Shown one piece after another: positions 1 through 64,000 of a DNA stretch of 64,000 nt. The notes under the pieces are model-generated. The model ran no database searches, had not been told where the DNA came from, and saw nothing but the letters and a program-made list of their open reading frames with translations. How positions within the stretch are numbered: position 1 is the stretch's first letter; every line of letters starts with the position of its first letter. The DNA comes from Pontiellaceae bacterium B12227 (GTDB lineage: Bacteria > Verrucomicrobiota > Kiritimatiellia > Kiritimatiellales > Pontiellaceae), in the NCBI GenBank assembly GCA_029432775.1, contig JAROAZ010000027.1, forward strand, positions 1 through 64,000, in the 5' to 3' direction. The translations under genes were made by a program, and so were the position numbers.

Positions 1-386
1 CTTTTGATGTAAAGAGCGACCGGGGTCATTTTCAACGTTTCCGAATAGGCAAGTTCAGAGTCCCGGGAGGGGCCGTGGTAGAGGCTCGTTACCACATCCG
101 CTTCGCCGGAGCGCAGCATCTCAATGCCTTTTTCCAACGGAGCTGTTTCAATGCGGATTTTAATGCCCAGATCGGCGGCCATCCATTGGATCAGCTCCAC
201 ATTCATTCCGGTCACATGTCTCTTATGTATAAATTCGAACGGGGCATGGCGTGGTTGTGCAACGAAGATGATCTCTTCTTTTTCAGCAAGAAATGCCCGT
301 TGTCGGTCGTTCAGCGTTTCGGCTCCGGCCGACAAGGAAGCAGCTGTCAGTCCTAGAAGCAGAACCCTATATAATAAAGTAATCAT
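1..386 (-). CDS. Periplasmic solute-binding protein, family 3 (partial, C-terminus outside window)
   Basis: Reading the minus strand from an ATG at 386 gives an open frame to the window edge, about 128 codons. The first 22 or so residues form a signal peptide (MITLLYRVLLLGLTAASLSA). The following sequence has the look of an SBP_bac_3 domain: an 'EEIIFVAQPRHAPFEF' first strand, then 'GMNVELIQWMAADLGIKIRIE', then 'GIEMLRSGEADVVTSL'. Such domains bind amino acids or other small solutes in the periplasm, either for an ABC transporter or as the sensory part of a membrane kinase or cyclase. The truncation prevents a choice between these. The gene is divergent from the glycosyltransferase at 503, with about 116 bp between them. 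Confidence 0.75.
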   Translation of the reverse strand, partial: MITLLYRVLLLGLTAASLSAGAETLNDRQRAFLAEKEEIIFVAQPRHAPFEFIHKRHVTGMNVELIQWMAADLGIKIRIETAPLEKGIEMLRSGEADVVTSLYHGPSRDSELAYSETLKMTPVALYIK

Positions 387-464
387 AAGAGATCTGCACT
401 ATAAGGACCGACCGACATGGGGTAAACAAAAACATAGTTGCAATAGCGCCGGACCAACTTGAAC

Positions 465-479
465 TTCCAAGGTTTGGAA
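465..479. repeat. Dispersed palindrome TTCCA-N5-TGGAA (intergenic copy)
   Basis: Perfect 5-bp arms around AGGTT, between the divergent genes and 24 bp ahead of the glycosyltransferase start. It is one of at least 25 copies of the same palindrome in the window. Confidence 0.85.
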
Positions 480-502
480 AAATGACGTAGGTTGAGCGTA
501 TT

Positions 503-1741
503 ATGCCGCAATTAAAAAAAGTTGTTCATGTGATGCGTCGATTTGTTCCCGGGAAATGGGGCGGGACCGAGTGCGTGGTTTTCAATACATCACGAGAGCT
601 GATCCGCCGCGGGGCGGAATGTCCGGTCTTCTGCACCGATATGCTTGCCGAACGGGGGCGGCACTGCCTGGAAGAGGTACCTGTTTATCGTTTCTCGTAT
701 TGCTTTCCGTGGTTCTTTCTTTCGTCCGCCGCCCGTCAGAAACTGGTGCTGAAAGGCGGGAGTCCGCTTTCCTTATCTCTGTTCTTTGCTTTGCTGAGGG
801 AGAAAGATATTTCCATCATTCACACACATGTGCAGCATCGTTTGGGCGGTATGGCGCGCACGGTCGCGCGCTTAAAGAAGATTCCCTATGTGGTCAGCCT
901 GCACGGCGGTCATTTTACGCTGCCGCCGGAGCAGGTGGAAAAAATGACTGCCCCCTTCCGTGGGAGGCCCGAATGGGGGAAAGCATTCGGGGCGCTCTTC
1001 GGTTCACGGCAGGTGCTGGATGATGCCGATGCCATCATCTGTGTTGGTCAGAGCGAGTGCGACGAAGTCCGCAAGCGCTATCCGGACAAGGCAGTGCATT
1101 ACATTCCCAACGGGGTCGATGTGGATCGGTTTGCCGAAGCAGAGGGAGAGCTGTTCCGGAACAAGTATGGTTTCCAACCCTTGGAAAAACTGGTGCTGTG
1201 TGTATCGAGGATCGATTATCAGAAAAATCAGCTCGGGCTTGTCCGCGCGTTTGCGGATTTCTCCGCCAGGCAACCCGCGCACCGTTTGGTGCTCATCGGC
1301 CCGGTCACGGTCGAAAGCTATCGCGATGAAATTAAGGCCGAGGTCGTCAAACTGGGTTTGCAGGACAAGGTCACGCTCATCGAAGGGCTTCCTCCCGACA
1401 GCCCCTTGCTGCCCTCGGCCTACAAGGCTGCGGAAATTTTTGTGCTGCCTTCCCTCCATGAGCCGTTCGGCATTGTGGTGCTCGAGGCATGGGCCGCAGG
1501 GCTTCCGGTGGTAGCCAGCCGGGTGGGAGGGATTCCCGGATTTGCGGTGGATGGGGAAACCATTCTCATGGCTGAGCCGGGGACTGATGACGAGTTCGCT
1601 GCTCAAATGTCTCTTCTGGCGAACAATGTGGCGCTCCGGGCCGATCTGTCCCGCCGCGCTTTCGGTGAGGTGGCCACACACTACAGCTGGCCGAAAATTG
1701 TGGATCAGGTTTGTGCGGTTTATGAGAACTGTATGAAATGA
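503..1741 (+). CDS. Glycosyltransferase family 4 (GT-B fold)
   Basis: This 412-residue protein has the two Rossmann-like domains of a retaining GT4 enzyme, which transfers a sugar from a nucleotide donor to a growing glycan on the cytoplasmic side. The N-terminal domain shows the glycine-rich loop 'PGKWGGTE' (about 16-23) and 'HTHVQHRLGGMA'. The C-terminal domain shows 'VSRIDYQKNQ' and the E-x7-E nucleotide-binding motif in 'EPFGIVVLEAWAAGLPVV' (E320 and E328). No signal peptide or membrane segment is seen. AGGTTGAG lies upstream of the ATG. UDP-glucose dehydrogenase follows, so a role in surface polysaccharide synthesis is likely. The sugar and acceptor cannot be read from the sequence. A TTCCA-N5-TGGAA palindrome at 1172-1186 is translated as FQPLE. 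Confidence 0.9.
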   Translation: MPQLKKVVHVMRRFVPGKWGGTECVVFNTSRELIRRGAECPVFCTDMLAERGRHCLEEVPVYRFSYCFPWFFLSSAARQKLVLKGGSPLSLSLFFALLREKDISIIHTHVQHRLGGMARTVARLKKIPYVVSLHGGHFTLPPEQVEKMTAPFRGRPEWGKAFGALFGSRQVLDDADAIICVGQSECDEVRKRYPDKAVHYIPNGVDVDRFAEAEGELFRNKYGFQPLEKLVLCVSRIDYQKNQLGLVRAFADFSARQPAHRLVLIGPVTVESYRDEIKAEVVKLGLQDKVTLIEGLPPDSPLLPSAYKAAEIFVLPSLHEPFGIVVLEAWAAGLPVVASRVGGIPGFAVDGETILMAEPGTDDEFAAQMSLLANNVALRADLSRRAFGEVATHYSWPKIVDQVCAVYENCMK

Positions 1742-1843
1742 TAATAAGCATATGAAGAGGGTGAAAGTGTGGATTTAGTCTCGCGAAATAAGGGCGCAAT
1801 GCGCATATTTGACCGTTCAAGTCTTAATTAATAAGGGGGCACC

Positions 1844-2095
1844 ATGCCGCATAATGAAGTAAAAAAGTCGATTACCGAACTCAAGGGCGAACTGGAGCAG
1901 ACTCCAAAGGAAACGGGTCTTTTTGAAGAAACATTAGAGTCGGCCAAAGAGGGCATAGAGCACTTCACGCCGGAAGCGGTCAAAGACTTGGTACAAACCT
2001 TGCAGAAGGAAGCTGACGAGTTTGAAGTTGAGCATCCGAGGATCACGGCATTGATTAACAATGTAATGACCTCGCTCAGTAATCTGGGAATATAA
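1844..2095 (+). CDS. DUF4404 family protein
   Basis: This 83-residue acidic, mostly helical protein starts at ATG 1844 after a good ribosome-binding site (AAGGGGG). It matches the DUF4404 pattern: an N-terminal helix rich in Glu and Lys ('[11 protein letters not shown]'), a middle amphipathic helix, and the typical ending '[24 protein letters not shown]'. The family has no known function. It lies 17 bp before UDP-glucose dehydrogenase and is probably cotranscribed with it. The assignment rests on recognising the C-terminal motif. Confidence 0.75.
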
Positions 2096-2112
2096 GAAAG
2101 AGAGAACCCGAA

Positions 2113-3483
2113 ATGACTAAAATATGCTGCATTGGTGCCGGTTATGTTGGCGGGCCCACCATGGCGATGATCGCCAAACAGTGCCCTCACGTTGAAGTAA
2201 ACGTTGTGGATATTAATGAAGCCCGTATTGCCGCGTGGCAAACCGATGAGCTTCCGATCTATGAACCGGGCCTGCTGGAAGTGGTTCAGGAAGCACGTGG
2301 CCGCAATCTGTTCTTCTCGACGGATGTCGATGAGGGAATTCGACAGGCGGATATCGTCTTCGTGAGTGTGAATACGCCCACTAAAACCTTCGGGGAAGGG
2401 GCTGGCTGCGCTTCCGACCTGCAGTATTGGGAACTCTGCGCCCGCCGCATTAAAGAAGTATCCACGTCCGATAAAATCATTGTCGAGAAAAGCACCCTGC
2501 CGGTCCGCACGGCCGAAGCCATGGAGCGCGTCCTGCATGCCGGTGATAATCCCGTACATTTTGAAGTGCTCTCGAATCCGGAATTTCTTGCTGAAGGAAC
2601 GGCCATTGAAGATCTGAATGCTCCCGATCGCGTGCTGATTGGCGGACATGAAACAGAAACCGGGCAGAAAGCCATTCAGACCTTGGTGGATGTATATGCA
2701 ACCTGGATTCCGCGTGAGCGCATTCTGACCACCAACCTTTGGTCTTCAGAACTTTCCAAGCTCACGGCCAATGCATTCCTTGCCCAGCGCGTGAGTTCAA
2801 TCAATGCAATTTCCGCACTCTGCGAAGCCACCGAGGCCGATGTGGGCGAAGTGGCGCATGCCATTGGAACAGACAGCCGGATCGGCCCGAAATTCCTGAA
2901 GGCATCGATCGGTTTCGGAGGTTCCTGCTTTAAGAAGGATATTCTCAACCTGGTGTATCTCTGCGAGACCTATGGTTTGCAGGAGCCGGCCGACTACTGG
3001 CGTCAGGTGGTCACCATGAACGAATATCAGGAGCGCCGCTTTGTAACCAATATGCTGCACAGCATGTTCAACACGATTGCCAACAAGCGGATTGCCGTGC
3101 TTGGTTTTGCCTTTAAGGCCGATACCGGCGACACCCGCGAGAGCCCGGCCATTAAGGTTTGCCGCGAGCTGGCTGCCGAACATGCCACCATTGTGGTATC
3201 CGATCCGGAAGCCATGGAAAATGCCAAGCTGGAAATGCCGGAACTGGCCGACCAGATTGAGTTTGAAGAAGATCCTTATAAGGCGGCCGCAGGAGCGCAT
3301 GCCGTTGCCGTGCTGACCGATTGGAATCTTTACAAGGAACTCGACTTCCAACGCATCTACGACAACATGCAGAAGCCGGCCTTCCTGTTCGACGGCCGTA
3401 ACATGCTCGACCATAATGCGCTGTTCGAAATGGGCTTCGAAGTCTACTCCATCGGTAAAGGATTCAAGACCCACCTGAAGTAA
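2113..3483 (+). CDS. ugd: UDP-glucose 6-dehydrogenase (animal-type)
   Basis: The 456-residue enzyme oxidises UDP-glucose to UDP-glucuronate with two NAD+, in the cytoplasm. The N-terminal NAD site is '[13 protein letters not shown]' (about 5-17). Further landmarks are '[12 protein letters not shown]', '[12 protein letters not shown]' and '[13 protein letters not shown]'. The catalytic cysteine is in '[10 protein letters not shown]' (C272). The 'GGPT' loop, the length and the 'FGEGAG' insertion resemble the animal and plant form (UGDH) more than the shorter bacterial Ugd/TuaD type. The start has a GAAAGAGAG ribosome site. UDP-glucuronate probably feeds surface polysaccharide made with the neighbouring glycosyltransferase. 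A hairpin follows the stop. Confidence 0.95.
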
Positions 3484-3486
3484 GAT

Positions 3487-3501
3487 TTCCAGACGCTGGA
3501 A
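3487..3501. repeat. Dispersed palindrome TTCCA-N5-TGGAA (intergenic copy)
   Basis: Perfect arms around GACGC, three bases after the ugd stop codon. A second copy lies 12 bp further on inside the terminator-like hairpin. Confidence 0.85.
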
Positions 3502-3509
3502 AATGCAGA

Positions 3510-3540
3510 GGGCTTCCAGTCATTGGAAGCCCTATTCTTA
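3510..3540 (+). terminator. Terminator-like hairpin after ugd
   Basis: GGGCTTCCA and TGGAAGCCC form a 9-bp stem (3510-3532) with a short loop, followed by CTATTCTTA. The U-tract is poor, so termination may be weak. The stem contains an exact copy of the dispersed palindrome (3514-3528) extended by G-C pairs. It also separates the convergent ugd and S4 genes. Confidence 0.55.
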
Positions 3541-3747
3541 TGCCTGGATCACGTCGATGGTTTCGCCGGCGAAACCGACCGTTTGACCGGCGCGTATTTT
3601 GCAGCGCTTGCGGGTTTCAAGCTGACCGTCCACGGTAACCATTTCCTGAGCGACGACCTCTTTGCCCTCGCCGCCCGACATGACCAGATTGGCCAGTTTA
3701 AGAAGTTTACAAAGCTCGATGTATTCACTTGTAATCGGAATTTCCAT
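3538..3747 (-). CDS. S4-domain RNA-binding protein, YbcJ-like
   Basis: This 69-residue protein is a single S4 RNA-binding domain. It contains 'ITSEYIELCKLLKLANLVMSGGEGKEVVAQEMVTVDG' and the ending 'ETRKRCKIRAGQTVGFAGETIDVI', which is very close to E. coli YbcJ in layout and length. Members are small cytoplasmic, probably ribosome- or RNA-associated proteins of unclear role. The gene is 2 bp downstream of the 86-residue gene and ends near the ugd terminator. Confidence 0.85.
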   Translation of the reverse strand: MEIPITSEYIELCKLLKLANLVMSGGEGKEVVAQEMVTVDGQLETRKRCKIRAGQTVGFAGETIDVIQA

Positions 3748-3749
3748 AG

Positions 3750-4010
3750 CTATTCCGACAAGGCTTCTTTGCGCAGCTTTTTGACCAGTTCAAGACGCTG
3801 GTAAGGCTGACGTCGTCGGTGATAGAGGATGTCGACCTTTTCCACGAGATGATCCCAGTCTTCTTCACTGGGAGGCGTGTCGTAGTCCCACATTTCTTCG
3901 TCGGAACGTTTCGTCTGCCATTTCATCAGCGTTTTGCCGGTGAAGGTAATTCTTACTTTGCGCTTAACCCGATCTTCGAGTTTTTCCGTCCATTCAATAT
4001 CAGCTTTCAC
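3750..4010 (-). CDS. Hypothetical protein, 86 aa, charged
   Basis: Translation starts at a GTG (4010) preceded by GAGGT. The product is soluble and very charged, with 'KRKVRITFTGKTLMKWQTKRSDEEMWDYDTPPSEEDWDHLVEKV' in the middle and a basic C-terminal helix. I do not recognise a family. The tight spacing to the YbcJ-like gene suggests one transcript with it. The coding frame ends cleanly and codon use matches the neighbours. Confidence 0.6.
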   Translation of the reverse strand: MKADIEWTEKLEDRVKRKVRITFTGKTLMKWQTKRSDEEMWDYDTPPSEEDWDHLVEKVDILYHRRRQPYQRLELVKKLRKEALSE

Positions 4011-4023
4011 TGCAACCTCGCTG

Positions 4024-4038
4024 TTCCAATGATTGGAA
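4024..4038. repeat. Dispersed palindrome TTCCA-N5-TGGAA (intergenic copy)
   Basis: Perfect arms around ATGAT, in the 30-bp gap between two small minus-strand genes. Confidence 0.85.
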
Positions 4039-4040
4039 AA

Positions 4041-4265
4041 TTATTTCGGATAAAACCAGCGTCCGGCAGTTCCTGCAATCAGGCAGACTCCGGCAATCAC
4101 AATGCCGATGAGCGGGAAGATCAAGCGCTGCTGTCGGAGATTCACGTCGATCTCGGCCTGTGTTCCCAGAAAATAATACAACGATCCGGATACGGCCAGG
4201 GCAATAATGGCAACCCACCAAAGCATGGCGTGCGGTTGAAATGGACTCTTTTTAGGTTTATTCAT
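4041..4265 (-). CDS. Small inner-membrane protein, two predicted TM segments
   Basis: This 74-residue protein has a basic N-terminus (MNKPKKSPFQPH). Two hydrophobic helices follow, 'AMLWWVAIIALAVSGSLYYFL' and 'LIFPLIGIVIAGVCLIAGTAG', separated by a short polar stretch. No family is recognised. It sits between BatE and the small genes at the 3' end of operon A, so it may belong to the same transcript. Confidence 0.6.
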   Translation of the reverse strand: MNKPKKSPFQPHAMLWWVAIIALAVSGSLYYFLGTQAEIDVNLRQQRLIFPLIGIVIAGVCLIAGTAGRWFYPK

Positions 4266-4301
4266 ATAAGATGCAAATTAACTATGAACATCGAGTATAT
4301 A

Positions 4302-5030
4302 TCAAGGAGAAATCCGACTTATATACTCCGTTTCAAGCCAGCCCTGCTTTCCATCATATTCGACTTCAACCCAGCCTTTGGGATCGATGCTGCGTTGGCG
4401 AACCAATGCTCCGATCGGTATTTTGAAATGGGCGGTGCTGCCTTTAACCGGACCGAAAAGTGCCGTGGCTTCCGTTTTCACAACCACCCAGTCCGGATGG
4501 GTCTGCAGTTGGTTCCATCGCAACCACCCAAAGGTGGAGAGCAGGATAATTCCAAGAGGGACCAGACAGAGTTTGACGACTAACCGCCGGGAGGTCTTTA
4601 CCTGTAGAAGGAGTAAGAGAAGGATCAGCAAAAGATAGCCCGCCGTGGCCGCAATAATCCACTCGCTCTTCGACAGTGAACAGAGGAGTCTCTCTGTAAA
4701 TGCCGGTTTTGCCTCAATGGCGCCTGCAGCATTCAGAGCAAAATGAAGGTTGGCTTTAACATCCGGATCCCGCGGCATTTCATACCACGCCTTCTGATAG
4801 TGCCATACCGCTTTCGGAAGATCGCTGTCCTTGAAATAGGCATTGGCGATGTTGTAGTGCACCTCCGGGTTGGCGATTCCCTGGTCCAGTATTTTTTCAT
4901 AAAGCAGTACGGCTTCGGCATAGCGGCCGGCATCGTATGCGATCTGTGCAGAGGAAAACTGTTCCTGCTGGGCAAATGCCGTGAGACTGCTGAGGGCCAG
5001 GGCCGTGCACATGCTTAGGAATAATTTCAT
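4302..5030 (-). CDS. batE: BatE-like TPR and SH3-domain membrane protein
   Basis: A signal peptide (MKLFLSMCTALALSSLTAFA) is followed by TPR repeats ('AQIAYDAGRYAEAVLLYEKIL', 'PEVHYNIANAYFKDSDLPKAVWHYQKAW'). A hydrophobic pair follows ('WIIAATAGYLLLILLLLLL' and 'LCLVPLGIILLSTFGWL'). The C-terminal bacterial SH3-type domain contains 'WVEVEYDGKQGWLETEYI'. This is the BatE arrangement of Bacteroides aerotolerance operons. I chose the ATG at 5030 because it overlaps the batD stop as ATGA and has GAGAGG upstream. An ATG at 5048 is possible but would add six residues before the signal peptide. The protein probably acts at the periplasmic face with BatA, BatB and BatD. Confidence 0.85.
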   Translation of the reverse strand: MKLFLSMCTALALSSLTAFAQQEQFSSAQIAYDAGRYAEAVLLYEKILDQGIANPEVHYNIANAYFKDSDLPKAVWHYQKAWYEMPRDPDVKANLHFALNAAGAIEAKPAFTERLLCSLSKSEWIIAATAGYLLLILLLLLLQVKTSRRLVVKLCLVPLGIILLSTFGWLRWNQLQTHPDWVVVKTEATALFGPVKGSTAHFKIPIGALVRQRSIDPKGWVEVEYDGKQGWLETEYISRISP

Positions 5031-6784
5031 ACTTTGATCCTCTCGCATGCTTTCAGGGTTGCGGTGAGCTTGTGTAGCAAACTCTTCATTTCATCCTTGG
5101 AATTCTCCTGCTCGGATTGAATGCCATAGCGCCGCTGTTCAACAACACTAAAGAGCGCCCGAAGGTCTTCTTCGGCATCGGAGAAGCTGCTGAGTACGGC
5201 CTGCAGAGAAACCTCGCCGGGAGCCAGGTTGAGCCGATGCCCGAAGTATTCAGCCAGCGCATTCCAGAGGGCTTCATAAAAGGCACTTTCGTCCTGTTTA
5301 CGCATCGACTGTTCGGCCAGCTGAACCTGTTTTCGTGCCGCTTTCGGCGCTTTTTGCCGGCGGGCAAGTGCAACATTGTTGGCCAACTTGTTTTTACGTG
5401 CAGTGCCTCCGGTTACTAAAATAAGAAGCAGCAGGGGAAGGGCCAGCAGGATGCGCATCAGCGGTTTGCGGTACCAATTCAGGTCGGACTCATTTTTCCA
5501 ATGGTCGGGAGCGGGTTTAAGGTAGACAATGTCCCGCCCCAGAATCTTGGTTTCCTGCTGGATGGTGCTGGGCACGGTGGCAATCACCTGTGCAGCCTGT
5601 TGCGGAGCGGCTTCCACCTGGACCGGGAAGGGGCCTTGCGAGATCGTTCGGAAATCGGTTGTTTTCGTGTTGAAGTAGGAAAATTTAATGGGCGGCACAT
5701 TGGTGACACTGTCCGACTTTGGAATAAGAACCTGCTCAAAACAGATCTCGTTCGGATTATCCGTGGCCACAGTCCGGGCATCATACAGTTTAAAGTCGTG
5801 GCTTTCCTCAATCTGAGGCGGGGTGATCTGTGAGAGGTTTCCTTTTCCGGAAATGCGCATCTTCACCGTAATCGGTTCACCTGCCTTCACTTCTTTCGGG
5901 CCGACCTCCACATTGAATCCGAAAATGCCGATACCTCCGGTAAAGCTGTCCGGTCTTCCAGTCACTGGAACTGCGCGGACGTTTACTTCGAGCCGGTTGC
6001 AGTCGAGCACGATCGGGCGGGTTTCCTGTCGCCCGAAAAAATCTCCGAAGAACGGGTCGTCGAAGCCGTAGGAGCGACGGTTCTGGCGGGGAATGATCAC
6101 ATTCATCTGGACTTGCGGTTGAAAAGTAAAGGTGCCGGCGGTCAGGGTTTTTGCGGTGCTGACGAGGGTGTAGACACCAAAAATGGTGCCGTTTATTTCC
6201 TGCCGCGTGCGGTTCACAATTTCCCACTGCAGTTCGCCGTCCATTCCGTTCTCGGGCATGCCGCCGCGAATGGAAAAATTGCCGTCAATCTGAACGCCGT
6301 CCCGGATGAATACTTTGAGGGTCAGGCCAAACGGTTCCTGTACGTGCGGAGCTTCGCGGTCGCTTGAAATCTGCGAATACATCAGCTCCGAAATCGCCTG
6401 CGCTTCCTTATCATCGCGGGGTTTAATCACCCGCAGTTGTGCAGAAAGTTCTTTGTCCCCGCCTTTATATTGTGCGGTCACCGGCCCGATGGTGAAATCC
6501 CCCACCTTGGAAGGAGTAACCAGATACGTGTGGACCACCTTGCTGGTGCGTTTCATATTCACGATGCTGGTTTCAGAGCTCTGGCCTCGATACTGAATAT
6601 TCAGTCCGTCCACCTGAGGGATATCCAGCGCTTTCCCGCTCGCATTAATAAATTCAACCTTCAGCACCGCCCGGTCCAGCAGACTGATCAACTGCGGTTC
6701 GATGGACATCTGGACATCTGCGGCCCGTGCGGTTCCCGCAAGGGCGAATATTGAGCATAGAATCAGGAGCGAGGAATTACGCAT
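5027..6784 (-). CDS. batD: BatD family protein
   Basis: BatD proteins are large exported membrane-anchored proteins of the MoxR/VWA operons. This one has a signal peptide (MRNSSLLILCSIFALAGTARA) and Ig-like beta-domains with the family patterns 'VDGLNIQYRGQSSE', 'VVHTYLVTPSKVGDFTIGP', 'ELMYSQISSDRE' and 'PFGLTLKVFIRDGVQIDG'. A second beta-domain includes 'VGPKEVKAGEPITVKMRISGKGNLSQITPPQI'. One membrane segment follows ('LMRILLALPLLLLILVTGG'), then a basic cytoplasmic helical tail. The start at 6784 gives a clean signal peptide. An upstream in-frame ATG at 6826 would add 14 residues. The gene overlaps batE by 4 bp. Confidence 0.9.
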   Translation of the reverse strand: MRNSSLLILCSIFALAGTARAADVQMSIEPQLISLLDRAVLKVEFINASGKALDIPQVDGLNIQYRGQSSETSIVNMKRTSKVVHTYLVTPSKVGDFTIGPVTAQYKGGDKELSAQLRVIKPRDDKEAQAISELMYSQISSDREAPHVQEPFGLTLKVFIRDGVQIDGNFSIRGGMPENGMDGELQWEIVNRTRQEINGTIFGVYTLVSTAKTLTAGTFTFQPQVQMNVIIPRQNRRSYGFDDPFFGDFFGRQETRPIVLDCNRLEVNVRAVPVTGRPDSFTGGIGIFGFNVEVGPKEVKAGEPITVKMRISGKGNLSQITPPQIEESHDFKLYDARTVATDNPNEICFEQVLIPKSDSVTNVPPIKFSYFNTKTTDFRTISQGPFPVQVEAAPQQAAQVIATVPSTIQQETKILGRDIVYLKPAPDHWKNESDLNWYRKPLMRILLALPLLLLILVTGGTARKNKLANNVALARRQKAPKAARKQVQLAEQSMRKQDESAFYEALWNALAEYFGHRLNLAPGEVSLQAVLSSFSDAEEDLRALFSVVEQRRYGIQSEQENSKDEMKSLLHKLTATLKACERIKV

Positions 6785-6854
6785 TTTCCTCGCCGCCCAA
6801 CCAAAATGTAATCCTTCGAAATTCATGCTGTCCCGTTCAATATCGTTCGGCTCC

Positions 6855-7415
6855 CTACCAATCCTTGTCCACTTTCACCGGTGCGCCCATCACCGGGTGC
6901 AACTGCAGCCGTTTGGTCTCTTCATCCTGCTTCATCGCATCCAGCAGCCGTTCCGCTTCGTCCCGGCTCATCTGCTCAGCGCTGGGCGGTTGTTGCTGCT
7001 GTTGTTCCGAAGCCTCTTCCTGCTGATCCTGTTGTTGGTCCTGCTGATCCTGGTTCTGGTCCTGGTTTTCGTTTTGTTGCTGGTCCTGGTCCTGATTCTC
7101 CTGATCTTCGTTTTGCTGTTGTTCCTGCTGGTCCTGGTTCTGGTCCTGCTGATCCTGATTCTGATCTTGGTTTTGGTCCTGATTCTGTTCCTGTTCCTGC
7201 TGTTTATCGAGCAGTTCCTTCAGGCGCAGCAATTTCCCGTTTTCCGGAAACTGAGCCAGCCCGGTGACCACCAGATTACTCGCTCCGGCACTGTTTCCAT
7301 GCACATACATGCTCGCGGCCGGGTGGAAATAGGTCGAATCAATATCAATCTCCGGCCCCTGGGCCGCAGCAGCGACCGCAAGTCCGGTCAACAGGATGGA
7401 GTATAAGATCTTCAT
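6855..7415 (-). CDS. BatC-like exported Gln/Asp/Asn-rich protein
   Basis: After a signal peptide (MKILYSILLTGLAVAAAAQG), a short helical part ends in 'LLRLKELLDKQ'. About 75 residues of low complexity follow, built from Gln, Asp, Asn and Glu, mostly as NQDQ and DQQ units. The C-terminus 'MSRDEAERLLDAMKQDEETKRLQ...VDKDW' matches the tail of BatC proteins, where a TPR part precedes a similar Q-rich linker. Here the TPR part seems to be carried by the separate upstream gene (7412-8305), so BatC looks split or duplicated. The start overlaps the upstream stop by ATGA. The low-complexity DNA is a degenerate minisatellite with multiples of three bases. Confidence 0.75.
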   Translation of the reverse strand: MKILYSILLTGLAVAAAAQGPEIDIDSTYFHPAASMYVHGNSAGASNLVVTGLAQFPENGKLLRLKELLDKQQEQEQNQDQNQDQNQDQQDQNQDQQEQQQNEDQENQDQDQQQNENQDQNQDQQDQQQDQQEEASEQQQQQPPSAEQMSRDEAERLLDAMKQDEETKRLQLHPVMGAPVKVDKDW

Positions 7416-8305
7416 TGCGCCATATTGGTTGTCGGGAACAGGTCCTCGATAATCTTTAAAATTTCCTGATTCTTCTGAATAGTTTCTTCATACTGTTTCT
7501 TCAGATCCGGTTTAATATCGAACGCATATTTCCGTTCATCCGTCTCCGTTGTCAACCGCTGGGCGGCCAGCATATATTGGAAGTCCGAAATATACTGTAG
7601 TGCGGTCTGCAGGTCGATCTCCGCCGCTTCCACCGCAAGCGCCAGCATTTCGAGCCGTTCGGCAATCTTCGGAAGGTATTGCTGCGACTCGGGGTGCGCG
7701 GCATCCACATTGGCCAGAATATGCTCAAACTGTTTTTTAGCCAGCTGATAGTTTTTCCGGGCATCCTTTGCTTTAAATTGAGGAAGCAGTTCCTCAGCCT
7801 GATCAAAATACCAGCGGCCCAGATTATACTCCAGCTGCAGGCGCAGGTTCCCCGCCCGTTCAAAATTCTGCTTGGCTTCCAAATCGGCCGGTTGCAGCAG
7901 AATCGCTTTCTCATACATGTCCATGGCCTGGAAGGCCAGTTCGATGGCCAGGCTGATTTCTTCGGTTTGTGTCAGCGCCGTGGTGCGGGCGAGCAGGGCA
8001 TTGCCCCGGTTAAAATAGGCTTTAGCCTGCAACTCGAGGTCCGTCGTGCGGAGCGCTTCATTAAACGAATGCTCGGCTGTTTCAAAATCGCCGGCCCGGT
8101 ATTGGGCATTTCCAAGGTTAAAGTTTCCAATGTCCGGAAACTCCAGCGCTGTTTTTTCAAGGTGCTGAATGGCATTCGTATAGTCGCCACCCTTGTACGC
8201 CTTAAGTCCCTTGCGCATTGAGGACCTCGGCGTGTCCTCCGCGACTGCGGAGAGAGAAAATATACCGAAAGCAAAGAGGATCAGGTTGTGTTTATCTATG
8301 ATCAT
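7412..8305 (-). CDS. TPR-repeat exported protein (BatC-like)
   Basis: The signal peptide is near 'MIIDKHNLILFAFGIFSLSAVAE'. TPR-type helices follow: 'MRKGLKAYKGGDYTNAIQHLEKTA', 'GNFNLGNAQYRAGDFETAEHSFNEAL', 'AKAYFNRGNALLART' and 'AMDMYEKAILLQPADLEAKQNFERA'. The C-terminal half is a long helical, partly coiled region without clear TPR consensus. The start at 8305 overlaps the batB stop as ATGA and has GAGGGAG seven bases upstream, so it is preferred over 8323. The protein probably works in the periplasm as a scaffold with the VWA proteins. Confidence 0.8.
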   Translation of the reverse strand: MIIDKHNLILFAFGIFSLSAVAEDTPRSSMRKGLKAYKGGDYTNAIQHLEKTALEFPDIGNFNLGNAQYRAGDFETAEHSFNEALRTTDLELQAKAYFNRGNALLARTTALTQTEEISLAIELAFQAMDMYEKAILLQPADLEAKQNFERAGNLRLQLEYNLGRWYFDQAEELLPQFKAKDARKNYQLAKKQFEHILANVDAAHPESQQYLPKIAERLEMLALAVEAAEIDLQTALQYISDFQYMLAAQRLTTETDERKYAFDIKPDLKKQYEETIQKNQEILKIIEDLFPTTNMAQ

Positions 8306-9306
8306 CCGCGGCTCCCTCTCCACTTAATCGGCCGAATGGCGGCTTCGAGCAGCAGCAGCAGGATCGCTGCTCCCACAAACCATTGAAAACGCTCGGTCCA
8401 GGTTTTCGACATGCGGGATTCCCGCTCTTCCCGCTGCAGCTCCGCAATGCCTTGCTGGTAAATACGCTCCAGTCCGAAGTCGCCCGGTGCAGAGCGGACG
8501 TAGAAGCCGCCGGTTTCAAATGCAACCCGTTCCAGCAGCTCTTCATTCAGCGAACTCTTTACCACGTTGCCGTCTTTATCCTTAACAAAACCATCCGAGG
8601 TCTGAATCAGCTCTCCTTCACGTGTGCCGACGCCGATGGCAAATACGCGAATATTTTCTTCCTTCAGTCGCGGCAGCAGCGAGAGCAGATCGCCGGTTGT
8701 ACTTTCACCATCTGAAATCAGGATGATCACCTTATCAGCCTGCATCTCTTCGGCCTTCTCAAAACTCTCAATGGAGGTTTCCAGTGCCCGGAAAAGATCA
8801 GTACCGCCGATCGGAACAATACCGGCATAGATATCATCGAGCATCATCAGGAAAGCGGCATAGTCGATTGTCGCCGGGCACTGCAGAAATGCATCGCCGG
8901 AAAAAGCAACGATGCCGATCCGGTCGCCGCGCAGCTCTTTGACCAAATCCCGCACGCCCCACTTCGCCTGCTGAAGGCGGTTGGGTTTAATATCCTGAGC
9001 CAGCATACTTTTTGATGTGTCGAGTGCCACCAGAATGCTCAGTCCGCGCTGTTTAACAGCTTCCCACCGGAAGCCCCACTGGGGCCGCGCCACGGCGGCA
9101 ATGGCCAAGGCCAGAACAAGGAGGCGCAGCAAGTTTTTGAGCCGCTGCCGCCGAGGCGACAAGAGCGGCAGCATGGTTGCCCAGAGGCCCTCATCCGCCA
9201 TACGTTTCAGCAGGCTTTGACGGCGCTTCAGCATCAGCCCGGTAATCAGCAAGAGCGGTACCAGGGCAAACAGCCACATTAGAATGTCGGAGTCATGCCA
9301 TTTCAT
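8302..9306 (-). CDS. batB: BatB-like VWA-domain membrane protein
   Basis: The 334-residue protein has N-terminal membrane helices ('MWLFALVPLLLITGLML' and 'LKNLLRLLVLALAIAAVARPQWG'). A von Willebrand factor A domain follows, with an intact metal site: DxSxS in 'VALDTSKSM', the conserved Thr in 'GGTDLFRAL', and Asp in 'ILISDGEST'. A C-terminal helix 'WFVGAAILLLLLEAAIRP' anchors it again. VWA domains bind partners through a divalent metal. The ATG overlaps the batA stop by one base (TGATG), so the two are translationally coupled. Confidence 0.9.
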   Translation of the reverse strand: MKWHDSDILMWLFALVPLLLITGLMLKRRQSLLKRMADEGLWATMLPLLSPRRQRLKNLLRLLVLALAIAAVARPQWGFRWEAVKQRGLSILVALDTSKSMLAQDIKPNRLQQAKWGVRDLVKELRGDRIGIVAFSGDAFLQCPATIDYAAFLMMLDDIYAGIVPIGGTDLFRALETSIESFEKAEEMQADKVIILISDGESTTGDLLSLLPRLKEENIRVFAIGVGTREGELIQTSDGFVKDKDGNVVKSSLNEELLERVAFETGGFYVRSAPGDFGLERIYQQGIAELQREERESRMSKTWTERFQWFVGAAILLLLLEAAIRPIKWRGSRG

Positions 9307-10271
9307 CAGGGGAGCCTCCCGATTCTGCTTAGTCCGATCAGCTGTTCCAGTCCCAGGAACAGGATGCCGGCAATCAGCCAGCCTTTGGAGGTTTCCTCAA
9401 AGCGCGTAAAACGCTCCACTTCAATCTCGGTTTTTTCCAATAGATCGATCTCGGCATAGACCGACTCAAGCGTTTCCAGATCCTTGGCACGATAAAACTT
9501 TGCGAGTGTGGTTGAGGCAATGTCCTGAAGCGTCTCTTCATCCACTTCCTGCCGCTGCATAAAGAAGCCGCTGCGCGCACCGCCAACGCCAATCGTGTAG
9601 ACTTTAACTCCGACTGCCTCAGCCACTGCTGCCGCATTATCGGGCGACACGGTCCCGGCATTATTCGCCCCGTCGGTCAGCAGAATGATGACCTTGCTTT
9701 TGGCCTCACTCTCCTGCAGGCGGTTGATCGCCGACATCATTCCATCGCCGATGGCCGTACGGTTGCCGTCGAGCATGCCGGTGTGCAGGCCATCCATGCG
9801 CTGAGTCAGCCAGCCGTGGTCCAGCGTAAGCGGGGCGATGGCATAGGGGACCGTGGCGAAGGCCACCATGCCGATGCGGTCGTTCGGACGGTTTTCAAGG
9901 AAGCGGGTGATCACTTCCTTCGAGGCCTCCAGCCGGCTCATGCGCCGTCCGAATTTTTGAAAATCCTGGGTGTCCATGGATTTAGAAAGGTCCATGAGCA
10001 GAATAATATCCACCGCTTCGGTTCGAACGCGGCTGTCTTCCAGCCCGCGTTGCGGACGGGCCAGGGCAACCACGAGGCAGGTTAAGCCGAGTGTGTAGAA
10101 CAAGGGGATAACCGGCTGCAGTCGCATGCGCCAGGTTTTCGGCAGTCCTTTAAGCACCGCGCTGCTGCTGAACTGCATCGACTGCTTACGCACCATGAAC
10201 CAGCGCAACCAGAGCAGCACCGGGATCAGGAGCAGGAGTAATAAGAAATAGGGATGTGCGAGACTAAGCAC
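9306..10271 (-). CDS. batA: BatA-like VWA-domain membrane protein
   Basis: Hydrophobic N-terminal segments ('PYFLLLLLLIPVLLWLRWFMV' and 'VIPLFYTLGLTCLVVALARPQRG') precede a VWA domain with a complete metal-binding site (DLSKSMD, 'GNRTAIGDGM', 'ILLTDGANNAG'). A C-terminal membrane helix follows ('GWLIAGILFLGLEQLIGL'). The 321-residue length is typical of BatA. Translation appears to start at a GTG (10271) that overlaps the upstream TAG stop, with GGGGAGG before it. This gene and batB probably form the metal-dependent adhesion part of the complex. Confidence 0.9.
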   Translation of the reverse strand: MLSLAHPYFLLLLLLIPVLLWLRWFMVRKQSMQFSSSAVLKGLPKTWRMRLQPVIPLFYTLGLTCLVVALARPQRGLEDSRVRTEAVDIILLMDLSKSMDTQDFQKFGRRMSRLEASKEVITRFLENRPNDRIGMVAFATVPYAIAPLTLDHGWLTQRMDGLHTGMLDGNRTAIGDGMMSAINRLQESEAKSKVIILLTDGANNAGTVSPDNAAAVAEAVGVKVYTIGVGGARSGFFMQRQEVDEETLQDIASTTLAKFYRAKDLETLESVYAEIDLLEKTEIEVERFTRFEETSKGWLIAGILFLGLEQLIGLSRIGRLP

Positions 10272-11242
10272 TATTTCACCTCCCCGGTTTGCTTGGTTTC
10301 CTCAACAAACTGCTGAGTTGTTTCAAAGGCGGTTTCCATGGTGGAGCGGTCGGGGTGGCCTTTGGCAAATTTTACGATATCGGCCTGACGCATAAACTCC
10401 TGGAGAATACCTTTCTGCAATCCGTCGAGTTCCGGAGACTTGCTCATCTCTTCCACGATTTCTTCGGTGGTTTCATCCGGAGCATTCAGACAGAAACGTC
10501 CTTCGAGATAGGTACGCAGAATCAATGAGAGTTCGGTGTAGAATGGTTTGCATTCATCCTTTTCCAGCAATCCCCGGTTCTTCAGCGCTTCCAATGCCTG
10601 GAAAGCTAGCACGTGCGGAGGAATCGGCGGAGCACTCGGGATCAGGGTGTCGCGGTTTTTCCAGAGTCTGGAAGTAATCAGACCAATCAGGAAGGCGGCA
10701 ATGGCGGACCCGAGGACAATCCAGATCCATTCCGGAATCCGGCCGGGCAGCTTGTGGACGTTTTTGATATCGGCAATTTGAGTCGATTCATCATTCAACG
10801 ACGTTCCAACCTGCAGAGTGACGGCCGGGAAATTCGTGCTTAAGAGTTGCCCGCCCAGTGCGCAGGAAACCATGCCGGTGGAAACGGGATGTTCGCCGAG
10901 GCGGAACGAGGTGATTGAGTAGCGGCTTTCTGATTGGGTCAGTCCGTCTTCCCTCGGTACGTCGGTCCAATCTCTGGAAAGCAGAACCACATCCTTCTCT
11001 CTTCCAATCTCCGGAAGAGTCAACGTGCCGTTGGTCGGGAAAAAGGCCGTAACGATCAGCTCAACCGGATCGCCGACCAGGATGGCTTCGCGGTCGACGG
11101 AGTATTCAACCGTCAGCCGGTCCTGAGGATACTCCTTCGGCTCCTCCGGTTTGCAACCCACCAGAACCAGGGGAAGAAGGAGCCACGGAACAACACGGAT
11201 GGCCGCGGATTCTAAAAATAGTCTGTGTTTTACTGTGTTCAT
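10271..11242 (-). CDS. Bat-operon lipoprotein with BatD-like beta-domain and DUF4381-like tail
   Basis: The product has a lipobox (LVLVGC) after a hydrophobic stretch. A beta-rich domain follows ('LTVEYSVDREAILVGDPVELIVTAFFPTNG', resembling the start of BatD domains), then a membrane helix ('WIWIVLGSAIAAFLIGLITSRLW'). The helical cytoplasmic tail contains 'LAFQALEALKNRGLLEKDECKPFYTELSLILRTYLEGRF', typical of DUF4381 and related Bat-operon proteins. The first 19 residues before the lipoprotein signal (MNTVKHRLFLES...) are encoded by an intergenic repeat (11191-11251). The ATG at 11242 is therefore only one possible start; a GTG within that stretch is the alternative. Confidence 0.75.
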   Translation of the reverse strand: MNTVKHRLFLESAAIRVVPWLLLPLVLVGCKPEEPKEYPQDRLTVEYSVDREAILVGDPVELIVTAFFPTNGTLTLPEIGREKDVVLLSRDWTDVPREDGLTQSESRYSITSFRLGEHPVSTGMVSCALGGQLLSTNFPAVTLQVGTSLNDESTQIADIKNVHKLPGRIPEWIWIVLGSAIAAFLIGLITSRLWKNRDTLIPSAPPIPPHVLAFQALEALKNRGLLEKDECKPFYTELSLILRTYLEGRFCLNAPDETTEEIVEEMSKSPELDGLQKGILQEFMRQADIVKFAKGHPDRSTMETAFETTQQFVEETKQTGEVK

Positions 11243-11251
11243 CTATGGCTA
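11191..11251. repeat. Intergenic repeat, 'GTGTTCATCTATGGCTAA' type, read as a leader peptide
   Basis: This segment contains ACACGGATGGCCGCGGATTC and GTGTTCATCTATGGCTAA, which I recognise as parts of a dispersed environmental repeat ('...cacagatgaacacagat...'). It covers the junction between the DUF58 stop (11249) and the next start (11242), and continues into the coding sequence of the lipoprotein. Confidence 0.5.
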
Positions 11252-12139
11252 ACGTCTCTGTGCCCGTTGGCGGAAGAATTTGATAAATTGTTTGTCGTAG
11301 GGTTCGCCGGCGAAGAGGCGGACGGTGTCGATGCCGGCTTTGCGATGCAGATCATCGACGGCTTCGGCGCGTTTTTCCTGATCCATCGCCAGCTTCCGGC
11401 GCACTTTTTTGCTGGAGGTGTCGACCAGTACGGTTTCGCCGGTTTCGGCGTCGTGCCAGTTGACGAGTCCGATATCCGGCCAGGCAATTTCGCGCTTATC
11501 GCCCACGACCACGCTGATGAGGTCGTGCCGGCGGGCGGAGATCTTCAGGAGTTGTTCATAGTCGTCGTTAAACATGAAATCCGAAATCAGGAAGGTGACA
11601 TTTTTACGGGTGCTGATATGGTTCAGATAATCCAGTGCGGGAACGGCATTGGTGCCTTTGCCCTGCGGTTGATGGCTCAGCATCTCGCGAACGAGGCGGA
11701 GCACATGGCGCGTTCCTTTTTTCGGCGGGATATATTTCTCAACCTCTTCGGCAAAGAGAATCAGGCCGATGCGATCGTTGTTGCGGATGGCCGAGAAGGC
11801 CAGTACAGCGGCGACTTCCGCAGCGAGGTCGCGCTTCATCTGGTTGCCGCTGCCGAACAGGTTGGAGGCGGAAACATCGACCACCAGCATGACGGTCATT
11901 TCGCGCTCTTCCACAAATTTCTTAATGTGCGGCGCGCCGGTACGGGCGGTTACATTCCAGTCAATCGTTCGGATGTCGTCGCCGGGCACATATTCGCGGA
12001 CTTCGTCGAACTCCATGCCGCGCCCTTTAAACGTGGAATGGTATTGCCCGGCAAACACGTCATTCACGGCGTGTTTGGTGGTGATCTGAATGCGCCGAAC
12101 CTTCTTCAGCAGTTCTTTGTGGTCGATAGAGTCGTTCAT
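11249..12139 (-). CDS. DUF58 domain protein (operon A)
   Basis: This 296-residue cytoplasmic protein has the DUF58 signature 'REYVPGDDIRTIDWNVTARTGAPHIKKF'. A VWA-like core follows with a metal-site motif DVSASN and 'ATFLISDF'-type strands ('NVTFLISDFMFNDDYEQLLK'). DUF58 proteins are regularly encoded next to MoxR ATPases and are thought to be their partners. The gene is 71 bp downstream of moxR, a gap filled by a short repeat array. No signal peptide is seen. Confidence 0.9.
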   Translation of the reverse strand: MNDSIDHKELLKKVRRIQITTKHAVNDVFAGQYHSTFKGRGMEFDEVREYVPGDDIRTIDWNVTARTGAPHIKKFVEEREMTVMLVVDVSASNLFGSGNQMKRDLAAEVAAVLAFSAIRNNDRIGLILFAEEVEKYIPPKKGTRHVLRLVREMLSHQPQGKGTNAVPALDYLNHISTRKNVTFLISDFMFNDDYEQLLKISARRHDLISVVVGDKREIAWPDIGLVNWHDAETGETVLVDTSSKKVRRKLAMDQEKRAEAVDDLHRKAGIDTVRLFAGEPYDKQFIKFFRQRAQRR

Positions 12140-12145
12140 GATTCG

Positions 12146-12210
12146 CGTGAAAAGTGAGCCGTGAGCCGTGAGCCGTGAGGGAAATCACGTTTCACGGCTC
12201 AATCGTCACG
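12146..12210. repeat. GTGAGCC tandem and inverted repeat between moxR and DUF58
   Basis: GTGAGCC is repeated about three and a half times (12154-12178). Its inverted copy TCACGGCTC occurs at 12192-12200, with TCACG again at 12205-12209. The stretch can fold into a hairpin. It fills almost the whole gap between the two genes and contains no coding signal. Confidence 0.7.
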
Positions 12211-13197
12211 TTAGGGCACCGGGATTTCAGAGAGGATTTTCTCGATGAGATCTTCGCTGGTCATCTCTTCGGCTTCGGCCTCGTAGGAGACGATGACTCG
12301 GTGACGAAGCACATCCGGAGCAATTGATTTTACATCCTGAGGTGTTACATAGCCGCGGCCCTGCATGAAGGCATGCGCCCGGGCACCCATGGTCAGATTG
12401 ATGGTGGCACGCGGGGAGGCGCCGTATTGGAGATAGTCTTTGATATCGAGGTTGTACTTCTCCGGCTCGCGAGTGGCGAAGACAATGCTGAGGATGTAGT
12501 CCTTGATCTTATCGTCGATGTAGATCTCGTCCACGATCTCGCGGGCCTTGAGAATCTCGTCGGGATGCAGCACGGCGTTAATCGGAATTTCGGTGTTGGA
12601 GTGGGCCATGCGGTCCAGAATGCGGCGCTCTTCTTCGATGGTCGGGTAGCCGACCTTGAGCTTGAGCATGAAACGGTCAACCTGTGCTTCGGGCAGAGGA
12701 TAGGTGCCTTCCTGCTCAATCGGGTTTTCCGTGGCCATCACGAGGAACGGTTTCGGAAGTTTGAATGTTTCGTCGCCGATCGTAACCTGTTTTTCCTGCA
12801 TGGCTTCGAGCAGGGCGCTTTGCACCTTGGCCGGTGCGCGGTTGATTTCGTCGGCCAGAATGACGTTGGCAAAAACGGGGCCTTTCTTAATAATGAAGTC
12901 GCCGTCTTTCTGGTTGTAGATCAGCGTACCGATGATATCGGCAGGAAGCAGGTCGGGCGTGAACTGGATGCGCTGGAAGGCGGTGTCGAGCGCCTGGGCG
13001 AGGGTGTTGATGGTCAGCGTTTTAGCCAGACCGGGAACTCCTTCGAGCAACACGTGGCCGTTGGCCAACAGGCTGATGATCAACCGGTCGATTAAATATT
13101 CCTGACCGACGATCACTTTTCCAATTTCAGATTTGAGGGTGGGCACGAATGCGCTCTGCTCGCGCACTTTCTGGTTAATAACTTCGATTCCAGCCAT
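12211..13197 (-). CDS. MoxR family AAA+ ATPase (operon A)
   Basis: The 328-residue MoxR-type ATPase contains Walker A in 'LLEGVPGLAKTLTINTLA' (about 54-71) and Walker B in 'VILADEINRAPAKVQSALLEAMQEKQVTI'. The sensor motif is 'VMATENPIEQEGTYPLPEAQVDRF'. The C-terminal lid contains 'YGASPRATINLTMGARAHAFMQGRGYVTPQDVK'. It is first in operon A and probably uses ATP to remodel or activate the DUF58/VWA partners. The start ATG has an upstream AAGGAG-like sequence. Confidence 0.95.
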   Translation of the reverse strand: MAGIEVINQKVREQSAFVPTLKSEIGKVIVGQEYLIDRLIISLLANGHVLLEGVPGLAKTLTINTLAQALDTAFQRIQFTPDLLPADIIGTLIYNQKDGDFIIKKGPVFANVILADEINRAPAKVQSALLEAMQEKQVTIGDETFKLPKPFLVMATENPIEQEGTYPLPEAQVDRFMLKLKVGYPTIEEERRILDRMAHSNTEIPINAVLHPDEILKAREIVDEIYIDDKIKDYILSIVFATREPEKYNLDIKDYLQYGASPRATINLTMGARAHAFMQGRGYVTPQDVKSIAPDVLRHRVIVSYEAEAEEMTSEDLIEKILSEIPVP

Positions 13198-13265
13198 TCC
13201 AGCTACTCCTTGTTATAAGTGGTTAATGCGATGTTCGACCGCCAACCTTATTCCGCGTTCAAAAT

Positions 13266-13718
13266 TCATGTATTAAATTGTCGCACGGCCTCAAACAGCA
13301 CGATGGCCGCACAGTTCGACAAATTAAGGGAGCGCACGTTATCGAGTTTGATCGGAATATTCAAGACCCGGTCGGGCTCTTGTGCATCGATAATTTCATC
13401 GGGCAGACCATAGGTTTCGTTGCCGAATATCAGGTAGTCGCCCGGAGCGAACTCCGCATTGTGGAATATCGTTGAGCCCGCGGTGGAAAAGAAATATTTG
13501 CACCCCTCGGGATTTTTCTCCACAAAGGTTTCAAAGTCGGGATAGACGTTGATGTCCACCGAGTCCCAGTAATCGAGTCCCGCGCGGCGGACGGCCCGGT
13601 CGTCAATATCGAACCCGAGCGGCTCAATCAGGTGCAGCCGCGAGCCGGTGGCGGCACAAAGGCGGGACACATTACCCGTGTTTGGCGGAATGGAGGGGTA
13701 GACCAGCACAATATTCAT
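13266..13718 (-). CDS. trmL: tRNA (cytidine/uridine-34 2'-O)-methyltransferase TrmL
   Basis: TrmL methylates the 2'-OH of the wobble nucleotide in tRNA-Leu isoacceptors using S-adenosylmethionine. The sequence has the SPOUT landmarks: 'MNIVLVYPSIPPNTGNVSRLCAATGSRLHLIEPLGF' at the start, 'YLIFGNETYGLPDEI' in the knot, and 'VRSLNLSNCAAIVLFEAVRQ' at the end. I chose the ATG at 13718 because it matches the normal TrmL start and has GGAAG upstream. The frame is open to an ATG at 13793, which would add 25 unrelated residues. At about 150 residues it has the usual family length. It precedes operon A with a gap of about 70 bp. Confidence 0.92.
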   Translation of the reverse strand: MNIVLVYPSIPPNTGNVSRLCAATGSRLHLIEPLGFDIDDRAVRRAGLDYWDSVDINVYPDFETFVEKNPEGCKYFFSTAGSTIFHNAEFAPGDYLIFGNETYGLPDEIIDAQEPDRVLNIPIKLDNVRSLNLSNCAAIVLFEAVRQFNT

Positions 13719-13818
13719 CGGGACTTCCGGCCATTGGAAATCCATCTCCACCCGCTTACGATCTGAGAAGCGCATCTGTTCGTTCTTTTTCATAGAGCCG
13801 CATAAAATACCGTTCCTG

Positions 13819-13843
13819 TGGGCAGGCTGGAAGCCTGCGGTAC
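13819..13843. repeat. Palindromic repeat GCAGGCT-GGAAGCCTGC type
   Basis: GGCAGGCTGGAAGCCTGC can pair as GCAGGCT with AGCCTGC. It ends in GGTAC. The same short element is a common intergenic repeat in planctomycete and verrucomicrobial genomes as far as I recall. Here it lies between trmL and the sulfatase terminator. Confidence 0.55.
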
Positions 13844-13844
13844 G

Positions 13845-13875
13845 TAAAAAAAAACGCGGGCGAAAAGCCCGCGTT
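13845..13875 (-). terminator. Rho-independent terminator of the sulfatase gene
   Basis: On the minus strand AACGCGGGC and GCCCGCGTT form a strong stem (13853-13874) with loop TTTTC, followed by a run of eight or nine T residues. It is about 26 bp after the sulfatase stop. Confidence 0.9.
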
Positions 13876-13882
13876 CCTCATT

Positions 13883-13897
13883 TTCCAGGGGTTGGAA
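13883..13897. repeat. Dispersed palindrome TTCCA-N5-TGGAA (intergenic copy)
   Basis: Arms TTTTCCA and TGGAAAA surround GGGGT. It lies between the sulfatase stop codon and its terminator. Confidence 0.85.
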
Positions 13898-13900
13898 AAA

Positions 13901-15463
13901 CTAGCGTTCGCCGACAGCCCCTTTAGTCATGGTTTCAATCACCTGGTCCAGGCTGAAACTGGCCGCCTTCTGGCGTGGAGGATATTCCTTGAAGGTGCTG
14001 AGGAATTCGCCCACATAGGCCTGAGCCGGTACGAGCAGATAGGCACGGTCGATCATCCAGTCATAATAGGTGTTGGAGGTGATCGGCCCGCGTTCGTACG
14101 GGTCGCGGCGAAGGTTCATAATCAGCGGCACGCGCAGCGGAACGAATGGTTCCATCCAGACGCGGAACGTACCAACGGTCTGCTGTTCCATGAAGACCAT
14201 CTTCCATGCCTTATACCGCAGGGCCGTCAGGTCGCCATCGTCGGAGAAGTAGAAGATCTCTTTACGGGGAGACTCCACGTTATCCGGATCTTTCAGATGA
14301 TCCATCAGGTTATAGCCATCGAGATGAACTTTATAATCACGACCCAGTGCTTTGGAGGTATATCCGTCGAGCAGGTCTTCCTTGATGTCGGTTTTGCCGG
14401 CGGCCGCCAGGAAAGTCGGGAGCCAGTCCATATGGTGAACAATGCCGTTGGAGACGGTGTCGGGCTTAATGACGCCCGGCCAGCGAACGGCACACGGCAC
14501 ACGCCATCCACCTTCCCAGTTGGTGTTCTTTTCTCCGCGGAACGGAGTGGAAGCGGCATCCGGCCAGGTGTTGTAGTGTGGGCCGTTGTCGGTGGAATAA
14601 TGAACGATCGTGTTGTCGGCAATACCAAGCTCGTCCAGTAGCGCGAGGAAATCGCCGATATGCATATCGTGTTCGATCATGCCGCAGGTGTATTCATCGG
14701 CATTCGGATATTTCTTTCTAATCTCTGAGACTTTTCCATCATCCATGTGCGTGCGGAAGTGCATCCGGGTTCCGCTCCACCAGACAAACCACGGTTTCTT
14801 GGCTGCGTGCTGACGGCGGATGAAATCCATTGCAAGTTTGGAGGTTTCGTCATCGACGGTTTCCATGCGTTTTTTAGTCAGCGGGCCGGTGTCCTCGATC
14901 TTGCCATCCGCAGACGAGTTGATTACACCGCGCGGGCCGAACTTTTTACGGAAGGCCGGGTCTTTCGGGTAATCTTCATTTTCCGGTTCTTCTTCGGCAT
15001 TGAGGTGATAGAGGTTTCCGTAGAATTCATCGAATCCATGATTGGTCGGCAGGTGCTCGTCTCGATCGCCCAGATGGTTTTTACCAAACTGTCCGGTGGC
15101 ATAGCCCTGGTCTTTCAGCAACCCGGCAATCGTCGGGTCCAGCTCGTTCATGCCTTCCTTCGCGCCGGGCAGTCCGACTTTAGACAGGCCGGTGCGGAAA
15201 ACACTCTGCCCCATAATGAAGGAAGAACGGCCGGCGGTGCAGCTCTGCTCACCGTAATAATCGGTGAACAGCATGCCTTCATCCGCAATACGGTCAATGT
15301 TCGGCGTTTTATAGCCCATCATGCCTCGTGTATAGGCACTGATATTCGCCTGGCCGACGTCGTCGCCCCAGATCACGAGAATATTGGGCTTTTCGCCCGC
15401 GGCACTTCCAAGGATTGGAAGAAGTGTTGAAACGAGGCATAGGGTTGCCAGGTTCTTTTTCAT
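13901..15463 (-). CDS. Exported sulfatase, type I (Cys-type formylglycine)
   Basis: The 520-residue protein begins with a signal peptide (MKKNLATLCLVSTLLPILGSAAG). 'NILVIWGDDVGQANIS' provides two metal-ligand aspartates. The maturation motif C-T-A-G-R (C75) has the cysteine that is converted to formylglycine. 'FGKNHLGDRDEHLPTNHGFDEFYG' and 'HYSTDNGPHYNTWPDAASTPFRGEKNTNWEGGWRVPCAVRWPG' supply the other active-site residues. Type I sulfatases hydrolyse sulfate esters, often on algal or animal polysaccharides; the substrate is not readable. It is monocistronic, with a strong AGGAGGT ribosome site, an AT-rich upstream region (15464-15631) and a terminator at 13845. A dispersed palindrome falls inside the signal-peptide codons (15406-15420). 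Confidence 0.93.
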   Translation of the reverse strand: MKKNLATLCLVSTLLPILGSAAGEKPNILVIWGDDVGQANISAYTRGMMGYKTPNIDRIADEGMLFTDYYGEQSCTAGRSSFIMGQSVFRTGLSKVGLPGAKEGMNELDPTIAGLLKDQGYATGQFGKNHLGDRDEHLPTNHGFDEFYGNLYHLNAEEEPENEDYPKDPAFRKKFGPRGVINSSADGKIEDTGPLTKKRMETVDDETSKLAMDFIRRQHAAKKPWFVWWSGTRMHFRTHMDDGKVSEIRKKYPNADEYTCGMIEHDMHIGDFLALLDELGIADNTIVHYSTDNGPHYNTWPDAASTPFRGEKNTNWEGGWRVPCAVRWPGVIKPDTVSNGIVHHMDWLPTFLAAAGKTDIKEDLLDGYTSKALGRDYKVHLDGYNLMDHLKDPDNVESPRKEIFYFSDDGDLTALRYKAWKMVFMEQQTVGTFRVWMEPFVPLRVPLIMNLRRDPYERGPITSNTYYDWMIDRAYLLVPAQAYVGEFLSTFKEYPPRQKAASFSLDQVIETMTKGAVGER

Positions 15464-15631
15464 GCGGTACCTCCTGTTAGGTTTTAAAAAAAGTAAACAA
15501 AATGTCGGGGATGTTCTTGATAAGAAAAAGTGATTTTAATGACTGAAGTGAGATAGGCAATTTAAAAAGCACTAAAATTATCCTATTTGTATAATCCTCC
15601 CCGTCGCAAACCGGATTCCCGCATCTGCTAC

Positions 15632-16876
15632 CTACCGGCCGGGATTCAGCGGGGTCAGCGGCTCGGCTGTACGTTTTTCTTTCGGCCGAGCCTGTCTGTA
15701 TTCGGTAACAAATGCTTTTTCAAATGCCCGGCCGTCCCAGTTTGAAGCCGTATCTTTATAAAGCGTCTCCGAAAGCCGGTTCCAACCTTTGGAAAATTCA
15801 GGACTGAAAGGCGAACTCTGCCAGGCCAGCACTGCCGAGTAGGCCGCCTTCGGGTCATTCGCACGGCAGGCCGCAATGACCGCTTGGCGGGCCAGCCGCT
15901 CCGGCCGCTTCAGATCGTTCCAAACCTTGGAAACGATAGGATAGATCAGCGCCATCGGAAGAAGCCCCCACAGCCACTTCCAGTTGCGCGTTGGGGCGGA
16001 TGGGGTTTGCTGCACTTCGAATGCCGATCCTTCCCGCGTTACTGTTTTCAGTTTTTCGTCTACGGGATCCCACCACGTAAAAATGAGTTCCGGCAATGAA
16101 AACGTTCCGCCGCGACTGAACTGATATTTGATTACATCGATGCGTTCCGCCGTGGTCTCTCCACGATACGACTTATCGTGAATCTCCGGGCGGGCCGCAT
16201 AAACCTGAATGCCGTCCGGTGCCGAGAGATCCACATCCGGGAAAATCATGCCCGTGGTTTTATTTGCTTTGCGGGTGATGCGACGAATAACCACATCGCC
16301 CGGCTTCAGATCCTCTTCAGCGCCACCGGTCCAGGTCTGCTGGACCTTCATGTCCTCGACAGAAACCACAATGCCTTTTGTGCCCGGCGGGCGGCGCGAC
16401 TGAAAGTGCAGCGCTTCCGTGCTCCCCGTATGCGGTTCCGGGTCGGAAATATAATCCTTCTTCGCTTCGAACCGGATACGGATCGGCGGGATCTCAACTG
16501 TTCCACTCAGCTGCGTATACACGCGGAACTCATGCGCCTGCGTCAGCCAGGTATCGCCGCCAACCGTTTCACTGCCTACGCTCGGACTTCCCTCTTTAAT
16601 GAAAAAGGTCTGCGCGGTTTCCGGTAGATCAAACGAAGCTGTTCCACTGAACGGACCTCTTGCCCGCAGCGTAATCAGCAGGGGAACCCCTTCACCCACC
16701 CATGCTTCCTCAGTCCCCAACTCCGCTGTGATCGGGGCCGCTCGTGCAGGGACAATTATGGCTACAAGAAACACATAATTGAGAAAGAATAAGGAGCAAT
16801 TTAGGCACGAAAAGAATACCGAGCCGGCCCGTCTCTTCTTGTGAATTTTTGTGTTTTTTGTGGCTGAAAATATCAT
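15632..16876 (-). CDS. BatD-like exported protein (operon B)
   Basis: The protein has a beta-rich extracytoplasmic domain ('ITAELGTEEAWVGEGVPLLITLRARGPFSGTASFDLPE') with BatD-like elements ('FRVYTQLSGTVEIPPIRIRFEAKK'), and a membrane helix ('WKWLWGLLPMALIYPIVSKVW'). The helical cytoplasmic tail contains 'RQAVIAACRANDPKAAYSAVLAWQ'. The ATG at 16876 overlaps the upstream stop as ATGA and has GGAGA before it. The next codons (ATKNTKIHKKRRAG...) come from an intergenic hairpin repeat and precede the real signal-peptide core 'LNYVFLVAIIVPARA'. It is the last gene of operon B and is shorter than BatD of operon A (414 against 585 residues). Confidence 0.8.
   Translation of the reverse strand: MIFSATKNTKIHKKRRAGSVFFSCLNCSLFFLNYVFLVAIIVPARAAPITAELGTEEAWVGEGVPLLITLRARGPFSGTASFDLPETAQTFFIKEGSPSVGSETVGGDTWLTQAHEFRVYTQLSGTVEIPPIRIRFEAKKDYISDPEPHTGSTEALHFQSRRPPGTKGIVVSVEDMKVQQTWTGGAEEDLKPGDVVIRRITRKANKTTGMIFPDVDLSAPDGIQVYAARPEIHDKSYRGETTAERIDVIKYQFSRGGTFSLPELIFTWWDPVDEKLKTVTREGSAFEVQQTPSAPTRNWKWLWGLLPMALIYPIVSKVWNDLKRPERLARQAVIAACRANDPKAAYSAVLAWQSSPFSPEFSKGWNRLSETLYKDTASNWDGRAFEKAFVTEYRQARPKEKRTAEPLTPLNPGR
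16804..16864. repeat. GTGGC-family hairpin repeat, copy a (translated)
   Basis: The left arm remnant GGCACGAAAAG and the right arm TTGTGTTTTTTGTGGC form an eroded inverted repeat. It lies within the first codons of the BatD-like gene and is read in frame. Confidence 0.75.
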
Positions 16877-17535
16877 GGTTCAGTCTCCATAGTATGTTGA
16901 TAGGAGAATTTATTTTTCAGGAAATCGGCCGGATCGGTCTGAACGCGGCGGAGCCAGAGGGCCTGCATATCCTGATGCGACGTCTCCTGATCTTTTTGAA
17001 TGGTCGTCTCCTGTCCTTTATTATTTTTCGGCTTATCAAAAACCATTTTGTCCGCGCCGATCTTCTGGTCGCCCTGATCGCCACCCGTATGTTCCGTGGC
17101 CTTCGCGCGGATCCGCGCAATCTCGCGGTTAGTCCGTGCCGCGTCCCAATCCGGCTTCACTTGTAGTGCCCGGTCAAAGCTCTGGATGGCCTCTTCATAC
17201 TGACCGAGAAAAATAAAGCAGTTACCGCGGTTATAATCGGCATCCGGCGAGGCGATCTGCCGGAAGGCCGCCTCCGCCTTTTTGAATTCGCCCGCCCGAT
17301 ACCACGCCGCTCCAACCCGCATCGGATCCTCAAAGACGTCCGCCGCTTCAGCAAAGTCCCCGCGCTCCATCAGCCGCTGCCCCTGCTGGTCCGGCGTCAA
17401 AAACAATCCGACCAACAAAACACTCACGGACATGAACTGGACGGATTGTTGGCCACGAGAAACACAAAAATTTACAAAGAAAGATCCCTGTTTGTTTTCG
17501 TGTCTTTTTGTATTTTTTGTGGCTATCGCATTCAT
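16873..17535 (-). CDS. TPR-repeat membrane protein (operon B)
   Basis: I place the start at ATG 17535: it overlaps the upstream VWA stop as ATGA and has a strong GGAGG ribosome site. The first 30 or so residues (MNAIATKNTKRHENKQGSFF...) are encoded by a hairpin repeat. They lead to a hydrophobic signal or anchor (MSVSVLLVGLFLTP). TPR helices follow ('RLMERGDFAEAADVFED', 'GAAWYRAGEFKKAEAAFRQIA', 'ADYNRGNCFIFLGQYEEAIQSFDRALQVKP'), then a charged Gln/Lys-rich tail. It corresponds to the BatC/BatE-type TPR members of operon A. A shorter start at 17433 is possible. Confidence 0.78.
   Translation of the reverse strand: MNAIATKNTKRHENKQGSFFVNFCVSRGQQSVQFMSVSVLLVGLFLTPDQQGQRLMERGDFAEAADVFEDPMRVGAAWYRAGEFKKAEAAFRQIASPDADYNRGNCFIFLGQYEEAIQSFDRALQVKPDWDAARTNREIARIRAKATEHTGGDQGDQKIGADKMVFDKPKNNKGQETTIQKDQETSHQDMQALWLRRVQTDPADFLKNKFSYQHTMETEP
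17451..17523. repeat. GTGGC-family hairpin repeat, copy b (translated)
   Basis: The left arm GGCCACGAGAAACACAAAAA pairs with the right arm TTTTTGTATTTTTTGTGGC around a short loop. It starts 12 bp inside the TPR gene and is read in frame as ATKNTKRHEN on the coding strand. Confidence 0.85.
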
Positions 17536-18350
17536 TCGGAGGACCTCCGGAATTGAAACAGAGCAAGCAGGGCTATAACAGGAACGATCCACCATCCCGC
17601 CTCGGCCCAACGGGTTTTCCCTTCGGCCGTCGCGGCAATCATCGTTCCTTTGGTTTTACGGTCCAGCGTTTCAATGTCGGCCGTATCCGGTGAAATCATC
17701 ACCGCACCCTTAACCTTGGTGCGCGAAACGGCGAGGGTGTAAACCGGCAGCTCGGAGTCGTATGCGGGAAACGTATCGGCGATCACCACAATCGACCCGC
17801 CCGTTTCCTTCAGGGTCTTTTCCGCAAGTTTGATCGCGGCATTCAGATCATCACCCGGCTCCGGCATAATTTCGGGGCTGATGTGCCCGGCCATGGTTGC
17901 GACCACTTCCGTGTCGCGCGTCGGAGGCAAAACCAGATGGGCAGTTCCGGCATAGGCAATCAGGCCGGTCGGTCGGCCCTTCCGAATGGTGGAAAAATCG
18001 ACCACCTTTAACCGGGCCCGTTCCAGCCGCGACGGAGAAAAATCCTCGTGGTTCATCGACTCGTCCGCCTTCAGCAGAATCATGACGGGGGACGGGTCGT
18101 CGGAAAAGGGCGACGGCTCTGGCTGCCATGTCGGCCCCGCCACGGCAATAACTGCGAGCAGCCAGGCGGCCAAACGAGCCATGCCAAACACTGATTTGCT
18201 ATTCCCCATCACCACCGCACTCAACAGGTCCGGATCCATGACCTCCCGCCAACCGCGCAGAGGATCAGCGGCCCGTTTCCATAGGAACCAGACAAGCACC
18301 ACCAATGGGATGCCGAGCAGAATGATTGGACGTATGAAGTGAAAGGTCAT
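17532..18350 (-). CDS. VWA-fold membrane protein with degenerate metal site (operon B)
   Basis: The arrangement is that of BatA/BatB: N-terminal helices ('FIRPIILLGIPLVVLVWFLW' and 'ARLAAWLLAVIAVAGPTWQ'), a VWA-like domain, and a C-terminal helix ('WWIVPVIALLALFQF'). The expected DxSxS metal motif reads KADESM ('ILLKADESMNHEDF'), so the first Asp is Lys and the first Ser is Asp. Metal-dependent binding is probably lost or altered. The start at 18350 (MTFHFIRP) gives the natural N-terminus. The frame continues to an ATG at 18383 inside a hairpin repeat. It is separated from the other VWA gene by the GxxExxY gene and two repeats. Confidence 0.8.
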   Translation of the reverse strand: MTFHFIRPIILLGIPLVVLVWFLWKRAADPLRGWREVMDPDLLSAVVMGNSKSVFGMARLAAWLLAVIAVAGPTWQPEPSPFSDDPSPVMILLKADESMNHEDFSPSRLERARLKVVDFSTIRKGRPTGLIAYAGTAHLVLPPTRDTEVVATMAGHISPEIMPEPGDDLNAAIKLAEKTLKETGGSIVVIADTFPAYDSELPVYTLAVSRTKVKGAVMISPDTADIETLDRKTKGTMIAATAEGKTRWAEAGWWIVPVIALLALFQFRRSSE

Positions 18351-18358
18351 TTTTTTAT

Positions 18359-18432
18359 GGCCACAAAAATCACGAAAAGACACGAAAACAATTCTGGCAT
18401 GTCTTTTTGTGCCTCTTTGTGCTTTTCGTGGC
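18359..18432. repeat. GTGGC-family hairpin repeat, copy c
   Basis: GGCCACAAAAATCACGAAAA forms one arm and TTTGTGCTTTTCGTGGC the other, with a short AT-rich loop. This is one of the most complete copies, between GxxExxY and the degenerate VWA gene. Confidence 0.88.
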
Positions 18433-18479
18433 TAACATTTTTAAGCTGTTTAGTCCGTTTCCATGCTGGGTATTTTAAT

Positions 18480-18543
18480 GGCCACGAAAAACACAAAAAA
18501 GCACGAAAACGGTAAGGGTGATTTCTTTTTGTGTATTTTGTGA
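18480..18543. repeat. GTGGC-family hairpin repeat, copy d
   Basis: The arm GGCCACGAAAAACACAAAAA pairs with TTTTTGTGTATTTTGTG. It is 47 bp from copy c and 15 bp after the GxxExxY stop, so two hairpins lie in tandem. Confidence 0.88.
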
Positions 18544-18557
18544 CCTCCATCCTATTC

Positions 18558-18926
18558 CTATCCCATTACATATTTTTTAACGTATAGTTTAGGAGCTCCA
18601 AAATTGATTAGGAGGCCATCATGGACTCTGGCCGATTTCAAGTAACCCAGAAGCTGTGCAATGTGTTCATCCAATGTGTGTTTGCAGGCTTTCAGTTCAA
18701 CGATCAGGCAGTCTTCTATAAACAGGTCGGCATAGTATTCGCCGAGAATAGATCCGTCTTCGTCGTAAACCGTTAAAGCATGTTGCTGTTCGACTTTCAA
18801 ACCGAGTTTTCTGAGCCGGTTCACCAGTGCGTTTTCATAGATTTTTTCCAGATGCCCATTACGATGATACTTATGGATAGAAAAACTGGTTTCCCTGACC
18901 ATATCGCAAAGCTTATTGATTTCCAT
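18558..18926 (-). CDS. GxxExxY family protein (PD-(D/E)XK nuclease-like)
   Basis: The 122-residue protein carries the name-giving motif G24-H-L-E27-K-I-Y30. It then has a candidate nuclease core: D67 in 'GEYYADLFI', and E77-x-K79 in 'CLIVELKA', followed by 'HIAQLLGYLKSARVHDGLLINFG'. The family is predicted to be related to restriction-type nucleases but its role is not established. It has a strong ribosome site (AAGGAGA) and overlaps the C-terminal codons of the upstream VWA gene by 14 bp. Copies of the GTGGC hairpin repeat lie on both sides (18480-18543 and 18935-18965). It is foreign to the Bat gene order and looks like an insertion. Confidence 0.85.
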   Translation of the reverse strand: MEINKLCDMVRETSFSIHKYHRNGHLEKIYENALVNRLRKLGLKVEQQHALTVYDEDGSILGEYYADLFIEDCLIVELKACKHTLDEHIAQLLGYLKSARVHDGLLINFGAPKLYVKKYVMG

Positions 18927-20001
18927 TGCCGTCTCCTTTTTGTGCCTTTTCGTGTTTTTTGTGGCTCATGCTTTGTTCCTCCACTTCTAATTCGGCCGTC
19001 TGTACATTGACCCGAAGTCTGGAGGGAGAGGCGCTGTCCGTGCGGCGGCGGTGACGGAGCAACGCGGTCCACTCGACGGAACTAATGCAGGAGAGTAAGA
19101 GGGCGGCGGCCAGCGGCCAGAAATAGAGATCCGTGCGCGGACGATGGCTGATGGTTTTAATCTCGCGCGTTTCCAATGCATCGAGTTCCGTATAGATGGC
19201 TTCGAGTTCGTTACGGTCCAGTGCCAGGAAATAGTTTCCGCCCGCCGTTGCCGCGACTTTCTTCAGGGTGGTTTCATCCAGTTTTTCTTCGCCCACGCTT
19301 TCCGGGTTACCCATGGCGATGGTGTGGATGGTGATGCCGCGGTCGCGGGCAACCTTCGCCGCTTCTTCCGGCGGCACCTGACTGGCGGTATCGTTGCCGT
19401 CGGTGAGCGCGATAATTGTTTTGGCCGGCGCTTCGCTGTTATCGAACAGCCCGATTCCCAAGCCAATGGCATCGCCCAGCGCGGTGCGCGGCCCGGCCAT
19501 GCGGACGGCAGTCTCTTCCAGCAACTGGCGGCTCAGGTCGAGGTCGGTGGAGAAGGGTGCCTGCAGAAACGCGGCGTTGCCGAATACGACCAGCCCGACG
19601 CGGTCGCCTTCACGCTTCAGCAGAAAGTCACCGACCACTTCTTTCGTGGCGGTCAGCCGGTCGGTTTTTTCGCCGACGGCGTTGGTGAAATCTTCGGTAT
19701 CCATCGAACCAGACAGATCGACGATCAGCAGGAGATCGCGCGTGGGAACCTGCTTTTCAATCGGAGGTTCGATCCACTGCGGGCGGGTGAGCGCGGTCAG
19801 AACCAGCAGCCATACGATCCACGACTTCCAATGCCTGGAATGTTTCCGAACCTTGGAAACGCCATCCGCCGCTTTCTCAATCCGATCCAGAAATGGAACC
19901 CGCACCGCTGCGGCCTCCGCCGTGCGCGATGGCAGGAACCGCGCTGCCAGAAAGGGCAACGGGGCCAGAATGAAGAGCCATAGATGCGCAAACGTCAGCA
20001 T
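18913..20001 (-). CDS. BatA/BatB-like VWA-domain membrane protein (operon B)
   Basis: The start at 20001 (MLTFAHLWLFILAPLPFLAARFLP) overlaps the DUF4381 stop and has GGGAG six bases upstream. The longer open frame to 20133 is not needed. After a second helix ('WIVWLLVLTALTRPQW') the VWA domain has an intact metal site: DLSGSMD, 'PRTALGDAIG' and 'ALTDGNDTA'. A C-terminal membrane helix follows ('LYFWPLAAALLLSCISSVEW'). The last 17 residues or so (MSHKKHEKAQKGDGNGNQ) come from a GTGGC-type repeat arm at 18935-18965. The original C-terminus was therefore probably extended when the repeat and GxxExxY gene arrived. Confidence 0.88.
   Translation of the reverse strand: MLTFAHLWLFILAPLPFLAARFLPSRTAEAAAVRVPFLDRIEKAADGVSKVRKHSRHWKSWIVWLLVLTALTRPQWIEPPIEKQVPTRDLLLIVDLSGSMDTEDFTNAVGEKTDRLTATKEVVGDFLLKREGDRVGLVVFGNAAFLQAPFSTDLDLSRQLLEETAVRMAGPRTALGDAIGLGIGLFDNSEAPAKTIIALTDGNDTASQVPPEEAAKVARDRGITIHTIAMGNPESVGEEKLDETTLKKVAATAGGNYFLALDRNELEAIYTELDALETREIKTISHRPRTDLYFWPLAAALLLSCISSVEWTALLRHRRRTDSASPSRLRVNVQTAELEVEEQSMSHKKHEKAQKGDGNGNQ
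18935..18965. repeat. GTGGC-family repeat, single arm, copy e (translated)
   Basis: CTTTTTGTGCCTTTTCGTG followed by TTTTTTGTGGC is one arm without an obvious partner. It encodes the C-terminal tail of the VWA protein and lies just upstream of the GxxExxY start. Confidence 0.8.
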
Positions 20002-20519
20002 GTGTGCTCCCGAATCCATTGTTCCGCAAACTGACGCAGTGCTGAAGTATCGCCGGCTTCGTCTGAATAGACACTCGCCAACGCCTGCCGGACTTTTTCC
20101 GAACCTTGGAAGCCGCCTTGAACTTCCAACCATTGGAACCAGTCTTCGCCCTTGAGCAGGGCTACGGTTTCGCGCCCGTAAGCGTGAATGGCCACGCGGC
20201 GCAAAATTTCTGCGATGCCCGAGACTGAATCAACCTGTGCGAGTTCGGTCAGAGCCGCACGGCGATAGGCATTTTTCCGGTAGGCACTCATCTTTCGAAT
20301 TAAAAAAAAGGCGACCAACCCAAGCATGAGAGCCTGCAGAATCCAAACGCCCGGCGCGGGCGGCCAGCCGGATACCGGGTCCGGCATCACAATATCGTTG
20401 AGATCATTCAGCGTCAGATTCTCGGCGGAAGTAATCCTCGCAGAGCCGCAGAGAACGCAGAGGAATATTTCTGTTCTCCTGCTCCGTGATCTCTGCGGCT
20501 CTGCGAGGAATATATTCAT
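19995..20519 (-). CDS. DUF4381 domain protein with repeat-derived N-terminus
   Basis: The DUF4381 core runs from 'LNDLNDIVMPDPVSGWPPAPGVWILQALMLGLVAFFLI' (with the membrane helix) through a basic helical region ('YRKNAYRRAALTELAQV') to 'LALL...GEDWFQWLE'-like sequence near the end. These short membrane proteins accompany MoxR/DUF58/VWA genes. The only ATG overlaps the DUF58 stop as ATGA (20519). The first 34 or so residues (MNIFLAEPQRSRSRRTEIFL...) are encoded by a CGCAGAG-type hairpin repeat, not by the conserved domain. The frame is kept through the repeat. Confidence 0.82.
   Translation of the reverse strand: MNIFLAEPQRSRSRRTEIFLCVLCGSARITSAENLTLNDLNDIVMPDPVSGWPPAPGVWILQALMLGLVAFFLIRKMSAYRKNAYRRAALTELAQVDSVSGIAEILRRVAIHAYGRETVALLKGEDWFQWLEVQGGFQGSEKVRQALASVYSDEAGDTSALRQFAEQWIREHTC
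20436..20508. repeat. CGCAGAG-family hairpin repeat (translated)
   Basis: CCTCGCAGAGCCGCAGAG pairs with CTCTGCGGCTCTGCGAGG, an 18-bp perfect stem, around an AT-rich loop. It is a different family from the GTGGC repeats. It lies immediately after the coupled start codon of the DUF4381 gene. Confidence 0.9.
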
Positions 20520-21445
20520 ACGTTATACCCCAGTGCGCTTAGGATCTGATCGCCCACATCGTCGTGCGTACAGATCGGAAGAACCGGGACCTTCAGGGCG
20601 CTGAACCGTTCCTGAATCAGTCGGCCCCATTCCACAAAGGCGGCTTCATAGTTATCCTGAAAACTTCGGCCTTCGGGAATGGTCAGCTGTTTTTCGCCAT
20701 CGGTTACTTCGAGACTTCCAAGGGTTGGAAGGCGAATACCCAGTGGGTCGTAGACCAGCGCGGCCATCATATCGTTATGCGCCGCCAGCCGGGAGACCAG
20801 TTTGCGGGTTTCCGGCCCGGCGCCATGGCAGTCGGTTGCGAGTACGATCAGGAAATCATGTTTGGCCAGATTTGCCGCCTGCCGCAACGCTTCGTCCAGC
20901 GCATTGGGATTATCCGCCCGATTGCCGGCATCGAGCTTCTGGTTCATCGTCACCATTTCGGAGCAGATGCGATGCACCGTGGCGCGGCTTCGGTGGGGTG
21001 GAACATAGGCCGTCTCTTCGTCGTTGAAAATAATGGCGGCGGCGCGGTCGCCCATGGAGAGCGTGCGCCAGACACCGAGCGCGGCGAGTTCGCAGGCGGC
21101 AACGGCTTTGGTGGCGCGGGCGCTGCCGAAGTGCATGCCGTTACGCTGGTCGATCACGAACAAAACGGTGCGTTCGCGCTCTTCGGAGAAAACACGAACG
21201 TGCGGTTTTTTCAGGCGGGCGGTGGCGCGCCAGTCCATGCTGCGGATGTCGTCGCCGGGGCGGTAGTGCCGGAGTTCTTCAAACTGCAGGCCGCGTCCGC
21301 GCAAGCGGGAGGCGTGGCGTCCGCTCAGCAGACTGTGGATCGGTTGTTTGGGAAGAAAGGAAAAGCGATGCTGATCGAATTGGAGCCGAACCAGATCGTC
21401 CAGTTCCACATGCACCTTGGCTTTCATTGACGGCTTTGCGGACAT
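20516..21445 (-). CDS. DUF58 domain protein (operon B)
   Basis: The protein shows the DUF58 signature 'ELRHYRPGDDIRSMDWRATARLKKPHVRVF'. The strand that carries DVSAS in operon A reads DQRNGM here, so its metal site is probably not functional. 'DFLIVLATDCHGAG' is the later strand. I prefer ATG 21445 (MSAKPSMKAKVH); ATG 21427 is also possible. The frame extends to 21475 only through a GTGGC repeat. It is downstream of MoxR and coupled by ATGA to DUF4381. Confidence 0.87.
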   Translation of the reverse strand: MSAKPSMKAKVHVELDDLVRLQFDQHRFSFLPKQPIHSLLSGRHASRLRGRGLQFEELRHYRPGDDIRSMDWRATARLKKPHVRVFSEERERTVLFVIDQRNGMHFGSARATKAVAACELAALGVWRTLSMGDRAAAIIFNDEETAYVPPHRSRATVHRICSEMVTMNQKLDAGNRADNPNALDEALRQAANLAKHDFLIVLATDCHGAGPETRKLVSRLAAHNDMMAALVYDPLGIRLPTLGSLEVTDGEKQLTIPEGRSFQDNYEAAFVEWGRLIQERFSALKVPVLPICTHDDVGDQILSALGYNV

Positions 21446-21450
21446 TTTAT

Positions 21451-21522
21451 GGCCACAAAAAACACACAAAGGCACGAAAACTAAACCGCTCTGTTTTTGT
21501 GTATCTTTGCGTTTATCGTGGC
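21451..21522. repeat. GTGGC-family hairpin repeat, copy g
   Basis: The arm GGCCACAAAAAACACACAAA pairs with CTTTGCGTTTATCGTGGC. It fills the gap between the MoxR stop (21532) and the DUF58 start (21445). Confidence 0.88.
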
Positions 21523-21531
21523 AATTCCTTC

Positions 21532-22491
21532 TTAAATGACGGCGACGCGTTTGAGGATCTCAGCAACGAGGTCGTGGCGGGTAAGGCCGGCGGCTTCGGC
21601 TTCGTAGGAAAGGTGGAGCCGGTGCGCCAGACAGGCGGGGGCAACCGCCTGCACGTTTTCGGGCGATACAAAGTCGGCGCCGTTGAGCCAGGCGTGTGCC
21701 CGGGCGGCGGCATCGAGCGCGATGGTTGCGCGGGGGCTTGCGCCGACCTGAATCCAGTTGGCCAACTGCTCGTCGTAGTTGCCCGGTTCGCGAGAGGCGA
21801 TGACCAGATCGACGATATATTTTTCGACCGCTTCGGCGACGTGGATCTGATCCACTTCTTTGCGGGCTACGAAGACGGCAGAGGGATCGATGGCGGTCGG
21901 ACTGTTTTTTGTTGTTCCGGTATTTTCTCCACGGACGAGGCGGAGAATTTCGAGCTCGTTTCCAACCTTTGGATAATCGACCCGGACATAGAGAAGGAAT
22001 CGGTCCATCTGCGCTTCGGGCAGGGGATAGGTGCCTTCCTGTTCGATCGGATTCTGTGTGGCAAGCACCATGAAGAGTTCGGGCAGTTTATGGGTGGTAC
22101 CGCCGACGGTGACCTGCCGTTCTTCCATGGCTTCGAGCAGCGCGGCCTGTACCTTGGCGGGCGCGCGGTTGATTTCGTCGGCGAGGATCAGGTTGCCGAA
22201 GAGGGGGCCGGCCTGAAATTCAAATTCGCCGGAGTGCTCGCGATAGATTTCGGAGCCGGTCACATCAGAAGGTAACAGGTCCGGCGTGAACTGCACGCGG
22301 CTGAAATCACTCTGGATCAGGTTGGCCAGCGTTTTGATGGATCGGGTTTTGGCGGTGCCGGGTAGCCCTTCCATCAGAATGTTGCCGTTGGCGAGCAGAC
22401 CGATCAGCAGGTGTTCAACCACATGTTCCTGTCCGATGACCGAGCAGGAAAGGTCTTTCCTCAGCTGATTGAAGACGTCTTTCTGACTCAT
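21532..22491 (-). CDS. MoxR family AAA+ ATPase (operon B)
   Basis: The protein (about 319 residues) has Walker A 'MEGLPGTAKTRSIKTLA' and Walker B 'LILADEINRAPAKVQAALLEAMEERQVTV'. The sensor motif is 'VLATQNPIEQEGTYPLPEAQMDRFLL' and the C-terminal lid contains 'VGASPRATIALDAAARAHAWL'. The natural start is ATG 22491 (MSQKDVFNQL), one base after the barrel gene stop. The frame upstream of it overlaps that gene. It should drive the DUF58/VWA proteins of operon B as its paralogue does in operon A. Confidence 0.93.
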   Translation of the reverse strand: MSQKDVFNQLRKDLSCSVIGQEHVVEHLLIGLLANGNILMEGLPGTAKTRSIKTLANLIQSDFSRVQFTPDLLPSDVTGSEIYREHSGEFEFQAGPLFGNLILADEINRAPAKVQAALLEAMEERQVTVGGTTHKLPELFMVLATQNPIEQEGTYPLPEAQMDRFLLYVRVDYPKVGNELEILRLVRGENTGTTKNSPTAIDPSAVFVARKEVDQIHVAEAVEKYIVDLVIASREPGNYDEQLANWIQVGASPRATIALDAAARAHAWLNGADFVSPENVQAVAPACLAHRLHLSYEAEAAGLTRHDLVAEILKRVAVI

Positions 22492-22492
22492 T

Positions 22493-23176
22493 TCAGAATC
22501 CGGCGGTGTAGCTTGCGTAGAGGCCCAGACCGGTGAGGTCGGAACTTCCACCCACGTTTGAAAAGTCGACAGAAGACCAGTTGGCACGGGCTCCGAGCCC
22601 GAGCATGCCCTTTCGGTGAATCCGGAACTCAATGCCGGTGCGTGCATAGAGCCCGAGTCCGAATGCGGATTCGGTGTCGTTCTGATCCGGATCGCCGTTA
22701 TCGTATTCGCGTTCGGTACGGTAGCTGGCAAAGACCATCAGCGGGCCGCCGCCGGCATAAATACGGACCTTTTCCGATTCGGTCAGAAACAGGCTGGCAT
22801 AGGCTCCGCCGGCGAGGTCGAACATCCACATGGAGGTGGAGAGGCTGACGTATGCGCCGCCTCCGCCGAGGTAGGCATAGTTTACTTTATCGAAGCGGAA
22901 GCCCAGCAGAAAGGTGGCTTCCAACCCATATTGAAAGCGCTCTCCTTTAGGCAGGCTGTGCCAGGCACCTCCGACTTGTGGTAGCAGGGCCAGATCGACT
23001 TTGGCTCCATCGGCAGCATCTTCGGGGTTCAGTTTCAGGTTTTCATACTGAACAGCACCCAGCAGGCCGGACACCGTGTAGTTTTCATCCCACGAATCGT
23101 ATTTATGGTATTGGGCCTGAGCGACTGAAACCGAGATGGTGAGCGTTGCTGCAATCAGGAATGTACAAATCTTCAT
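22493..23176 (-). CDS. Outer-membrane beta-barrel protein
   Basis: A signal peptide (MKICTFLIAATLTISVSVAQAQ) is followed by alternating amphipathic strands rich in Gly and aromatics ('YLGGGGAYVSLSTSMWMFDLAGGAYASLFL', 'FGLGLYARTGIEFRI'). It ends 'GLGLYASYTAGF' with a terminal Phe, the usual barrel-assembly signal. No specific family is recognised. The gene begins 2 bp after the RND pump stop and ends 1 bp before moxR. It therefore bridges the efflux genes and operon B in one transcript. Confidence 0.75.
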   Translation of the reverse strand: MKICTFLIAATLTISVSVAQAQYHKYDSWDENYTVSGLLGAVQYENLKLNPEDAADGAKVDLALLPQVGGAWHSLPKGERFQYGLEATFLLGFRFDKVNYAYLGGGGAYVSLSTSMWMFDLAGGAYASLFLTESEKVRIYAGGGPLMVFASYRTEREYDNGDPDQNDTESAFGLGLYARTGIEFRIHRKGMLGLGARANWSSVDFSNVGGSSDLTGLGLYASYTAGF

Positions 23177-23178
23177 GG

Positions 23179-26100
23179 TTATCCTTCTTCTTCAGGGGTG
23201 TTCAGGGCAGGGGCTTCGGTTTTCTTTCCGGTCAGCTTTGCGACAATATAAAACAGCATGGGTACAAAGATCAGACTGGCAACAGTGGCCACGAGCATAC
23301 CGCCGAATACGGTGGCTCCGAGTACCTTTCGGCTTTCCGCTCCGGCTCCGGAAGCAACCACCAACGGGATCACACCGAGAATGAAGGAGAAGGCCGTCAT
23401 AAGTACCGCCCGGAAACGCAGTTTAGCCGATGACATGGCGGCATCGAACAGGCTTTTACCTTCCTCATGCTCCACCTTGGCAAATTCCACCAGCAGAATG
23501 GCGGTCTTTGTGCAGAGGCCGATGAGCAGCACGATCCCCACCTGTGCATAGACATTGTTATCGAATTGTCCGACCTTAAGCGCGATTACGGCGCCCAGCA
23601 GCGCAGTCGGTACGGAGAGGCAGACGGAAACGGGAACGCTCCAACTTTCATATTGAGCGGCCAGTACAAGGTAAACCAGTATGATTGCCAGGATGTAGAT
23701 AATGTTAGACGAACCCTGGGCCGCCTTTTCCTGATAGGAGAGTTCGGTCCATTCAACGCCCATCGAGGCCGGAAGTTTGGTATTTCCCATATCTTCCACA
23801 ATGCCCATGGCCTGCCCGGTACTGAAGCCATCACCCGGCTGTCCCATGATCTTGGCGGAGGGGTACATGTTGTAGCGGTTGATCGACTGCGGGCCGAGGA
23901 TCTCTTTGACGCTGGCAACGGCGCCTAGCGGAAGCAGTTTTCCATCCCGGTTACGGATTTCGAGGTCCAGAATCTGCTCCGGCTCGGTGCGGAATTCGGG
24001 GGCGGCCTGCGCTTTTACCTGGAACACGCGGTTCATGTAGGTGAAGTCGTTCATGTAGACGGAACCATAATAATACTGGAGCGCGTTGAAGACGGAACTC
24101 ATGGCCACGTTTTTGGTCAGCACCTGATCCCGGTCAATATCAATGTACAGCTGGGGTACATTGGCCCGGAAAGTCGTGTACATGCCTTGGAGTCCGGCCT
24201 GAGAGTTGCCATCGTTCATGAATTCATCGGCTACCTGCTGAAGCGTGTTCATGCCGACTCCGCCGCGGTCCTGCAGTTGCATAACGAGTCCGCCCGACAT
24301 ACCCACACCCGGCAGAGAGGGCATCGGGAATGCAAAGGCTACGCCATCCTGCAACTGGGAAAACTTCATGTTCAGGTCGCGGATGATGGCGGACTGATGC
24401 CGGTCTTTTCGCTCATCCCAGTGTTTGAAGGTGGTAACACTGAAAGCCGCATTCGGAATGGCGGCGCTATCGAGAATGGAGAAGCCGGAGATGGCCATAA
24501 AATCGGCTACGCCTTCGGTGCTTGCTATGACCTTATTAACTTCCTCAAGGAAATTCTGGGTCCGTTCGAGGGAAGAGGCTTCGGGCAACAGCACATTGAC
24601 CATACAGTAGCCTTCGTCTTCCTGCGGAACAAATCCGCCCGGAAGGTCTGAGAAACCCATGAAGGCCACCACGGACATACCGATGAAGAGGATCAGGCCG
24701 ATGACTGACTTTCTGAGTGCCTGGTTAACTACTTTGAGGTAGCCCGACTTCGTGGTGTTCAGTCCTTTATTGAAGAGGCCGAGCGGTCCGGTGGTTTTCT
24801 CGCCACCGGAGGGGCGCAGCAGCAGTCCGCACAGCGCGGGGCTGAGGGTCAGGGCGTTGATGGTTGAGAAAACCGTGGCCACGGAAATAGTGACGGCAAA
24901 CTGTTTGAACAGCGTGCCGGTAATGCCGGGCATAAAAGTCGTTGGAATAAATACAGAAAGCAGCACCAGGGTGGTTGCGATCACCGGTCCCGAAATCTCG
25001 GTCATGGCTTGCAGCGCGGCGTCTTTCGGCGATTTCCCTTCTTCATCAATCAGGCGCGTACAGTTTTCCACCACAACGATGGCGTCATCCACCACAATAC
25101 CAATCACCAGCACGAGGCCGAACAGGGTGAACTGGTTGATGGAATATCCCAAGGCCGACAGAGCCGCGAAGGTGCCGATCAATGAAACCGGAATTGTGAC
25201 CGAAGGAATGATGGTGGCCCGGAAGTTCTGGAGAAAGATGAAAACCGTCAGTACCACCAGGATCAGCGTGATGAACAGGGTTTCCACCACTTCGTCGATG
25301 GAGGCCTGAATAACCACGGTGTTGTCATAAATGATCGTATAGTCGAGCCCTTCGGGGAAGCCGGCTTTGAGTTCTTCCATCTTGGCCTTAACGCCTTTAA
25401 CGACCTCAATCGCATTCTCGCCGGGGATCTGGTAGACGGCGATAGTTGCCGACTGTTTTCCGTTGAGGGAGGAACCGAGCACGTAGGTCTGGGCTCCGAG
25501 CTCAACGTCGGCGACGTCTTTGACGCGAAGAATTCGACCGTCTTCACCCGTGCGGATCACAATGTCTCCGAACTCTTCAGCGGTGAGCAGGCGGCCGCGA
25601 ACGCGCATGCTCATTTGGCGGGCCTGTCCAGTGGGAACGGGCGGTTCGCCAACCTGCCCGGCAGCCACCTGCAGGTTCTGCTGCTGTACGGCAGAAACAA
25701 TGTCTTCCGCAATCAGGCCGCGAGCTTTCATTTTGTTCGGGTTCAGCCAGAGGCGCATGGAATAGTCGCCGGCCCCGAAGGCCTGCACTTCGCCGACGCC
25801 CGGCACACGGGCGACTTCGTCCTGCACCCGCAGAGCCACATAGTTTGCCAGAAAGATGTCATCATACCGATCGTCCGGACTGGAGAATCCAATGTAGAGG
25901 TTGGCATCGGTCGATTTTTTCTGGGTGGAGATGCCGAGGCGCTGCACTTCCTGCGGCAACTGCGGAATGGCTTTGGCCACACGGTTCTGAACCAGCACGT
26001 TGGACATATCGAGATCTGCGCCTGTCGCAAACGTAACCGTCAGCTTCATGGTTCCGTCGTTGGCGCTGACGGAGTTCATGTAGATCATGCCTTCGACGCC

Positions 26101-26313
26101 GTTGACTTCTTTTTCGATGACGGCTGCCACGGTGTCGGCCACGGTTTGGGCATCGGCTCCGGGATAGACCGCGTCCACCGTGATGGCGGGCGGAGCAATA
26201 TTGGGATAGCGCTCAATCGGAAGGCCCTTCATGGAGAAGAGTCCGATGAGGACGATCACGATGGCAATCACCATCGCAAAAATAGGTCGTCTAACAAAAA
26301 AGTGGCTGAACAT
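23179..26313 (-). CDS. RND efflux pump inner-membrane subunit (HAE1, AcrB/MexB type)
   Basis: The 1044-residue protein has the standard RND layout: TM1 at the start ('FFVRRPIFAMVIAIVIVLIGLFSMKGLPIERYPNIAPPAITVDAVYPGA'), the first porter domain, and TM2-6 including the proton-relay 'VIGIVVDDAIVVVENC' with adjacent Asp residues. A second porter domain and TM8-12 follow ('LAIILVYLVLAAQYESWSVPVSVCLSVPTALLGA'). It exports hydrophobic compounds in exchange for protons. The start has GGGAGAACACC upstream. The adaptor gene precedes it by 14 bp. No TolC-type channel gene is in the window. Confidence 0.95.
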   Translation of the reverse strand: MFSHFFVRRPIFAMVIAIVIVLIGLFSMKGLPIERYPNIAPPAITVDAVYPGADAQTVADTVAAVIEKEVNGVEGMIYMNSVSANDGTMKLTVTFATGADLDMSNVLVQNRVAKAIPQLPQEVQRLGISTQKKSTDANLYIGFSSPDDRYDDIFLANYVALRVQDEVARVPGVGEVQAFGAGDYSMRLWLNPNKMKARGLIAEDIVSAVQQQNLQVAAGQVGEPPVPTGQARQMSMRVRGRLLTAEEFGDIVIRTGEDGRILRVKDVADVELGAQTYVLGSSLNGKQSATIAVYQIPGENAIEVVKGVKAKMEELKAGFPEGLDYTIIYDNTVVIQASIDEVVETLFITLILVVLTVFIFLQNFRATIIPSVTIPVSLIGTFAALSALGYSINQFTLFGLVLVIGIVVDDAIVVVENCTRLIDEEGKSPKDAALQAMTEISGPVIATTLVLLSVFIPTTFMPGITGTLFKQFAVTISVATVFSTINALTLSPALCGLLLRPSGGEKTTGPLGLFNKGLNTTKSGYLKVVNQALRKSVIGLILFIGMSVVAFMGFSDLPGGFVPQEDEGYCMVNVLLPEASSLERTQNFLEEVNKVIASTEGVADFMAISGFSILDSAAIPNAAFSVTTFKHWDERKDRHQSAIIRDLNMKFSQLQDGVAFAFPMPSLPGVGMSGGLVMQLQDRGGVGMNTLQQVADEFMNDGNSQAGLQGMYTTFRANVPQLYIDIDRDQVLTKNVAMSSVFNALQYYYGSVYMNDFTYMNRVFQVKAQAAPEFRTEPEQILDLEIRNRDGKLLPLGAVASVKEILGPQSINRYNMYPSAKIMGQPGDGFSTGQAMGIVEDMGNTKLPASMGVEWTELSYQEKAAQGSSNIIYILAIILVYLVLAAQYESWSVPVSVCLSVPTALLGAVIALKVGQFDNNVYAQVGIVLLIGLCTKTAILLVEFAKVEHEEGKSLFDAAMSSAKLRFRAVLMTAFSFILGVIPLVVASGAGAESRKVLGATVFGGMLVATVASLIFVPMLFYIVAKLTGKKTEAPALNTPEEEG

Positions 26314-26327
26314 GGTGTTCTCCCGGG

Positions 26328-27479
26328 TTATTTAGCAACAGATGCCGGCGCAGCCGCTTGTGCTTCGGAGGCGGTAACCGGAATGCCCGGACGGGCCCGC
26401 TGGAGGCCGTTCACAATGATGCGGTCCTGCACGGTTAATTGGCGGTCCTTGGTTGTATCGTCCTGCACCACGCGGAGCGTTCCAACCAACGGCCCTTTCG
26501 TGATATAGATGCTTTCCACCACATTTTCGGCATTTACTGTGAGAACAAAGGTGCCGGCCATGTCCTGCTGGATCGCCAGATCAGGAACGAGCAATGCATT
26601 TTCAATTTCATTCGGGATGAGAATTTTACCGTAGAGGCCCGGAAGCAGGGCGAGGTCGGCATTTTTAAACATGGCGCGGGCGCGCAACGTGCCGGTTTCC
26701 GGATCGACCTCGGGATCAATGTAGTCCACCACACCCGTTTCGGAGTGCATGCTGCCATCAGCCATTTCAAGTTTTACGGGAGGATGGGTCTTGCCGGGTT
26801 GGGTTTTTCGAATGCCGCCCTGCAGATAGGGCAGTACAATCCGTTCATCCACGTTGTAGTAGGCCGCAATCGGGGCTTCTACAACAAGTTTGGTCAGCAG
26901 CGTGGATTGTCCATCGCCAACCAGGTTGCCGACGCTCATCAGGCGGCGGGCCAGGCGACCGGCCATGGGGGCGTGTATTTCGGTGTAGGAAAGGTCTAGT
27001 TTTGCATTATCAAGAGCAGCTTGGGCGGCTTGAACCGCCGCTGCTGCAGAATCAGTCTCGGCTTCAGCCGTGAGAACGTCTACTTCAGATACGGCTTTGG
27101 TTTCGTAGGCTTTTTCCATGCGCTGCTGGGTGGCTTTCGCCAGTTTCAGCGCAGCTTCTGCCTGAGCCAGACTGGCTTTGGCGGAGTTGACTGCGGCAAT
27201 ATATTCTGCCGGCTCAATGGTGAAGAGCAGGTCGCCTTCCTTAACCCGCTGACCATCTTCGAAGTCGACGGTTTTGAGGAATCCCTTTACCCGGGCGCGG
27301 ATATCGACTTCATCAAACGCTTCAAGGCGGCCCGGGAAGCTTTCGAAAACGGTTACCGTTTTCTGTTCCGGCATCTGAACCGTTACGGCCGGGGGCGGCG
27401 GTGCCTGAAATTCATTTTTCGGCGTGCAGCCAACGAGCACTAACAGCGACAGAACGGGTAAAAACGGCAATCTTTTCAT
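26328..27479 (-). CDS. RND periplasmic adaptor (membrane fusion lipoprotein)
   Basis: The N-terminus is a lipoprotein signal with lipobox LVGC (MKRLPFLPVLSLLVLVGC). The barrel-sandwich (lipoyl) halves are 'ESFPGRLEAFDEVDIRARVKGFLKTVDFEDGQRVKEGDLLFTI' and 'LDLSYTEIHAPMAGRLARRLMSVGNLV'. They flank an alpha hairpin rich in Ala ('AAVNSAKASLAQAEAALKLAKATQQRMEKAYETKAVSEVDVL'). The beta-barrel and C-terminal domains complete the protein. It links the pump to an outer-membrane channel. It is the first gene of the minus-strand run that continues through operon B. Confidence 0.93.
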   Translation of the reverse strand: MKRLPFLPVLSLLVLVGCTPKNEFQAPPPPAVTVQMPEQKTVTVFESFPGRLEAFDEVDIRARVKGFLKTVDFEDGQRVKEGDLLFTIEPAEYIAAVNSAKASLAQAEAALKLAKATQQRMEKAYETKAVSEVDVLTAEAETDSAAAAVQAAQAALDNAKLDLSYTEIHAPMAGRLARRLMSVGNLVGDGQSTLLTKLVVEAPIAAYYNVDERIVLPYLQGGIRKTQPGKTHPPVKLEMADGSMHSETGVVDYIDPEVDPETGTLRARAMFKNADLALLPGLYGKILIPNEIENALLVPDLAIQQDMAGTFVLTVNAENVVESIYITKGPLVGTLRVVQDDTTKDRQLTVQDRIIVNGLQRARPGIPVTASEAQAAAPASVAK

Positions 27480-27595
27480 AACTCACATCTCCACGGGTTT
27501 GAGTAAAAAGCCTAGTTTTGTGTATGGGGTATTGTCGAGGTTGAATACCAATTTATTCCTATTTCCAAAATAAGACCGGGAAAGGCGTGCCGTTA

Positions 27596-28945
27596 TTACA
27601 TTAGATTTCGTTTCAGCGCGCCGTAAGGCACCACTCCTTTATGGCCATATCGATAGGCTTCCGGCTTTTTCCCCCGCGGATCCATCTTGAGCAAGCCGGC
27701 ATCTTCTAAAGGCACATAGGATCTATAGGGCATGAGGTCTGAGTGTCGCGAAATCCAGATCCATGCACCCGGCGCCCCTTTAATAATACCCCACACATTT
27801 CCGTCCCGCACATCATCAAACCATTTGGGGATTGTCCCTTTGTTAAAATCAATCTGCTTTCTCGGGCCTAAATCCTCGTCATCATAGAGCCGGTCCATGG
27901 CCAGTTCAATTTGAGCGTGTGTGACGGAAATGCAGGAGCGGCTGAACATATGATAGCTGATATCCGCTTTTTTCATATACTCCTTGATGATGTCATCCGG
28001 AACCTGATCCCAATCGAGTCGGCCGCGCGCCTGTTTGAGTCCTTTTGTGGTCCACTCAGATGCAATTTCTCCGGTCTCATCTTTCAGCCTGCCCTCGTTC
28101 AGCATGTCTGAAATGGTCCGCCGGCCCACGGCATCGCCCATCATGAGCCCGGCAAACAATACCAGATCCTCCGCCCGGTCATGATCGGGTAGTTCCAGAG
28201 GATAGCAGTCCCAAACCGCTCCGCGCAGAGAATCGTTCAGGAAACGCTGCCCTCCGGCATAAAGGCGTGCTGTGAGCGCATACCCCTCTTCAGGGTCCAG
28301 TCCTTTAATGAAATTGTAGCCGGTGAGGGGTGGACGCCATGCTTCCCAGCTTAAGATCAGATCATCGAGAAAGGGCACATCCGGATCCGGGAGACCATCT
28401 TTTCCAAGTACAGAGGGCCGCTGATCTTCTTTGAAGATAAAGCGTAACTGCACATGACCGGTATATTTGGCAAACCCCTTCAGGTAGTACCGCACAATCA
28501 CATATTCAATGCGTTCAAGCCCGCCCACCGGAATTCGCACACTCGCATTCCGGGAGATTCCAAGAATGGGATTGCCCGACAATTGAATATTGTGGACCAG
28601 CACATAACGCTCCTCAGCTGATTGGAGCTTCGAGTCTTTCCAATCAACCAGAAACGGCAGCATACTGGCTGCCAGCCCATTCGGGAGCATGTCATCCGGG
28701 GTCTGAATGACTGCCGTCGGAGTATCGTCTTCCAGCCAGTCCAGTATGATGTCGGAATTTACATCATAAAATTCCGGCGATGCATTCCACTGTTCCACAC
28801 GGGCCAGTTCAGGCCCGTCCGGCAGTTTCGATGAGCGGCAACCGCATAGCAGGGATAACGATATGCCGGTCAATAGCAGCAAACAGAGCATATGCTTTCC
28901 CGGTTGATACGCACACGTTTCGGTAATCAGGTTTGGTTTGCACAT
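27596..28945 (-). CDS. Hypothetical lipoprotein, about 450 aa
   Basis: The likely start is ATG 28945 with GGGA upstream. The N-terminus contains a hydrophobic segment ending in a lipobox-like 'SLLCGC'. The mature protein is soluble with mixed composition. A beta-rich first half includes 'RYVLVHNIQLSGNPILGISRNASVRIPVGG'. The helical second half has many acidic residues ('MKKADISYHMFSRSCISVTHAQIELAMDRLYDDEDLG'). I do not recognise a domain. It is monocistronic and divergent from the gene at 29108. Confidence 0.65.
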   Translation of the reverse strand: MCKPNLITETCAYQPGKHMLCLLLLTGISLSLLCGCRSSKLPDGPELARVEQWNASPEFYDVNSDIILDWLEDDTPTAVIQTPDDMLPNGLAASMLPFLVDWKDSKLQSAEERYVLVHNIQLSGNPILGISRNASVRIPVGGLERIEYVIVRYYLKGFAKYTGHVQLRFIFKEDQRPSVLGKDGLPDPDVPFLDDLILSWEAWRPPLTGYNFIKGLDPEEGYALTARLYAGGQRFLNDSLRGAVWDCYPLELPDHDRAEDLVLFAGLMMGDAVGRRTISDMLNEGRLKDETGEIASEWTTKGLKQARGRLDWDQVPDDIIKEYMKKADISYHMFSRSCISVTHAQIELAMDRLYDDEDLGPRKQIDFNKGTIPKWFDDVRDGNVWGIIKGAPGAWIWISRHSDLMPYRSYVPLEDAGLLKMDPRGKKPEAYRYGHKGVVPYGALKRNLM

Positions 28946-29107
28946 CGGAAATCCCTTTCTTGAATAGGTACACTGAGTGTGCCAAAGAAAGAGTGGTTTG
29001 TACAAGGATGCCATCGCGCCGATTCCCGGAGCGACGAAACAGGTTGAACTATGCCGGTTTCAATGACAGGTTCTCATCCGGTGGTTTTGTCTGTTCCGCC
29101 TGAAAGG

Positions 29108-30151
29108 ATGATGCATCGATTGAAAAGTAAGGTCCATCTTAAGACATGCCGGAATGTAAGCGCCTTGGTTGTGCTGTCTATTGCAGCAACGGCGTGCCGC
29201 ACGAAGGACATCCCGGAACCTGCGTTGCAGCAGGCGACACCCCGACCGCTGGTGGGATCGTTACGGATTCCGGACGGGTATCACACCGGACCGGTTGTTG
29301 CCGGCCTGGAGCAGGGAGCGATTCCGCAGGGCCTGGTTTATCTCCCGCAGCAGGGGTTGATTCTGACCTCACATTATTTTGATGACCACCGCCCGTCCTG
29401 CGTCGTCAGTACCGATTGGGAAACCGGCCGAGCGCTGAATACTGTTCAGTTGTTGGAGCCGGACGGCCAGCCACATTTCGGTCATGTGGGCGGTTTGGCA
29501 GTGGGGCATTCCAATCTCTGGATTGCTTCAGACGGTTTCCTCTACCGCGGCCGTCTGGCGGATTGCACCGAGCCCACCGGCTCCACCTTCCAGACCCTGG
29601 AAAAAATAAAAACGGAATGCTCCAACGAAGTGGCCTTCTGCTCCTTCTTTAATGACCGGATCTGGGCGGGCGAGTTTGCACTCGGGAATAAATATGCCAC
29701 ACCCGCCACGCATCATCTAACGGCGCGCGATGGATCGGAACGGCATGGCTGGGTATGCGGCTACGATCCGGAGAACGGGTTTGTCCGCCCCGAATATGTG
29801 CTGTCCATTCCGGATCGTGCGCAGGGGATGCTTCTGAAAGATAACTATATTTTGCTCAGCCGTTCCTATGGACGCAGAAGCCGCAGTTCGATTGAAATCT
29901 TTCGAAATCCAATCTCCGAGCCGCCGCACCACTTGATTCAAACAATGGGAGAGCCCCCCGTGCCGTTATGGTTTCTGGACGGTGCAAATCATGTGCGGTC
30001 GATTGATCTTCCCCCCATGGCGGAAAATATGGCTTTGGCCGACGGGCAGCTGCTGGTCCTTTTTGAATCGGGCGCGCAGAAATTCCGTTGGTTCGGCAGA
30101 AAACCGCTCGACTACACCCTGTTGTTTAATCTGAAAGAACTGCAACCATGA
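29108..30151 (+). CDS. Beta-propeller-like lipoprotein
   Basis: A lipoprotein signal ends in 'LSIAATAC'. The rest shows repeated strand pairs like a propeller: 'IPQGLVYLPQQGLILTSHYFDDHRPSCVVSTDWETGRALNTVQLL', 'HVGGLAVGHSNLWIASDGFLYRGRL', 'IPDRAQGMLLKDNYILLSRSYG' and 'PMAENMALADGQLLVLFESGAQKFRW'. No enzyme motif is seen. The start could be 29051, 29108 or 29111; I favour one of the later two because it keeps the signal peptide short and has AAAGG next to it. Its stop overlaps the next start by ATGA. Confidence 0.7.
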   Translation: MMHRLKSKVHLKTCRNVSALVVLSIAATACRTKDIPEPALQQATPRPLVGSLRIPDGYHTGPVVAGLEQGAIPQGLVYLPQQGLILTSHYFDDHRPSCVVSTDWETGRALNTVQLLEPDGQPHFGHVGGLAVGHSNLWIASDGFLYRGRLADCTEPTGSTFQTLEKIKTECSNEVAFCSFFNDRIWAGEFALGNKYATPATHHLTARDGSERHGWVCGYDPENGFVRPEYVLSIPDRAQGMLLKDNYILLSRSYGRRSRSSIEIFRNPISEPPHHLIQTMGEPPVPLWFLDGANHVRSIDLPPMAENMALADGQLLVLFESGAQKFRWFGRKPLDYTLLFNLKELQP

Positions 30152-31170
30152 CCATCCGTTCCGTCCTTCTTATTCTCATCAGCTCGATGCTGTGCAGCTG
30201 TGCCTATTTCCGGGATAAAAATGAAAAGCCGGATACAACCGGTTATAATCTGGCCGAGGTCAGGCGCGATTTGAAACCGCTGGATCTCTCCGCGCCCTAT
30301 ACGCCAACGCCGGCCACGGCCGAGTATTTTAATTTCTATGGTTTGAACGCGGCGACGAATGCGCAGCACTTTTTCGGCACCCTTCAGTCGGAAGGGGAGA
30401 CGCTGGCCGCCCATGTGTTTATTCCACCGGAGCCGCGCGGAACCCTGTTTATGATTCATGGATATTTTGACCATACCGGAACGCTCGCCAAACTGATTGC
30501 AGCCGGACTCGGGCAGCGCTATGCCGTTGTAAGCTGGGATCTCCCGGGGCACGGGCTCTCTTCGGGCGCCCGAACGGATACGGGCCAGTTCAACCTTTGC
30601 GCCAAACAATTTATCGATCTGGTCGGGCGGTCCAAAGGGCACCTTCCTGGTCCCATGTATTTAATTGCGCACAGCACCGGGTGCTCCATTTATATGGAAT
30701 ATATACTCAATCCTGAACCCGATGTTTTTGACGGTGTAGTGTTTCTTGCCCCATTGGTTCGGCATGCCTATTGGGGATGGGGAAAGTTCGGTTATGCCAT
30801 CTCGAATCCGTTCGTGAATAAAGTGCGCCGCCGCGAAAAAAAGAATTCAACGGATGCCGTTTACCTCGCCTTCGTGAAGCAGGACCCCCTGCATAGCGAT
30901 ATTTTGTCGTATGACTATCTGTCCGATTTATATGCCTGGGAGAAAAAGACCCGGACTTATTCCGACCTGCCGGGTTCGCTGTGTATTATTCAGGGTGATA
31001 AAGACCGGGTGGTGAACTGGAAGTATAATATTCCCTTTCTGCAGTCCCAATTTAAAACCGTAGACCTGCTCATGGTTCCCGGCGCAAAGCATCAGCTGGC
31101 CAATGAAAGTGAAATCTATCGGAAACCGGTTTTTGAAAAGATCTTTCAGTATCTGGAAGAGCAACGCTGA
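30148..31170 (+). CDS. Alpha/beta-hydrolase lipoprotein (serine aminopeptidase/monoglyceride lipase type)
   Basis: The lipobox 'MLCSC' follows a short signal peptide. The hydrolase core has the oxyanion strand 'GTLFMIHGYFDHTGTLAKLI', 'YAVVSWDLPGHGLSSG', and the nucleophile elbow A-H-S-T-G. The charge relay Asp is likely in 'CIIQGDKDRVVNW' and the His in 'VPGAKHQLANE'. These are features of the Hydrolase_4 group that acts on lipid or peptide esters. Anchoring suggests the periplasmic leaflet. It is coupled by ATGA to the propeller lipoprotein upstream, so the two probably act together. Confidence 0.85.
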   Translation: MTIRSVLLILISSMLCSCAYFRDKNEKPDTTGYNLAEVRRDLKPLDLSAPYTPTPATAEYFNFYGLNAATNAQHFFGTLQSEGETLAAHVFIPPEPRGTLFMIHGYFDHTGTLAKLIAAGLGQRYAVVSWDLPGHGLSSGARTDTGQFNLCAKQFIDLVGRSKGHLPGPMYLIAHSTGCSIYMEYILNPEPDVFDGVVFLAPLVRHAYWGWGKFGYAISNPFVNKVRRREKKNSTDAVYLAFVKQDPLHSDILSYDYLSDLYAWEKKTRTYSDLPGSLCIIQGDKDRVVNWKYNIPFLQSQFKTVDLLMVPGAKHQLANESEIYRKPVFEKIFQYLEEQR

Positions 31171-31215
31171 ATGGTTCGGCGTATCGGACGGGCGGTGCAT
31201 TGGTAGGCAGGACTT

Positions 31216-31230
31216 TTCCATCCTCTGGAA
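31216..31230. repeat. Dispersed palindrome TTCCA-N5-TGGAA (intergenic copy)
   Basis: Perfect arms around TCCTC, between the hydrolase and the DUF2391 gene. Imperfect versions occur nearby (around 31292). Confidence 0.8.
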
Positions 31231-31316
31231 AGTTCCAACGATGGGAAACGTAATTTTGCGAATTTTAAACCGCTGGAAAAACCGGTATATTCTCCAGTCT
31301 TTGGAAGGGGAAGGGT

Positions 31317-31820
31317 ATGGATTTAAAAAAGACTCCGGATGAAATGATTAAACGCATCGGCGGCTATCTGCACCGCGTGGTGCCGATTGTGGACGCGACC
31401 GGCAAGGTGCTGGACTATACGCTGAAACCGCTGATGGTGGAATTTAAACCACGCGATGTGATGCAGGTGGTGGTCGGTGCCTCGCTCCTTTCCATTCCGG
31501 TTGCTTTCACAGAGGAAACCTGGGTGCTGGGGAAGGAACTGCCGTTGGCCAATGTGATCGGGCTCAGTGTGCTCTCACTGATTTTTATCGGTCTGTTTGT
31601 TTACTACAACTTTTACCGCTTCAACTTTAAGGGGCATGTGGTTGAGTTTGTGAAGCGCGTGGCCGGCATTTATCTGATTTCTCTGCTGGTTGTGGCCGGC
31701 CTGCTGACGGTCATCAATAAATGCCCGTGGTCAACCGATCATCTCACGGCGCTTAAACGCATTCTGATCGTTGCATTTCCTGCTTCGATGAGTGCGGCGG
31801 TCAGCGACTCGATTAAATAA
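31317..31820 (+). CDS. DUF2391 family inner-membrane protein
   Basis: The 167-residue protein has the DUF2391 start 'FKPRDVMQVVVGASLLSIPVAFTEETWVLGKELPLANVIGL'. Three further helices follow ('SVLSLIFIGLFVYYNF', 'GIYLISLLVVAGLLTVI', 'RILIVAFPASMSAAVSDS'). The function is unknown. The start has AAGGGGAAGGG upstream. Its 3' end overlaps the convergent DUF1624 gene by 8 bp. Confidence 0.8.
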   Translation: MDLKKTPDEMIKRIGGYLHRVVPIVDATGKVLDYTLKPLMVEFKPRDVMQVVVGASLLSIPVAFTEETWVLGKELPLANVIGLSVLSLIFIGLFVYYNFYRFNFKGHVVEFVKRVAGIYLISLLVVAGLLTVINKCPWSTDHLTALKRILIVAFPASMSAAVSDSIK

Positions 31821-32940
31821 ACGAGGTCCAGCCGCCGGGGCGTTCTTTCTTGTAGCCTCGGTACCAGCGGCAGAGCGGATAGAGCAGGACGAGAAAAACG
31901 ATACTGATGATATAGGTTGTGCCGATGCCGGAAAATCCGCGCAGGCCGCACCATTGCGCCAGCCCCTCGAGCACCACCCGGTGAATCAGGTAGAAAAACA
32001 TGGCCGTTTGCCCGAACACCAGTAGCACCCCGTTCGGGCGGACGCCGATTTTTTTCTCCAGCCCCATCATGCCGGCCAGAATCAGGCAGAGCAGTCCGAG
32101 CTGTTGAGAGGTATAGCTGAGGGAGGGCGGATATTTGCTGACCAGAAGGAATTCCATCCAGGAATTGATTTCAGGCGTGAGCATCATGTTGCCATAGCCG
32201 TTCAGCGCGCGTGTAACAGCAAAAACGGTGAGGGAGGCCAATCCACCGATCGTCAGAAGCGTGATGGGCTGCAGGCCTTTAAAATCCGGATTACGGAGCT
32301 CATTCAGATAGCGGCCGAACACCCAGCCCAGGCACATGATGGAAAGCCACGGCAGCAGCGGATAGGAAATCCTGAAAAACGGTTCGTAGTAAAAGGCCAT
32401 CGTAAAGGCGGTGGGCAGGGCGGGGTTTCCAAGGGTTGGATCCCAGAGCTGACGAACCAGCAGTTCGCCGAAAAAGATCCAGCTCAGCGAAGCGGTCAGC
32501 AGGAGCTTCGTGGAGAGGCGCCGGAGCAGGGTCATACAGATCATGGCGCCGCCAATGGCATAGAGCACCTGAAACGTGAGCCGCCAGGAAAAGAGCGAGA
32601 CCAGCGTCGGGTCGAGTAAAAGAATAAACAGGCCGCGGGTGAAAATGCCGCGGTCGATTTCTTTGGCATTAACGCCCTTAGCCACTTTGCGTTCAATACT
32701 GATCGCCAGCGCAGTACCAGCAAGAAAGACGAAGGTCGGAGCGCAGAGGTGGGTGATCCAACGGGTCAAAAATACCAGGGCCTCCGGCATAACGCCCCCG
32801 AACGTGCGGGCCGAGTCTTCAGAAAAGTGATGCCCGTCAAACGCCATGGAGACGTGATCGATCATCATCAGAATCATCACAAATCCGCGCATCCAGTCGA
32901 TGGAGGCAATGCGGGTACTTTTCTGTGGGGAGTTAGTCAT
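31813..32940 (-). CDS. DUF1624 / HGSNAT-like membrane acyltransferase
   Basis: About ten membrane helices start with 'RIASIDWMRGFVMILMMIDHVSMAFDGHHF', the typical catalytic-His loop (DH) of the heparan-alpha-glucosaminide N-acetyltransferase-like family. 'HLCAPTFVFLAGTALAISIERK' is the second conserved block. Members probably move acyl groups across the inner membrane to sugars; the substrate is unknown. It overlaps the end of the 32933-33751 gene by 8 bp and is cotranscribed with it. Confidence 0.82.
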   Translation of the reverse strand: MTNSPQKSTRIASIDWMRGFVMILMMIDHVSMAFDGHHFSEDSARTFGGVMPEALVFLTRWITHLCAPTFVFLAGTALAISIERKVAKGVNAKEIDRGIFTRGLFILLLDPTLVSLFSWRLTFQVLYAIGGAMICMTLLRRLSTKLLLTASLSWIFFGELLVRQLWDPTLGNPALPTAFTMAFYYEPFFRISYPLLPWLSIMCLGWVFGRYLNELRNPDFKGLQPITLLTIGGLASLTVFAVTRALNGYGNMMLTPEINSWMEFLLVSKYPPSLSYTSQQLGLLCLILAGMMGLEKKIGVRPNGVLLVFGQTAMFFYLIHRVVLEGLAQWCGLRGFSGIGTTYIISIVFLVLLYPLCRWYRGYKKERPGGWTSFI

Positions 32941-33751
32941 TGGATCGCTTAAATAGAGAATTTTCGGGAATCAGGAAGTCGCAGCCGAGCATGAGGGACC
33001 AGTTTGCATAGTCGGAGGGTGCTTCGGCATATCCGTAGGCTTCGAACTTCAGGTTAACGGGGCGCCGCTTGCCGATCAGCTTGCCGAAGCCGCCGCCGAG
33101 CGGGACGGTCCAGATGTTGCTGGACGAAGCTTCCCAGTTGGCGGTATTGACAGGCGCGGTGCCGATCCACCAACCATTGCCGAGGTTGGCATAACAATAG
33201 TATTCGATGATGGTTTGGTTCACATCATCCCGGTGGTCTTTCCCGGCAAAGGACCAGAGGTGGTTTGCGCGGAGGCCGGCGACAATCGGGCCGCTCACGA
33301 CAGTGGCATTAGCGGCCAGTCCGGCACTCCATTTTTTGCTTCCGATCTGGTTGTCGGTGGCGGTGGGAATCTGGATCGCCGGGCCGATGCCCCAGAAGAA
33401 CGTCCGACTCGTAGAGGGGCTGAAATAGCTTTCGTAGGTGATGTCGCCGAGGCCGAAGGAATCTTTTTCGCCCGACGTCCGGCCGGGCTGATACAGGAAG
33501 GGAATATCCAGCCGGTTGACTATGTTCCAACCCCTGGAAGTTTCAGAAACCATGGACGGCTGAAAGGCGAGGCGGAAGTTGACGGCATCTTTTTTCCCGT
33601 AGTTGAAATCGTACTGATTTTTTACGGGCAGTTTAATGAGGTCGGCCATCGGGTTCTGCGCGAGCTGAGCCCAGTGGGTTTTTTCATCGGCCTCGGAAAG
33701 TGCGGGGCAGAGCAGCAGGGCAAGGCCTGCGATGGCGGGATGGAGTTTCAT
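32933..33751 (-). CDS. Outer-membrane transporter-like barrel protein
   Basis: A signal peptide (MKLHPAIAGLALLLCPALSEA) is followed by beta strands typical of the 'neuromedin U-like/transporter' barrel family: 'LIKLPVKNQYDFNYGKKDAVNFRLAFQPSMV', 'NRLDIPFLYQPG', 'FGLGDITYESYFSP', 'FFWGIGPAIQIPTATDNQIGSKKWSAGLA', and 'GWWIGTAPVNTANWEASSSNIWTVPLGGGFGKLI'. The role is not established. It is five bases downstream of a second, smaller barrel gene. Confidence 0.75.
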   Translation of the reverse strand: MKLHPAIAGLALLLCPALSEADEKTHWAQLAQNPMADLIKLPVKNQYDFNYGKKDAVNFRLAFQPSMVSETSRGWNIVNRLDIPFLYQPGRTSGEKDSFGLGDITYESYFSPSTSRTFFWGIGPAIQIPTATDNQIGSKKWSAGLAANATVVSGPIVAGLRANHLWSFAGKDHRDDVNQTIIEYYCYANLGNGWWIGTAPVNTANWEASSSNIWTVPLGGGFGKLIGKRRPVNLKFEAYGYAEAPSDYANWSLMLGCDFLIPENSLFKRSND

Positions 33752-33756
33752 GCGGT

Positions 33757-34191
33757 TTAGAAATAGATGCCTGCGGTGAAAGCGAATCCATCCCAGTCGC
33801 CCGTCACATATTTGGCCTCCATGAACAGACGCGTATCTGTATTCAGGTCGACCATAGCCCCCCCGCCGAGGTTGCCGCCGATCCGGTTGTTTTTACTCTG
33901 AATGGCGAGGTCCACTCCAGCCAGCGGATAGAGGCGGAACGCGGACCCGAGCGTGAAGATGTAGTGGAAGTCTGCATCGAGCCGGGTGGTCCACTTGTTC
34001 TGATTGTAGAGGCCGCCCTGCAGTGCCACCCCATATTGAAGCTCTTTGCCGAACATAAAATCTTTACGGGCATGGATGCCGAAATCGCCCTCAAAAACAC
34101 CGAGGCCGGCTCCCCAGCCGCGCGGTTCCGCCAGAGCGGTGGTAGCGCTGAGCAGCAGTGCGGATAGTAGGATTTTGATATGTAATTTCAT
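33757..34191 (-). CDS. Small outer-membrane barrel protein
   Basis: The 144-residue exported protein (MKLHIKILLSALLLSATTALA) has about eight amphipathic strands ('WGAGLGVFEGDFGIHARKDFMFG', 'LQYGVALQGGLYNQ', 'GGGAMVDLNTDTRLFMEAKYVTG') and a terminal Phe ('FTAGIYF'). It looks like an 8-stranded barrel. It lies in the same direction and close to the barrel genes on both sides. Confidence 0.72.
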   Translation of the reverse strand: MKLHIKILLSALLLSATTALAEPRGWGAGLGVFEGDFGIHARKDFMFGKELQYGVALQGGLYNQNKWTTRLDADFHYIFTLGSAFRLYPLAGVDLAIQSKNNRIGGNLGGGAMVDLNTDTRLFMEAKYVTGDWDGFAFTAGIYF

Positions 34192-34205
34192 TTTGAGCTC
34201 CTGGG

Positions 34206-35096
34206 TTAGGGGAATCTGTAGTTGAGAGATAAAAGGAAGATGTTGGTGTCTTTAAAGTTGAAGCCATAATCAGCAACGACATTAAGATGCCGGGTGAATT
34301 CATAGTTGAAGCCGATGCTCATATTGCCGGGGTTGACCGGTTTCTGAACCACTTCAAAGTTAACTTTTTTGATGATCACGCCATCGGGGTTGGCGATTTC
34401 TCCGGACATTTTCCGTTCCGTGTCCCAATAGGTGGCGCCGAGCCAGATCCGGGTATTGTGGTTGTTGATTTTACCTTTCCAGCCGGCGCGGGCATTATAG
34501 ATCTGTCCCTCGAATTTGGTTTTAAAGGCGGAGCCGAGTTCTGAATAGACCTTGTTGGCATCCACGGTCATGAAAAAGTCGTTATAGCCGGCAGCCAGCA
34601 CGACGCCGAAACCAGCCGTGGTTCCATTGAATCCGCCATCGGCATTGAGGGTATAATTTGTTGTTCCTCCGGAGCCGTCGGGCAATTCGAAGTTCGCTTT
34701 GATGCGTGACGAGTTGTCAATGGTTCCGTAGATGCCGTAGACATTCAGGAAGGGAAAGATCCACATATCCGCCCGCAGGGTCCCGCTGTCGACCCTGGTT
34801 CCGACATCAAACGAGACCACACCATCAACGGACTGGACCGGGTTGTCGTTAATGCTGGCCGATACACTGGCCACATCAATATCCCGCGAAACAGCGTAAT
34901 AGGCCACAGAAACCCCGAAGGGCAGAGGGATCTCTTCTCCGGCATCAATGGCTTTCTGTCCGAGGAAAGGAAGTAGATAGGGGTATTCTTCGGTCTCATT
35001 CAGTCGCGGCTCCGCTTGCGTCTCGGCAAACTGATGGGTTGTGGCCATACTGCTGACGGTCAGCAATCCAGTCAAAAATGAAATGACCCACCTCAT
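34206..35096 (-). CDS. Outer-membrane barrel protein, about 296 aa
   Basis: The start at 35096 (MRWVISFLTGLLTVSSMA) has AAGGGGAAACAAT upstream. The frame to 35135 adds only polar residues. The mature protein has strands such as 'IPLPFGVSVAYYAVSRDIDV', 'ADMWIFPFLNVYGIYGTI', 'AGFGVVLAAGYNDFFMTVDANKVYSEL' and the ending 'NVVADYGFNFKDTNIFLLSLNYRFP'. No close family is recognised. It is first of a four-gene minus-strand unit ending with the DUF1624 protein. Confidence 0.7.
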   Translation of the reverse strand: MRWVISFLTGLLTVSSMATTHQFAETQAEPRLNETEEYPYLLPFLGQKAIDAGEEIPLPFGVSVAYYAVSRDIDVASVSASINDNPVQSVDGVVSFDVGTRVDSGTLRADMWIFPFLNVYGIYGTIDNSSRIKANFELPDGSGGTTNYTLNADGGFNGTTAGFGVVLAAGYNDFFMTVDANKVYSELGSAFKTKFEGQIYNARAGWKGKINNHNTRIWLGATYWDTERKMSGEIANPDGVIIKKVNFEVVQKPVNPGNMSIGFNYEFTRHLNVVADYGFNFKDTNIFLLSLNYRFP

Positions 35097-35215
35097 ATTG
35101 TTTCCCCTTGAATCTGCCTGTACGCGGCATCGCATACCGACTACTTATCAGTGGTAATAATGGGTGATTATGTAGTACGTTGCCATCCTGTATTTAACCT
35201 TTTTGCGGGGGTGAG

Positions 35216-35758
35216 ATGACGAAGAAACTTATACTTTTGCTGCTGATGACCTCCGTGCTGGTCGGTTGTGCCACACTTGGTCCGGACCAGCGTTCCGAGC
35301 TGGATCGCATGGGAGCAGACGCGATCGAACAACTGAAAGAGAAGAACCCGGAGCTGAGCGATGTGCTGGATGCCGGTCAGGGTTATCTGATTGTAGACAT
35401 CAAAGTGGTTAAGGTGCCGGTCCTTGGCGGAGGGGGCGGGAAAGGGGTGGTAGTTGAAAAGGCCACCGGCCGGCGGACCTATGTGAAAGTATCGCGCATT
35501 GAGCTGGGTGGCGGTTGGGGGGCACGCACCTATAAAGTGCTGCTCGCCTTTACCGACCCGAAACTGCTGAAGAAGGTTCAGGCCGGGACCTGGGCCTATC
35601 AGATTGGCGCAGAAGCCAGTGCTGGAAAGGCTGCCATCGAAGGGTCCAGTCAGCAACTCGACGCCCACAAAGGGTATCAGCTCTATACCCTTTCAGAGGG
35701 CGGAGCTTCGGCCACCTGGACCATTCGCACCATCCGTCTTAAACCCTATCGGGATTAA
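35216..35758 (+). CDS. SYLF/YSC84-like lipoprotein 1
   Basis: The lipobox is LVGC after 'MTKKLILLLLMTSV'. A helix 'RMGADAIEQLKEKNPELSDVLDAGQGYLIVD' leads to the glycine-rich strand pair 'VPVLGGGGGKGVVVEKATGRRTYVKV' and 'GGWGARTYKVLLAF', with 'WAYQIGAEASAG'. This resembles the SYLF lipid-binding fold. It has a paralogue at 38282. It is transcribed alone, divergent from the barrel gene. Confidence 0.65.
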   Translation: MTKKLILLLLMTSVLVGCATLGPDQRSELDRMGADAIEQLKEKNPELSDVLDAGQGYLIVDIKVVKVPVLGGGGGKGVVVEKATGRRTYVKVSRIELGGGWGARTYKVLLAFTDPKLLKKVQAGTWAYQIGAEASAGKAAIEGSSQQLDAHKGYQLYTLSEGGASATWTIRTIRLKPYRD

Positions 35759-35841
35759 TATTCTGATCGTTCTATTCCAATAAAACTACGCCGGCCTCAT
35801 CCGCGTAGATTGCTCATGCGGCTTTTAACCCGGAGAGCTTC

Positions 35842-37053
35842 TCAGGAGTCCCCGCCGAGCGTAGCGCCAAACGCAAACTTCACGGAAAACTGAATCCGGA
35901 TGTCGTCGAAACTTTCAATCAATACATCCGGTGTTGTTGCATCATCATCAAAATCGAACATCTGGCCATCGCCCTTGTTCTGGCGCTTCCCATATTGCAG
36001 CTCCAGGCCGTAGGTCAGGTTGGGAGTCGGATGGTGCAGCACATTGGCCAATGCGTAATGTCCGGTTTTGAATGCGCTTGGAGTCTGGGCGGAAGAATTA
36101 TCCACATTATACATGGAGTAACCGACCGAACTGGTCAGTTTATCGCTCCACGAATGGTCGTAGAAGGCCACGATGCCCAGCAGGGGAAGGGTTTCTGCCG
36201 ATCCGGGGCCGGTGGCACCAATGTCCGGCGCTCCGTCGTTGAGGTAGTTTCCGACTCCTTCACCGTAGACGAGCTGAAGCCGCACGGTGTCGTTGCCGAT
36301 CTTATAGTTTCCACTCAGGTTCAGGCCCCAGCCGACGAATTCATCATCGAGATTCCCGCCTCCTGTATCTTCAATTTCAAAGTAACGCAGGATTCCGGCC
36401 AGCTGGATATGGCCCCAGCCCTGTGAATGGCGGTAGTGTGCTGCGAGGTCCGGCGCGGGAAAGCGGCCGGTTGTGTTCGGAAATGAGGCGGATTCATAGC
36501 CCGGATCTCCACTGGCTCCCGGTTTTTCAAGGGAGATGGCGACGTTGTTGTTTTCCCCTTTGACCGGCATATAGCGGAATTGAATGTTCCGATAAAAAAT
36601 CATCCCGCTGGGGCCCCAGTATTCAAGTGAGTTCGGAAAGACATCCGGATCCATGAACACGCTCCAGTACTGGCCGGCTCCGAAGTGTTTATATTCCCCA
36701 TAGGCGTGGCGAAGACGGAAGGTGGTCTGGCCTTCATCCACCCCGGTGCCGAAGAGTTCGAATTCAAAGATCGTTTTGATTTCTTCGTCGCCCAATGGCG
36801 TGGTGGTCTTAAAGCCGAGCCGGCTCTGCCGGACGCCCATAAACCAGTTCCCGTCAGCCCCGTATTGATCCTGATAAACCGGCAGTTTGGCGGGCCGCAC
36901 GACATCATACCAGTTCGGATCGTTCTGCCCGGCCTGAAATCCCATATCGAGCATGGCATGACCATAGATTTCCATGGTGGTTTTTCCCAGTTCCAACTCG
37001 GCTCCGGAAGCCACCGCAAAACAACATCCGATAATAAGCAGTTTCGTTTTCAT
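35842..37053 (-). CDS. DcaP-like porin
   Basis: This 403-residue exported barrel starts 'ELELGKTTMEIYGHAMLDMGFQAG' and has 'GVRQSRLGFKTTTPLGDEEIKTIFEFELFG' and 'LRHAYGEYKHFGAGQYWSVFMD'. These are the landmarks of DcaP-type porins. The barrel ends 'IQFSVKFAFG', with nine residues after it. Such trimers import negatively charged small molecules. It lies 32 bp downstream of an exported glutaminase gene and may share its transcript. Confidence 0.85.
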   Translation of the reverse strand: MKTKLLIIGCCFAVASGAELELGKTTMEIYGHAMLDMGFQAGQNDPNWYDVVRPAKLPVYQDQYGADGNWFMGVRQSRLGFKTTTPLGDEEIKTIFEFELFGTGVDEGQTTFRLRHAYGEYKHFGAGQYWSVFMDPDVFPNSLEYWGPSGMIFYRNIQFRYMPVKGENNNVAISLEKPGASGDPGYESASFPNTTGRFPAPDLAAHYRHSQGWGHIQLAGILRYFEIEDTGGGNLDDEFVGWGLNLSGNYKIGNDTVRLQLVYGEGVGNYLNDGAPDIGATGPGSAETLPLLGIVAFYDHSWSDKLTSSVGYSMYNVDNSSAQTPSAFKTGHYALANVLHHPTPNLTYGLELQYGKRQNKGDGQMFDFDDDATTPDVLIESFDDIRIQFSVKFAFGATLGGDS

Positions 37054-37085
37054 GCTCTCTTCTCCCTTGGTTCTGTGGTGAAAAA

Positions 37086-38183
37086 CTATTCCGGATTGGC
37101 TCCATAGACGCCCACGCCGAGTTCGCCGGAAATATGCCGAATCGCCCGCATGGCTTTGATTGAATTACCCGCTTCGTTCAGCCGGGGTGAAAAGGCTGCA
37201 ATGGCAAACTTGCCGGGAACTACGGCCACAATTCCGCCGCCGACGCCGGTTTTGGCCGGAAGCCCGGCTGAGTACATCCATTCGCCCGACTCATCGTAAA
37301 AGCCGGCGGTGGCCATCACGGCCAGCAGTTCAGGAACGTGTTCGGCCGGCATCACCCGTTTGCCCGTAATGGGATTCAGCCCGCCGTTGGCCAGCGTGGC
37401 GCCCATTATGCCCAGATCTTTGGTGCTGACGCCGACAGAACATTGTTTGGTGTAGACCCGCAGCGCTTCTTCCGGTTCACAGTAGAGCCGCTCGTAGTTG
37501 TAAAGCAGGTTGGCAATGGCGCGGTTGCCCCACGCGGTTTCATATTCCGACTGGTAAACTTTATCCAGCAACGGGAGCTCTGCACCGGCAAAGTCATTGA
37601 GGTTCTGCAGCACTTTGGCCCAGCGCCGCTCTTCGGAGTCGGCCTTCACCAGGCTGACGGCGGCAATGGCCCCGGCATTGACCAGAGGATTTACCGAGCG
37701 GTCGGCATAGAGTTCCATTGCCATTTTTGAATTAAAGGGCAGCCCCGTCGGCTCGACCCCGATATGGTCGTGAATGGCGTCGGGATCCTGCTGGCTCATA
37801 ATCAGGGCCGCAGTAAACGGTTTGGAAACCGACTGGATGGAAAATTTATAATCAATATCGCCGGATGTAAACAGCCGCCCGTCTTTGGTGGCGATCACGA
37901 CGCCGAACAGATCGCTCGGAACCGTGGTTAGAATGGGGATGTAATCGGCGTTCGCACCCTCCTTGAGATCTTTATATTTTGCATAGGATTCATCGACCAC
38001 CGACTGCAGTTCTTCTGCGGTGAAACCGGCAATCAACGGTTTCGTTTCTGCTGGAACCGGGGCCTTTTCGGCAGGTGACACGGCTGAAGGTGAACGACTG
38101 GCGCCGGCTTCGGCAAGAGAAGCCACGGTTGAGCAGATCAGAGCCGCGGTAAATAGACTGAGGTTTCGCGATAATGCTTGCAT
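37086..38183 (-). CDS. glsA: Exported glutaminase (GlsA family)
   Basis: The enzyme hydrolyses glutamine to glutamate and ammonia through a serine nucleophile. Motifs are 'GDIDYKFSIQSVSKPFTAALI' (SVSK), 'GVEPTGLPFNSKMAMELY', 'NPLVNAGAIAAVSLV', 'YETAWGNRAIANLLYNY', 'CSVGVSTKDLGIMGATLANGG' and 'AGLPAKTGVGGGIVAVVPG'. Unlike the cytoplasmic enzymes it has a signal peptide and a Pro/Ala/Ser linker (about residues 1-50), so it should act in the periplasm. The start at 38183 has a strong AAGGAGAG site. Pairing with a porin suggests use of external glutamine. Confidence 0.9.
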   Translation of the reverse strand: MQALSRNLSLFTAALICSTVASLAEAGASRSPSAVSPAEKAPVPAETKPLIAGFTAEELQSVVDESYAKYKDLKEGANADYIPILTTVPSDLFGVVIATKDGRLFTSGDIDYKFSIQSVSKPFTAALIMSQQDPDAIHDHIGVEPTGLPFNSKMAMELYADRSVNPLVNAGAIAAVSLVKADSEERRWAKVLQNLNDFAGAELPLLDKVYQSEYETAWGNRAIANLLYNYERLYCEPEEALRVYTKQCSVGVSTKDLGIMGATLANGGLNPITGKRVMPAEHVPELLAVMATAGFYDESGEWMYSAGLPAKTGVGGGIVAVVPGKFAIAAFSPRLNEAGNSIKAMRAIRHISGELGVGVYGANPE

Positions 38184-38281
38184 GATTTCTCTCCTTGTCA
38201 TTTATAGGAATCGGTCAATCCCGTTGCTGGGGAAATATTCCCGTGTTTTGAAATACTTGTCAATTGATTATGGGGCATTGA

Positions 38282-38767
38282 ATGAATCGAAAAATTTTGA
38301 ATTCCGCAGGGCTTTTAAGCGCGGCCATCCTGTTCCAGACCGGTTGCACGAGCATGAGTGAAACCAGGAAGCGCGACCTCAACCGAACGGCAGACAGTGC
38401 GCTTACCAAGGTGGTGCTGGAGCAACCGGGCCTGCAGGCCGAGATCGGGATCTCTGCGGGGTATCTCGTCATTGAACGCTCCGGCTCCGGCATTCCAATG
38501 GTTGGAAAACGCGGCGTCGGGGTGCTGGTGGATCAGATCAACAACGAACGTTCGTTTGTTACCATCACCAAACTGGAAGTCGACGGTGCCTGGGGCGTTG
38601 GAGACTATACCGGCGTCATGTCCATCAGAGACGCACAGAGCCTAAAGCGCGCGAAAGCCGAAGGCCTTACGCTGGAAAATAAAGGCACGATCTTTATCTA
38701 TGTAAAGGGCGAGTCGTCGGCGGCCTATCCTGTGAAGATCATCAGCATGGAGCCGAAAGAAGGTTAG
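38282..38767 (+). CDS. SYLF/YSC84-like lipoprotein 2
   Basis: The lipobox is 'LFQTGC'. The mature domain 'ISAGYLVIERSGSGIPMVGKRGVGVLVDQINNERSFVTITKLEVDGAWGVGDYTGVMSI' parallels the protein at 35216 position by position, though identity is modest. A dispersed palindrome (38503-38517) is read as IPMVG. The 3' end overlaps the convergent PsiE-like gene by 4 bp. Confidence 0.62.
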   Translation: MNRKILNSAGLLSAAILFQTGCTSMSETRKRDLNRTADSALTKVVLEQPGLQAEIGISAGYLVIERSGSGIPMVGKRGVGVLVDQINNERSFVTITKLEVDGAWGVGDYTGVMSIRDAQSLKRAKAEGLTLENKGTIFIYVKGESSAAYPVKIISMEPKEG

Positions 38768-39198
38768 CGCTTCCCTTCGTCACCCATTTTACGGGGGGCA
38801 TCCAGGGCCCGGCGAACAGCAAAAAATCCGATCGAGAGCGAGATGACCAGCGCCGCAACGGCAAAGATCATTTCCGGAGTAATCTCTTTGTAGTCCATGA
38901 TGATGATTTTGCGTGCGACGGCCACGATGGCCACCAGCAGCACGACTTCCACATGGATGACCCGTTTGTCGAGATAGGCCTTAATGGTTTCGAGCAGCTC
39001 GAGGCCGATGATCACCATCAGAATAAAGCCGAATACTTCCATCATCTCTTTAACGTTCAGCAGGTACACCGGCGGCTTCATCATTTGCTGCCATAGAATC
39101 ACGCCCACTTCGATGGTGGCCAGCAGGACCGCAAACATCATGAAAGCCATGAGGGTCAGTACGACGAATCGTTCAAATTTTGCTAAAAGCTTCTGCAT
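38764..39198 (-). CDS. PsiE-like inner-membrane protein
   Basis: The 144-residue protein has four helices: 'FVVLTLMAFMMFAVLLATIEVGVILW', 'MEVFGFILMVIIGLELLETI', 'VEVVLLVAIVAVARKIII' and 'MIFAVAALVISLSIGFFAVRRAL'. It also has the PsiE-family stretch 'LLETIKAYLDKRVIHVEVVLLVAIVAVARKIIIMD'. PsiE is phosphate-starvation inducible in E. coli; its function is unknown. The start has AAAGGATG upstream. Confidence 0.8.
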   Translation of the reverse strand: MQKLLAKFERFVVLTLMAFMMFAVLLATIEVGVILWQQMMKPPVYLLNVKEMMEVFGFILMVIIGLELLETIKAYLDKRVIHVEVVLLVAIVAVARKIIIMDYKEITPEMIFAVAALVISLSIGFFAVRRALDAPRKMGDEGKR

Positions 39199-39255
39199 AG
39201 GGTCATCCTTTCAATACCTGCATTCTGGGCACGATTAATTAAGGGAAGCAAGAAT

Positions 39256-40137
39256 CTAACCCTCGTTCTTCTTCCGGTATGCGCTGGGCGAGTGTTGGGT
39301 CAGACGTTTAAACAACGCCGAAAAATGGTTCTGGTTGGGGAATCCAAGCATTTCCGAAACCTGTTTCACCGACAACTCCGGTCGTTTCAGCAAGCCCTTG
39401 GCCTCCTCAATCCGAAGCTGCTGATGATATTCCGCCGGAGCCAGACCGGTCTGTTCCTTAAAGTTCCGGCGGAACCAGGAATAGCCCACATACAGATTGG
39501 CCGCGAGCTCCTCCATATTGAGCGGCCGGTGCAGATTGCATCGGATCATCTCCTGAGCCTGCGTCACTACGTTGAGAATATAGTCGCGGTTCGAGGAACG
39601 GCTGGAGGCTGAAATGCGCGTGCCGATTTCCTGTGCTGCTTTTCGCAGTATTCCGGCCACCGGTTCAAAGTTGCGCACGGGCAGCTGCGATGCCGGGCCC
39701 GTGGCCCACAGTCCCGCCACCACTTGCCGCTCGGAATCAAAAACCGGAACACCCACGCAGTGGCAGCCCTCCAGCTGTTCGGACACGTCGAGGGCGTAGC
39801 CTTTTTCGCGCACGCTCTCCAGCTCTTCCGTAAAATCTTCCAGGCAGGAGATGGTGCAGGGCGTATACACCTTAAACTTCATGGCCGCTGAATACCGCTC
39901 CCGTTCGGCCCCCGGAAGATAGGCCAGCATGGCCTTGCCCGGCGCTCCTGTGTGAAGAGGAAACTCGAAGCCCACCTCCAGATGAAAAGAAAATCCGGTT
40001 GTTCCGTCCACCGCGGCCAGTACAATGCCGTCTTCCTTATACGGTTGGAGCACTCCGAGACCGATGGTGTAGCCCAGTTCGGCTTCGGTGCGTCGCATGA
40101 CATCGGCTGACTTGGAAATAATGACCTCGTTTGACAT
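39256..40137 (-). CDS. Transcriptional regulator, IclR effector domain fused to AraC DNA-binding domain
   Basis: Residues 1-185 match the IclR ligand-binding domain ('TGFSFHLEVGFEFPLHTGAPGKAMLAYLP', 'GYALDVSEQLEGCHCVGVPVFDSERQVVAGLWATGP'). The usual IclR winged helix in front is missing. Residues 205-293 form an AraC two-helix-turn-helix domain ('LNMEELAANLYVGYSWFRRNFKEQTGLAPAEYHQQLRIEEAKGLLKRPELSVKQVSEMLGFPNQNHFSALFKRLTQHSPSAYR'). The product therefore senses a small aromatic or sugar-derived acid through one family and binds DNA through another. It is divergent from the HzsA-related operon at 40234 and is its likely regulator. Confidence 0.88.
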   Translation of the reverse strand: MSNEVIISKSADVMRRTEAELGYTIGLGVLQPYKEDGIVLAAVDGTTGFSFHLEVGFEFPLHTGAPGKAMLAYLPGAERERYSAAMKFKVYTPCTISCLEDFTEELESVREKGYALDVSEQLEGCHCVGVPVFDSERQVVAGLWATGPASQLPVRNFEPVAGILRKAAQEIGTRISASSRSSNRDYILNVVTQAQEMIRCNLHRPLNMEELAANLYVGYSWFRRNFKEQTGLAPAEYHQQLRIEEAKGLLKRPELSVKQVSEMLGFPNQNHFSALFKRLTQHSPSAYRKKNEG

Positions 40138-40145
40138 GGTGTCAA

Positions 40146-40172
40146 ATTATACATAAAAAACTATCAATGCAA
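40146..40172 (-). promoter_or_regulatory. Candidate promoter of the IclR/AraC regulator
   Basis: On the minus strand TTGCAT and TATAAT are separated by 15 bp, a little short, and TATAAT is only about 11 bp from the start codon. The 96-bp divergent region must also hold the promoter of the plus-strand operon. Confidence 0.35.
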
Positions 40173-40233
40173 ATATATACCTGTTTACTGCGTCTTGCGA
40201 GTATGGCACTCCTTGAAGAAGGAAAATAATTTT

Positions 40234-42699
40234 ATGGCAATAAAACAACTGAACATCGTATTGGCCTGCGCATGGGCGATTGCTATCCATGCCGCTCCGT
40301 CTCCCGATGTCCGGGAATTCGATGTCATCCTAAGTAATATCGAGCGCTACCATCCAACGCACTGGAACGAATACAAAAAGGTGGCGGCCCAGACGCTGCG
40401 CTCCGATGCACTGATTCTCGAATCCGACCGCACTCCGGTGGATGTTGTGCTCCGCCGCACGCAGGCACTGGCCGATCATCTGCATGTCGGTCAGCATCAG
40501 GCGGCGCTCGATGCGCTGAAAAAGAAAAACAAGCCCGACCTTACCGTAGAGCAGCAGCGGGATCTCTTTCGTGAAGCGGTGCAGCTCCGCAGAAAAATTT
40601 CATTTTCCAACCCGCTGCTCGATTTTGATTCGCTGCTCTTCCTTAAACACAACACGAAGGCGCGCGGGGACAATCATATGGTCGACCAATATCTCGGCCT
40701 GAACCAGTCGGCCGGCGGAGGGGTGTTCCGGCTGGATGCTCCGTTTTCCAATGATTGGAAAATATCCAGCCTGTTGAAAACCGATCAGCTCGATCAGAAG
40801 AACGGCTCCTTCATCTCGCTCGACCTGGACTACGACGCCGACGAAATCCTTTTCGCCTACACGGCGCTCGACTGGAAAAACTTCCAGGGGTCGGAAAAGT
40901 GGGAAGGGCAGCCCTGGAATGCCCGGGAGGCCGCCCATAAAACCTGGAACAAACACTATTGTTTCCAGGAGGAATCTTCCTTCCACATCTTCAAGGCCCG
41001 CGCCGACGGTTCCGACCTGCGGCAACTGACCCACGGCCAGTGGGACGACTTCGATCCGGTCTTCCTGCCGAGCGGCCGCATTGTTTTCATTTCGGCCCGG
41101 GCCGGGGGAACCCAGCGCTGCGGCTACCGTTACATTCCCACCTACACCCTGTTCGGAATGATGCCCGATGGATCCGATATCCAGCAGTTCAGCTGGCACG
41201 ATACCAACGAATGGCATCCGAGCGTCAACCACGACGGTATGCTGGTCTACACCCGCTGGGACTATGTCGACCGCGACTCCGACATTGCCCACCATCTGTG
41301 GTTCTGCTATCCCGACGGACGCGACCCGCGCTCAATGCATGGCAACTATCCCGCCCGCCGATCTTCCAGACCCTGGATGGAAATGAGTATCCGCGCGGTG
41401 CCCGGTTCACATAAATACACCGCCGTCGCCGCGCCCCACCACGGCGAGGCCTACGGCTCGCTCGTTCTGATCGATCAATCGGTTCCCGACGACCGGGCGA
41501 TGTCGCAGATCAAACGCATCACACCGCTCTCGGCCTTTCCCGAATCCGAAATAACCCCCGGACTCTCCTTCCGCGATGCCAAGGGAAATAAGCATCAGGA
41601 CTGGAACTACGGCACGCCGTGGCCGCTCAGCGAAGATTTCTATCTCTGCGTCTACTCGGAAAAAAATCAGGGCAACTACGGCATTTATCTGGTCGACAGT
41701 TTCGGTAACCGCGAGCTGATCTACCGCGATCCGGAAATCGCCTGCCTCGACCCGATCCCGTTCCGTCCGCGCACCCGTCCGCCGGGCATTCCGGTGCAGA
41801 CCCAGCAGATGCAGGCCGACCGCGATCCCGGCCTGGATCCATCGACGGGAACTATTTCGGTGATGAACGTCTACGAAGGCGAGTTTCCGATTCCGGAAGG
41901 CGTGAAAATTAAGGAAATGCGGATTATTAACGTTTTCCCGAAATCGACGCATAAAATCACCAACCCGCGCATCGGTTATGCCGATCAGTCGATCGCCCGC
42001 GGTGTGCTCGGCACCGTGCCGGTTGAAGAGGACGGCAGTGTCTTCTTTGAGTGCCCGACCGGCGCAGGCATCTATTTCCAACTGCTGGATGAAAACGGGA
42101 TGATGGTGCAGAACATGCGGTCCGACACCTATCTGCATCCCGGGGAAAAACTCACCTGCATCGGGTGCCACGAAAATAAATATACCGCGCCGAAAATCAG
42201 CGCCATGCCGCTCGCGATGCGGCGCCCGCCTTCAAAAATTAAACCCGAAGCGCCCGGCTCGTATCCGCTGACTTTTCCGCGCCTGGTTCAGCCTGTGCTC
42301 GATAAGCATCCGGAATTTTTTGCTTCGGTCTATCCGGATAAAAACCTCAGCGGAACGGAGTTCGGGAAGTGGGGCTGGTCGGAAGCCATGCTGACGCTCT
42401 CCGAAGATGCCTGGGGCAAGCACGGCGGGAACGGCGCGCTCTACAAAAAGAACAAGCGCTCCTATTCGATCCCGATGCAGGAAGGCGCCCGCGTTTCCAA
42501 CCTTTGGAAAAAACTTGAAGCCGCCGGCGCACGGGAAATGCTGCCTTCCGAAGATCTTCGCCGCATCACGCTCTGGCTCGACTGTAACAGCAATTTCTAC
42601 GGCGCCTACCGCGACATTGAAAAGCAGGCCGCCGGCGAGGCGGTGGAGCCGCGGCACGGCATACCGGCATGGTCGGCATTCAAACAATTTGTTCATTAA
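40234..42699 (+). CDS. HzsA-related propeller/cytochrome c protein 1
   Basis: Exported (MAIKQLNIVLACAWAIAIHA), about 821 residues. A helical N-terminal part contains 'RRKISFSNPLLDFDSLLFLKH'. A PD40-type beta-propeller follows ('FHIFKARADGSDLRQLTHGQWDDFDPVFLPSGRIVFISARAGGTQRCGY', 'NEWHPSVNHDGMLVYTRWDYVDRD'). The middle domain has 'GVLGTVPVEEDGSVFFECP', and a c-type haem site is C642-IGC-H646. In the two paralogues 'VLDKH' runs into a second CxxCH, but here it reads VLDKHPEFFASV, so that haem is lost. These proteins resemble the alpha subunit of hydrazine synthase but occur widely without anammox; the reaction is unknown. ATG 40234 has AAGGAAAA upstream. Confidence 0.8.
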   Translation: MAIKQLNIVLACAWAIAIHAAPSPDVREFDVILSNIERYHPTHWNEYKKVAAQTLRSDALILESDRTPVDVVLRRTQALADHLHVGQHQAALDALKKKNKPDLTVEQQRDLFREAVQLRRKISFSNPLLDFDSLLFLKHNTKARGDNHMVDQYLGLNQSAGGGVFRLDAPFSNDWKISSLLKTDQLDQKNGSFISLDLDYDADEILFAYTALDWKNFQGSEKWEGQPWNAREAAHKTWNKHYCFQEESSFHIFKARADGSDLRQLTHGQWDDFDPVFLPSGRIVFISARAGGTQRCGYRYIPTYTLFGMMPDGSDIQQFSWHDTNEWHPSVNHDGMLVYTRWDYVDRDSDIAHHLWFCYPDGRDPRSMHGNYPARRSSRPWMEMSIRAVPGSHKYTAVAAPHHGEAYGSLVLIDQSVPDDRAMSQIKRITPLSAFPESEITPGLSFRDAKGNKHQDWNYGTPWPLSEDFYLCVYSEKNQGNYGIYLVDSFGNRELIYRDPEIACLDPIPFRPRTRPPGIPVQTQQMQADRDPGLDPSTGTISVMNVYEGEFPIPEGVKIKEMRIINVFPKSTHKITNPRIGYADQSIARGVLGTVPVEEDGSVFFECPTGAGIYFQLLDENGMMVQNMRSDTYLHPGEKLTCIGCHENKYTAPKISAMPLAMRRPPSKIKPEAPGSYPLTFPRLVQPVLDKHPEFFASVYPDKNLSGTEFGKWGWSEAMLTLSEDAWGKHGGNGALYKKNKRSYSIPMQEGARVSNLWKKLEAAGAREMLPSEDLRRITLWLDCNSNFYGAYRDIEKQAAGEAVEPRHGIPAWSAFKQFVH

Positions 42700-42722
42700 G
42701 GTCAGTGAAAGGAAAAGAGATC

Positions 42723-44273
42723 ATGAAGAAGCATATATTGATGACGGCGCTGTTGGTATGCACTGCGGCCGTGGCAGACAAACCCAACTTTCTGTTTATT
42801 CTGGTGGACGATCTGGGCAAGCAGGATATCGGAATTGAAGGATCCACCTTTTATGAAACGCCGAACATCGATGCGCTCGCACGTTCGGGCATGCGGTTCG
42901 AGAACGGATATGCAGCCTGTCAGGTCTGCAGTCCGTCCCGCGCAAGCATCATGCTGGGCACGGCTCCGCCACGCCACGGCATTACGCAGTGGATCGGGGC
43001 GAAGTCCGGAATGGCCTACAAGCGTAACGATCCGGTGATGCCCGCCGACTACGTCCATAACCTGCCCGCCAGCGATACCACCCTGGCGGAGGCGCTTAAA
43101 GCCGGCGGCTATAAAACCTTCTTTGCCGGCAAATGGCACCTCGGAAGCAAGGGCTCCTGGCCGGAGGATCATGGTTTCGATATCAATATCGGCGGCTGGG
43201 ATAAAGGTTCCCCGAGCGGCGGCTATTTTTCACCCTACAAGAACCCGAACCTCAGCAACGGACCGGATGGCGAAGCGCTGGCCATCCGCCTGGCAAACGA
43301 AACGGCCTCGTTTATGGACGATCATCAGGACCAGCCATTCCTTGCCTACCTTTCGTTCTATCTGGTGCATGGTCCCATCCAGACCTCGGAAGAACTGTGC
43401 AATAAATATCGCGCCAAAGCCGATAAGATGGGGCTGACAGAAAATGACGTGCGCTTCAAATTCGACCGCCGCCTGCCGGTGCGGCAGGTGCAGGATAACC
43501 CGATTTACGGCGGCATGATGGAAACGCTCGACGACGCCGTCGGCATTGTCCTGAACAAACTGAAAGAAACCGGCCTCGATAAAAACACCGTGGTCATCTT
43601 TACCGGCGACAACGGCGGCGTTACCTCCGGCGATGCCTTTGCGACCAGTTCGCTGCCGCTGCGCGGCGGAAAGGGGCGGCAATGGGAAGGCGGTTTCCGC
43701 GAGCCTTACTACATCCGTGCGCCGGGCGTTGCCAGACCGGGCTCAATTTCCACGGTGCCGGCCATCGGGATGGACTTTTTCCCGACCATGCTCGAACTGG
43801 CCGACCTTCCGCTCCTGCCGAAGCAGCATGTGGACGGGGTCAGTCTCGTTCCGGCACTCAAGGGAGCACCCATGCCGGACCGCGCTCTGTTCTGGCACTA
43901 TCCGCACTACGGAAATCAGGGCGGCGAGCCGTCATCGATCATCCGCTCCGGCGACTGGAAGCTGATTTTTTATCACGAAGACCAGCGCATGGAACTGTAT
44001 AACCTGGCCGACGATATCGGCGAGCAGGCCGACCTCGCCGCAAAACATCCGGAAAAGGTAAGCGGGCTGAAGAAGCAGCTCGATGCATGGCTGGCGGATA
44101 CCGGCGCGGTGATGCCCGAAAAGGATGCCCGCTTCAACGAAGCCAAGTTTGAAGCCAAACTCGAAAATGCCCGCACCAAACGCATGCGGGGGCTGGAAGA
44201 GCAGCATGCCCGCTTCCTGGATATGGAGTGGCAACCCAACAAGGACTGGTGGGGCAGCGCGGCCCGGGACTAA
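42723..44273 (+). CDS. Exported sulfatase, type I
   Basis: The start at 42723 (MKKHILMTALLVCTAAVA) gives a signal peptide and has AAAGGAAAAGAG upstream. The active-site elements are 'FLFILVDDLGKQDIG', the maturation motif C-S-P-S-R (C69), 'FFAGKWHLGSKGSWPEDHGFD' and 'VVIFTGDNGG'. Late elements are 'PLRGGKGRQWEGGFREPYYIRAPGV' and 'GDWKLIFYHEDQRMELYNLADD'. The enzyme should cleave sulfate esters, probably from a sugar, outside the cytoplasm. It lies between two HzsA-related genes in the same operon, 10 bp before the second. Confidence 0.93.
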   Translation: MKKHILMTALLVCTAAVADKPNFLFILVDDLGKQDIGIEGSTFYETPNIDALARSGMRFENGYAACQVCSPSRASIMLGTAPPRHGITQWIGAKSGMAYKRNDPVMPADYVHNLPASDTTLAEALKAGGYKTFFAGKWHLGSKGSWPEDHGFDINIGGWDKGSPSGGYFSPYKNPNLSNGPDGEALAIRLANETASFMDDHQDQPFLAYLSFYLVHGPIQTSEELCNKYRAKADKMGLTENDVRFKFDRRLPVRQVQDNPIYGGMMETLDDAVGIVLNKLKETGLDKNTVVIFTGDNGGVTSGDAFATSSLPLRGGKGRQWEGGFREPYYIRAPGVARPGSISTVPAIGMDFFPTMLELADLPLLPKQHVDGVSLVPALKGAPMPDRALFWHYPHYGNQGGEPSSIIRSGDWKLIFYHEDQRMELYNLADDIGEQADLAAKHPEKVSGLKKQLDAWLADTGAVMPEKDARFNEAKFEAKLENARTKRMRGLEEQHARFLDMEWQPNKDWWGSAARD

Positions 44274-44282
44274 GAAAATACG

Positions 44283-46655
44283 ATGAATCGAGACCTCCTT
44301 ACATTCATTTTTATTCCTGCTCTTGCGGCGATACCGCTGTCTCATGGGAGCGAGGTTGAAAGCCAGTACAGAAATCTGGAATTCGATTTGGCACGTACCG
44401 CGCATTTCGAACGGGTAAGCGGCGAGACGTTTCATCCGCAGGCGCTCGTGACCAAGGCCGATCGCGATCCGCTCAATATTCTCCTGCGTCGCACCCGTGC
44501 GCTGCTTGATGATATTGCGCACATGTCCGGAGCGCCTGAAATGGGTGCTTTTGAGAGGAGGCTCTCCAACCTTGAAAAGGCCGAAGGCGATCGCAGGGAG
44601 CTCTTCAGTCAGGCCCATGCCCTGCGCCGGGAAATTGCATTTTCCAATCCGTTGTTGAACTTTGACAAACTACTGTTCATTAAACGCCACCGCTCAAACT
44701 TCAGCCATATGTGCGATCAGTTCTATGGTGCGCATGCCCGGCCGGGCGGAAGCGTCTATGTGCTCGACAATCCTTTCTCGGATGCTCCGGTCGTTACGGA
44801 CCTTTTAAAAGGTCAGGGGCTCGCTGGGGGCAGCTTTCTTTCGCCGGAACTTTCGTTCGACGGCCGGCAGGTACTGTTTGCCTATACGGAATGCACAGGA
44901 GATAAAAAGCATATCGTACACCTCGATCATGAGCGGGGCCATTGGAACGTGGGGCGTTCGTACCATCTCTATTCCGCCGACCTCAATGCCGCCGGGAAAA
45001 CATCCGGTGTTCGGAAACTGACCGACGGCACCTTTAACGATTTTGATCCGTGCTTTCTCCCCAACGGGCGCGTGGCCTTTATCTCCGAACGGCGCGGCGG
45101 ATACCTGCGCTGCGGGCGCGACTGCCCATCGTACACCGTGCATGATATGAACCCGGATGGCTCTGATATCCGCATACTCAGTCCGCACGAAAATAATGAA
45201 TGGCAACCGAGCGTGCTGCACGATGGCATGCTGGCCTACACCCGCTGGGATTATGTGGACCGTCATGGCTGCGTGGCCCACCATCCATGGATCATGACGC
45301 CCGACGGTCGCGACTCACGGGCTGTGCATGGCAACTTTTCTGTAAAGGCGCAACGAGCTGATATGGAAATGGATCTTCGTGCCGTCCCGGGATCGCATAA
45401 AATCGTCGGTACCGCCGCGCCGCATCACGGACAGGCGTACGGCTCGATTATTATAGTGGATCCTCGTACTCCGGATGACGATGCCATGGCGCCGGTCAAG
45501 CGTCTCACACCCGACGTCGCTTTTCCCGAAAGCCAGAAGGGCAAACAGGTCTATGGCACCCCCTGGCCGCTTTCTGAAAAATACCACCTCGTTGTCTACG
45601 ACGCAAAGATGCAGCAGCGCAACGGGCGGCAGGGCGATAAAACCAATCCGCGGGGGGAATATGGCATCTATCTGCTCGATGCCTTCGGAAATAAAATTCT
45701 CATTTATCGTGATCCTGAAATCGCCTGCCTGAGTCCCATCCCGCTGCGCCCGCGCCCGATGCCGCCTGTGCTGCCGGAAAGAAGTAACCGATTGGAAAAG
45801 CATCCGAAGATGGAAGGCACGATGGCTGTCTTGAACATCTACGATAGTCTGATGCCCTGGCCGGAAAATACCAGAATCACCGCTTTGCGCATCTATCAGA
45901 TTCATCCGAGTTCAACTCCGTCCGGACCGCGCCCTCATGAAACGGGCAAACGTATTGCGGAAGCCGGCGACTCGGTCAATCTGACGCGCCGCATCATCGG
46001 CACCGTGCCGGTCGAATCTGATGGCAGTGCCTTCTTTAAAGTCCCTGCGCTGAAGGAACTCTATTTCCAGGCACTGGATGAAGGCGGACTGGCGGTTCAG
46101 TCGATGCGCTCTTCTACCTGGGTACAACCCGGGGAACAACTGATTTGTATGGGCTGTCATGAGCCGAAAAACCGTGCGCCACTCCAACCGCAAAAAACTG
46201 CCCTTGCCCTTCAGCGAAAGCCATCCGTTCCTCAGGCGGATGTGGATGGCACCAATCCGTTCAGCTATCCCCGTCTTGTACAACCTGTGCTCGATAAACA
46301 CTGCGTTTCCTGCCACGACAACACTCATGCTCTGCCGCTTGACCGCCAAATCGTGCAGGCCAATCTGGGAAAAGGAAAGACGAGTGTCTTCCGCTCTTAC
46401 GACAGTCTCATTCACGAATACGGTTTCTGGAAGTTCGGCGATCACTACCGCACCATTCCGGGTGAATTCGGTGCGCGCGCCTCTAAGCTCTACAAGATGC
46501 TCAAGGCCGGACACAGCGATGTGAAGCTTTCCGATGAAGAGCTGCACCGCATCACGGTCTGGCTCGACTCGATGTCGAATTTCTACGGCGTCTACGAAAA
46601 AGAAGGCGGCCTCGCCCAGCTCCGCGGCGAGATCGTTGAACCCACATTGGAATGA
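44283..46655 (+). CDS. HzsA-related propeller/cytochrome c protein 2
   Basis: The 790-residue exported protein has the same layout as the one at 40234: 'RREIAFSNPLLNFDKLLFIKRH', propeller blades ('LYSADLNAAGKTSGVRKLTDGTFNDFDPCFLPNGRVAFISERRGGYLRCGR', 'NEWQPSVLHDGMLAYTRWDYVDRHG'), and 'IIGTVPVESDGSAFFKVPA'. Two c-type haem sites are present, C622-MGC-H and C674-VSC-H. The C-terminal helical part ('ELHRITVWLDSMSNFYGVYE') is shared with protein 1. It overlaps the next start by ATGA. Confidence 0.82.
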   Translation: MNRDLLTFIFIPALAAIPLSHGSEVESQYRNLEFDLARTAHFERVSGETFHPQALVTKADRDPLNILLRRTRALLDDIAHMSGAPEMGAFERRLSNLEKAEGDRRELFSQAHALRREIAFSNPLLNFDKLLFIKRHRSNFSHMCDQFYGAHARPGGSVYVLDNPFSDAPVVTDLLKGQGLAGGSFLSPELSFDGRQVLFAYTECTGDKKHIVHLDHERGHWNVGRSYHLYSADLNAAGKTSGVRKLTDGTFNDFDPCFLPNGRVAFISERRGGYLRCGRDCPSYTVHDMNPDGSDIRILSPHENNEWQPSVLHDGMLAYTRWDYVDRHGCVAHHPWIMTPDGRDSRAVHGNFSVKAQRADMEMDLRAVPGSHKIVGTAAPHHGQAYGSIIIVDPRTPDDDAMAPVKRLTPDVAFPESQKGKQVYGTPWPLSEKYHLVVYDAKMQQRNGRQGDKTNPRGEYGIYLLDAFGNKILIYRDPEIACLSPIPLRPRPMPPVLPERSNRLEKHPKMEGTMAVLNIYDSLMPWPENTRITALRIYQIHPSSTPSGPRPHETGKRIAEAGDSVNLTRRIIGTVPVESDGSAFFKVPALKELYFQALDEGGLAVQSMRSSTWVQPGEQLICMGCHEPKNRAPLQPQKTALALQRKPSVPQADVDGTNPFSYPRLVQPVLDKHCVSCHDNTHALPLDRQIVQANLGKGKTSVFRSYDSLIHEYGFWKFGDHYRTIPGEFGARASKLYKMLKAGHSDVKLSDEELHRITVWLDSMSNFYGVYEKEGGLAQLRGEIVEPTLE

Positions 46656-47545
46656 ATATGAAAACAAAAAAATGGCCGCAAAGAGGCACGAAGGCCTGGG
46701 CGGGAATGCCTTTGTGGATCCTATGCCTTTTCTTGGCAATAAATTCGGGTGCAAAGGAAATCAAGCACCGTTTTCTGGCGAAGGATGAGTCGCGGGCGCA
46801 GTTGCACTATGTGGATCAGTTCGACTCTTCCAATGATTGGAAGATTCAACTGGAAAAGGGCTGCCGCGATATCCGGTTGCTGGAAAGCAACCGGGTGTTA
46901 GTGTCGCATACCGACGGCTATGCAGAGTTTGATCTCGCAACCCGGAAGAAGGTTGCTGAAGTGCGCGATCCACGGTTCAGGAAGACCGAAACCGTTACGC
47001 GCCTGCCAAACGGAAATACGATTCTTGGAGCGAATAAAAAAGGGATCACCTTTTTCGAGGTTAAGTCTGGCGGAGCGGTGGTTCGCGAAGCGAACTTTCC
47101 GCAGTTTCAAACCATGCGCCTGATGCGGCTCTCACCACAAGGTCATTTTCTGTTCGGTGCCAATACCGACCATGTTATTGAGGCCGACTGGAGCGGAAAG
47201 GTCTATGCCGATTTTCAGGTGCCGGGTGCAAAGCATATTTACTGGATCCGTAAAATGGACTCCGGCTGTCGTGTTTCAACGGGCTATGGAAAATCGATTG
47301 TCGATGTAACGCCGGACGGCGAGGTGCTGCGAACGCTCGGCGGGACGGATGCATACCATTTTTTTTCGAGACCGTTTGAACTGCCCCGCGGTCATATTGT
47401 GGCATGTAACTGGACGGGGCATAAACCCGGCGACAGCGAGCGGGGACCGCAGCTGGTGGAGTTCGATGCTGAAGGCAACGTGGTCTGGAAGTGGCACGAT
47501 CCCGTCCGCGCCGGAACGATTCATGGCGTTATCATTTTAAAATAA
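46652..47545 (+). CDS. Exported beta-propeller protein
   Basis: The ATG overlaps the upstream stop. After a basic leader (KTKKWPQRGTKAW), partly encoded by a repeat arm, comes the hydrophobic core 'PLWILCLFLAINSGA'. The rest has six or seven blade-like repeats ('CRDIRLLESNRVLVSHTDGYAEFDLATRKKVAEV', 'ETVTRLPNGNTILGANKKGITFFEVKSGG', 'MRLMRLSPQGHFLFGANTDHVIEADWSGKV', and a last blade 'PQLVEFDAEGNVVWKWHDP'). It resembles PQQ-like or arylsulfotransferase-type propellers, but no catalytic residues can be named. Confidence 0.75.
   Translation: MNMKTKKWPQRGTKAWAGMPLWILCLFLAINSGAKEIKHRFLAKDESRAQLHYVDQFDSSNDWKIQLEKGCRDIRLLESNRVLVSHTDGYAEFDLATRKKVAEVRDPRFRKTETVTRLPNGNTILGANKKGITFFEVKSGGAVVREANFPQFQTMRLMRLSPQGHFLFGANTDHVIEADWSGKVYADFQVPGAKHIYWIRKMDSGCRVSTGYGKSIVDVTPDGEVLRTLGGTDAYHFFSRPFELPRGHIVACNWTGHKPGDSERGPQLVEFDAEGNVVWKWHDPVRAGTIHGVIILK
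46671..46694. repeat. GTGGC-type repeat, single arm, copy h (translated)
   Basis: AATGGCCGCAAAGAGGCACG followed by AAGG is close to one arm of the operon B repeats. It lies 20 bp inside the propeller gene, directly after its coupled start, and encodes WPQRGTK. Confidence 0.5.
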
Positions 47546-47560
47546 ATAAGGAACATACCG

Positions 47561-48703
47561 ATGAACTTTGATTATCACATCCCGACTAAAATTCTGTTTG
47601 GTGCAGGAAAATTAAATCAGTTGGCCGAAGAGCCGCTGCCGGGTACCAAAGCACTGATTGTAATTTCGAACGGAACATCCATGCGCAAGCATGGCTATCT
47701 CCAACGGTTGGAAGAGCTGCTGAAGCAGCAGAATATAGAAACGATTGTTTATGACAAAATTCAGGCGAACCCCATTAAGGAACATGTGATGGAAGGCGCG
47801 GCAGTTGCCAAAGAGAACGACTGTGATTTTGTGGTGGCGCTCGGCGGCGGATCGCCGATCGATGCGGCGAAAGCGATTGCGATTATGGCGGTCAACCCGG
47901 GCGACTACTGGGATTATATCGGAAGCGGATCCGGCAAAGGCGAGCCGGTTGAAAACGGTGCGTTGCCGATTGTGGCGGTCACGACCACCGCGGGCACCGG
48001 TACTGAGGCCGATCCGTGGACGGTGATTACCAACGGCAACGAAAAGATCGGCTTCGGTGTTCCGCCGTTTACCTTCCCGACCATCTCGGTGGTGGATCCG
48101 GAGCTGATGGTTTCGATCCCGCCGCACCTGACGGCCTATCAGGGATTCGATGCTTTTTTCCACGCGGTCGAGGGCTACATTGCCAACGTGGCGACGCCGA
48201 TGAGCGACATCTATGCACTGGAAAGCATTCGGCTCGTGGCGGAATATCTGCCGCGCGCGGTGGCCGATGGATCGGATCTGGAAGCGCGTGAAAAGGTGGC
48301 GCTGGCCAATACGCTTTCCGGGTTGGTGGAATCGACGTCCTGCTGCATCTCGGAACATTCGCTGGAGCACGCCATGAGCGCGTTTCATCCGGAGCTTCCG
48401 CACGGAGCAGGGCTGATTCTGCTTTCCGAAACCTATTTCAGTCATTTCGCGCCGCACTGCGCCGAGCGTTATACGAAAATGGCGTCGGCGATGGGCGGAA
48501 CCAATTTTGTGGCCGAGCTGGTGGCGATGCAGGAGCAATGCGGGGTGCGCAATTTAAAGATGTCCGACTTCGGGATCATGGAAGATGAGCTGGAAGCAAT
48601 TGCGGCCAATGCGTTCGATACGATGGGTTTCCTGTGTGATTTTGACCCGGCGCCGCTCTCGCCGGAACAGGCTGTTACTATTCTGCGAACAGCCTACCGA
48701 TAG
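47561..48703 (+). CDS. Iron-containing alcohol dehydrogenase (group III)
   Basis: The 380-residue enzyme has the NAD-binding core 'DFVVALGGGSPIDAAKAIAIM' and 'PIVAVTTTAGTGTEADPWTVIT'. The metal-binding residues lie in 'GFDAFFHAVEGYIANVATP' and 'SEHSLEHAMSAFHPELPHGAGL'. It should interconvert an alcohol and an aldehyde with NAD(H) in the cytoplasm. In this locus a product of sugar breakdown (for instance lactaldehyde from deoxy sugars) is a plausible substrate, but that is inference. It lies 15 bp after the propeller gene. Confidence 0.9.
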   Translation: MNFDYHIPTKILFGAGKLNQLAEEPLPGTKALIVISNGTSMRKHGYLQRLEELLKQQNIETIVYDKIQANPIKEHVMEGAAVAKENDCDFVVALGGGSPIDAAKAIAIMAVNPGDYWDYIGSGSGKGEPVENGALPIVAVTTTAGTGTEADPWTVITNGNEKIGFGVPPFTFPTISVVDPELMVSIPPHLTAYQGFDAFFHAVEGYIANVATPMSDIYALESIRLVAEYLPRAVADGSDLEAREKVALANTLSGLVESTSCCISEHSLEHAMSAFHPELPHGAGLILLSETYFSHFAPHCAERYTKMASAMGGTNFVAELVAMQEQCGVRNLKMSDFGIMEDELEAIAANAFDTMGFLCDFDPAPLSPEQAVTILRTAYR

Positions 48704-48728
48704 TATTCTTCAATAGACGAGGTATCAG

Positions 48729-51700
48729 ATGAGAAAACAATTTATACTGCTAGGCCTTTCGGTGAGTCTGTTTGCCGGGATGCCCCTTTATGCGGCGAAA
48801 TCCCGGCCGGATAAAACCGAGGCCACCGCGAAAAACTTTGAAGATGCCCGTCTAGCGATTGAGTTTCTTGCAACTAAATATCGGTCGTATAAGGGGAGGG
48901 ACTATCTGAAGGAACTGGCGGTTCTGAAAAAGAAAGGCGCTTCGCTGAAAGAGCTTGATGCGTTGCGGTATGACGCGCTGGTGCTTGATAATCCTGAAGT
49001 GAGTTTCGATAAGATTCTCTTTCGCAGTTCCAAGTCCGCCAAGTTCCCGTCGAACTGGCAGGGGAATTCCACGCTGTTGCGTCAGGGGGGAAGGGAGATG
49101 AAACCCGACTTCGACGATGCGTTTCAAGTTCTGGATCTCAAGAAGAAGTCGGTCAAAACCCTCTATAAACCGGATAATGCCCGGGAAGGGCTGATGGATA
49201 TCTGTCTGCATTATTCCGGCACCAAATTTCTCTACTCCGGCATCGACCTCGATTCCAACACCTTTCAGGTTTATGAGATGAAACTCAACGGAGCCGGACG
49301 GCGGAGGGTTACGCCGATCCTTCCGGAAATTGATAGCTACAACGGGATCTATCTACCCAATGGGAAGATTCTGTTTTGCTCAACCGCTTCGCTCAACTCG
49401 GTGCCGTGTGTGGGAGGAAAGGATTATGTCGGAACGCTCTATGAGATTGATCCGGATGGCCGCAACATGAAGCAGGTCTGTTTCGATCAGGAAAACGACT
49501 GGTATCCCTGGGTCAAGGAAAGCGGACGTGTCATGTACAGCCGCTGGGAATATACCGACAACTCACACTATTTTACCCGTATCCTGTTGGAAATGAATCC
49601 CGACGGCACCGGAAATCGCTCTATTTATGGCTCGAACTCCTATTGGCCCAATACCCTTTTCTATGCCAAGCAGATCCCTGGGCATCCTTCGAAGTTTTCC
49701 GCCATCGTCTCCGGGCACCATGGAACGGCACGGGCCGGCGAACTGATTATCTTCGATCAAAATAAAGGCGGCTTCGAAGCCGACGGAGCCCTGCAGCGTA
49801 TTCCCGGGCGCGGGGAGAAAGTCGAGCCCGTAATTGTGGATAACTATATGCGCGGAAAGTGGCCGCGCTTTCTGCATCCCTATCCGGTAAGCGAAAACTT
49901 TTTTCTGGTGTCGGGGCAGCTTAAAGATCGGGGGCCGTGGTTGCTCTATCTGGTTGATACGTTCGATAATATAGTGCCATTGGGAGAAAGCGATGCTTTG
50001 ATGTTTGAGCCGATCCCGCTGATGAAACGCGAAGTTCCGCCGGTGATGCCGGATCGTCGCCGTCCCAATGCAAGCAACGGCACGATCTATATTCAGGATA
50101 TCTATGAAGGCCCCGGTCTGGAGGGCATTCCGCGTGGCACCGTGGCGGGGCTCCGGCTATTTACATACGGCTATGCCTACCGCCTGAACGGGTCGCACGA
50201 TGCACTGGCCATTGAAGGCGCATGGGATACGAAACGAGTGCTCGGCACGGTACCGGTTGAAGAAGATGGATCTGTGATGGTCAACGTGCCGCACAGCCGC
50301 CCGCTCTCTATCCAACCGATCGATAAGGACGGACTGGCGCTGCAGGTGATGAGAAGCTGGACGGTTGCTCAGCAGGGCGAGGTGGTTTCCTGCGTGGGTT
50401 GTCATGAGCCGAGCAATGCGGCACCTCTATCACGCCCGGCTCTGGCTTCGAGGAAAGCGCCGCAGAATATTACGCCCTGGACGAAAGAAAAGATGCCCTA
50501 CGGATTTGGATTTAAGCGCGAAATTCAGCCGATTCTGGATCGGTACTGTGTGGGTTGTCATGATGGCAGGAAAGATGAACGGCCGAATTTTGAGGACGAC
50601 AGTGAGGTGCAATTCAGCAAGAGAGCACATTTCGGGAAGTCCTACATGGCATTGCATCCGTACGTTCGCCGGCCGGGGCCGGAAAGTAATTTGCACATGC
50701 TTTCTCCCATGGAATTTCATACCTCGACCAGTCCGCTTTTCCAACTCCTGGAAAAAGGGCACTATGGAGTGAAGGTGGACGATGCTTCGATGCGTCAGCT
50801 TGCCACGTGGGTCGATCTGAATGTGCCTTACCACGCGACCTGGACCGAGGTCAGCGGCAGCGAACAAACGCGTGATAGTGCAAAGCTCACCATGAAATAT
50901 AAGAAGCGGTTCAGTGGCATTAACGACAATATTGAGTGGATGCCGCCGCAGGTTTCCCGTCCCAAGTTTGTAAAGCCGGCCCGGCAGAAGAAAAAGCCTG
51001 GGCCTCTAACGCTGGAGGGCTGGCCGCTGAATAATCAGCAATCATTCGGGCAGCGCGCTATCTCATTCGAGGGGCAGACCCTGAATTTTGTAAAGATTCC
51101 GGCGGGCAGCTATGTGATGGGATCTGTTGACGGCGCGCAGGATGAACTTCCGCAAACGGTCGTTGAAATTAAGAAGCCATTCCTGATGTCCGCCACTGAA
51201 ATTACGAATGAGCAGATGCAGCGGTTTATGCCGGAGCACGACAGTATGGTGATCGATCAGCAGTGGAAGGACCATATCTATGCCGGCTATCCCGCCAACG
51301 AACCGCAGATGCCTGTCGTTCGCGTAAGCTGGAACGAGGCTATGGGTTTCACCCAATGGCTGTCGGAAAAAACCGGTAAAAAAGTCAGTTTGCCAACCGA
51401 GGCGCAGTGGGAGTGGGCGGCCCGTGCCGGCAGCGATCAGTCATTTTTCTTTGGCACCGATGGGTACGAAAATCATGCCAATCTGGCCGATAAAAGCATC
51501 GGGCTCTTTGCCGTGCGCGGCGTGAATCCGAAGCCGGTTTCAGAAAAGAGGCGCACCCCGCTTAATGATTTTATTCCGCGCGACGACTCTTTTGACGATG
51601 GCAATATGGTTCCGTCCGGTACGGCTCAATATGCGCCGAATCCCTGGGGCCTTTGCGACATGCACGGGAACGTGGCTGAATGGACGCGCTCGTCATACAT

Positions 51701-52397
51701 GCCTTATCCCTACAGCGAAAACGATGGCCGCAACGATTTGTCAGAAGAGACACGTAAAGTGGTGCGCGGTGGTTCCTGGCGGGATCGCCCGAAAACGGCA
51801 ACGTCGTCTTATCGGCTCATGTACGCCCCGTTCCAGAAGGTTTACAACGTCGGCTTCCGGGTCATCATGGAATTCGATTCCGAAGCAGAACTCGATGCCG
51901 AATTTTCATCGTGGAACGCGGCCTCAGTCCAAAAAACCTCCGCTTCGAAAAAGGTTCGAACTCCGTTGATTTCAGAAGAAGGTAACTCGCTGGATGCGAC
52001 GATCACGGCAACGCGGCCGGTGGAAGGACGGGAGGGGCTGTGGATGCTCATTGATGGAAACCATAAAACCAAATGGTTTGATCCCGAATTTGAAGCCAAT
52101 ATGTGGATTCAAATCCAACTCGAGGGGGGCGTGAAGGAAACGTGTAAGACCTATCGACTGGTCTCCGGAAACGACGAGCCGCGGCGCGACCCGAAAGGCT
52201 GGGAACTCTATGGCTCCAATGATGAGGGGGGGAGCTGGGTGCTGTTGGACAAACGGTCCGGCGAAGTGTTCAAGGAGCGACGCGAGGCGCGCGATTTTTC
52301 CATTGCAAAACCGGCGCCGTATAATGGCTACAAGTTGGTAATCACTGAATGTGCCAAAGGGGTTCAGTTATCTGAGATTGAGCTGGATCTGGAGTAG
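48729..52397 (+). CDS. HzsA-related protein 3 fused to FGE-like and discoidin-like domains
   Basis: The 1222-residue exported protein (MRKQFILLGLSVSLFAGMPLYA) has four parts. Residues 30-540 are an HzsA-type N-terminus and propeller ('IDPDGRNMKQVCFDQENDWYPWVKESGRVMYSRWEYTD', 'VLGTVPVEEDGSVMVNVP'). Two c-haem sites follow (C555-VGC-H and C607-VGC-H). Residues 775-1050 match the FGE-sulfatase/SUMF1 fold ('PAGSYVMGS...ATEITNEQMQRFM', 'LPTEAQWEWAARAG', 'GLCDMHGNVAEWTRS', 'VVRGGSWRDRP'). Residues 1075-1222 look like an F5/8-type C domain ('WMLIDGNHKTKWFDPEFEANMWIQIQL'). After RGGSW the cysteines needed for formylglycine formation are absent, so it is probably not a sulfatase activator. It is the last gene of the operon. 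Confidence 0.82.
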   Translation: MRKQFILLGLSVSLFAGMPLYAAKSRPDKTEATAKNFEDARLAIEFLATKYRSYKGRDYLKELAVLKKKGASLKELDALRYDALVLDNPEVSFDKILFRSSKSAKFPSNWQGNSTLLRQGGREMKPDFDDAFQVLDLKKKSVKTLYKPDNAREGLMDICLHYSGTKFLYSGIDLDSNTFQVYEMKLNGAGRRRVTPILPEIDSYNGIYLPNGKILFCSTASLNSVPCVGGKDYVGTLYEIDPDGRNMKQVCFDQENDWYPWVKESGRVMYSRWEYTDNSHYFTRILLEMNPDGTGNRSIYGSNSYWPNTLFYAKQIPGHPSKFSAIVSGHHGTARAGELIIFDQNKGGFEADGALQRIPGRGEKVEPVIVDNYMRGKWPRFLHPYPVSENFFLVSGQLKDRGPWLLYLVDTFDNIVPLGESDALMFEPIPLMKREVPPVMPDRRRPNASNGTIYIQDIYEGPGLEGIPRGTVAGLRLFTYGYAYRLNGSHDALAIEGAWDTKRVLGTVPVEEDGSVMVNVPHSRPLSIQPIDKDGLALQVMRSWTVAQQGEVVSCVGCHEPSNAAPLSRPALASRKAPQNITPWTKEKMPYGFGFKREIQPILDRYCVGCHDGRKDERPNFEDDSEVQFSKRAHFGKSYMALHPYVRRPGPESNLHMLSPMEFHTSTSPLFQLLEKGHYGVKVDDASMRQLATWVDLNVPYHATWTEVSGSEQTRDSAKLTMKYKKRFSGINDNIEWMPPQVSRPKFVKPARQKKKPGPLTLEGWPLNNQQSFGQRAISFEGQTLNFVKIPAGSYVMGSVDGAQDELPQTVVEIKKPFLMSATEITNEQMQRFMPEHDSMVIDQQWKDHIYAGYPANEPQMPVVRVSWNEAMGFTQWLSEKTGKKVSLPTEAQWEWAARAGSDQSFFFGTDGYENHANLADKSIGLFAVRGVNPKPVSEKRRTPLNDFIPRDDSFDDGNMVPSGTAQYAPNPWGLCDMHGNVAEWTRSSYMPYPYSENDGRNDLSEETRKVVRGGSWRDRPKTATSSYRLMYAPFQKVYNVGFRVIMEFDSEAELDAEFSSWNAASVQKTSASKKVRTPLISEEGNSLDATITATRPVEGREGLWMLIDGNHKTKWFDPEFEANMWIQIQLEGGVKETCKTYRLVSGNDEPRRDPKGWELYGSNDEGGSWVLLDKRSGEVFKERREARDFSIAKPAPYNGYKLVITECAKGVQLSEIELDLE

Positions 52398-52428
52398 TAG
52401 GGCGCCCGGATGCGCGAACGGTTTCGGC

Positions 52429-54099
52429 CTACCCGTTTTTCAGTGGACGGTAGCGGACGCGGTGCGGGGTCCAGTTGTCGCCTTTGGACTTTTTCATGAG
52501 CTCTTTAAAGGACTCATAGTTGCCTTCGTGCCAGATGACTTCCTCTCCTTCGAAGGCGAGGATGTGGGTGGCCACGCGGTCGAGGAACCATCGGTCATGG
52601 CTGATGACCACGGCGCAGCCGCCGAAGTTCATTAAGCCCTCTTCCAGTGATCGGAGGGTGGCGACGTCGAGGTCGTTGGTCGGTTCGTCGAGCATCAGCA
52701 GGTTGCCGCCGCCACGCAGCAGCTTGGCCAAATGAACCCGGTTGCGCTCGCCGCCGGAAAGCACGCCAACTTTTTTCTGCTGTTCCGCTCCTTTAAAGTT
52801 GAAGCGCGCGCAGTAGGCCCGGCTGTTCATATCGCGGCCACCGACTTCGATGGTTTCTTCGCCGTTGGATATTTCTTCCCAGATGGTTTTTCCGGCATCG
52901 AGATCTTCGCGGGATTGGTCCACGTAGGAAATGTTTACGCTTTCGCCGAGTTCCAGCTCGCCGGCGGTGATGTCCTCTTTACCGATGATCATTTTGAAGA
53001 GGGTGGTTTTTCCGGCTCCATTACCGCCGATGATGCCGACGATGCCGCCGGGAGGCAGATCGAAATTCACGCCGTCGAAAAGCAGCCGATCGCCGAATGC
53101 TTTGGCCAGGTCGCGCGCCTGAACCACTTTCCGCCCGAGGCGCTTGCCGACCGGAATCTGAATGGCGAGGTTTTCTTCGGCGGTATCAAATTCCTGATTG
53201 GCCAGTTCGTCGTAGCGTTTGAGGCGGGCTTTGTTTTTAGTCAGGCGGCTGGAGGCATTCATGCGGACCCATTCGAGTTCCTGCTTCAGCATTTTTTTGC
53301 GGGAGGCATTCAGCTTCTGGGTCTTCTCGGCAATCATCTGCTTCTGTTCCAGCCAGGCTTCGTAGTTTCCTTTGTAGGGATAGGTTCGGCCGGCATCGAG
53401 TTCGAGAATCCATTCGGTGACGTTGGAGAGGAAGTAGCGGTCGTGCGTTACGACGATGAGGGTGCCGGTGAAGCGCTTGAGATGTTCTTCCAGCCAGCCG
53501 ACGGATTCGGCATCGAGGTGGTTGGTGGGTTCGTCGAGCAGGAGCACGTCGGGATTCTGCAGGAGCAAACGGCACATCGCCACGCGGCGTTTTTCTCCAC
53601 CGGACAGCACATCGGCAATCTGATCGCCTTCCGGCAGGCGTAAGGCATCCATAGCCATTTCGACATGGCGGTCGAGCTCCCAGAGATTGTTGGCATCGAT
53701 CTCTTCCTGGAGGCTGGCCACTTCGTCGTTGAGTTTGTCGGACTCCTCGTCGGAGATGTCGCCGCCGAGCAGTTCCCAGATTTCGTCGTAGCGGTCGAGC
53801 TTGGCCTGCTGTTCGGCCACGCCTTCCATCACGCACTCCTGAACGGTTTTACCGGCCGTCAGCTCGGGTTCCTGTTCGAGGTAGCCGATGTTGGCATTTT
53901 TGGCGATGATGCACTGGCCCATAAATTCTTCATCGAGTCCGGCCATGATGCGCAGCAGGCTCGACTTGCCCGAGCCGTTTCCTCCGATGACCCCGATGCG
54001 TGCACCGAAAAAGAAGGAGAGGTTGACATCTTCCAGAATGGTTTTTGCACCATGCTGCTTGGTCAGGTTTTCGAGGGTATAAATATATTCGCCGGCCAT
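52429..54099 (-). CDS. ettA: Energy-dependent translational throttle protein EttA (ABC-F)
   Basis: The 556-residue cytoplasmic ABC-F protein has two nucleotide domains: Walker A '[11 protein letters not shown]' and '[11 protein letters not shown]', signatures '[10 protein letters not shown]' and '[12 protein letters not shown]', and Walker B '[11 protein letters not shown]' and '[11 protein letters not shown]'. The EttA arm insert and the P-site linker with many basic residues are present. The C-terminus '[13 protein letters not shown]' matches EttA. It binds the ribosomal E site and controls the first elongation steps according to the ATP/ADP ratio. It is transcribed alone. Confidence 0.95.
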
Positions 54100-54144
54100 A
54101 GAATTTCTCCATCAAATTGAGTGGGACTTTTTACCTGCGGGCAC

Positions 54145-54171
54145 AAAAAAGGGCAAGCCCGCGGCTTGCCC
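54145..54171 (-). terminator. Terminator after HEAT-repeat lipoprotein gene 1
   Basis: GGGCAAGCC and GGCTTGCCC form a 9-bp G-C-rich stem with loop CGC (54151-54171). On the minus strand it is followed by a T run. It lies 20 bp after the stop at 54192. Confidence 0.9.
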
Positions 54172-54184
54172 TTTTGCTGAGAGT

Positions 54185-54199
54185 TTCCAAACTATGGAA
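54185..54199. repeat. Dispersed palindrome TTCCA-N5-TGGAA overlapping a stop codon
   Basis: Perfect arms around AACTA. The minus-strand stop codon of the HEAT-repeat gene (54192-54194) lies in the centre of this palindrome. Confidence 0.85.
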
Positions 54200-55943
54200 G
54201 CTCATCCGGCAGTGGTGGATTCGGAACCCAGTCGCCGTCTTCATTGGGGCGGAAGACGACTTTCAGTTCTCTGGTCCGGCCGTTGACAATGTATTTCAGG
54301 CGGAACGGCTCGGCGGGGATTACTTTGTTTGGAGGAGGTAAAGGAATGTTTGAAACACGGGTGCCGGGGAACTTTCTTTCCAGTGTTCGAACCGCCTCGG
54401 CCGGATTCGGCCGGATTTTCAGCAGGAGGGTATCCACTTCCGGATCGTTCAGTTCCAGCATGGCATCATGCAGGGCGGTGCCGGAGACCTTTTCGCCGGA
54501 TTCGACCCGCTGAGCGAAACTCTCAATAACGGCTTCTTTGGTGCGCACGTCATCGTCGTAAGTAACGAGAATTTTGGCTGCAAAAGCGGCGATCTGGAAA
54601 TCGTCATCATACACGGCCGCCATGAGCGGGAACTTGGAGCGCTGTTTGTAGGCGCGCAGTTTGCGGAATGCGAGTTCGCGGCGACCATCGGCGGCTTTTA
54701 CCACCTTGATATCTTCTGATGCGCTTGTGGCCATATGATTAATCAGCAGTGGAATCAGTTCGCGGGTGGGTCGGAACTCTTTGGAGCGGAGCATGTCAGC
54801 GGTGGTGTCTCCATCGGAAACGAGGAGCCGGGCTTCGCGTTTATCCAGTTCAAAGGTGGGATTCAGTGCGGTGGCGGCCCCCCAGAGATCGAGCTGCCAG
54901 GCGGGAGCGCCCGCCCATTCTGAGCGTCCATTGAACCACTTCGCAGCATCCGGATTTGCCGAGGAAACAGCAGCCGCAAGCGGTCCGGCGGCGGGCTCGC
55001 CGACGGTTTCCAATGCCTGGAACGCGTGTTCCCGAATGGCTTCGGAGGGATGAGCTGCTGCAGCAACCAGGGCATCGAGACCGTTATCAATGGCCGCTAA
55101 TTTCCGTGCTTCCTCGCGTTGGATCTTCGGGTTTTCTCCGATGGAGAGAGAGGCCAGCTGATACCAGACGGCATTATTTCCAGTGGTTGGAATTTTGCCG
55201 ATGCCTTTCAGGATGGAGAGGGCGCATTCGCGGTCATAGTCGTTGTGACTGCTCAGTGCTTTCAGGGCAACCGGTTCGGCGGCATCGCCGGCTTCAATTA
55301 GGCCGGCAATGGCTTCGTTGCGGACTTTGATGCTGATATCGGCCATGGCGGCGGTCAGCGGTTCGATGGCATCTGCTCCGCCGATGGCACGAATGGATGC
55401 TGCACTGGCACCGCGAAGGCGTACGGATCCTTTTGTAACAGTTTCCGCCAGTGCAGGGATGGCTTTGGGATCGCCAATCTGACCCAGCGATGCGGCGGCA
55501 GCGGCGGCAATGTTTTCATATTCATCGTTCAGGGCCTGAGCAAGGAGATCGACGGCCTGGGTCGATTTAAGGCTGCCCAGGGCTTTGGCCGCAGTGAGAC
55601 GCGCCGGATTGGTCGGGAGCGTGATCGCCTGCAGCATGTATTTTTCAGTGGACGGTGTGCCAATGGCAGCAAGCGCATCAATTGCTTTGTGGACGATGAC
55701 GACATCCGGGTCCTGAACGAGGGCTCCGAGCGGGTCCACTGATGTTTCATCTTTCAGTTCCGCCAGTGCATTGATGGCATCGAGGCGCATAAACTGTCGG
55801 GAGTCGGTCAGGGTTTTAACGAGTTTGCCGGTGTTGCCCTCGGCTTTCCACTTGGCAATGTCATCGGGCTCGGTTTCGCAGCTCACCAGACTGAGAGCAA
55901 GGCAACTGCCCAGTGCGATCCGAATAAAGTGTGATATTTTCAT
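54192..55943 (-). CDS. HEAT-repeat lipoprotein 1
   Basis: The start at 55943 has GAGGG upstream and gives a lipoprotein signal (MKISHFIRIALGSCLALSLVSC). The open frame to 56150 adds unrelated residues. After 'EPDDIAKWKAEGNTGKLVKTL' come tandem HEAT/PBS-lyase-type helices ('RLDAINALAELKDETSVDPLGALVQDPDVVIVHKAIDALAAIG', 'ARLTAAKALGSLKSTQAVDLLAQALNDE', 'IAAAAAASLGQIGDPKAIPALAETV') over the first half. Later parts are less regular and end 'FRPNEDGDWVPNPPLPDELP'. HEAT arrays bind proteins. A close paralogue is immediately upstream. Confidence 0.85.
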   Translation of the reverse strand: MKISHFIRIALGSCLALSLVSCETEPDDIAKWKAEGNTGKLVKTLTDSRQFMRLDAINALAELKDETSVDPLGALVQDPDVVIVHKAIDALAAIGTPSTEKYMLQAITLPTNPARLTAAKALGSLKSTQAVDLLAQALNDEYENIAAAAAASLGQIGDPKAIPALAETVTKGSVRLRGASAASIRAIGGADAIEPLTAAMADISIKVRNEAIAGLIEAGDAAEPVALKALSSHNDYDRECALSILKGIGKIPTTGNNAVWYQLASLSIGENPKIQREEARKLAAIDNGLDALVAAAAHPSEAIREHAFQALETVGEPAAGPLAAAVSSANPDAAKWFNGRSEWAGAPAWQLDLWGAATALNPTFELDKREARLLVSDGDTTADMLRSKEFRPTRELIPLLINHMATSASEDIKVVKAADGRRELAFRKLRAYKQRSKFPLMAAVYDDDFQIAAFAAKILVTYDDDVRTKEAVIESFAQRVESGEKVSGTALHDAMLELNDPEVDTLLLKIRPNPAEAVRTLERKFPGTRVSNIPLPPPNKVIPAEPFRLKYIVNGRTRELKVVFRPNEDGDWVPNPPLPDELP

Positions 55944-56034
55944 AAATTTCCCTCGTTTGAGTCCGGCGTATCGAACGTTATGAATCAGTTTACTGACATA
56001 TAAGCAATAGAATGGCATTCGGCGGCAGAAATCA

Positions 56035-56070
56035 AAGAAAAAAAGGGCAGACCATACGATCTGCCCTTTT
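56035..56070 (-). terminator. Terminator after HEAT-repeat lipoprotein gene 2
   Basis: AAAAGGGCAGA and TCTGCCCTTTT form an 11-bp stem (56041-56070) followed on the minus strand by a T-rich run. It lies 22 bp after the stop at 56092 and separates the two paralogues. Confidence 0.9.
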
Positions 56071-56091
56071 GAAAACATTGATCTACCGTTT

Positions 56092-57906
56092 TTAACGGGT
56101 TGGAAGTTGCGCCGGAAGTGCAGGCGTGGGAACCCAGTTGCCGCTGCCATCTACCATGAAGGTAACCAGCAGTTCCCCTACGCGCGCTCCTTCAATATAG
56201 CCGAGGCGGAAGGTGACGGGCTGGGAGGCATGCCCGGTGGAATCTTTGGTTTCTGCACTCATGGGGCGTACGCCCGGATACTGCCGTTCGAACACCCGCA
56301 TAGCGCGATCCGGATTCGGACGGATTTTCAGCAGCAGCGGCTCGGCGGCCGGTTCATCCATTTTCTGCAAGGCTACATAAAACGGTGAATCGGTCAGGAC
56401 TTGCCCGGTTTCCAATTTGTCGGAAACCACTTTCATGAGCGGATTAAGAGCGCGTTTTTCCCCTTGGCTTCCGAGGATGTCTGCGGCATTGCCGGCAATC
56501 AGCTCATCTTCGTCTTCAATGGCGGAAATCAGCGGGAGGGTTGCAAGATATTCCGCTGCGGCCAGCTTTTCTTCGGCCAGTAAACGGTTGGCTTCTCCCC
56601 GGAACATGTCGCGTTTCTTTTTAACAACCGGAATGCCTTCGGCATTATAGTCGGGCTCTTCCGGCGGGGGTTTGGTTGTATCACCCAACAGCGCAATCAT
56701 CATTGGAATGTACTCGCGTTCAGCTTTAAAGTCCGGGGACACGATTATGTTGAATGCCGGGCGGGCCTGCATTTCGAGGCTGGCAGCCGTTGCGCTGTCG
56801 AGATTGAACTCCGGGTTCAGAGAGGCCAGAGAGGCCCACAGGTCGATCCGCCAGGAAGGGGCTCCCGGCCATGAGCCGCGTTTGGCCATCCATGCTTTGG
56901 CCTCGCTTCCGGCATTTGCTTCAGCGTAGGCGAGGGCCTTGCTGAGTGCTTTCCGTCCATTACGTTCGAGTGCATAGGTGGCATGTTCCCGGAAATCACG
57001 TACATTGTGTGCGGCAGCTTCGAGCAACGTATCAAAGGCGGAGTCGTCCAGACTTGCAAGAGTCATCACGACCCCTTTGTCGATACCCGGTTTACTGTCA
57101 ACAGAGGCGCGGGCGAGTTGATACCAGATCATGTTTGTTCCGGTTTCCGGAATTGTTTTCAGACCGCGGAGTACAGCAATGGCTCCGGCCCGGATTTTGG
57201 TTTCATCATTTTTAAGTGCTTCAAGTGCAAACGGAATGGAAGCATCTCCGATATTGATCAGGGCTGCTTTGGCAGCTTTTCCAACTCCATCGTTTTCATC
57301 AGCCAGAGCAGGGATCAGTCCCTTCGCGGCAGTTTCTCCGCCCGTTTGTCCCAACGATTCCGCACAGGTTTTGCGCAGTTTCGTAGAGGAATCGGACAGT
57401 TTTCCAACCAGCCCTTCGCTTCCGCTCTCGTCGCCGATCTGGCCCAATGATAGGGCTGCGGCCAACTGCACATCTGCTTCTGCATCGTCGAGAGCTTCAA
57501 CCAACTGGCTGACTGCCCCGACCGCTTTCAATTCGCCGAGCGTGCCGGCTGCGGTCAGGCGGGCCTGCGGGTAGTCGAGTTTGAGAGCGGCCGTCATGGG
57601 AGTGACTATGGACGGGGTGCCGATCTGTGCCAGCGACTCCACCGAAGCAAGAATGATGGTTTCTTCCGAATCGTTATAGAGAGCTGCCAACGCGTTGACA
57701 GCCGGTTCGGCTTTCAGTTCGCCGAGCGCCTCGGTAGCGGCGAGCCGTACTTCAATTTTCGGATCAGCCAGTGCTTTAATGAGTTTTTCAATGTTACCGC
57801 TGGTTTTCCACTTCGCAACATCATCAATAGTACGACTGCAACCGGTGAGTCCAAGCATGGCAACAGCGGCCAGCAGGGTGAGATAAATAAACGGTCTTCT
57901 TTTCAT
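56092..57906 (-). CDS. HEAT-repeat lipoprotein 2
   Basis: The lipoprotein signal is MKRRPFIYLTLLAAVAMLGLTGC. 'RTIDDVAKWKTSGNIEKLIKALADPKIEVRLAATEALGELKAEPAVNALAALYND' starts a HEAT array that matches protein 1 throughout, including 'TNMIWYQLARASVDSKPGI' and the ending 'GSGNWVPTPALPAQLPTR'. The two genes are a tandem duplication, each with its own terminator. It is probably anchored to the inner leaflet of the outer membrane or the periplasmic face of the inner membrane. Confidence 0.85.
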   Translation of the reverse strand: MKRRPFIYLTLLAAVAMLGLTGCSRTIDDVAKWKTSGNIEKLIKALADPKIEVRLAATEALGELKAEPAVNALAALYNDSEETIILASVESLAQIGTPSIVTPMTAALKLDYPQARLTAAGTLGELKAVGAVSQLVEALDDAEADVQLAAALSLGQIGDESGSEGLVGKLSDSSTKLRKTCAESLGQTGGETAAKGLIPALADENDGVGKAAKAALINIGDASIPFALEALKNDETKIRAGAIAVLRGLKTIPETGTNMIWYQLARASVDSKPGIDKGVVMTLASLDDSAFDTLLEAAAHNVRDFREHATYALERNGRKALSKALAYAEANAGSEAKAWMAKRGSWPGAPSWRIDLWASLASLNPEFNLDSATAASLEMQARPAFNIIVSPDFKAEREYIPMMIALLGDTTKPPPEEPDYNAEGIPVVKKKRDMFRGEANRLLAEEKLAAAEYLATLPLISAIEDEDELIAGNAADILGSQGEKRALNPLMKVVSDKLETGQVLTDSPFYVALQKMDEPAAEPLLLKIRPNPDRAMRVFERQYPGVRPMSAETKDSTGHASQPVTFRLGYIEGARVGELLVTFMVDGSGNWVPTPALPAQLPTR

Positions 57907-58039
57907 AGATGTAATTTCCCCTTCAATCAGTGGACGTGTGTGTGTCCATTGTTTGGACGCTACACGCTGAATTGAACGCCATGGTACAAAGTTGGGCGGT
58001 TGCTTTCAAGCGGGTTGCCTGTTTAGATTGTGAGACGGT

Positions 58040-58054
58040 TTCCACTGTCTGGAA
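58040..58054. repeat. Dispersed palindrome TTCCA-N5-TGGAA (intergenic copy)
   Basis: Perfect arms, extended by T and A, around CTGTC, two bases after the stop of the CxxC protein gene. Confidence 0.85.
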
Positions 58055-58055
58055 A

Positions 58056-58601
58056 TCAGAACATGAGCAGATCGTGCGGAGCATCCACGCCGAAAAGTTT
58101 TTGGGAGAGCGCGTTCATTGTTCCCAGTGTTTCCGCTGAGAGCAGCTCCATAATTTCTTCAATCACATCACCGCAGAGTACATAGGGTGCTCCACTGAAA
58201 ACCAAATCCTTATCAATGCAGAAGCCGTAGAGCTGATATTCCTCAATTTCGCGAACCGGGAAACCTTTCACCATACAGTGGTCGATCCATTTTTCATGTT
58301 CGGTACCATACTGTTCCATGAATATGTTCTGCCGTTCGTCCATGTTGACATGTTCTGCAAAGTAATCCCGGATCTTCTCTCTACTGTCTTCTGACATCGA
58401 TTGATGAGACTCGGTATAGCAGGAGAGGCATAAGGCATGCTCGAAGATGGTTTCGCCGTTTTTAAAGGCTTTTTCGATGAGGTAATTCGTGCCGGGCTCC
58501 ATGAGATCGCAATCGCAGAGCTTACAATGGCTGATGGGTTTCCCGGTTTCAAACGACCAGAAAACTTCGGGTACCGCAATATAGTCATGATGCAAATCCA
58601 T
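58056..58601 (-). CDS. Hypothetical CxxC protein, 181 aa
   Basis: No signal peptide. The first part has two cysteine pairs typical of a zinc site, 'HCKLCDCDLM' and 'CLSCYTESH', spaced about 35 residues apart. The rest is acidic and helical ('EKIRDYFAEHVNMDERQNIFMEQYGTEHEKWIDHCMVKG', then 'YVLCGDVIEEIMELLSAETLGTMNALSQKLFGVDAPHDLLMF'). I do not recognise a family. It is transcribed alone. Confidence 0.7.
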   Translation of the reverse strand: MDLHHDYIAVPEVFWSFETGKPISHCKLCDCDLMEPGTNYLIEKAFKNGETIFEHALCLSCYTESHQSMSEDSREKIRDYFAEHVNMDERQNIFMEQYGTEHEKWIDHCMVKGFPVREIEEYQLYGFCIDKDLVFSGAPYVLCGDVIEEIMELLSAETLGTMNALSQKLFGVDAPHDLLMF

Positions 58602-58718
58602 GCCTGAAGCGTACGCTTCTGGCGTTTGGACGCAAGTCTTTATCCTTTTATGTGATCAAACTCTGATGAGATTGGCATTTTTCATGCATAGGACTAATGC
58701 GTCAAAAGGAGAAGAAAC

Positions 58719-58805
58719 ATGCGTTACAAATTAGAAATACCGTTGACTGCGCGAATCGTGAATGTACTTGGAATCTGTCGGAAGCGGTTACTGTTTTCCC
58801 GATAG
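58719..58805 (+). CDS. Possible 28-aa peptide
   Basis: ATG 58719 follows a very good ribosome site (AAAAGGAGAAG). It opens a 28-codon frame, MRYKLEIPLTARIVNVLGIC..., ending in a basic tail. Nothing is known about it. The ribosome site is the only evidence. Confidence 0.3.
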   Translation: MRYKLEIPLTARIVNVLGICRKRLLFSR

Positions 58806-58915
58806 CTCTGATTGAACGGGTTGACTGAGGGGTTCAACGCGTTGCGAAACTGCTGCAACTATTTTTAAACGGCCGCCCGCCGGAACGGGTCAGACAGATC
58901 GGAAAGGAACACACT

Positions 58916-59095
58916 ATGAATATACAGGTTCCATGGAAAATGCGGATGGGAAGCGGAAGTCCATCGCCGGTGAGCAATAGCCATTGGTGGGTTCGAAAAA
59001 CGTTTCAGGCCGATCTCGATGTTGCGAAGAGACCTTCGCTGATGGTCGAAGACGATCTCGACCACCTCGGATCACTGCATAAACAGCATCACTGA
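58916..59095 (+). CDS. Possible 59-aa protein upstream of tmRNA
   Basis: ATG 58916 has a good ribosome site (GGAAAGGA). The frame encodes 59 residues with a basic first half ('VPWKMRMGSGSPSPVSNSHWWVRKTF') and an acidic second half ('LMVEDDLDHLGSLHKQHH'). No family is recognised. The region 58606-59177 has no larger gene. Confidence 0.35.
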   Translation: MNIQVPWKMRMGSGSPSPVSNSHWWVRKTFQADLDVAKRPSLMVEDDLDHLGSLHKQHH

Positions 59096-59177
59096 AATTT
59101 CAGCCGGAAGGCGAAAACTGATAAGTCAGATTGACGAGCGCGCTGTTTTGGTGTTCTCTCCGTCTGTTCTCATATAT

Positions 59178-59533
59178 GGGGATGACTGGTTTCGACGGGT
59201 ACGTAGAAGCTTCAGTGGCGTGTCGAGGTTGGACTCCAGGCCTCGTAAAAAGGAGCCCAAAAAACATAAATGCTGACGAAAGTTACGCACTAGCGGCATA
59301 GTTCCGCTACGTCTCTACTCCGATGTCTGTTAAGAGATAGAGGCGACGATAGCAGGCTAAGGCTTCATTCGGGTTTCCGGAATGCGGCACAAAAATTATA
59401 ACAGGAAACTAGCGACCAAAGTGGCCTTGTTCGGCGGCAGCGGAGGCGGCGAATCTTTAAATGTCGAACTACACACGTAGAAGCTGCTGTAACTCTTATT
59501 CGGACGGGGGTTCAATTCCCCCCATCTCCACCA
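59178..59533 (+). ncRNA. ssrA: Transfer-messenger RNA (tmRNA)
   Basis: The 5' end GGGGATGACTGGTTTCGACG and the 3' end GGGGGTTCAATTCCCCCC followed by ATCTCCACCA are the diagnostic tRNA-like halves. GGGGATG pairs with CATCTCC in the acceptor stem, and CCA is encoded. The internal message ends 'NINADESYALAA' followed by TAG at 59299-59301. The exact resume codon (around 59260-59270) is not certain. tmRNA rescues stalled ribosomes and tags the product for proteolysis; the final ALAA is the usual protease signal. A terminator follows at 59544. Confidence 0.97.
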
Positions 59534-59543
59534 ATTTGGTGGA

Positions 59544-59588
59544 AAGCCCTGTATTACTGCCTGAAAGCAATGATACAGGGCTTTTTTG
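59544..59588 (+). terminator. Terminator of tmRNA
   Basis: AAGCCCTGTAT pairs with ATACAGGGCTT (59544-59554 with 59573-59583), followed by TTTTTG. Confidence 0.92.
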
Positions 59589-59713
59589 TTTCTACTTGCT
59601 AAATTACGTGGAAGCAAAAGAGGTCAAATCTGCGATACGCGAAATACATAGAAATACACCTTGTATGCGTCAACGCTTCCTGTAGATTGCTCGGCCTTGT
59701 TCAACAAGAAGAT

Positions 59714-59790
<77 letters not shown>

Positions 59791-59796
59791 ACTTAG

Positions 59797-59827
59797 AAGG
59801 CCGGAACACACGTTCCGGCCTTTTTTA
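59797..59827 (+). terminator. Terminator of initiator tRNA
   Basis: AAGGCCGGAAC pairs with GTTCCGGCC around ACAC, followed by a T6 run. Confidence 0.92.
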
Positions 59828-60719
59828 TGGGGGTTTGGTGAGATTACAGGTTTTCGAAGAAATAAATGCGACAGAGTGAAAAACCTTGAAAAATCGTCAC
59901 CAAAAACCAACCAAACCACCAACCAAAGCCAACCAAAGCCAACCAGTATTTTGGATGAAACAGCCTGAAACATGAGGCTTTAATGAATAGCCTCCTCAAA
60001 ATAATTATTTCTGATGACCCGATTTTGCCTGATTGAGCACCTTTTGATGGTGGAAAAACACCCCATAGGCGCAACTTTGGGGTAGAATAGGCAATTTCCT
60101 ATAGAGGAAATCACTTTTCTTGCTCCTCAGACAACCGCTTTGGGCAAAGTGTCAATCAGAGCGGCCGCGGCCTCAACGCCCAGGAAGGCTATACATAAGG
60201 GGACCGCCCCAGTGGAGAAGGAGTTGGAACGCTGGCACGTGAGGCCCCTAATCTGGATAAATCCGAGCTGCTTAAACGACTGCAAGACCTAGTCGATCAA
60301 GTTGCCGCCTAAAGTCTAATGGTCAGTGCGACTCTCTGAAAAACGGTGTGTTTTGGTGGGAAAAACCCGAAGTTTCGCCCGAATTTTTACAGAGCCATTT
60401 TTGATGAATTGAGAGTTTCTGAGAATTCGTTCACGGGAAATGCCGATGTTGTCGGGATGGTAAGCGAAGGAAATTATGCGGAGAAGGGCAGTAGTTGTTA
60501 TGGAAGCTTTAAGCCGACTGATTCTGCGCATGCAAAACCCTTTGCATGGCCGTCAGGCATAGTTTTTTTTCCTGCATCCAAGGCTTGTTCATTAATTTTA
60601 GGGCGGACACCTTTTCCTTTTTTGGAGGTAGATTCCATGTGAACCGATGATCCGGAAGTCGGAGTTATGCATAGTATTGAGGGTTTGGGACGATCCCTTG
60701 CTATGGATAAAATGGGCAC
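59828..60719. other. Gene-poor region downstream of tmRNA and tRNA
   Basis: No convincing gene is seen in about 890 bp. It contains a degenerate tandem run of AACCAAAGCC-like units (59900-59946). A short plus-strand frame ends 'NLDKSELLKRLQDLVDQVAA' (stop near 60312) but has no good start. Two overlapping minus-strand frames (60316-60531 and 60498-60731) have no ribosome sites or family match. The stretch may hold remains of an element inserted near the RNA genes, but no attachment-site repeat of the tRNA or tmRNA end was found. Confidence 0.5.
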
Positions 60720-60737
60720 AATGTAAAACAATGCAAA
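60720..60737. promoter_or_regulatory. Candidate LacI-family operator, copy 1
   Basis: AATGTAAAACAATGCAAA occurs here, 41 bp before the LacI-type regulator start. It occurs again identically at 61906-61923 before the next gene. TGTAAA and TGCATT (opposite strand) make an imperfect inverted pair, as expected for a dimeric regulator, and suggest autoregulation. Confidence 0.6.
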
Positions 60738-60778
60738 TAAAGATTGTTTGCCTTCAGGCTCTTTGGTAAACGTGTTGT

Positions 60779-61840
60779 ATGCCGAGACGAAGCTTAACTG
60801 ATATGGGTGTTGATGTGGGTTCTGCCAATCTGAGTGAGATTGCGGAGCGCCTGGATATCTCGATTGCCACGGTATCCCGTGCCTTGCGGGGCATCAAAGG
60901 GGTGCATCCGGCCACGCGGGCACGGATCTTAGAGGCGGCGGATGAGATGGGATATGTGCGCGAAAGCAGGGCGGAGGTATCTACCCGTTCGGTATTGGTG
61001 CTTGCACAAACCCTTGGGATTAATGATGCGGTTCAGGATGTTCTTTCCGGGATCAGTGAGGCAGCCATAGAAACCAACAGTATGGTTATGACCCATGTTT
61101 TACCATTTGAACGTTGCGCTGAAATCCTGGATCCGTCCCGCCAGTTACCTGCCCTGAGCAAGGGTGCGGTGGATGGGGCGTTACTGGTCAGCAGGTGGCC
61201 GGACGAGGTAGTGGAGGGTATCGTCCGTAAACTCCCTGTGGTTTCTTTGATTCATCAATATCCTGTAGATGGCATTGATCGGGTTGGTATTGATAACGAA
61301 ATGGGGATGAGGAAGATTGTCGGCCATTTGGTGGGTTTGGGGCATAGGAAAATAGGGTTTTTTGGCCTGCATCCGGATATGAGCTGGTCGCGCGCACGCT
61401 ACGGCGCTTATGTTGAGGCGCTGGTTGACCAGAGGCTTGCCGAGGGCATTGATTGCACGATATCCATCTCGCTGGAGGAGGCGATGGATGAATCCATGAT
61501 TGATGCTTTCTCCTACGTATCACGGATTAAGGAGATGTTGGGTCGGGGTATGACCGCACTGGTTTGTTCGAACGATCTCCTTTGTTACGGAATCATCGAC
61601 GCATTGATGAAGTCCGGAATCCGTGTGCCGGATGATATTTCCCTGTCCGGCTTTCATTTTCAGTCTAACCGTCCGGGAATGCCTGAGTTGACTACTGTTT
61701 CTTTGTCGTCGGCAGAGCTGGGTTCTGCGGCATTGCGGCGGTTGGTGCGTCGCCTTGAGGCTCCGAGTGAGGCTGGCCGCGCCATCTTGTTGCCCTGCGG
61801 GTTGGTTGTTGGTTCAACGACCTCTGCACTGCCCGCATAG
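60779..61840 (+). CDS. LacI family transcriptional regulator
   Basis: The 353-residue protein has an N-terminal helix-turn-helix ('ANLSEIAERLDISIATVSRALRGIKGVHPATRARILEAADEMGY', about 16-60). The hinge-equivalent stretch 'SRAEVSTRSVLVLAQ' follows. The periplasmic-binding-like domain includes 'GAVDGALLVSRWPDEV', 'PVVSLIHQYPVDGIDRVGIDNEMGMRKIVGHLVGLGHRKIGFFG', 'ALVCSNDLLCYGIIDALMKSGIRVPDDISLSGF', and 'LTTVSLSSAELGSAALRRLVRRL'. It likely senses a sugar and controls itself and the following genes. ATG 60779 or ATG 60803 (MGVDV) could be used. Confidence 0.9.
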   Translation: MPRRSLTDMGVDVGSANLSEIAERLDISIATVSRALRGIKGVHPATRARILEAADEMGYVRESRAEVSTRSVLVLAQTLGINDAVQDVLSGISEAAIETNSMVMTHVLPFERCAEILDPSRQLPALSKGAVDGALLVSRWPDEVVEGIVRKLPVVSLIHQYPVDGIDRVGIDNEMGMRKIVGHLVGLGHRKIGFFGLHPDMSWSRARYGAYVEALVDQRLAEGIDCTISISLEEAMDESMIDAFSYVSRIKEMLGRGMTALVCSNDLLCYGIIDALMKSGIRVPDDISLSGFHFQSNRPGMPELTTVSLSSAELGSAALRRLVRRLEAPSEAGRAILLPCGLVVGSTTSALPA

Positions 61841-61905
61841 GTCATTTCCCCTTGTAGCCCGATTTCTGTAACATTGCTGCATCTTTGGACACTCATTTTT
61901 CTGAA

Positions 61906-61923
61906 AATGTAAAACAATGCAAA
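61906..61923. promoter_or_regulatory. Candidate LacI-family operator, copy 2
   Basis: An exact 18-bp copy of the site at 60720-60737. It lies about 30 bp upstream of a promoter-like sequence and 124 bp upstream of the exported protein gene at 62047. Confidence 0.6.
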
Positions 61924-61952
61924 ACAAAAGGGAAAATATTGTAAAAAAAAGC

Positions 61953-61980
61953 TTGTCGTTGCACTGGTTCCGTATATAAA
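61953..61980 (+). promoter_or_regulatory. Candidate promoter of the exported protein gene
   Basis: TTGTCG and TATAAA are separated by 16 bp. The leader to the ATG at 62047 is about 60 bp. The operator copy at 61906-61923 lies just upstream. Confidence 0.45.
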
Positions 61981-62046
61981 TGTTCGCCGTAGCTCGGTAA
62001 AGGTGGCGCGGTGCCGTTTCCCGGGGATAACTGAAGAGGTGTTTAG

Positions 62047-63846
62047 ATGAGTACAATGAAAAGATGGTTGGTTGTCGGTTTCGTGGCACTGTTTGAGCTG
62101 TTTTCGCATGCGGAGAGCGTGCCGATGGGGACGTTTGCAGCAATTGGAGCGGATGTCGACTTCACGGTTGGCGGAGCGAGCGCGTCCGGTTTTACGATGA
62201 CCTATGCAAATGAGTCGGATGGTCGAGGGGATTGTGCCGCCCGCAGCGCGGCCGCTGTGCTGTTTACCCAGGTGGGCGACAAGCTGACGTACCGCTGCAC
62301 CTACGATAACATTGCCAACAGCACGAACCGCAACAATACACTCCGCTTCAGCTTTGATTTCGGCAGCGCGGCCTGCATCCACTTTATCACGGGTTACGGA
62401 GAGGCGGGGATTGAGGCCGGTGGAGGCGGAATCGCCATTGACGGGCGCGTCAACTACAACCTGACCGGGAATCCGTTCTCGACCGGCACCACGGTGGGAG
62501 GCGCGGACTATGAGTTTGTCACCAATAAAACATCGCTGGCGTTCAACAACGGGAACACAATTGATGCTACCATTGAACTGACTGTGGTTGATATTGACGG
62601 CACGGATTATGACTATCAGGTGGATGTAACCTATGCCAGCGCAACCGAAACCTCGATGCTGTCACGCACGGTTATTGATATTCCGGCCAACTCGATTGAT
62701 GCGGTCTATCATCTGTCGAATGATAACTTCCTTCAGATTGCGGGCGACACCTGGTCGGTCACCAATGCAGCGCTCGATTTTAAAGCCTATGTTGTTCCTC
62801 CGGATTTTACACTAAATTATTTTGAAATCGGCGGCGATGCGGATTCCTATGTCACCAATCTCAGCAGTTCGGGTGCGACCCATAAGTATATTTCCGATAC
62901 GGATGGCAAGCACGACACTGGTATTGCAACCACCATTGATGGTAGCAGCGGGGTGACGATTACGAATGTCGGTGACAAACTGGTCTACAGCTTTACCTAC
63001 CAAGATCTGGTGGTGACGCCGAACAATAACGGTGCCCAGCCCATGCGCGTCGGGTTTGATTTCGGCAGCGATGCCTGCCTGATCCACCGCACGGCCGTTG
63101 GAAGCCAGTCGGATCTGACCTTTTGGGCAAACGATAACGGCAACCCGTTCTCTTCCGGAACCAAGCTGAGTACACTCGCTACCTGGTCGGATTTCGATCA
63201 CAGAACGATTCGGTTTGATGATGGGAACTTGATCAGTGCCACGGTTTCCCTGACGTTGCAGGCGGATCATGGCGACGGCACCTACGACTATCTCTATGAG
63301 GTCACCTATGTCGGTGCTTCGCATCAGAACTCGGCGAGTCAGACGTTTACCAATATTGCCGCCAACACGGTGGGGCGTTTGTTCCACGTCTCCAACGAGT
63401 CGATCATGAATGTAACGGGGGATGAATGGACTGTTGCTAACGCTACGCTCATCTATGAGCCTTATACGCTTCCGCCGACCGCTCTCGAATCATGGATGAG
63501 CGATTACGGGATAACCAATCTGTATGTCGACACGGATAATGATGGTCTGGACGACCTTGGTGAATATGCCTTCGGCGGCGATCCGACCAACTCGGGAAGC
63601 CTGGGAGTGCAGCCGTCCCTGCAAAGCAACGGCGGCCTGAAATACATCTATCAAGTGATCGCCGATACGAACATAGCCCATCAGGTTGTAACTGAAACCG
63701 ATTTGGTTGTTGGCGGGGGCAGCATCAACGTGACTCTCGATGGTTCCGGCCCCGCTGCGGATTCGGCGTTCATAGCCTACACCAACTCCGTGGATACGTC
63801 GGTTGAAACCGCCGGTTTCCTGCAGGTGGAAATATCGGAAAACTAG
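62047..63846 (+). CDS. Exported protein with duplicated beta-domains and a calcium-motif C-terminal region
   Basis: A signal peptide (MSTMKRWLVVGFVALFELFSHAES) is followed by two homologous domains, about residues 28-245 and 258-475. Each contains 'VGDKLTYRCTYDNI' or 'VGDKLVYSFTYQDL', then 'LRFSFDFGSAACI' or 'MRVGFDFGSDACL', then 'GNPFS(T/S)GT', 'DYDYQVDVTYASA' or 'TYDYLYEVTYVGA', and 'DIPANSIDAVYHLSND' or 'NIAANTVGRLFHVSNE'. The C-terminal part has 'DTDNDGLDDLGEYAFGGDPTNSGS', a calcium-binding type-3 repeat often seen in exported proteins of this group. The beta-domains look like carbohydrate-binding or adhesion modules. No catalytic motif is seen. Confidence 0.8.
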   Translation: MSTMKRWLVVGFVALFELFSHAESVPMGTFAAIGADVDFTVGGASASGFTMTYANESDGRGDCAARSAAAVLFTQVGDKLTYRCTYDNIANSTNRNNTLRFSFDFGSAACIHFITGYGEAGIEAGGGGIAIDGRVNYNLTGNPFSTGTTVGGADYEFVTNKTSLAFNNGNTIDATIELTVVDIDGTDYDYQVDVTYASATETSMLSRTVIDIPANSIDAVYHLSNDNFLQIAGDTWSVTNAALDFKAYVVPPDFTLNYFEIGGDADSYVTNLSSSGATHKYISDTDGKHDTGIATTIDGSSGVTITNVGDKLVYSFTYQDLVVTPNNNGAQPMRVGFDFGSDACLIHRTAVGSQSDLTFWANDNGNPFSSGTKLSTLATWSDFDHRTIRFDDGNLISATVSLTLQADHGDGTYDYLYEVTYVGASHQNSASQTFTNIAANTVGRLFHVSNESIMNVTGDEWTVANATLIYEPYTLPPTALESWMSDYGITNLYVDTDNDGLDDLGEYAFGGDPTNSGSLGVQPSLQSNGGLKYIYQVIADTNIAHQVVTETDLVVGGGSINVTLDGSGPAADSAFIAYTNSVDTSVETAGFLQVEISEN

Positions 63847-63927
63847 TTGGTAACAAGTGCAGGTCCCGTGCTTGCACCCACTCGCAATTTGTTCCAAGAA
63901 CATCAGGTACTACATAAAGGAGAAATC

Positions 63928-64000
63928 ATGAAGGCAACGATTAGAATAGAAGTTATCGCAACGGTGCTTCTGGCAGCGTGTACATTTTCTGCAACTACAT
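63928..64000 (+). CDS. Exported protein (partial, cut by window end)
   Basis: ATG 63928 has a strong ribosome site (AAAGGAGAAATC) and opens MKATIRIEVIATVLLAACTFSATT, the start of a signal peptide. Only 24 codons are visible. It follows the 599-residue protein by 81 bp and is probably in the same transcript. Confidence 0.7.
   Translation, partial: MKATIRIEVIATVLLAACTFSATT

Follow-up and report, generated by a model that had tools for sequence, protein, structure and literature searches.

The GxxExxY gene that lies between two VWA genes of a Bat operon in Pontiellaceae bacterium B12227, together with the two arrays of short repeated words that flank it, constitutes one compact element with dispersed gene-free relatives. 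The word from which the arrays are built is specific to the clade of the encoded protein rather than to the genome in which the element resides. The gene-and-repeat element recurs with GxxExxY relatives of many phyla, and comparison with the open literature points to it being undescribed. The counts presented below derive from targeted searches of genomes.

The GxxExxY locus in operon B

The features of operon B, the Bat operon that hosts the GxxExxY gene, are given in Table 1, with positions referring to the window, i.e. the whole 64,000-nucleotide stretch of DNA that was analysed. The gene is enclosed by an inverted pair of arms, and each arm is an array of three CAC[AG]AAA-type words (~7 bp per word, with a period of 9-10 bp). 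On the 3' side of the gene, read in gene sense, an internal GTCACAAAATACACAAAAAG is followed by ...TTTTCGTGCTTTTTTGTGTTTTTCGTGGC, which ends at 18481. The original prediction described hairpins on one side of the gene and an arm on the other; these repeats are real (18360-18432, 18481-18544 and 18937-18965), but are not merely beside the gene. Rather, the arms at 18937-18965 and 18481-18509 are the two ends of a single gene-containing element, with the hairpin at 18360-18432 being a separate gene-free copy. RNA folding of the hairpins at 18360-18432 and 18481-18544 gave z-scores of -6.4 and -3.9, respectively.

Table 1. Positions of the element, its parts and the neighbouring genes and hairpins in the window
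Feature	Position	Strand	Remarks
Whole element: terminal inverted word arrays and GxxExxY gene	18481..18965	-	~485 bp
GxxExxY protein gene	18558..18926	-	PD-(D/E)XK fold (predicted), 122 aa
Gene-upstream arm	18937..18965		GCCACAAAAAACACGAAAAGGCACAAAAA in gene sense (18965 down to 18937)
Gene-downstream outer arm	18481..18509		GCCACGAAAAACACAAAAAAGCACGAAAA
Inner arm	18526..18544		with 18481-18509 forms short hairpin downstream of gene
Gene-free hairpin, same word as element	18360..18432		separate from element; absent from G025
Gene-free hairpin, VWA/TPR junction of operon B	17452..17523
Imperfect hairpin, TPR/BatD-like junction of operon B	16761..16864		absent from G025
Gene-free hairpin, DUF58/MoxR junction of operon B	21452..21522		absent from G025
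Hairpin of second word CGCAGAG, DUF4381/DUF58 junction	20432..20512		absent from G025
Upstream VWA (BatA-like) gene	18913..20001	-	C-terminal tail encoded by element's arm
Downstream VWA gene	17532..18351	-

The upstream VWA protein had been predicted to end in repeat-encoded residues, and this was borne out both in the window (SMSHKKHEKAQKGDGNGNQ) and in the closest relative (SIGHEKHKKET in G025, a contig of Kiritimatiellales OB10 in which the VWA protein is 89% identical). The same repeat was likewise found, as anticipated, at further junctions of operon B, namely TPR/BatD-like (imperfect), VWA/TPR and DUF58/MoxR. When the 6.3-Mb genome was searched with the pattern TTTTYGTGTTTTTYGTGGC, allowing 3 mismatches, 45 matches were obtained compared to 13 for the reversed control pattern; 11 of the 45 arm matches lie in operon B, and no window-type arms were found in operon A. 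The window contains two complete Bat/MoxR operons, at 8302-13197 and 15632-22731, only a few kb apart. Many short TTCCAANNNTTGGAA-type palindromes (families D2, D5, D7 and D11) were also observed between positions 1166 and 58054, often in or near coding sequence, and a GxxExxY gene is located beside a Bat VWA gene in the relatives G005, G013, G032, G034 and G039 also.

The orthologous junctions show both occupied and empty states. In G025, the same VWA/VWA junction has kept both arms and about 200 bp have been lost from inside the GxxExxY gene, indicating that the gene is decaying there. In Pontiella sulfatireligans (G021) the junction is empty and the VWA genes overlap by ATGA, confirming that the two genes are direct neighbours elsewhere. 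At the gatC/gatA junction, an element with CACTAAT words is present in G000, G005 and G013, and in about 16 congeners the site is empty, with just a few nucleotides (about 5-9) between the gatC TAG and the gatA ATG. The same junction in G002 is occupied by a gene-free hairpin, which at its inner edge still has the 3'-terminal bases of the gene, stop codon included (TCTGA); judged from these residual bases, the hairpin looks like an internal deletion of a gene-bearing element. No target-site duplication or clean insertion footprint is readable at gatC/gatA or in G025, the sites being old. Other inserts were encountered at gatC/gatA, comprising a different small ORF in G015 (MGLTNASIELRNPRKPELKPVIVDALADTGA..., aspartic-protease-like by eye), which is without word arrays, and yet another hairpin in G007. 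A second copy of a GxxExxY element (430 bp, 99% identical) is present on the same chromosome in Rubritalea profundi (L081 and L085); this copy is truncated at both ends, and no very recent full-length transposition was seen.

Arms and words across genomes

The association between gene and arms was examined at 59 homologous loci drawn from 84,980 species genomes, with arm density being computed for 58 of these. Window-type arms occur at 2.59 per kb within 200 bp of the gene, at 0.24 per kb between 200 and 500 bp, and at 0.005 per kb between 4 and 10 kb, a difference of ~500-fold between the nearest and most distant intervals. The polarity of the arms is such that a GCCAC arm lies upstream of the gene and a GTGGC arm downstream. 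A word-independent test, in which the best inverted pair between the upstream and downstream flanks was scored, placed 32 of the 58 loci beyond the 99th percentile of scores from random positions within them. In a set of 125 GxxExxY genes, which takes in paralogues in relatives, the flanking inverted-repeat pair of 102 scored higher than the 99th percentile obtained with shuffled flanks, and that of 93 scored higher than every shuffle; the prediction that GxxExxY genes stand beside such repeats across genomes is thereby upheld. The arms lie a median of 21-22 nt from the GxxExxY domain on either side, the word period in the arrays is roughly one helical turn (8-10 bp), and the element measures ~0.43-0.49 kb. 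It sits at tight gene junctions inside operons, mostly in the sense of both neighbours (76 GxxExxY genes are in the same orientation as both, and 6 opposite to both). Examples among named isolates include a radA/GxxExxY locus in Bacteroides finegoldii with arms (CACCACAGAGGACGCAGAGGACACGGAG), a Bernardetia isolate with a similarly flanked gene, and the fabD/GxxExxY/fabG locus of Sphingomonas parapaucimobilis, in which the C-terminus of the protein is encoded by the right arm. The long fused PDDEXK_3 genes present in the window's genome (L016-L019), which serve as an internal negative control, have no arms, and no clear arm pair was evident at the plasmid-borne loci L285 and L288.

The arm word varies between loci, with classes including CAC[AG]AAA, CGCNAAG, CACRGAG, ACAGGAT, CACTAAT, C[AG]CNGAT and CACGGA. 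Mapping of seven word classes onto a tree of 102 proteins required 13 changes, the minimum being 6, compared to a mean of 38.5 with shuffled labels (0 of 200 shuffles were as low). The more identical two proteins are, the more similar are their arms (rho 0.46; permutation maximum 0.16), a correlation that vanishes for pairs of less than 50% identity. A first impression from the window's own genome, that gene and repeat were not associated, was overturned when each paralogue turned out to have its own word: the window word is carried by the window gene only among the 12 PDDEXK_3 genes of that genome, and the paralogues carry several different words that are common to their homologues in other genomes. 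A word set by the protein lineage, as here, is the signature to be expected of a word-recognising protein.

Repeat number was also found to be higher in genomes that have the matching gene, the check proposed originally, in comparisons that ignore kinship. Thus, exact CACTAAT hairpins number 3, 3 and 5 in the congeners with a CACTAAT gene versus 3 in total in 25 without (kinship ignored), and genomes with a word-A gene contain an average of 13.5 GTGGC arms, compared to 2.7 in those that have no such gene (P=1.7e-6, kinship again being ignored). For the hairpin word CGCAGAG, no exactly matching gene was found in the assembly. Gene-free arrays that share the word of a gene occur at other junctions, mostly where the genome also carries the matching gene, and gene-free hairpins are more numerous than gene-bearing ones.

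Among CACTAAT hairpins (50 arms), the words are 96% identical between hairpins and the spacers 37%; in the arm that played no part in detection, 352 of 378 positions within words agree (93%), and the spacers are 33% identical. Complementarity between facing spacers of these hairpins (L236-L254) is 0.22, as opposed to 0.38 when shuffled (0 of 5000 shuffles as low), one possibility being that perfect palindromes are avoided. Slipped pairing of the arms was considered as a purpose of the spacers and was not significant. All 18 of the gene-free CACTAAT hairpins tested are located at gene junctions, often reaching no more than 18 nt into the end of an ORF (35 nt for L250), and stop codons are present within the words CACTAAT and ATTAGTG. 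Searches against Rfam returned sub-threshold matches to miRNA models that are typical of hairpins, with no family reaching its gathering score, and a known RNA family was discounted.

The GxxExxY protein and described repeat systems

The nuclease-like motif that was noted originally is well founded. The window protein matches TIGR04256 GxxExxY (E=4.9e-32; 110.7 bits against a cut-off of 35) and PF13366 PDDEXK_3 (E=5e-29), and 51 homologues show no variation at G24, E27, Y30 and D67 and hardly any at E77 and K79. A PD-(D/E)XK fold is confidently predicted by the AlphaFold2 model, which has a PD-(D/E)XK core (pLDDT 96.6, pTM 0.89). The closest solved folds, at TM scores of about 0.5-0.6, are SSO0001, which we take to be of the Cas4 type, MGME1, the AdnAB/AddAB nuclease domains and lambda exonuclease; no sequence homologue with a solved structure was found. 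Pairwise dN/dS at shared sites, where dS was measurable, is 0.03-0.19, and the gene is under strong purifying selection with the catalytic residues kept. The window protein is not basic (16 K+R versus 17 D+E), and PDDEXK_3 was the only domain found in it, with no known transposase or recombinase domain. A role as a defence gene was set aside, since PADLOC gave no match for the window protein and the weak Cas4 matches of a paralogue reflect the fold. GxxExxY genes are rare on plasmids (8 of 72,556 plasmid records) and absent from the 50,697 phage records searched, indicating that they are not simply phage or plasmid cargo.

TIGR04256/PDDEXK_3, the same protein family, is named by motif and fold only. 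In the open literature searched, GxxExxY is given no target, function or association with repeats; the term was met in unrelated papers only, and neither PDDEXK_3 nor any of six word strings was found.

The original prediction envisaged a REP/RAYT-like arrangement. Its core, the pairing of gene and repeat, is supported by the systematic flanking and by the co-variation of word and protein clade, and there is a likeness to REP/RAYT systems and REPINs in the presence of one resident gene with many dispersed, associated palindromic intergenic repeats (PMC8266576, PMC3116915). The dispersed copies track the gene here too, in counts that ignore kinship. Membership of that class is nevertheless contradicted by the protein, which is not of the HUH/Y1 type, and by the arms, which are longer, are built of word arrays and begin with words such as GCCAC, AACCAC or TCTCNC in place of a GTAG (or CGTC) tag. 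Moreover, the window's genome has eight Y1_Tnp genes of its own, and those with flanking palindromes (L029, L031 and L036) carry separate, GTAG-type REPs (CGTAGACGGAGCTTCCAGCTCCG, TGTAGGCCGGG...). A RAYT was rejected as mobiliser of the hairpins on the grounds that the Y1 genes with palindromes, among those inspected, carry other repeats. At least two unrelated gene-repeat systems thus coexist in one genome.

Like MITEs such as NEMIS, ERIC and RU, the hairpins are short gene-free inverted-repeat elements between genes (PMC10969869, PMC2229807), and terminal inverted repeats, which typify IS elements and MITEs, flank the genes at the frequency given above (102/125). In contrast to MITEs, the putative autonomous partner lacks a DDE transposase domain, being a nuclease, and no target-site duplication was seen.

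The closest described object is the intervening sequence (IVS) of Coxiella, a 428-nt sequence in which a 28-bp terminal stem encloses an S23p ORF and which is cut by RNase III (PMC4990558). As with 23S rRNA IVSs, the GxxExxY element is ~0.43 kb in length, has one small ORF within terminal inverted repeats, looks selfish and is patchily distributed (PMC4990558). It differs in lying between protein genes, in operon B and other operons, rather than in rRNA, in encoding a PD-(D/E)XK protein unrelated to S23p/PF05635, and in building its arms from arrays of repeated words, of which gene-free copies are dispersed. Genes for PF05635 proteins (23S IVP, four-helix) were themselves found in protein operons (L128-L134 and L256-L284), where they lie between inverted arrays of their own G/T-rich words (TTTGGAGT, GGCTTTA and GGTCAGA); 27 of 32 arm pairs exceed the 99th percentile of shuffles, and 17 the maximum. 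These genes and their arrays are a parallel element class.

Origin and maintenance of the element

The first choice among the explanations, with a probability that we would put marginally above even, is that the GxxExxY gene and its arrays form an element moved by its own nuclease. The protein would bind the words of its own arms, perhaps as several protomers on one face of the DNA, and by acting on the element ends, or on a single-strand hairpin, would insert or copy the element into intergenic sites. The gene-free hairpins would then be products of internal deletion or non-autonomous derivatives, and would still be recognised by the protein. In favour of this explanation are the flanking of most genes by arm pairs, the clade-specific words, the empty sites, the tracking of the gene by gene-free copies, the conservation of words over spacers and the predicted fold, as well as the scarcity on plasmids and absence from phage records. 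Insertion at stop/start junctions, the stop codons in some words and the retained sense orientation may account for the element being tolerated in operons. Conversely, the long vertical retention and low dN/dS are unusual for a purely selfish mobile gene, and purifying selection at fixed sites, along with word conservation in gene-free copies, exceeds what would be expected of a simple hit-and-run transposon. The unreadable insertion footprints, the want of a recent full-length transposition, the non-basic protein, the CGCAGAG word with no exactly matching gene and the loss of the word-protein correlation below 50% identity also weigh against a moved element.

Several of the same observations could feasibly reflect a resident system, domesticated or addictive, in which the nuclease and arrays are of service to the cell or enforce their own retention. 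Purifying selection is strong at fixed orthologous sites, words are conserved while spacers and loops randomise, the bias in orientation is 76:6 and the tested CACTAAT hairpins are placed tightly at gene junctions, all of which speaks for such a system. It is, however, difficult to reconcile with the patchy presence and empty sites, with decay of the gene in G025 and its loss in G002 while the arms were retained, and with the occurrence at unrelated junctions and in different phyla at 75-82% protein identity, which needs horizontal spread. A resident system is considered unlikely, if still to be taken seriously, and the same holds for particular roles such as hairpin processing, site marking or regulation of operon transcripts, with the arrays being selected as binding sites.

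It is rather improbable that the element operates at the RNA level in the manner of a 23S IVS, with the arms pairing in the transcript, the element being cut out or bypassed in mRNA (e.g. by RNase III), and the protein acting on RNA or being incidental. The size and layout correspond to those of the Coxiella IVS, the PF05635 genes of these genomes share the architecture, and the sense bias and efficient folding of the hairpins as RNA are compatible with this explanation. However, complementarity between facing spacers falls below that of shuffled ones, the opposite of what selection for a stem would produce, and each word behaves as a unit of sequence. The PD-(D/E)XK enzymes whose folds were matched are, moreover, mostly DNA-acting, and the Rfam result is also unfavourable.

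That the GxxExxY gene is a passenger, captured by chance between hairpins moved by a RAYT or another transposase, appears very improbable. The eight Y1_Tnp genes and the numerical excess of gene-free hairpins are in keeping with it, but a clade-specific word is not expected of a passenger, the long fused PDDEXK_3 genes lack arms, and the inspected Y1 genes with flanking palindromes have repeats other than the GxxExxY words. Finally, a coincidental gathering of repeats and small ORFs in permissive operon junctions, for which the other inserts at gatC/gatA might be cited, is refuted by the controls, the local enrichment, inverted orientation, short distance to the domain and clade-specific words leaving it a negligible probability.

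Returning to the element moved by its own nuclease, a broader generalisation is offered tentatively and, taken whole, is doubtful: GxxExxY proteins may be word-specific PD-(D/E)XK nucleases, with clade-own 7-bp words spaced about one helical turn apart, that drive widespread minimal mobile elements and gene-free hairpins, the PF05635 four-helix proteins driving a parallel class with words of their own.

Short A/T- or GA-rich hairpins of the CACRAAA, CGCAGAG, CACAGATGAA and CACTAAT types are common in environmental genomes, and to our knowledge have no assigned origin. Several hairpin words are now linked to one small nuclease family, providing a testable protein-word code across many phyla, and GxxExxY and 23S-IVP genes, both little studied, are suggested to be the genes that reside in a single architectural class of element that enters operons between housekeeping genes. 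Should the GxxExxY protein act on the words, repeats would be mobilised by a new mechanism that involves no known transposase, and the family would be a source of compact sequence-specific nucleases.
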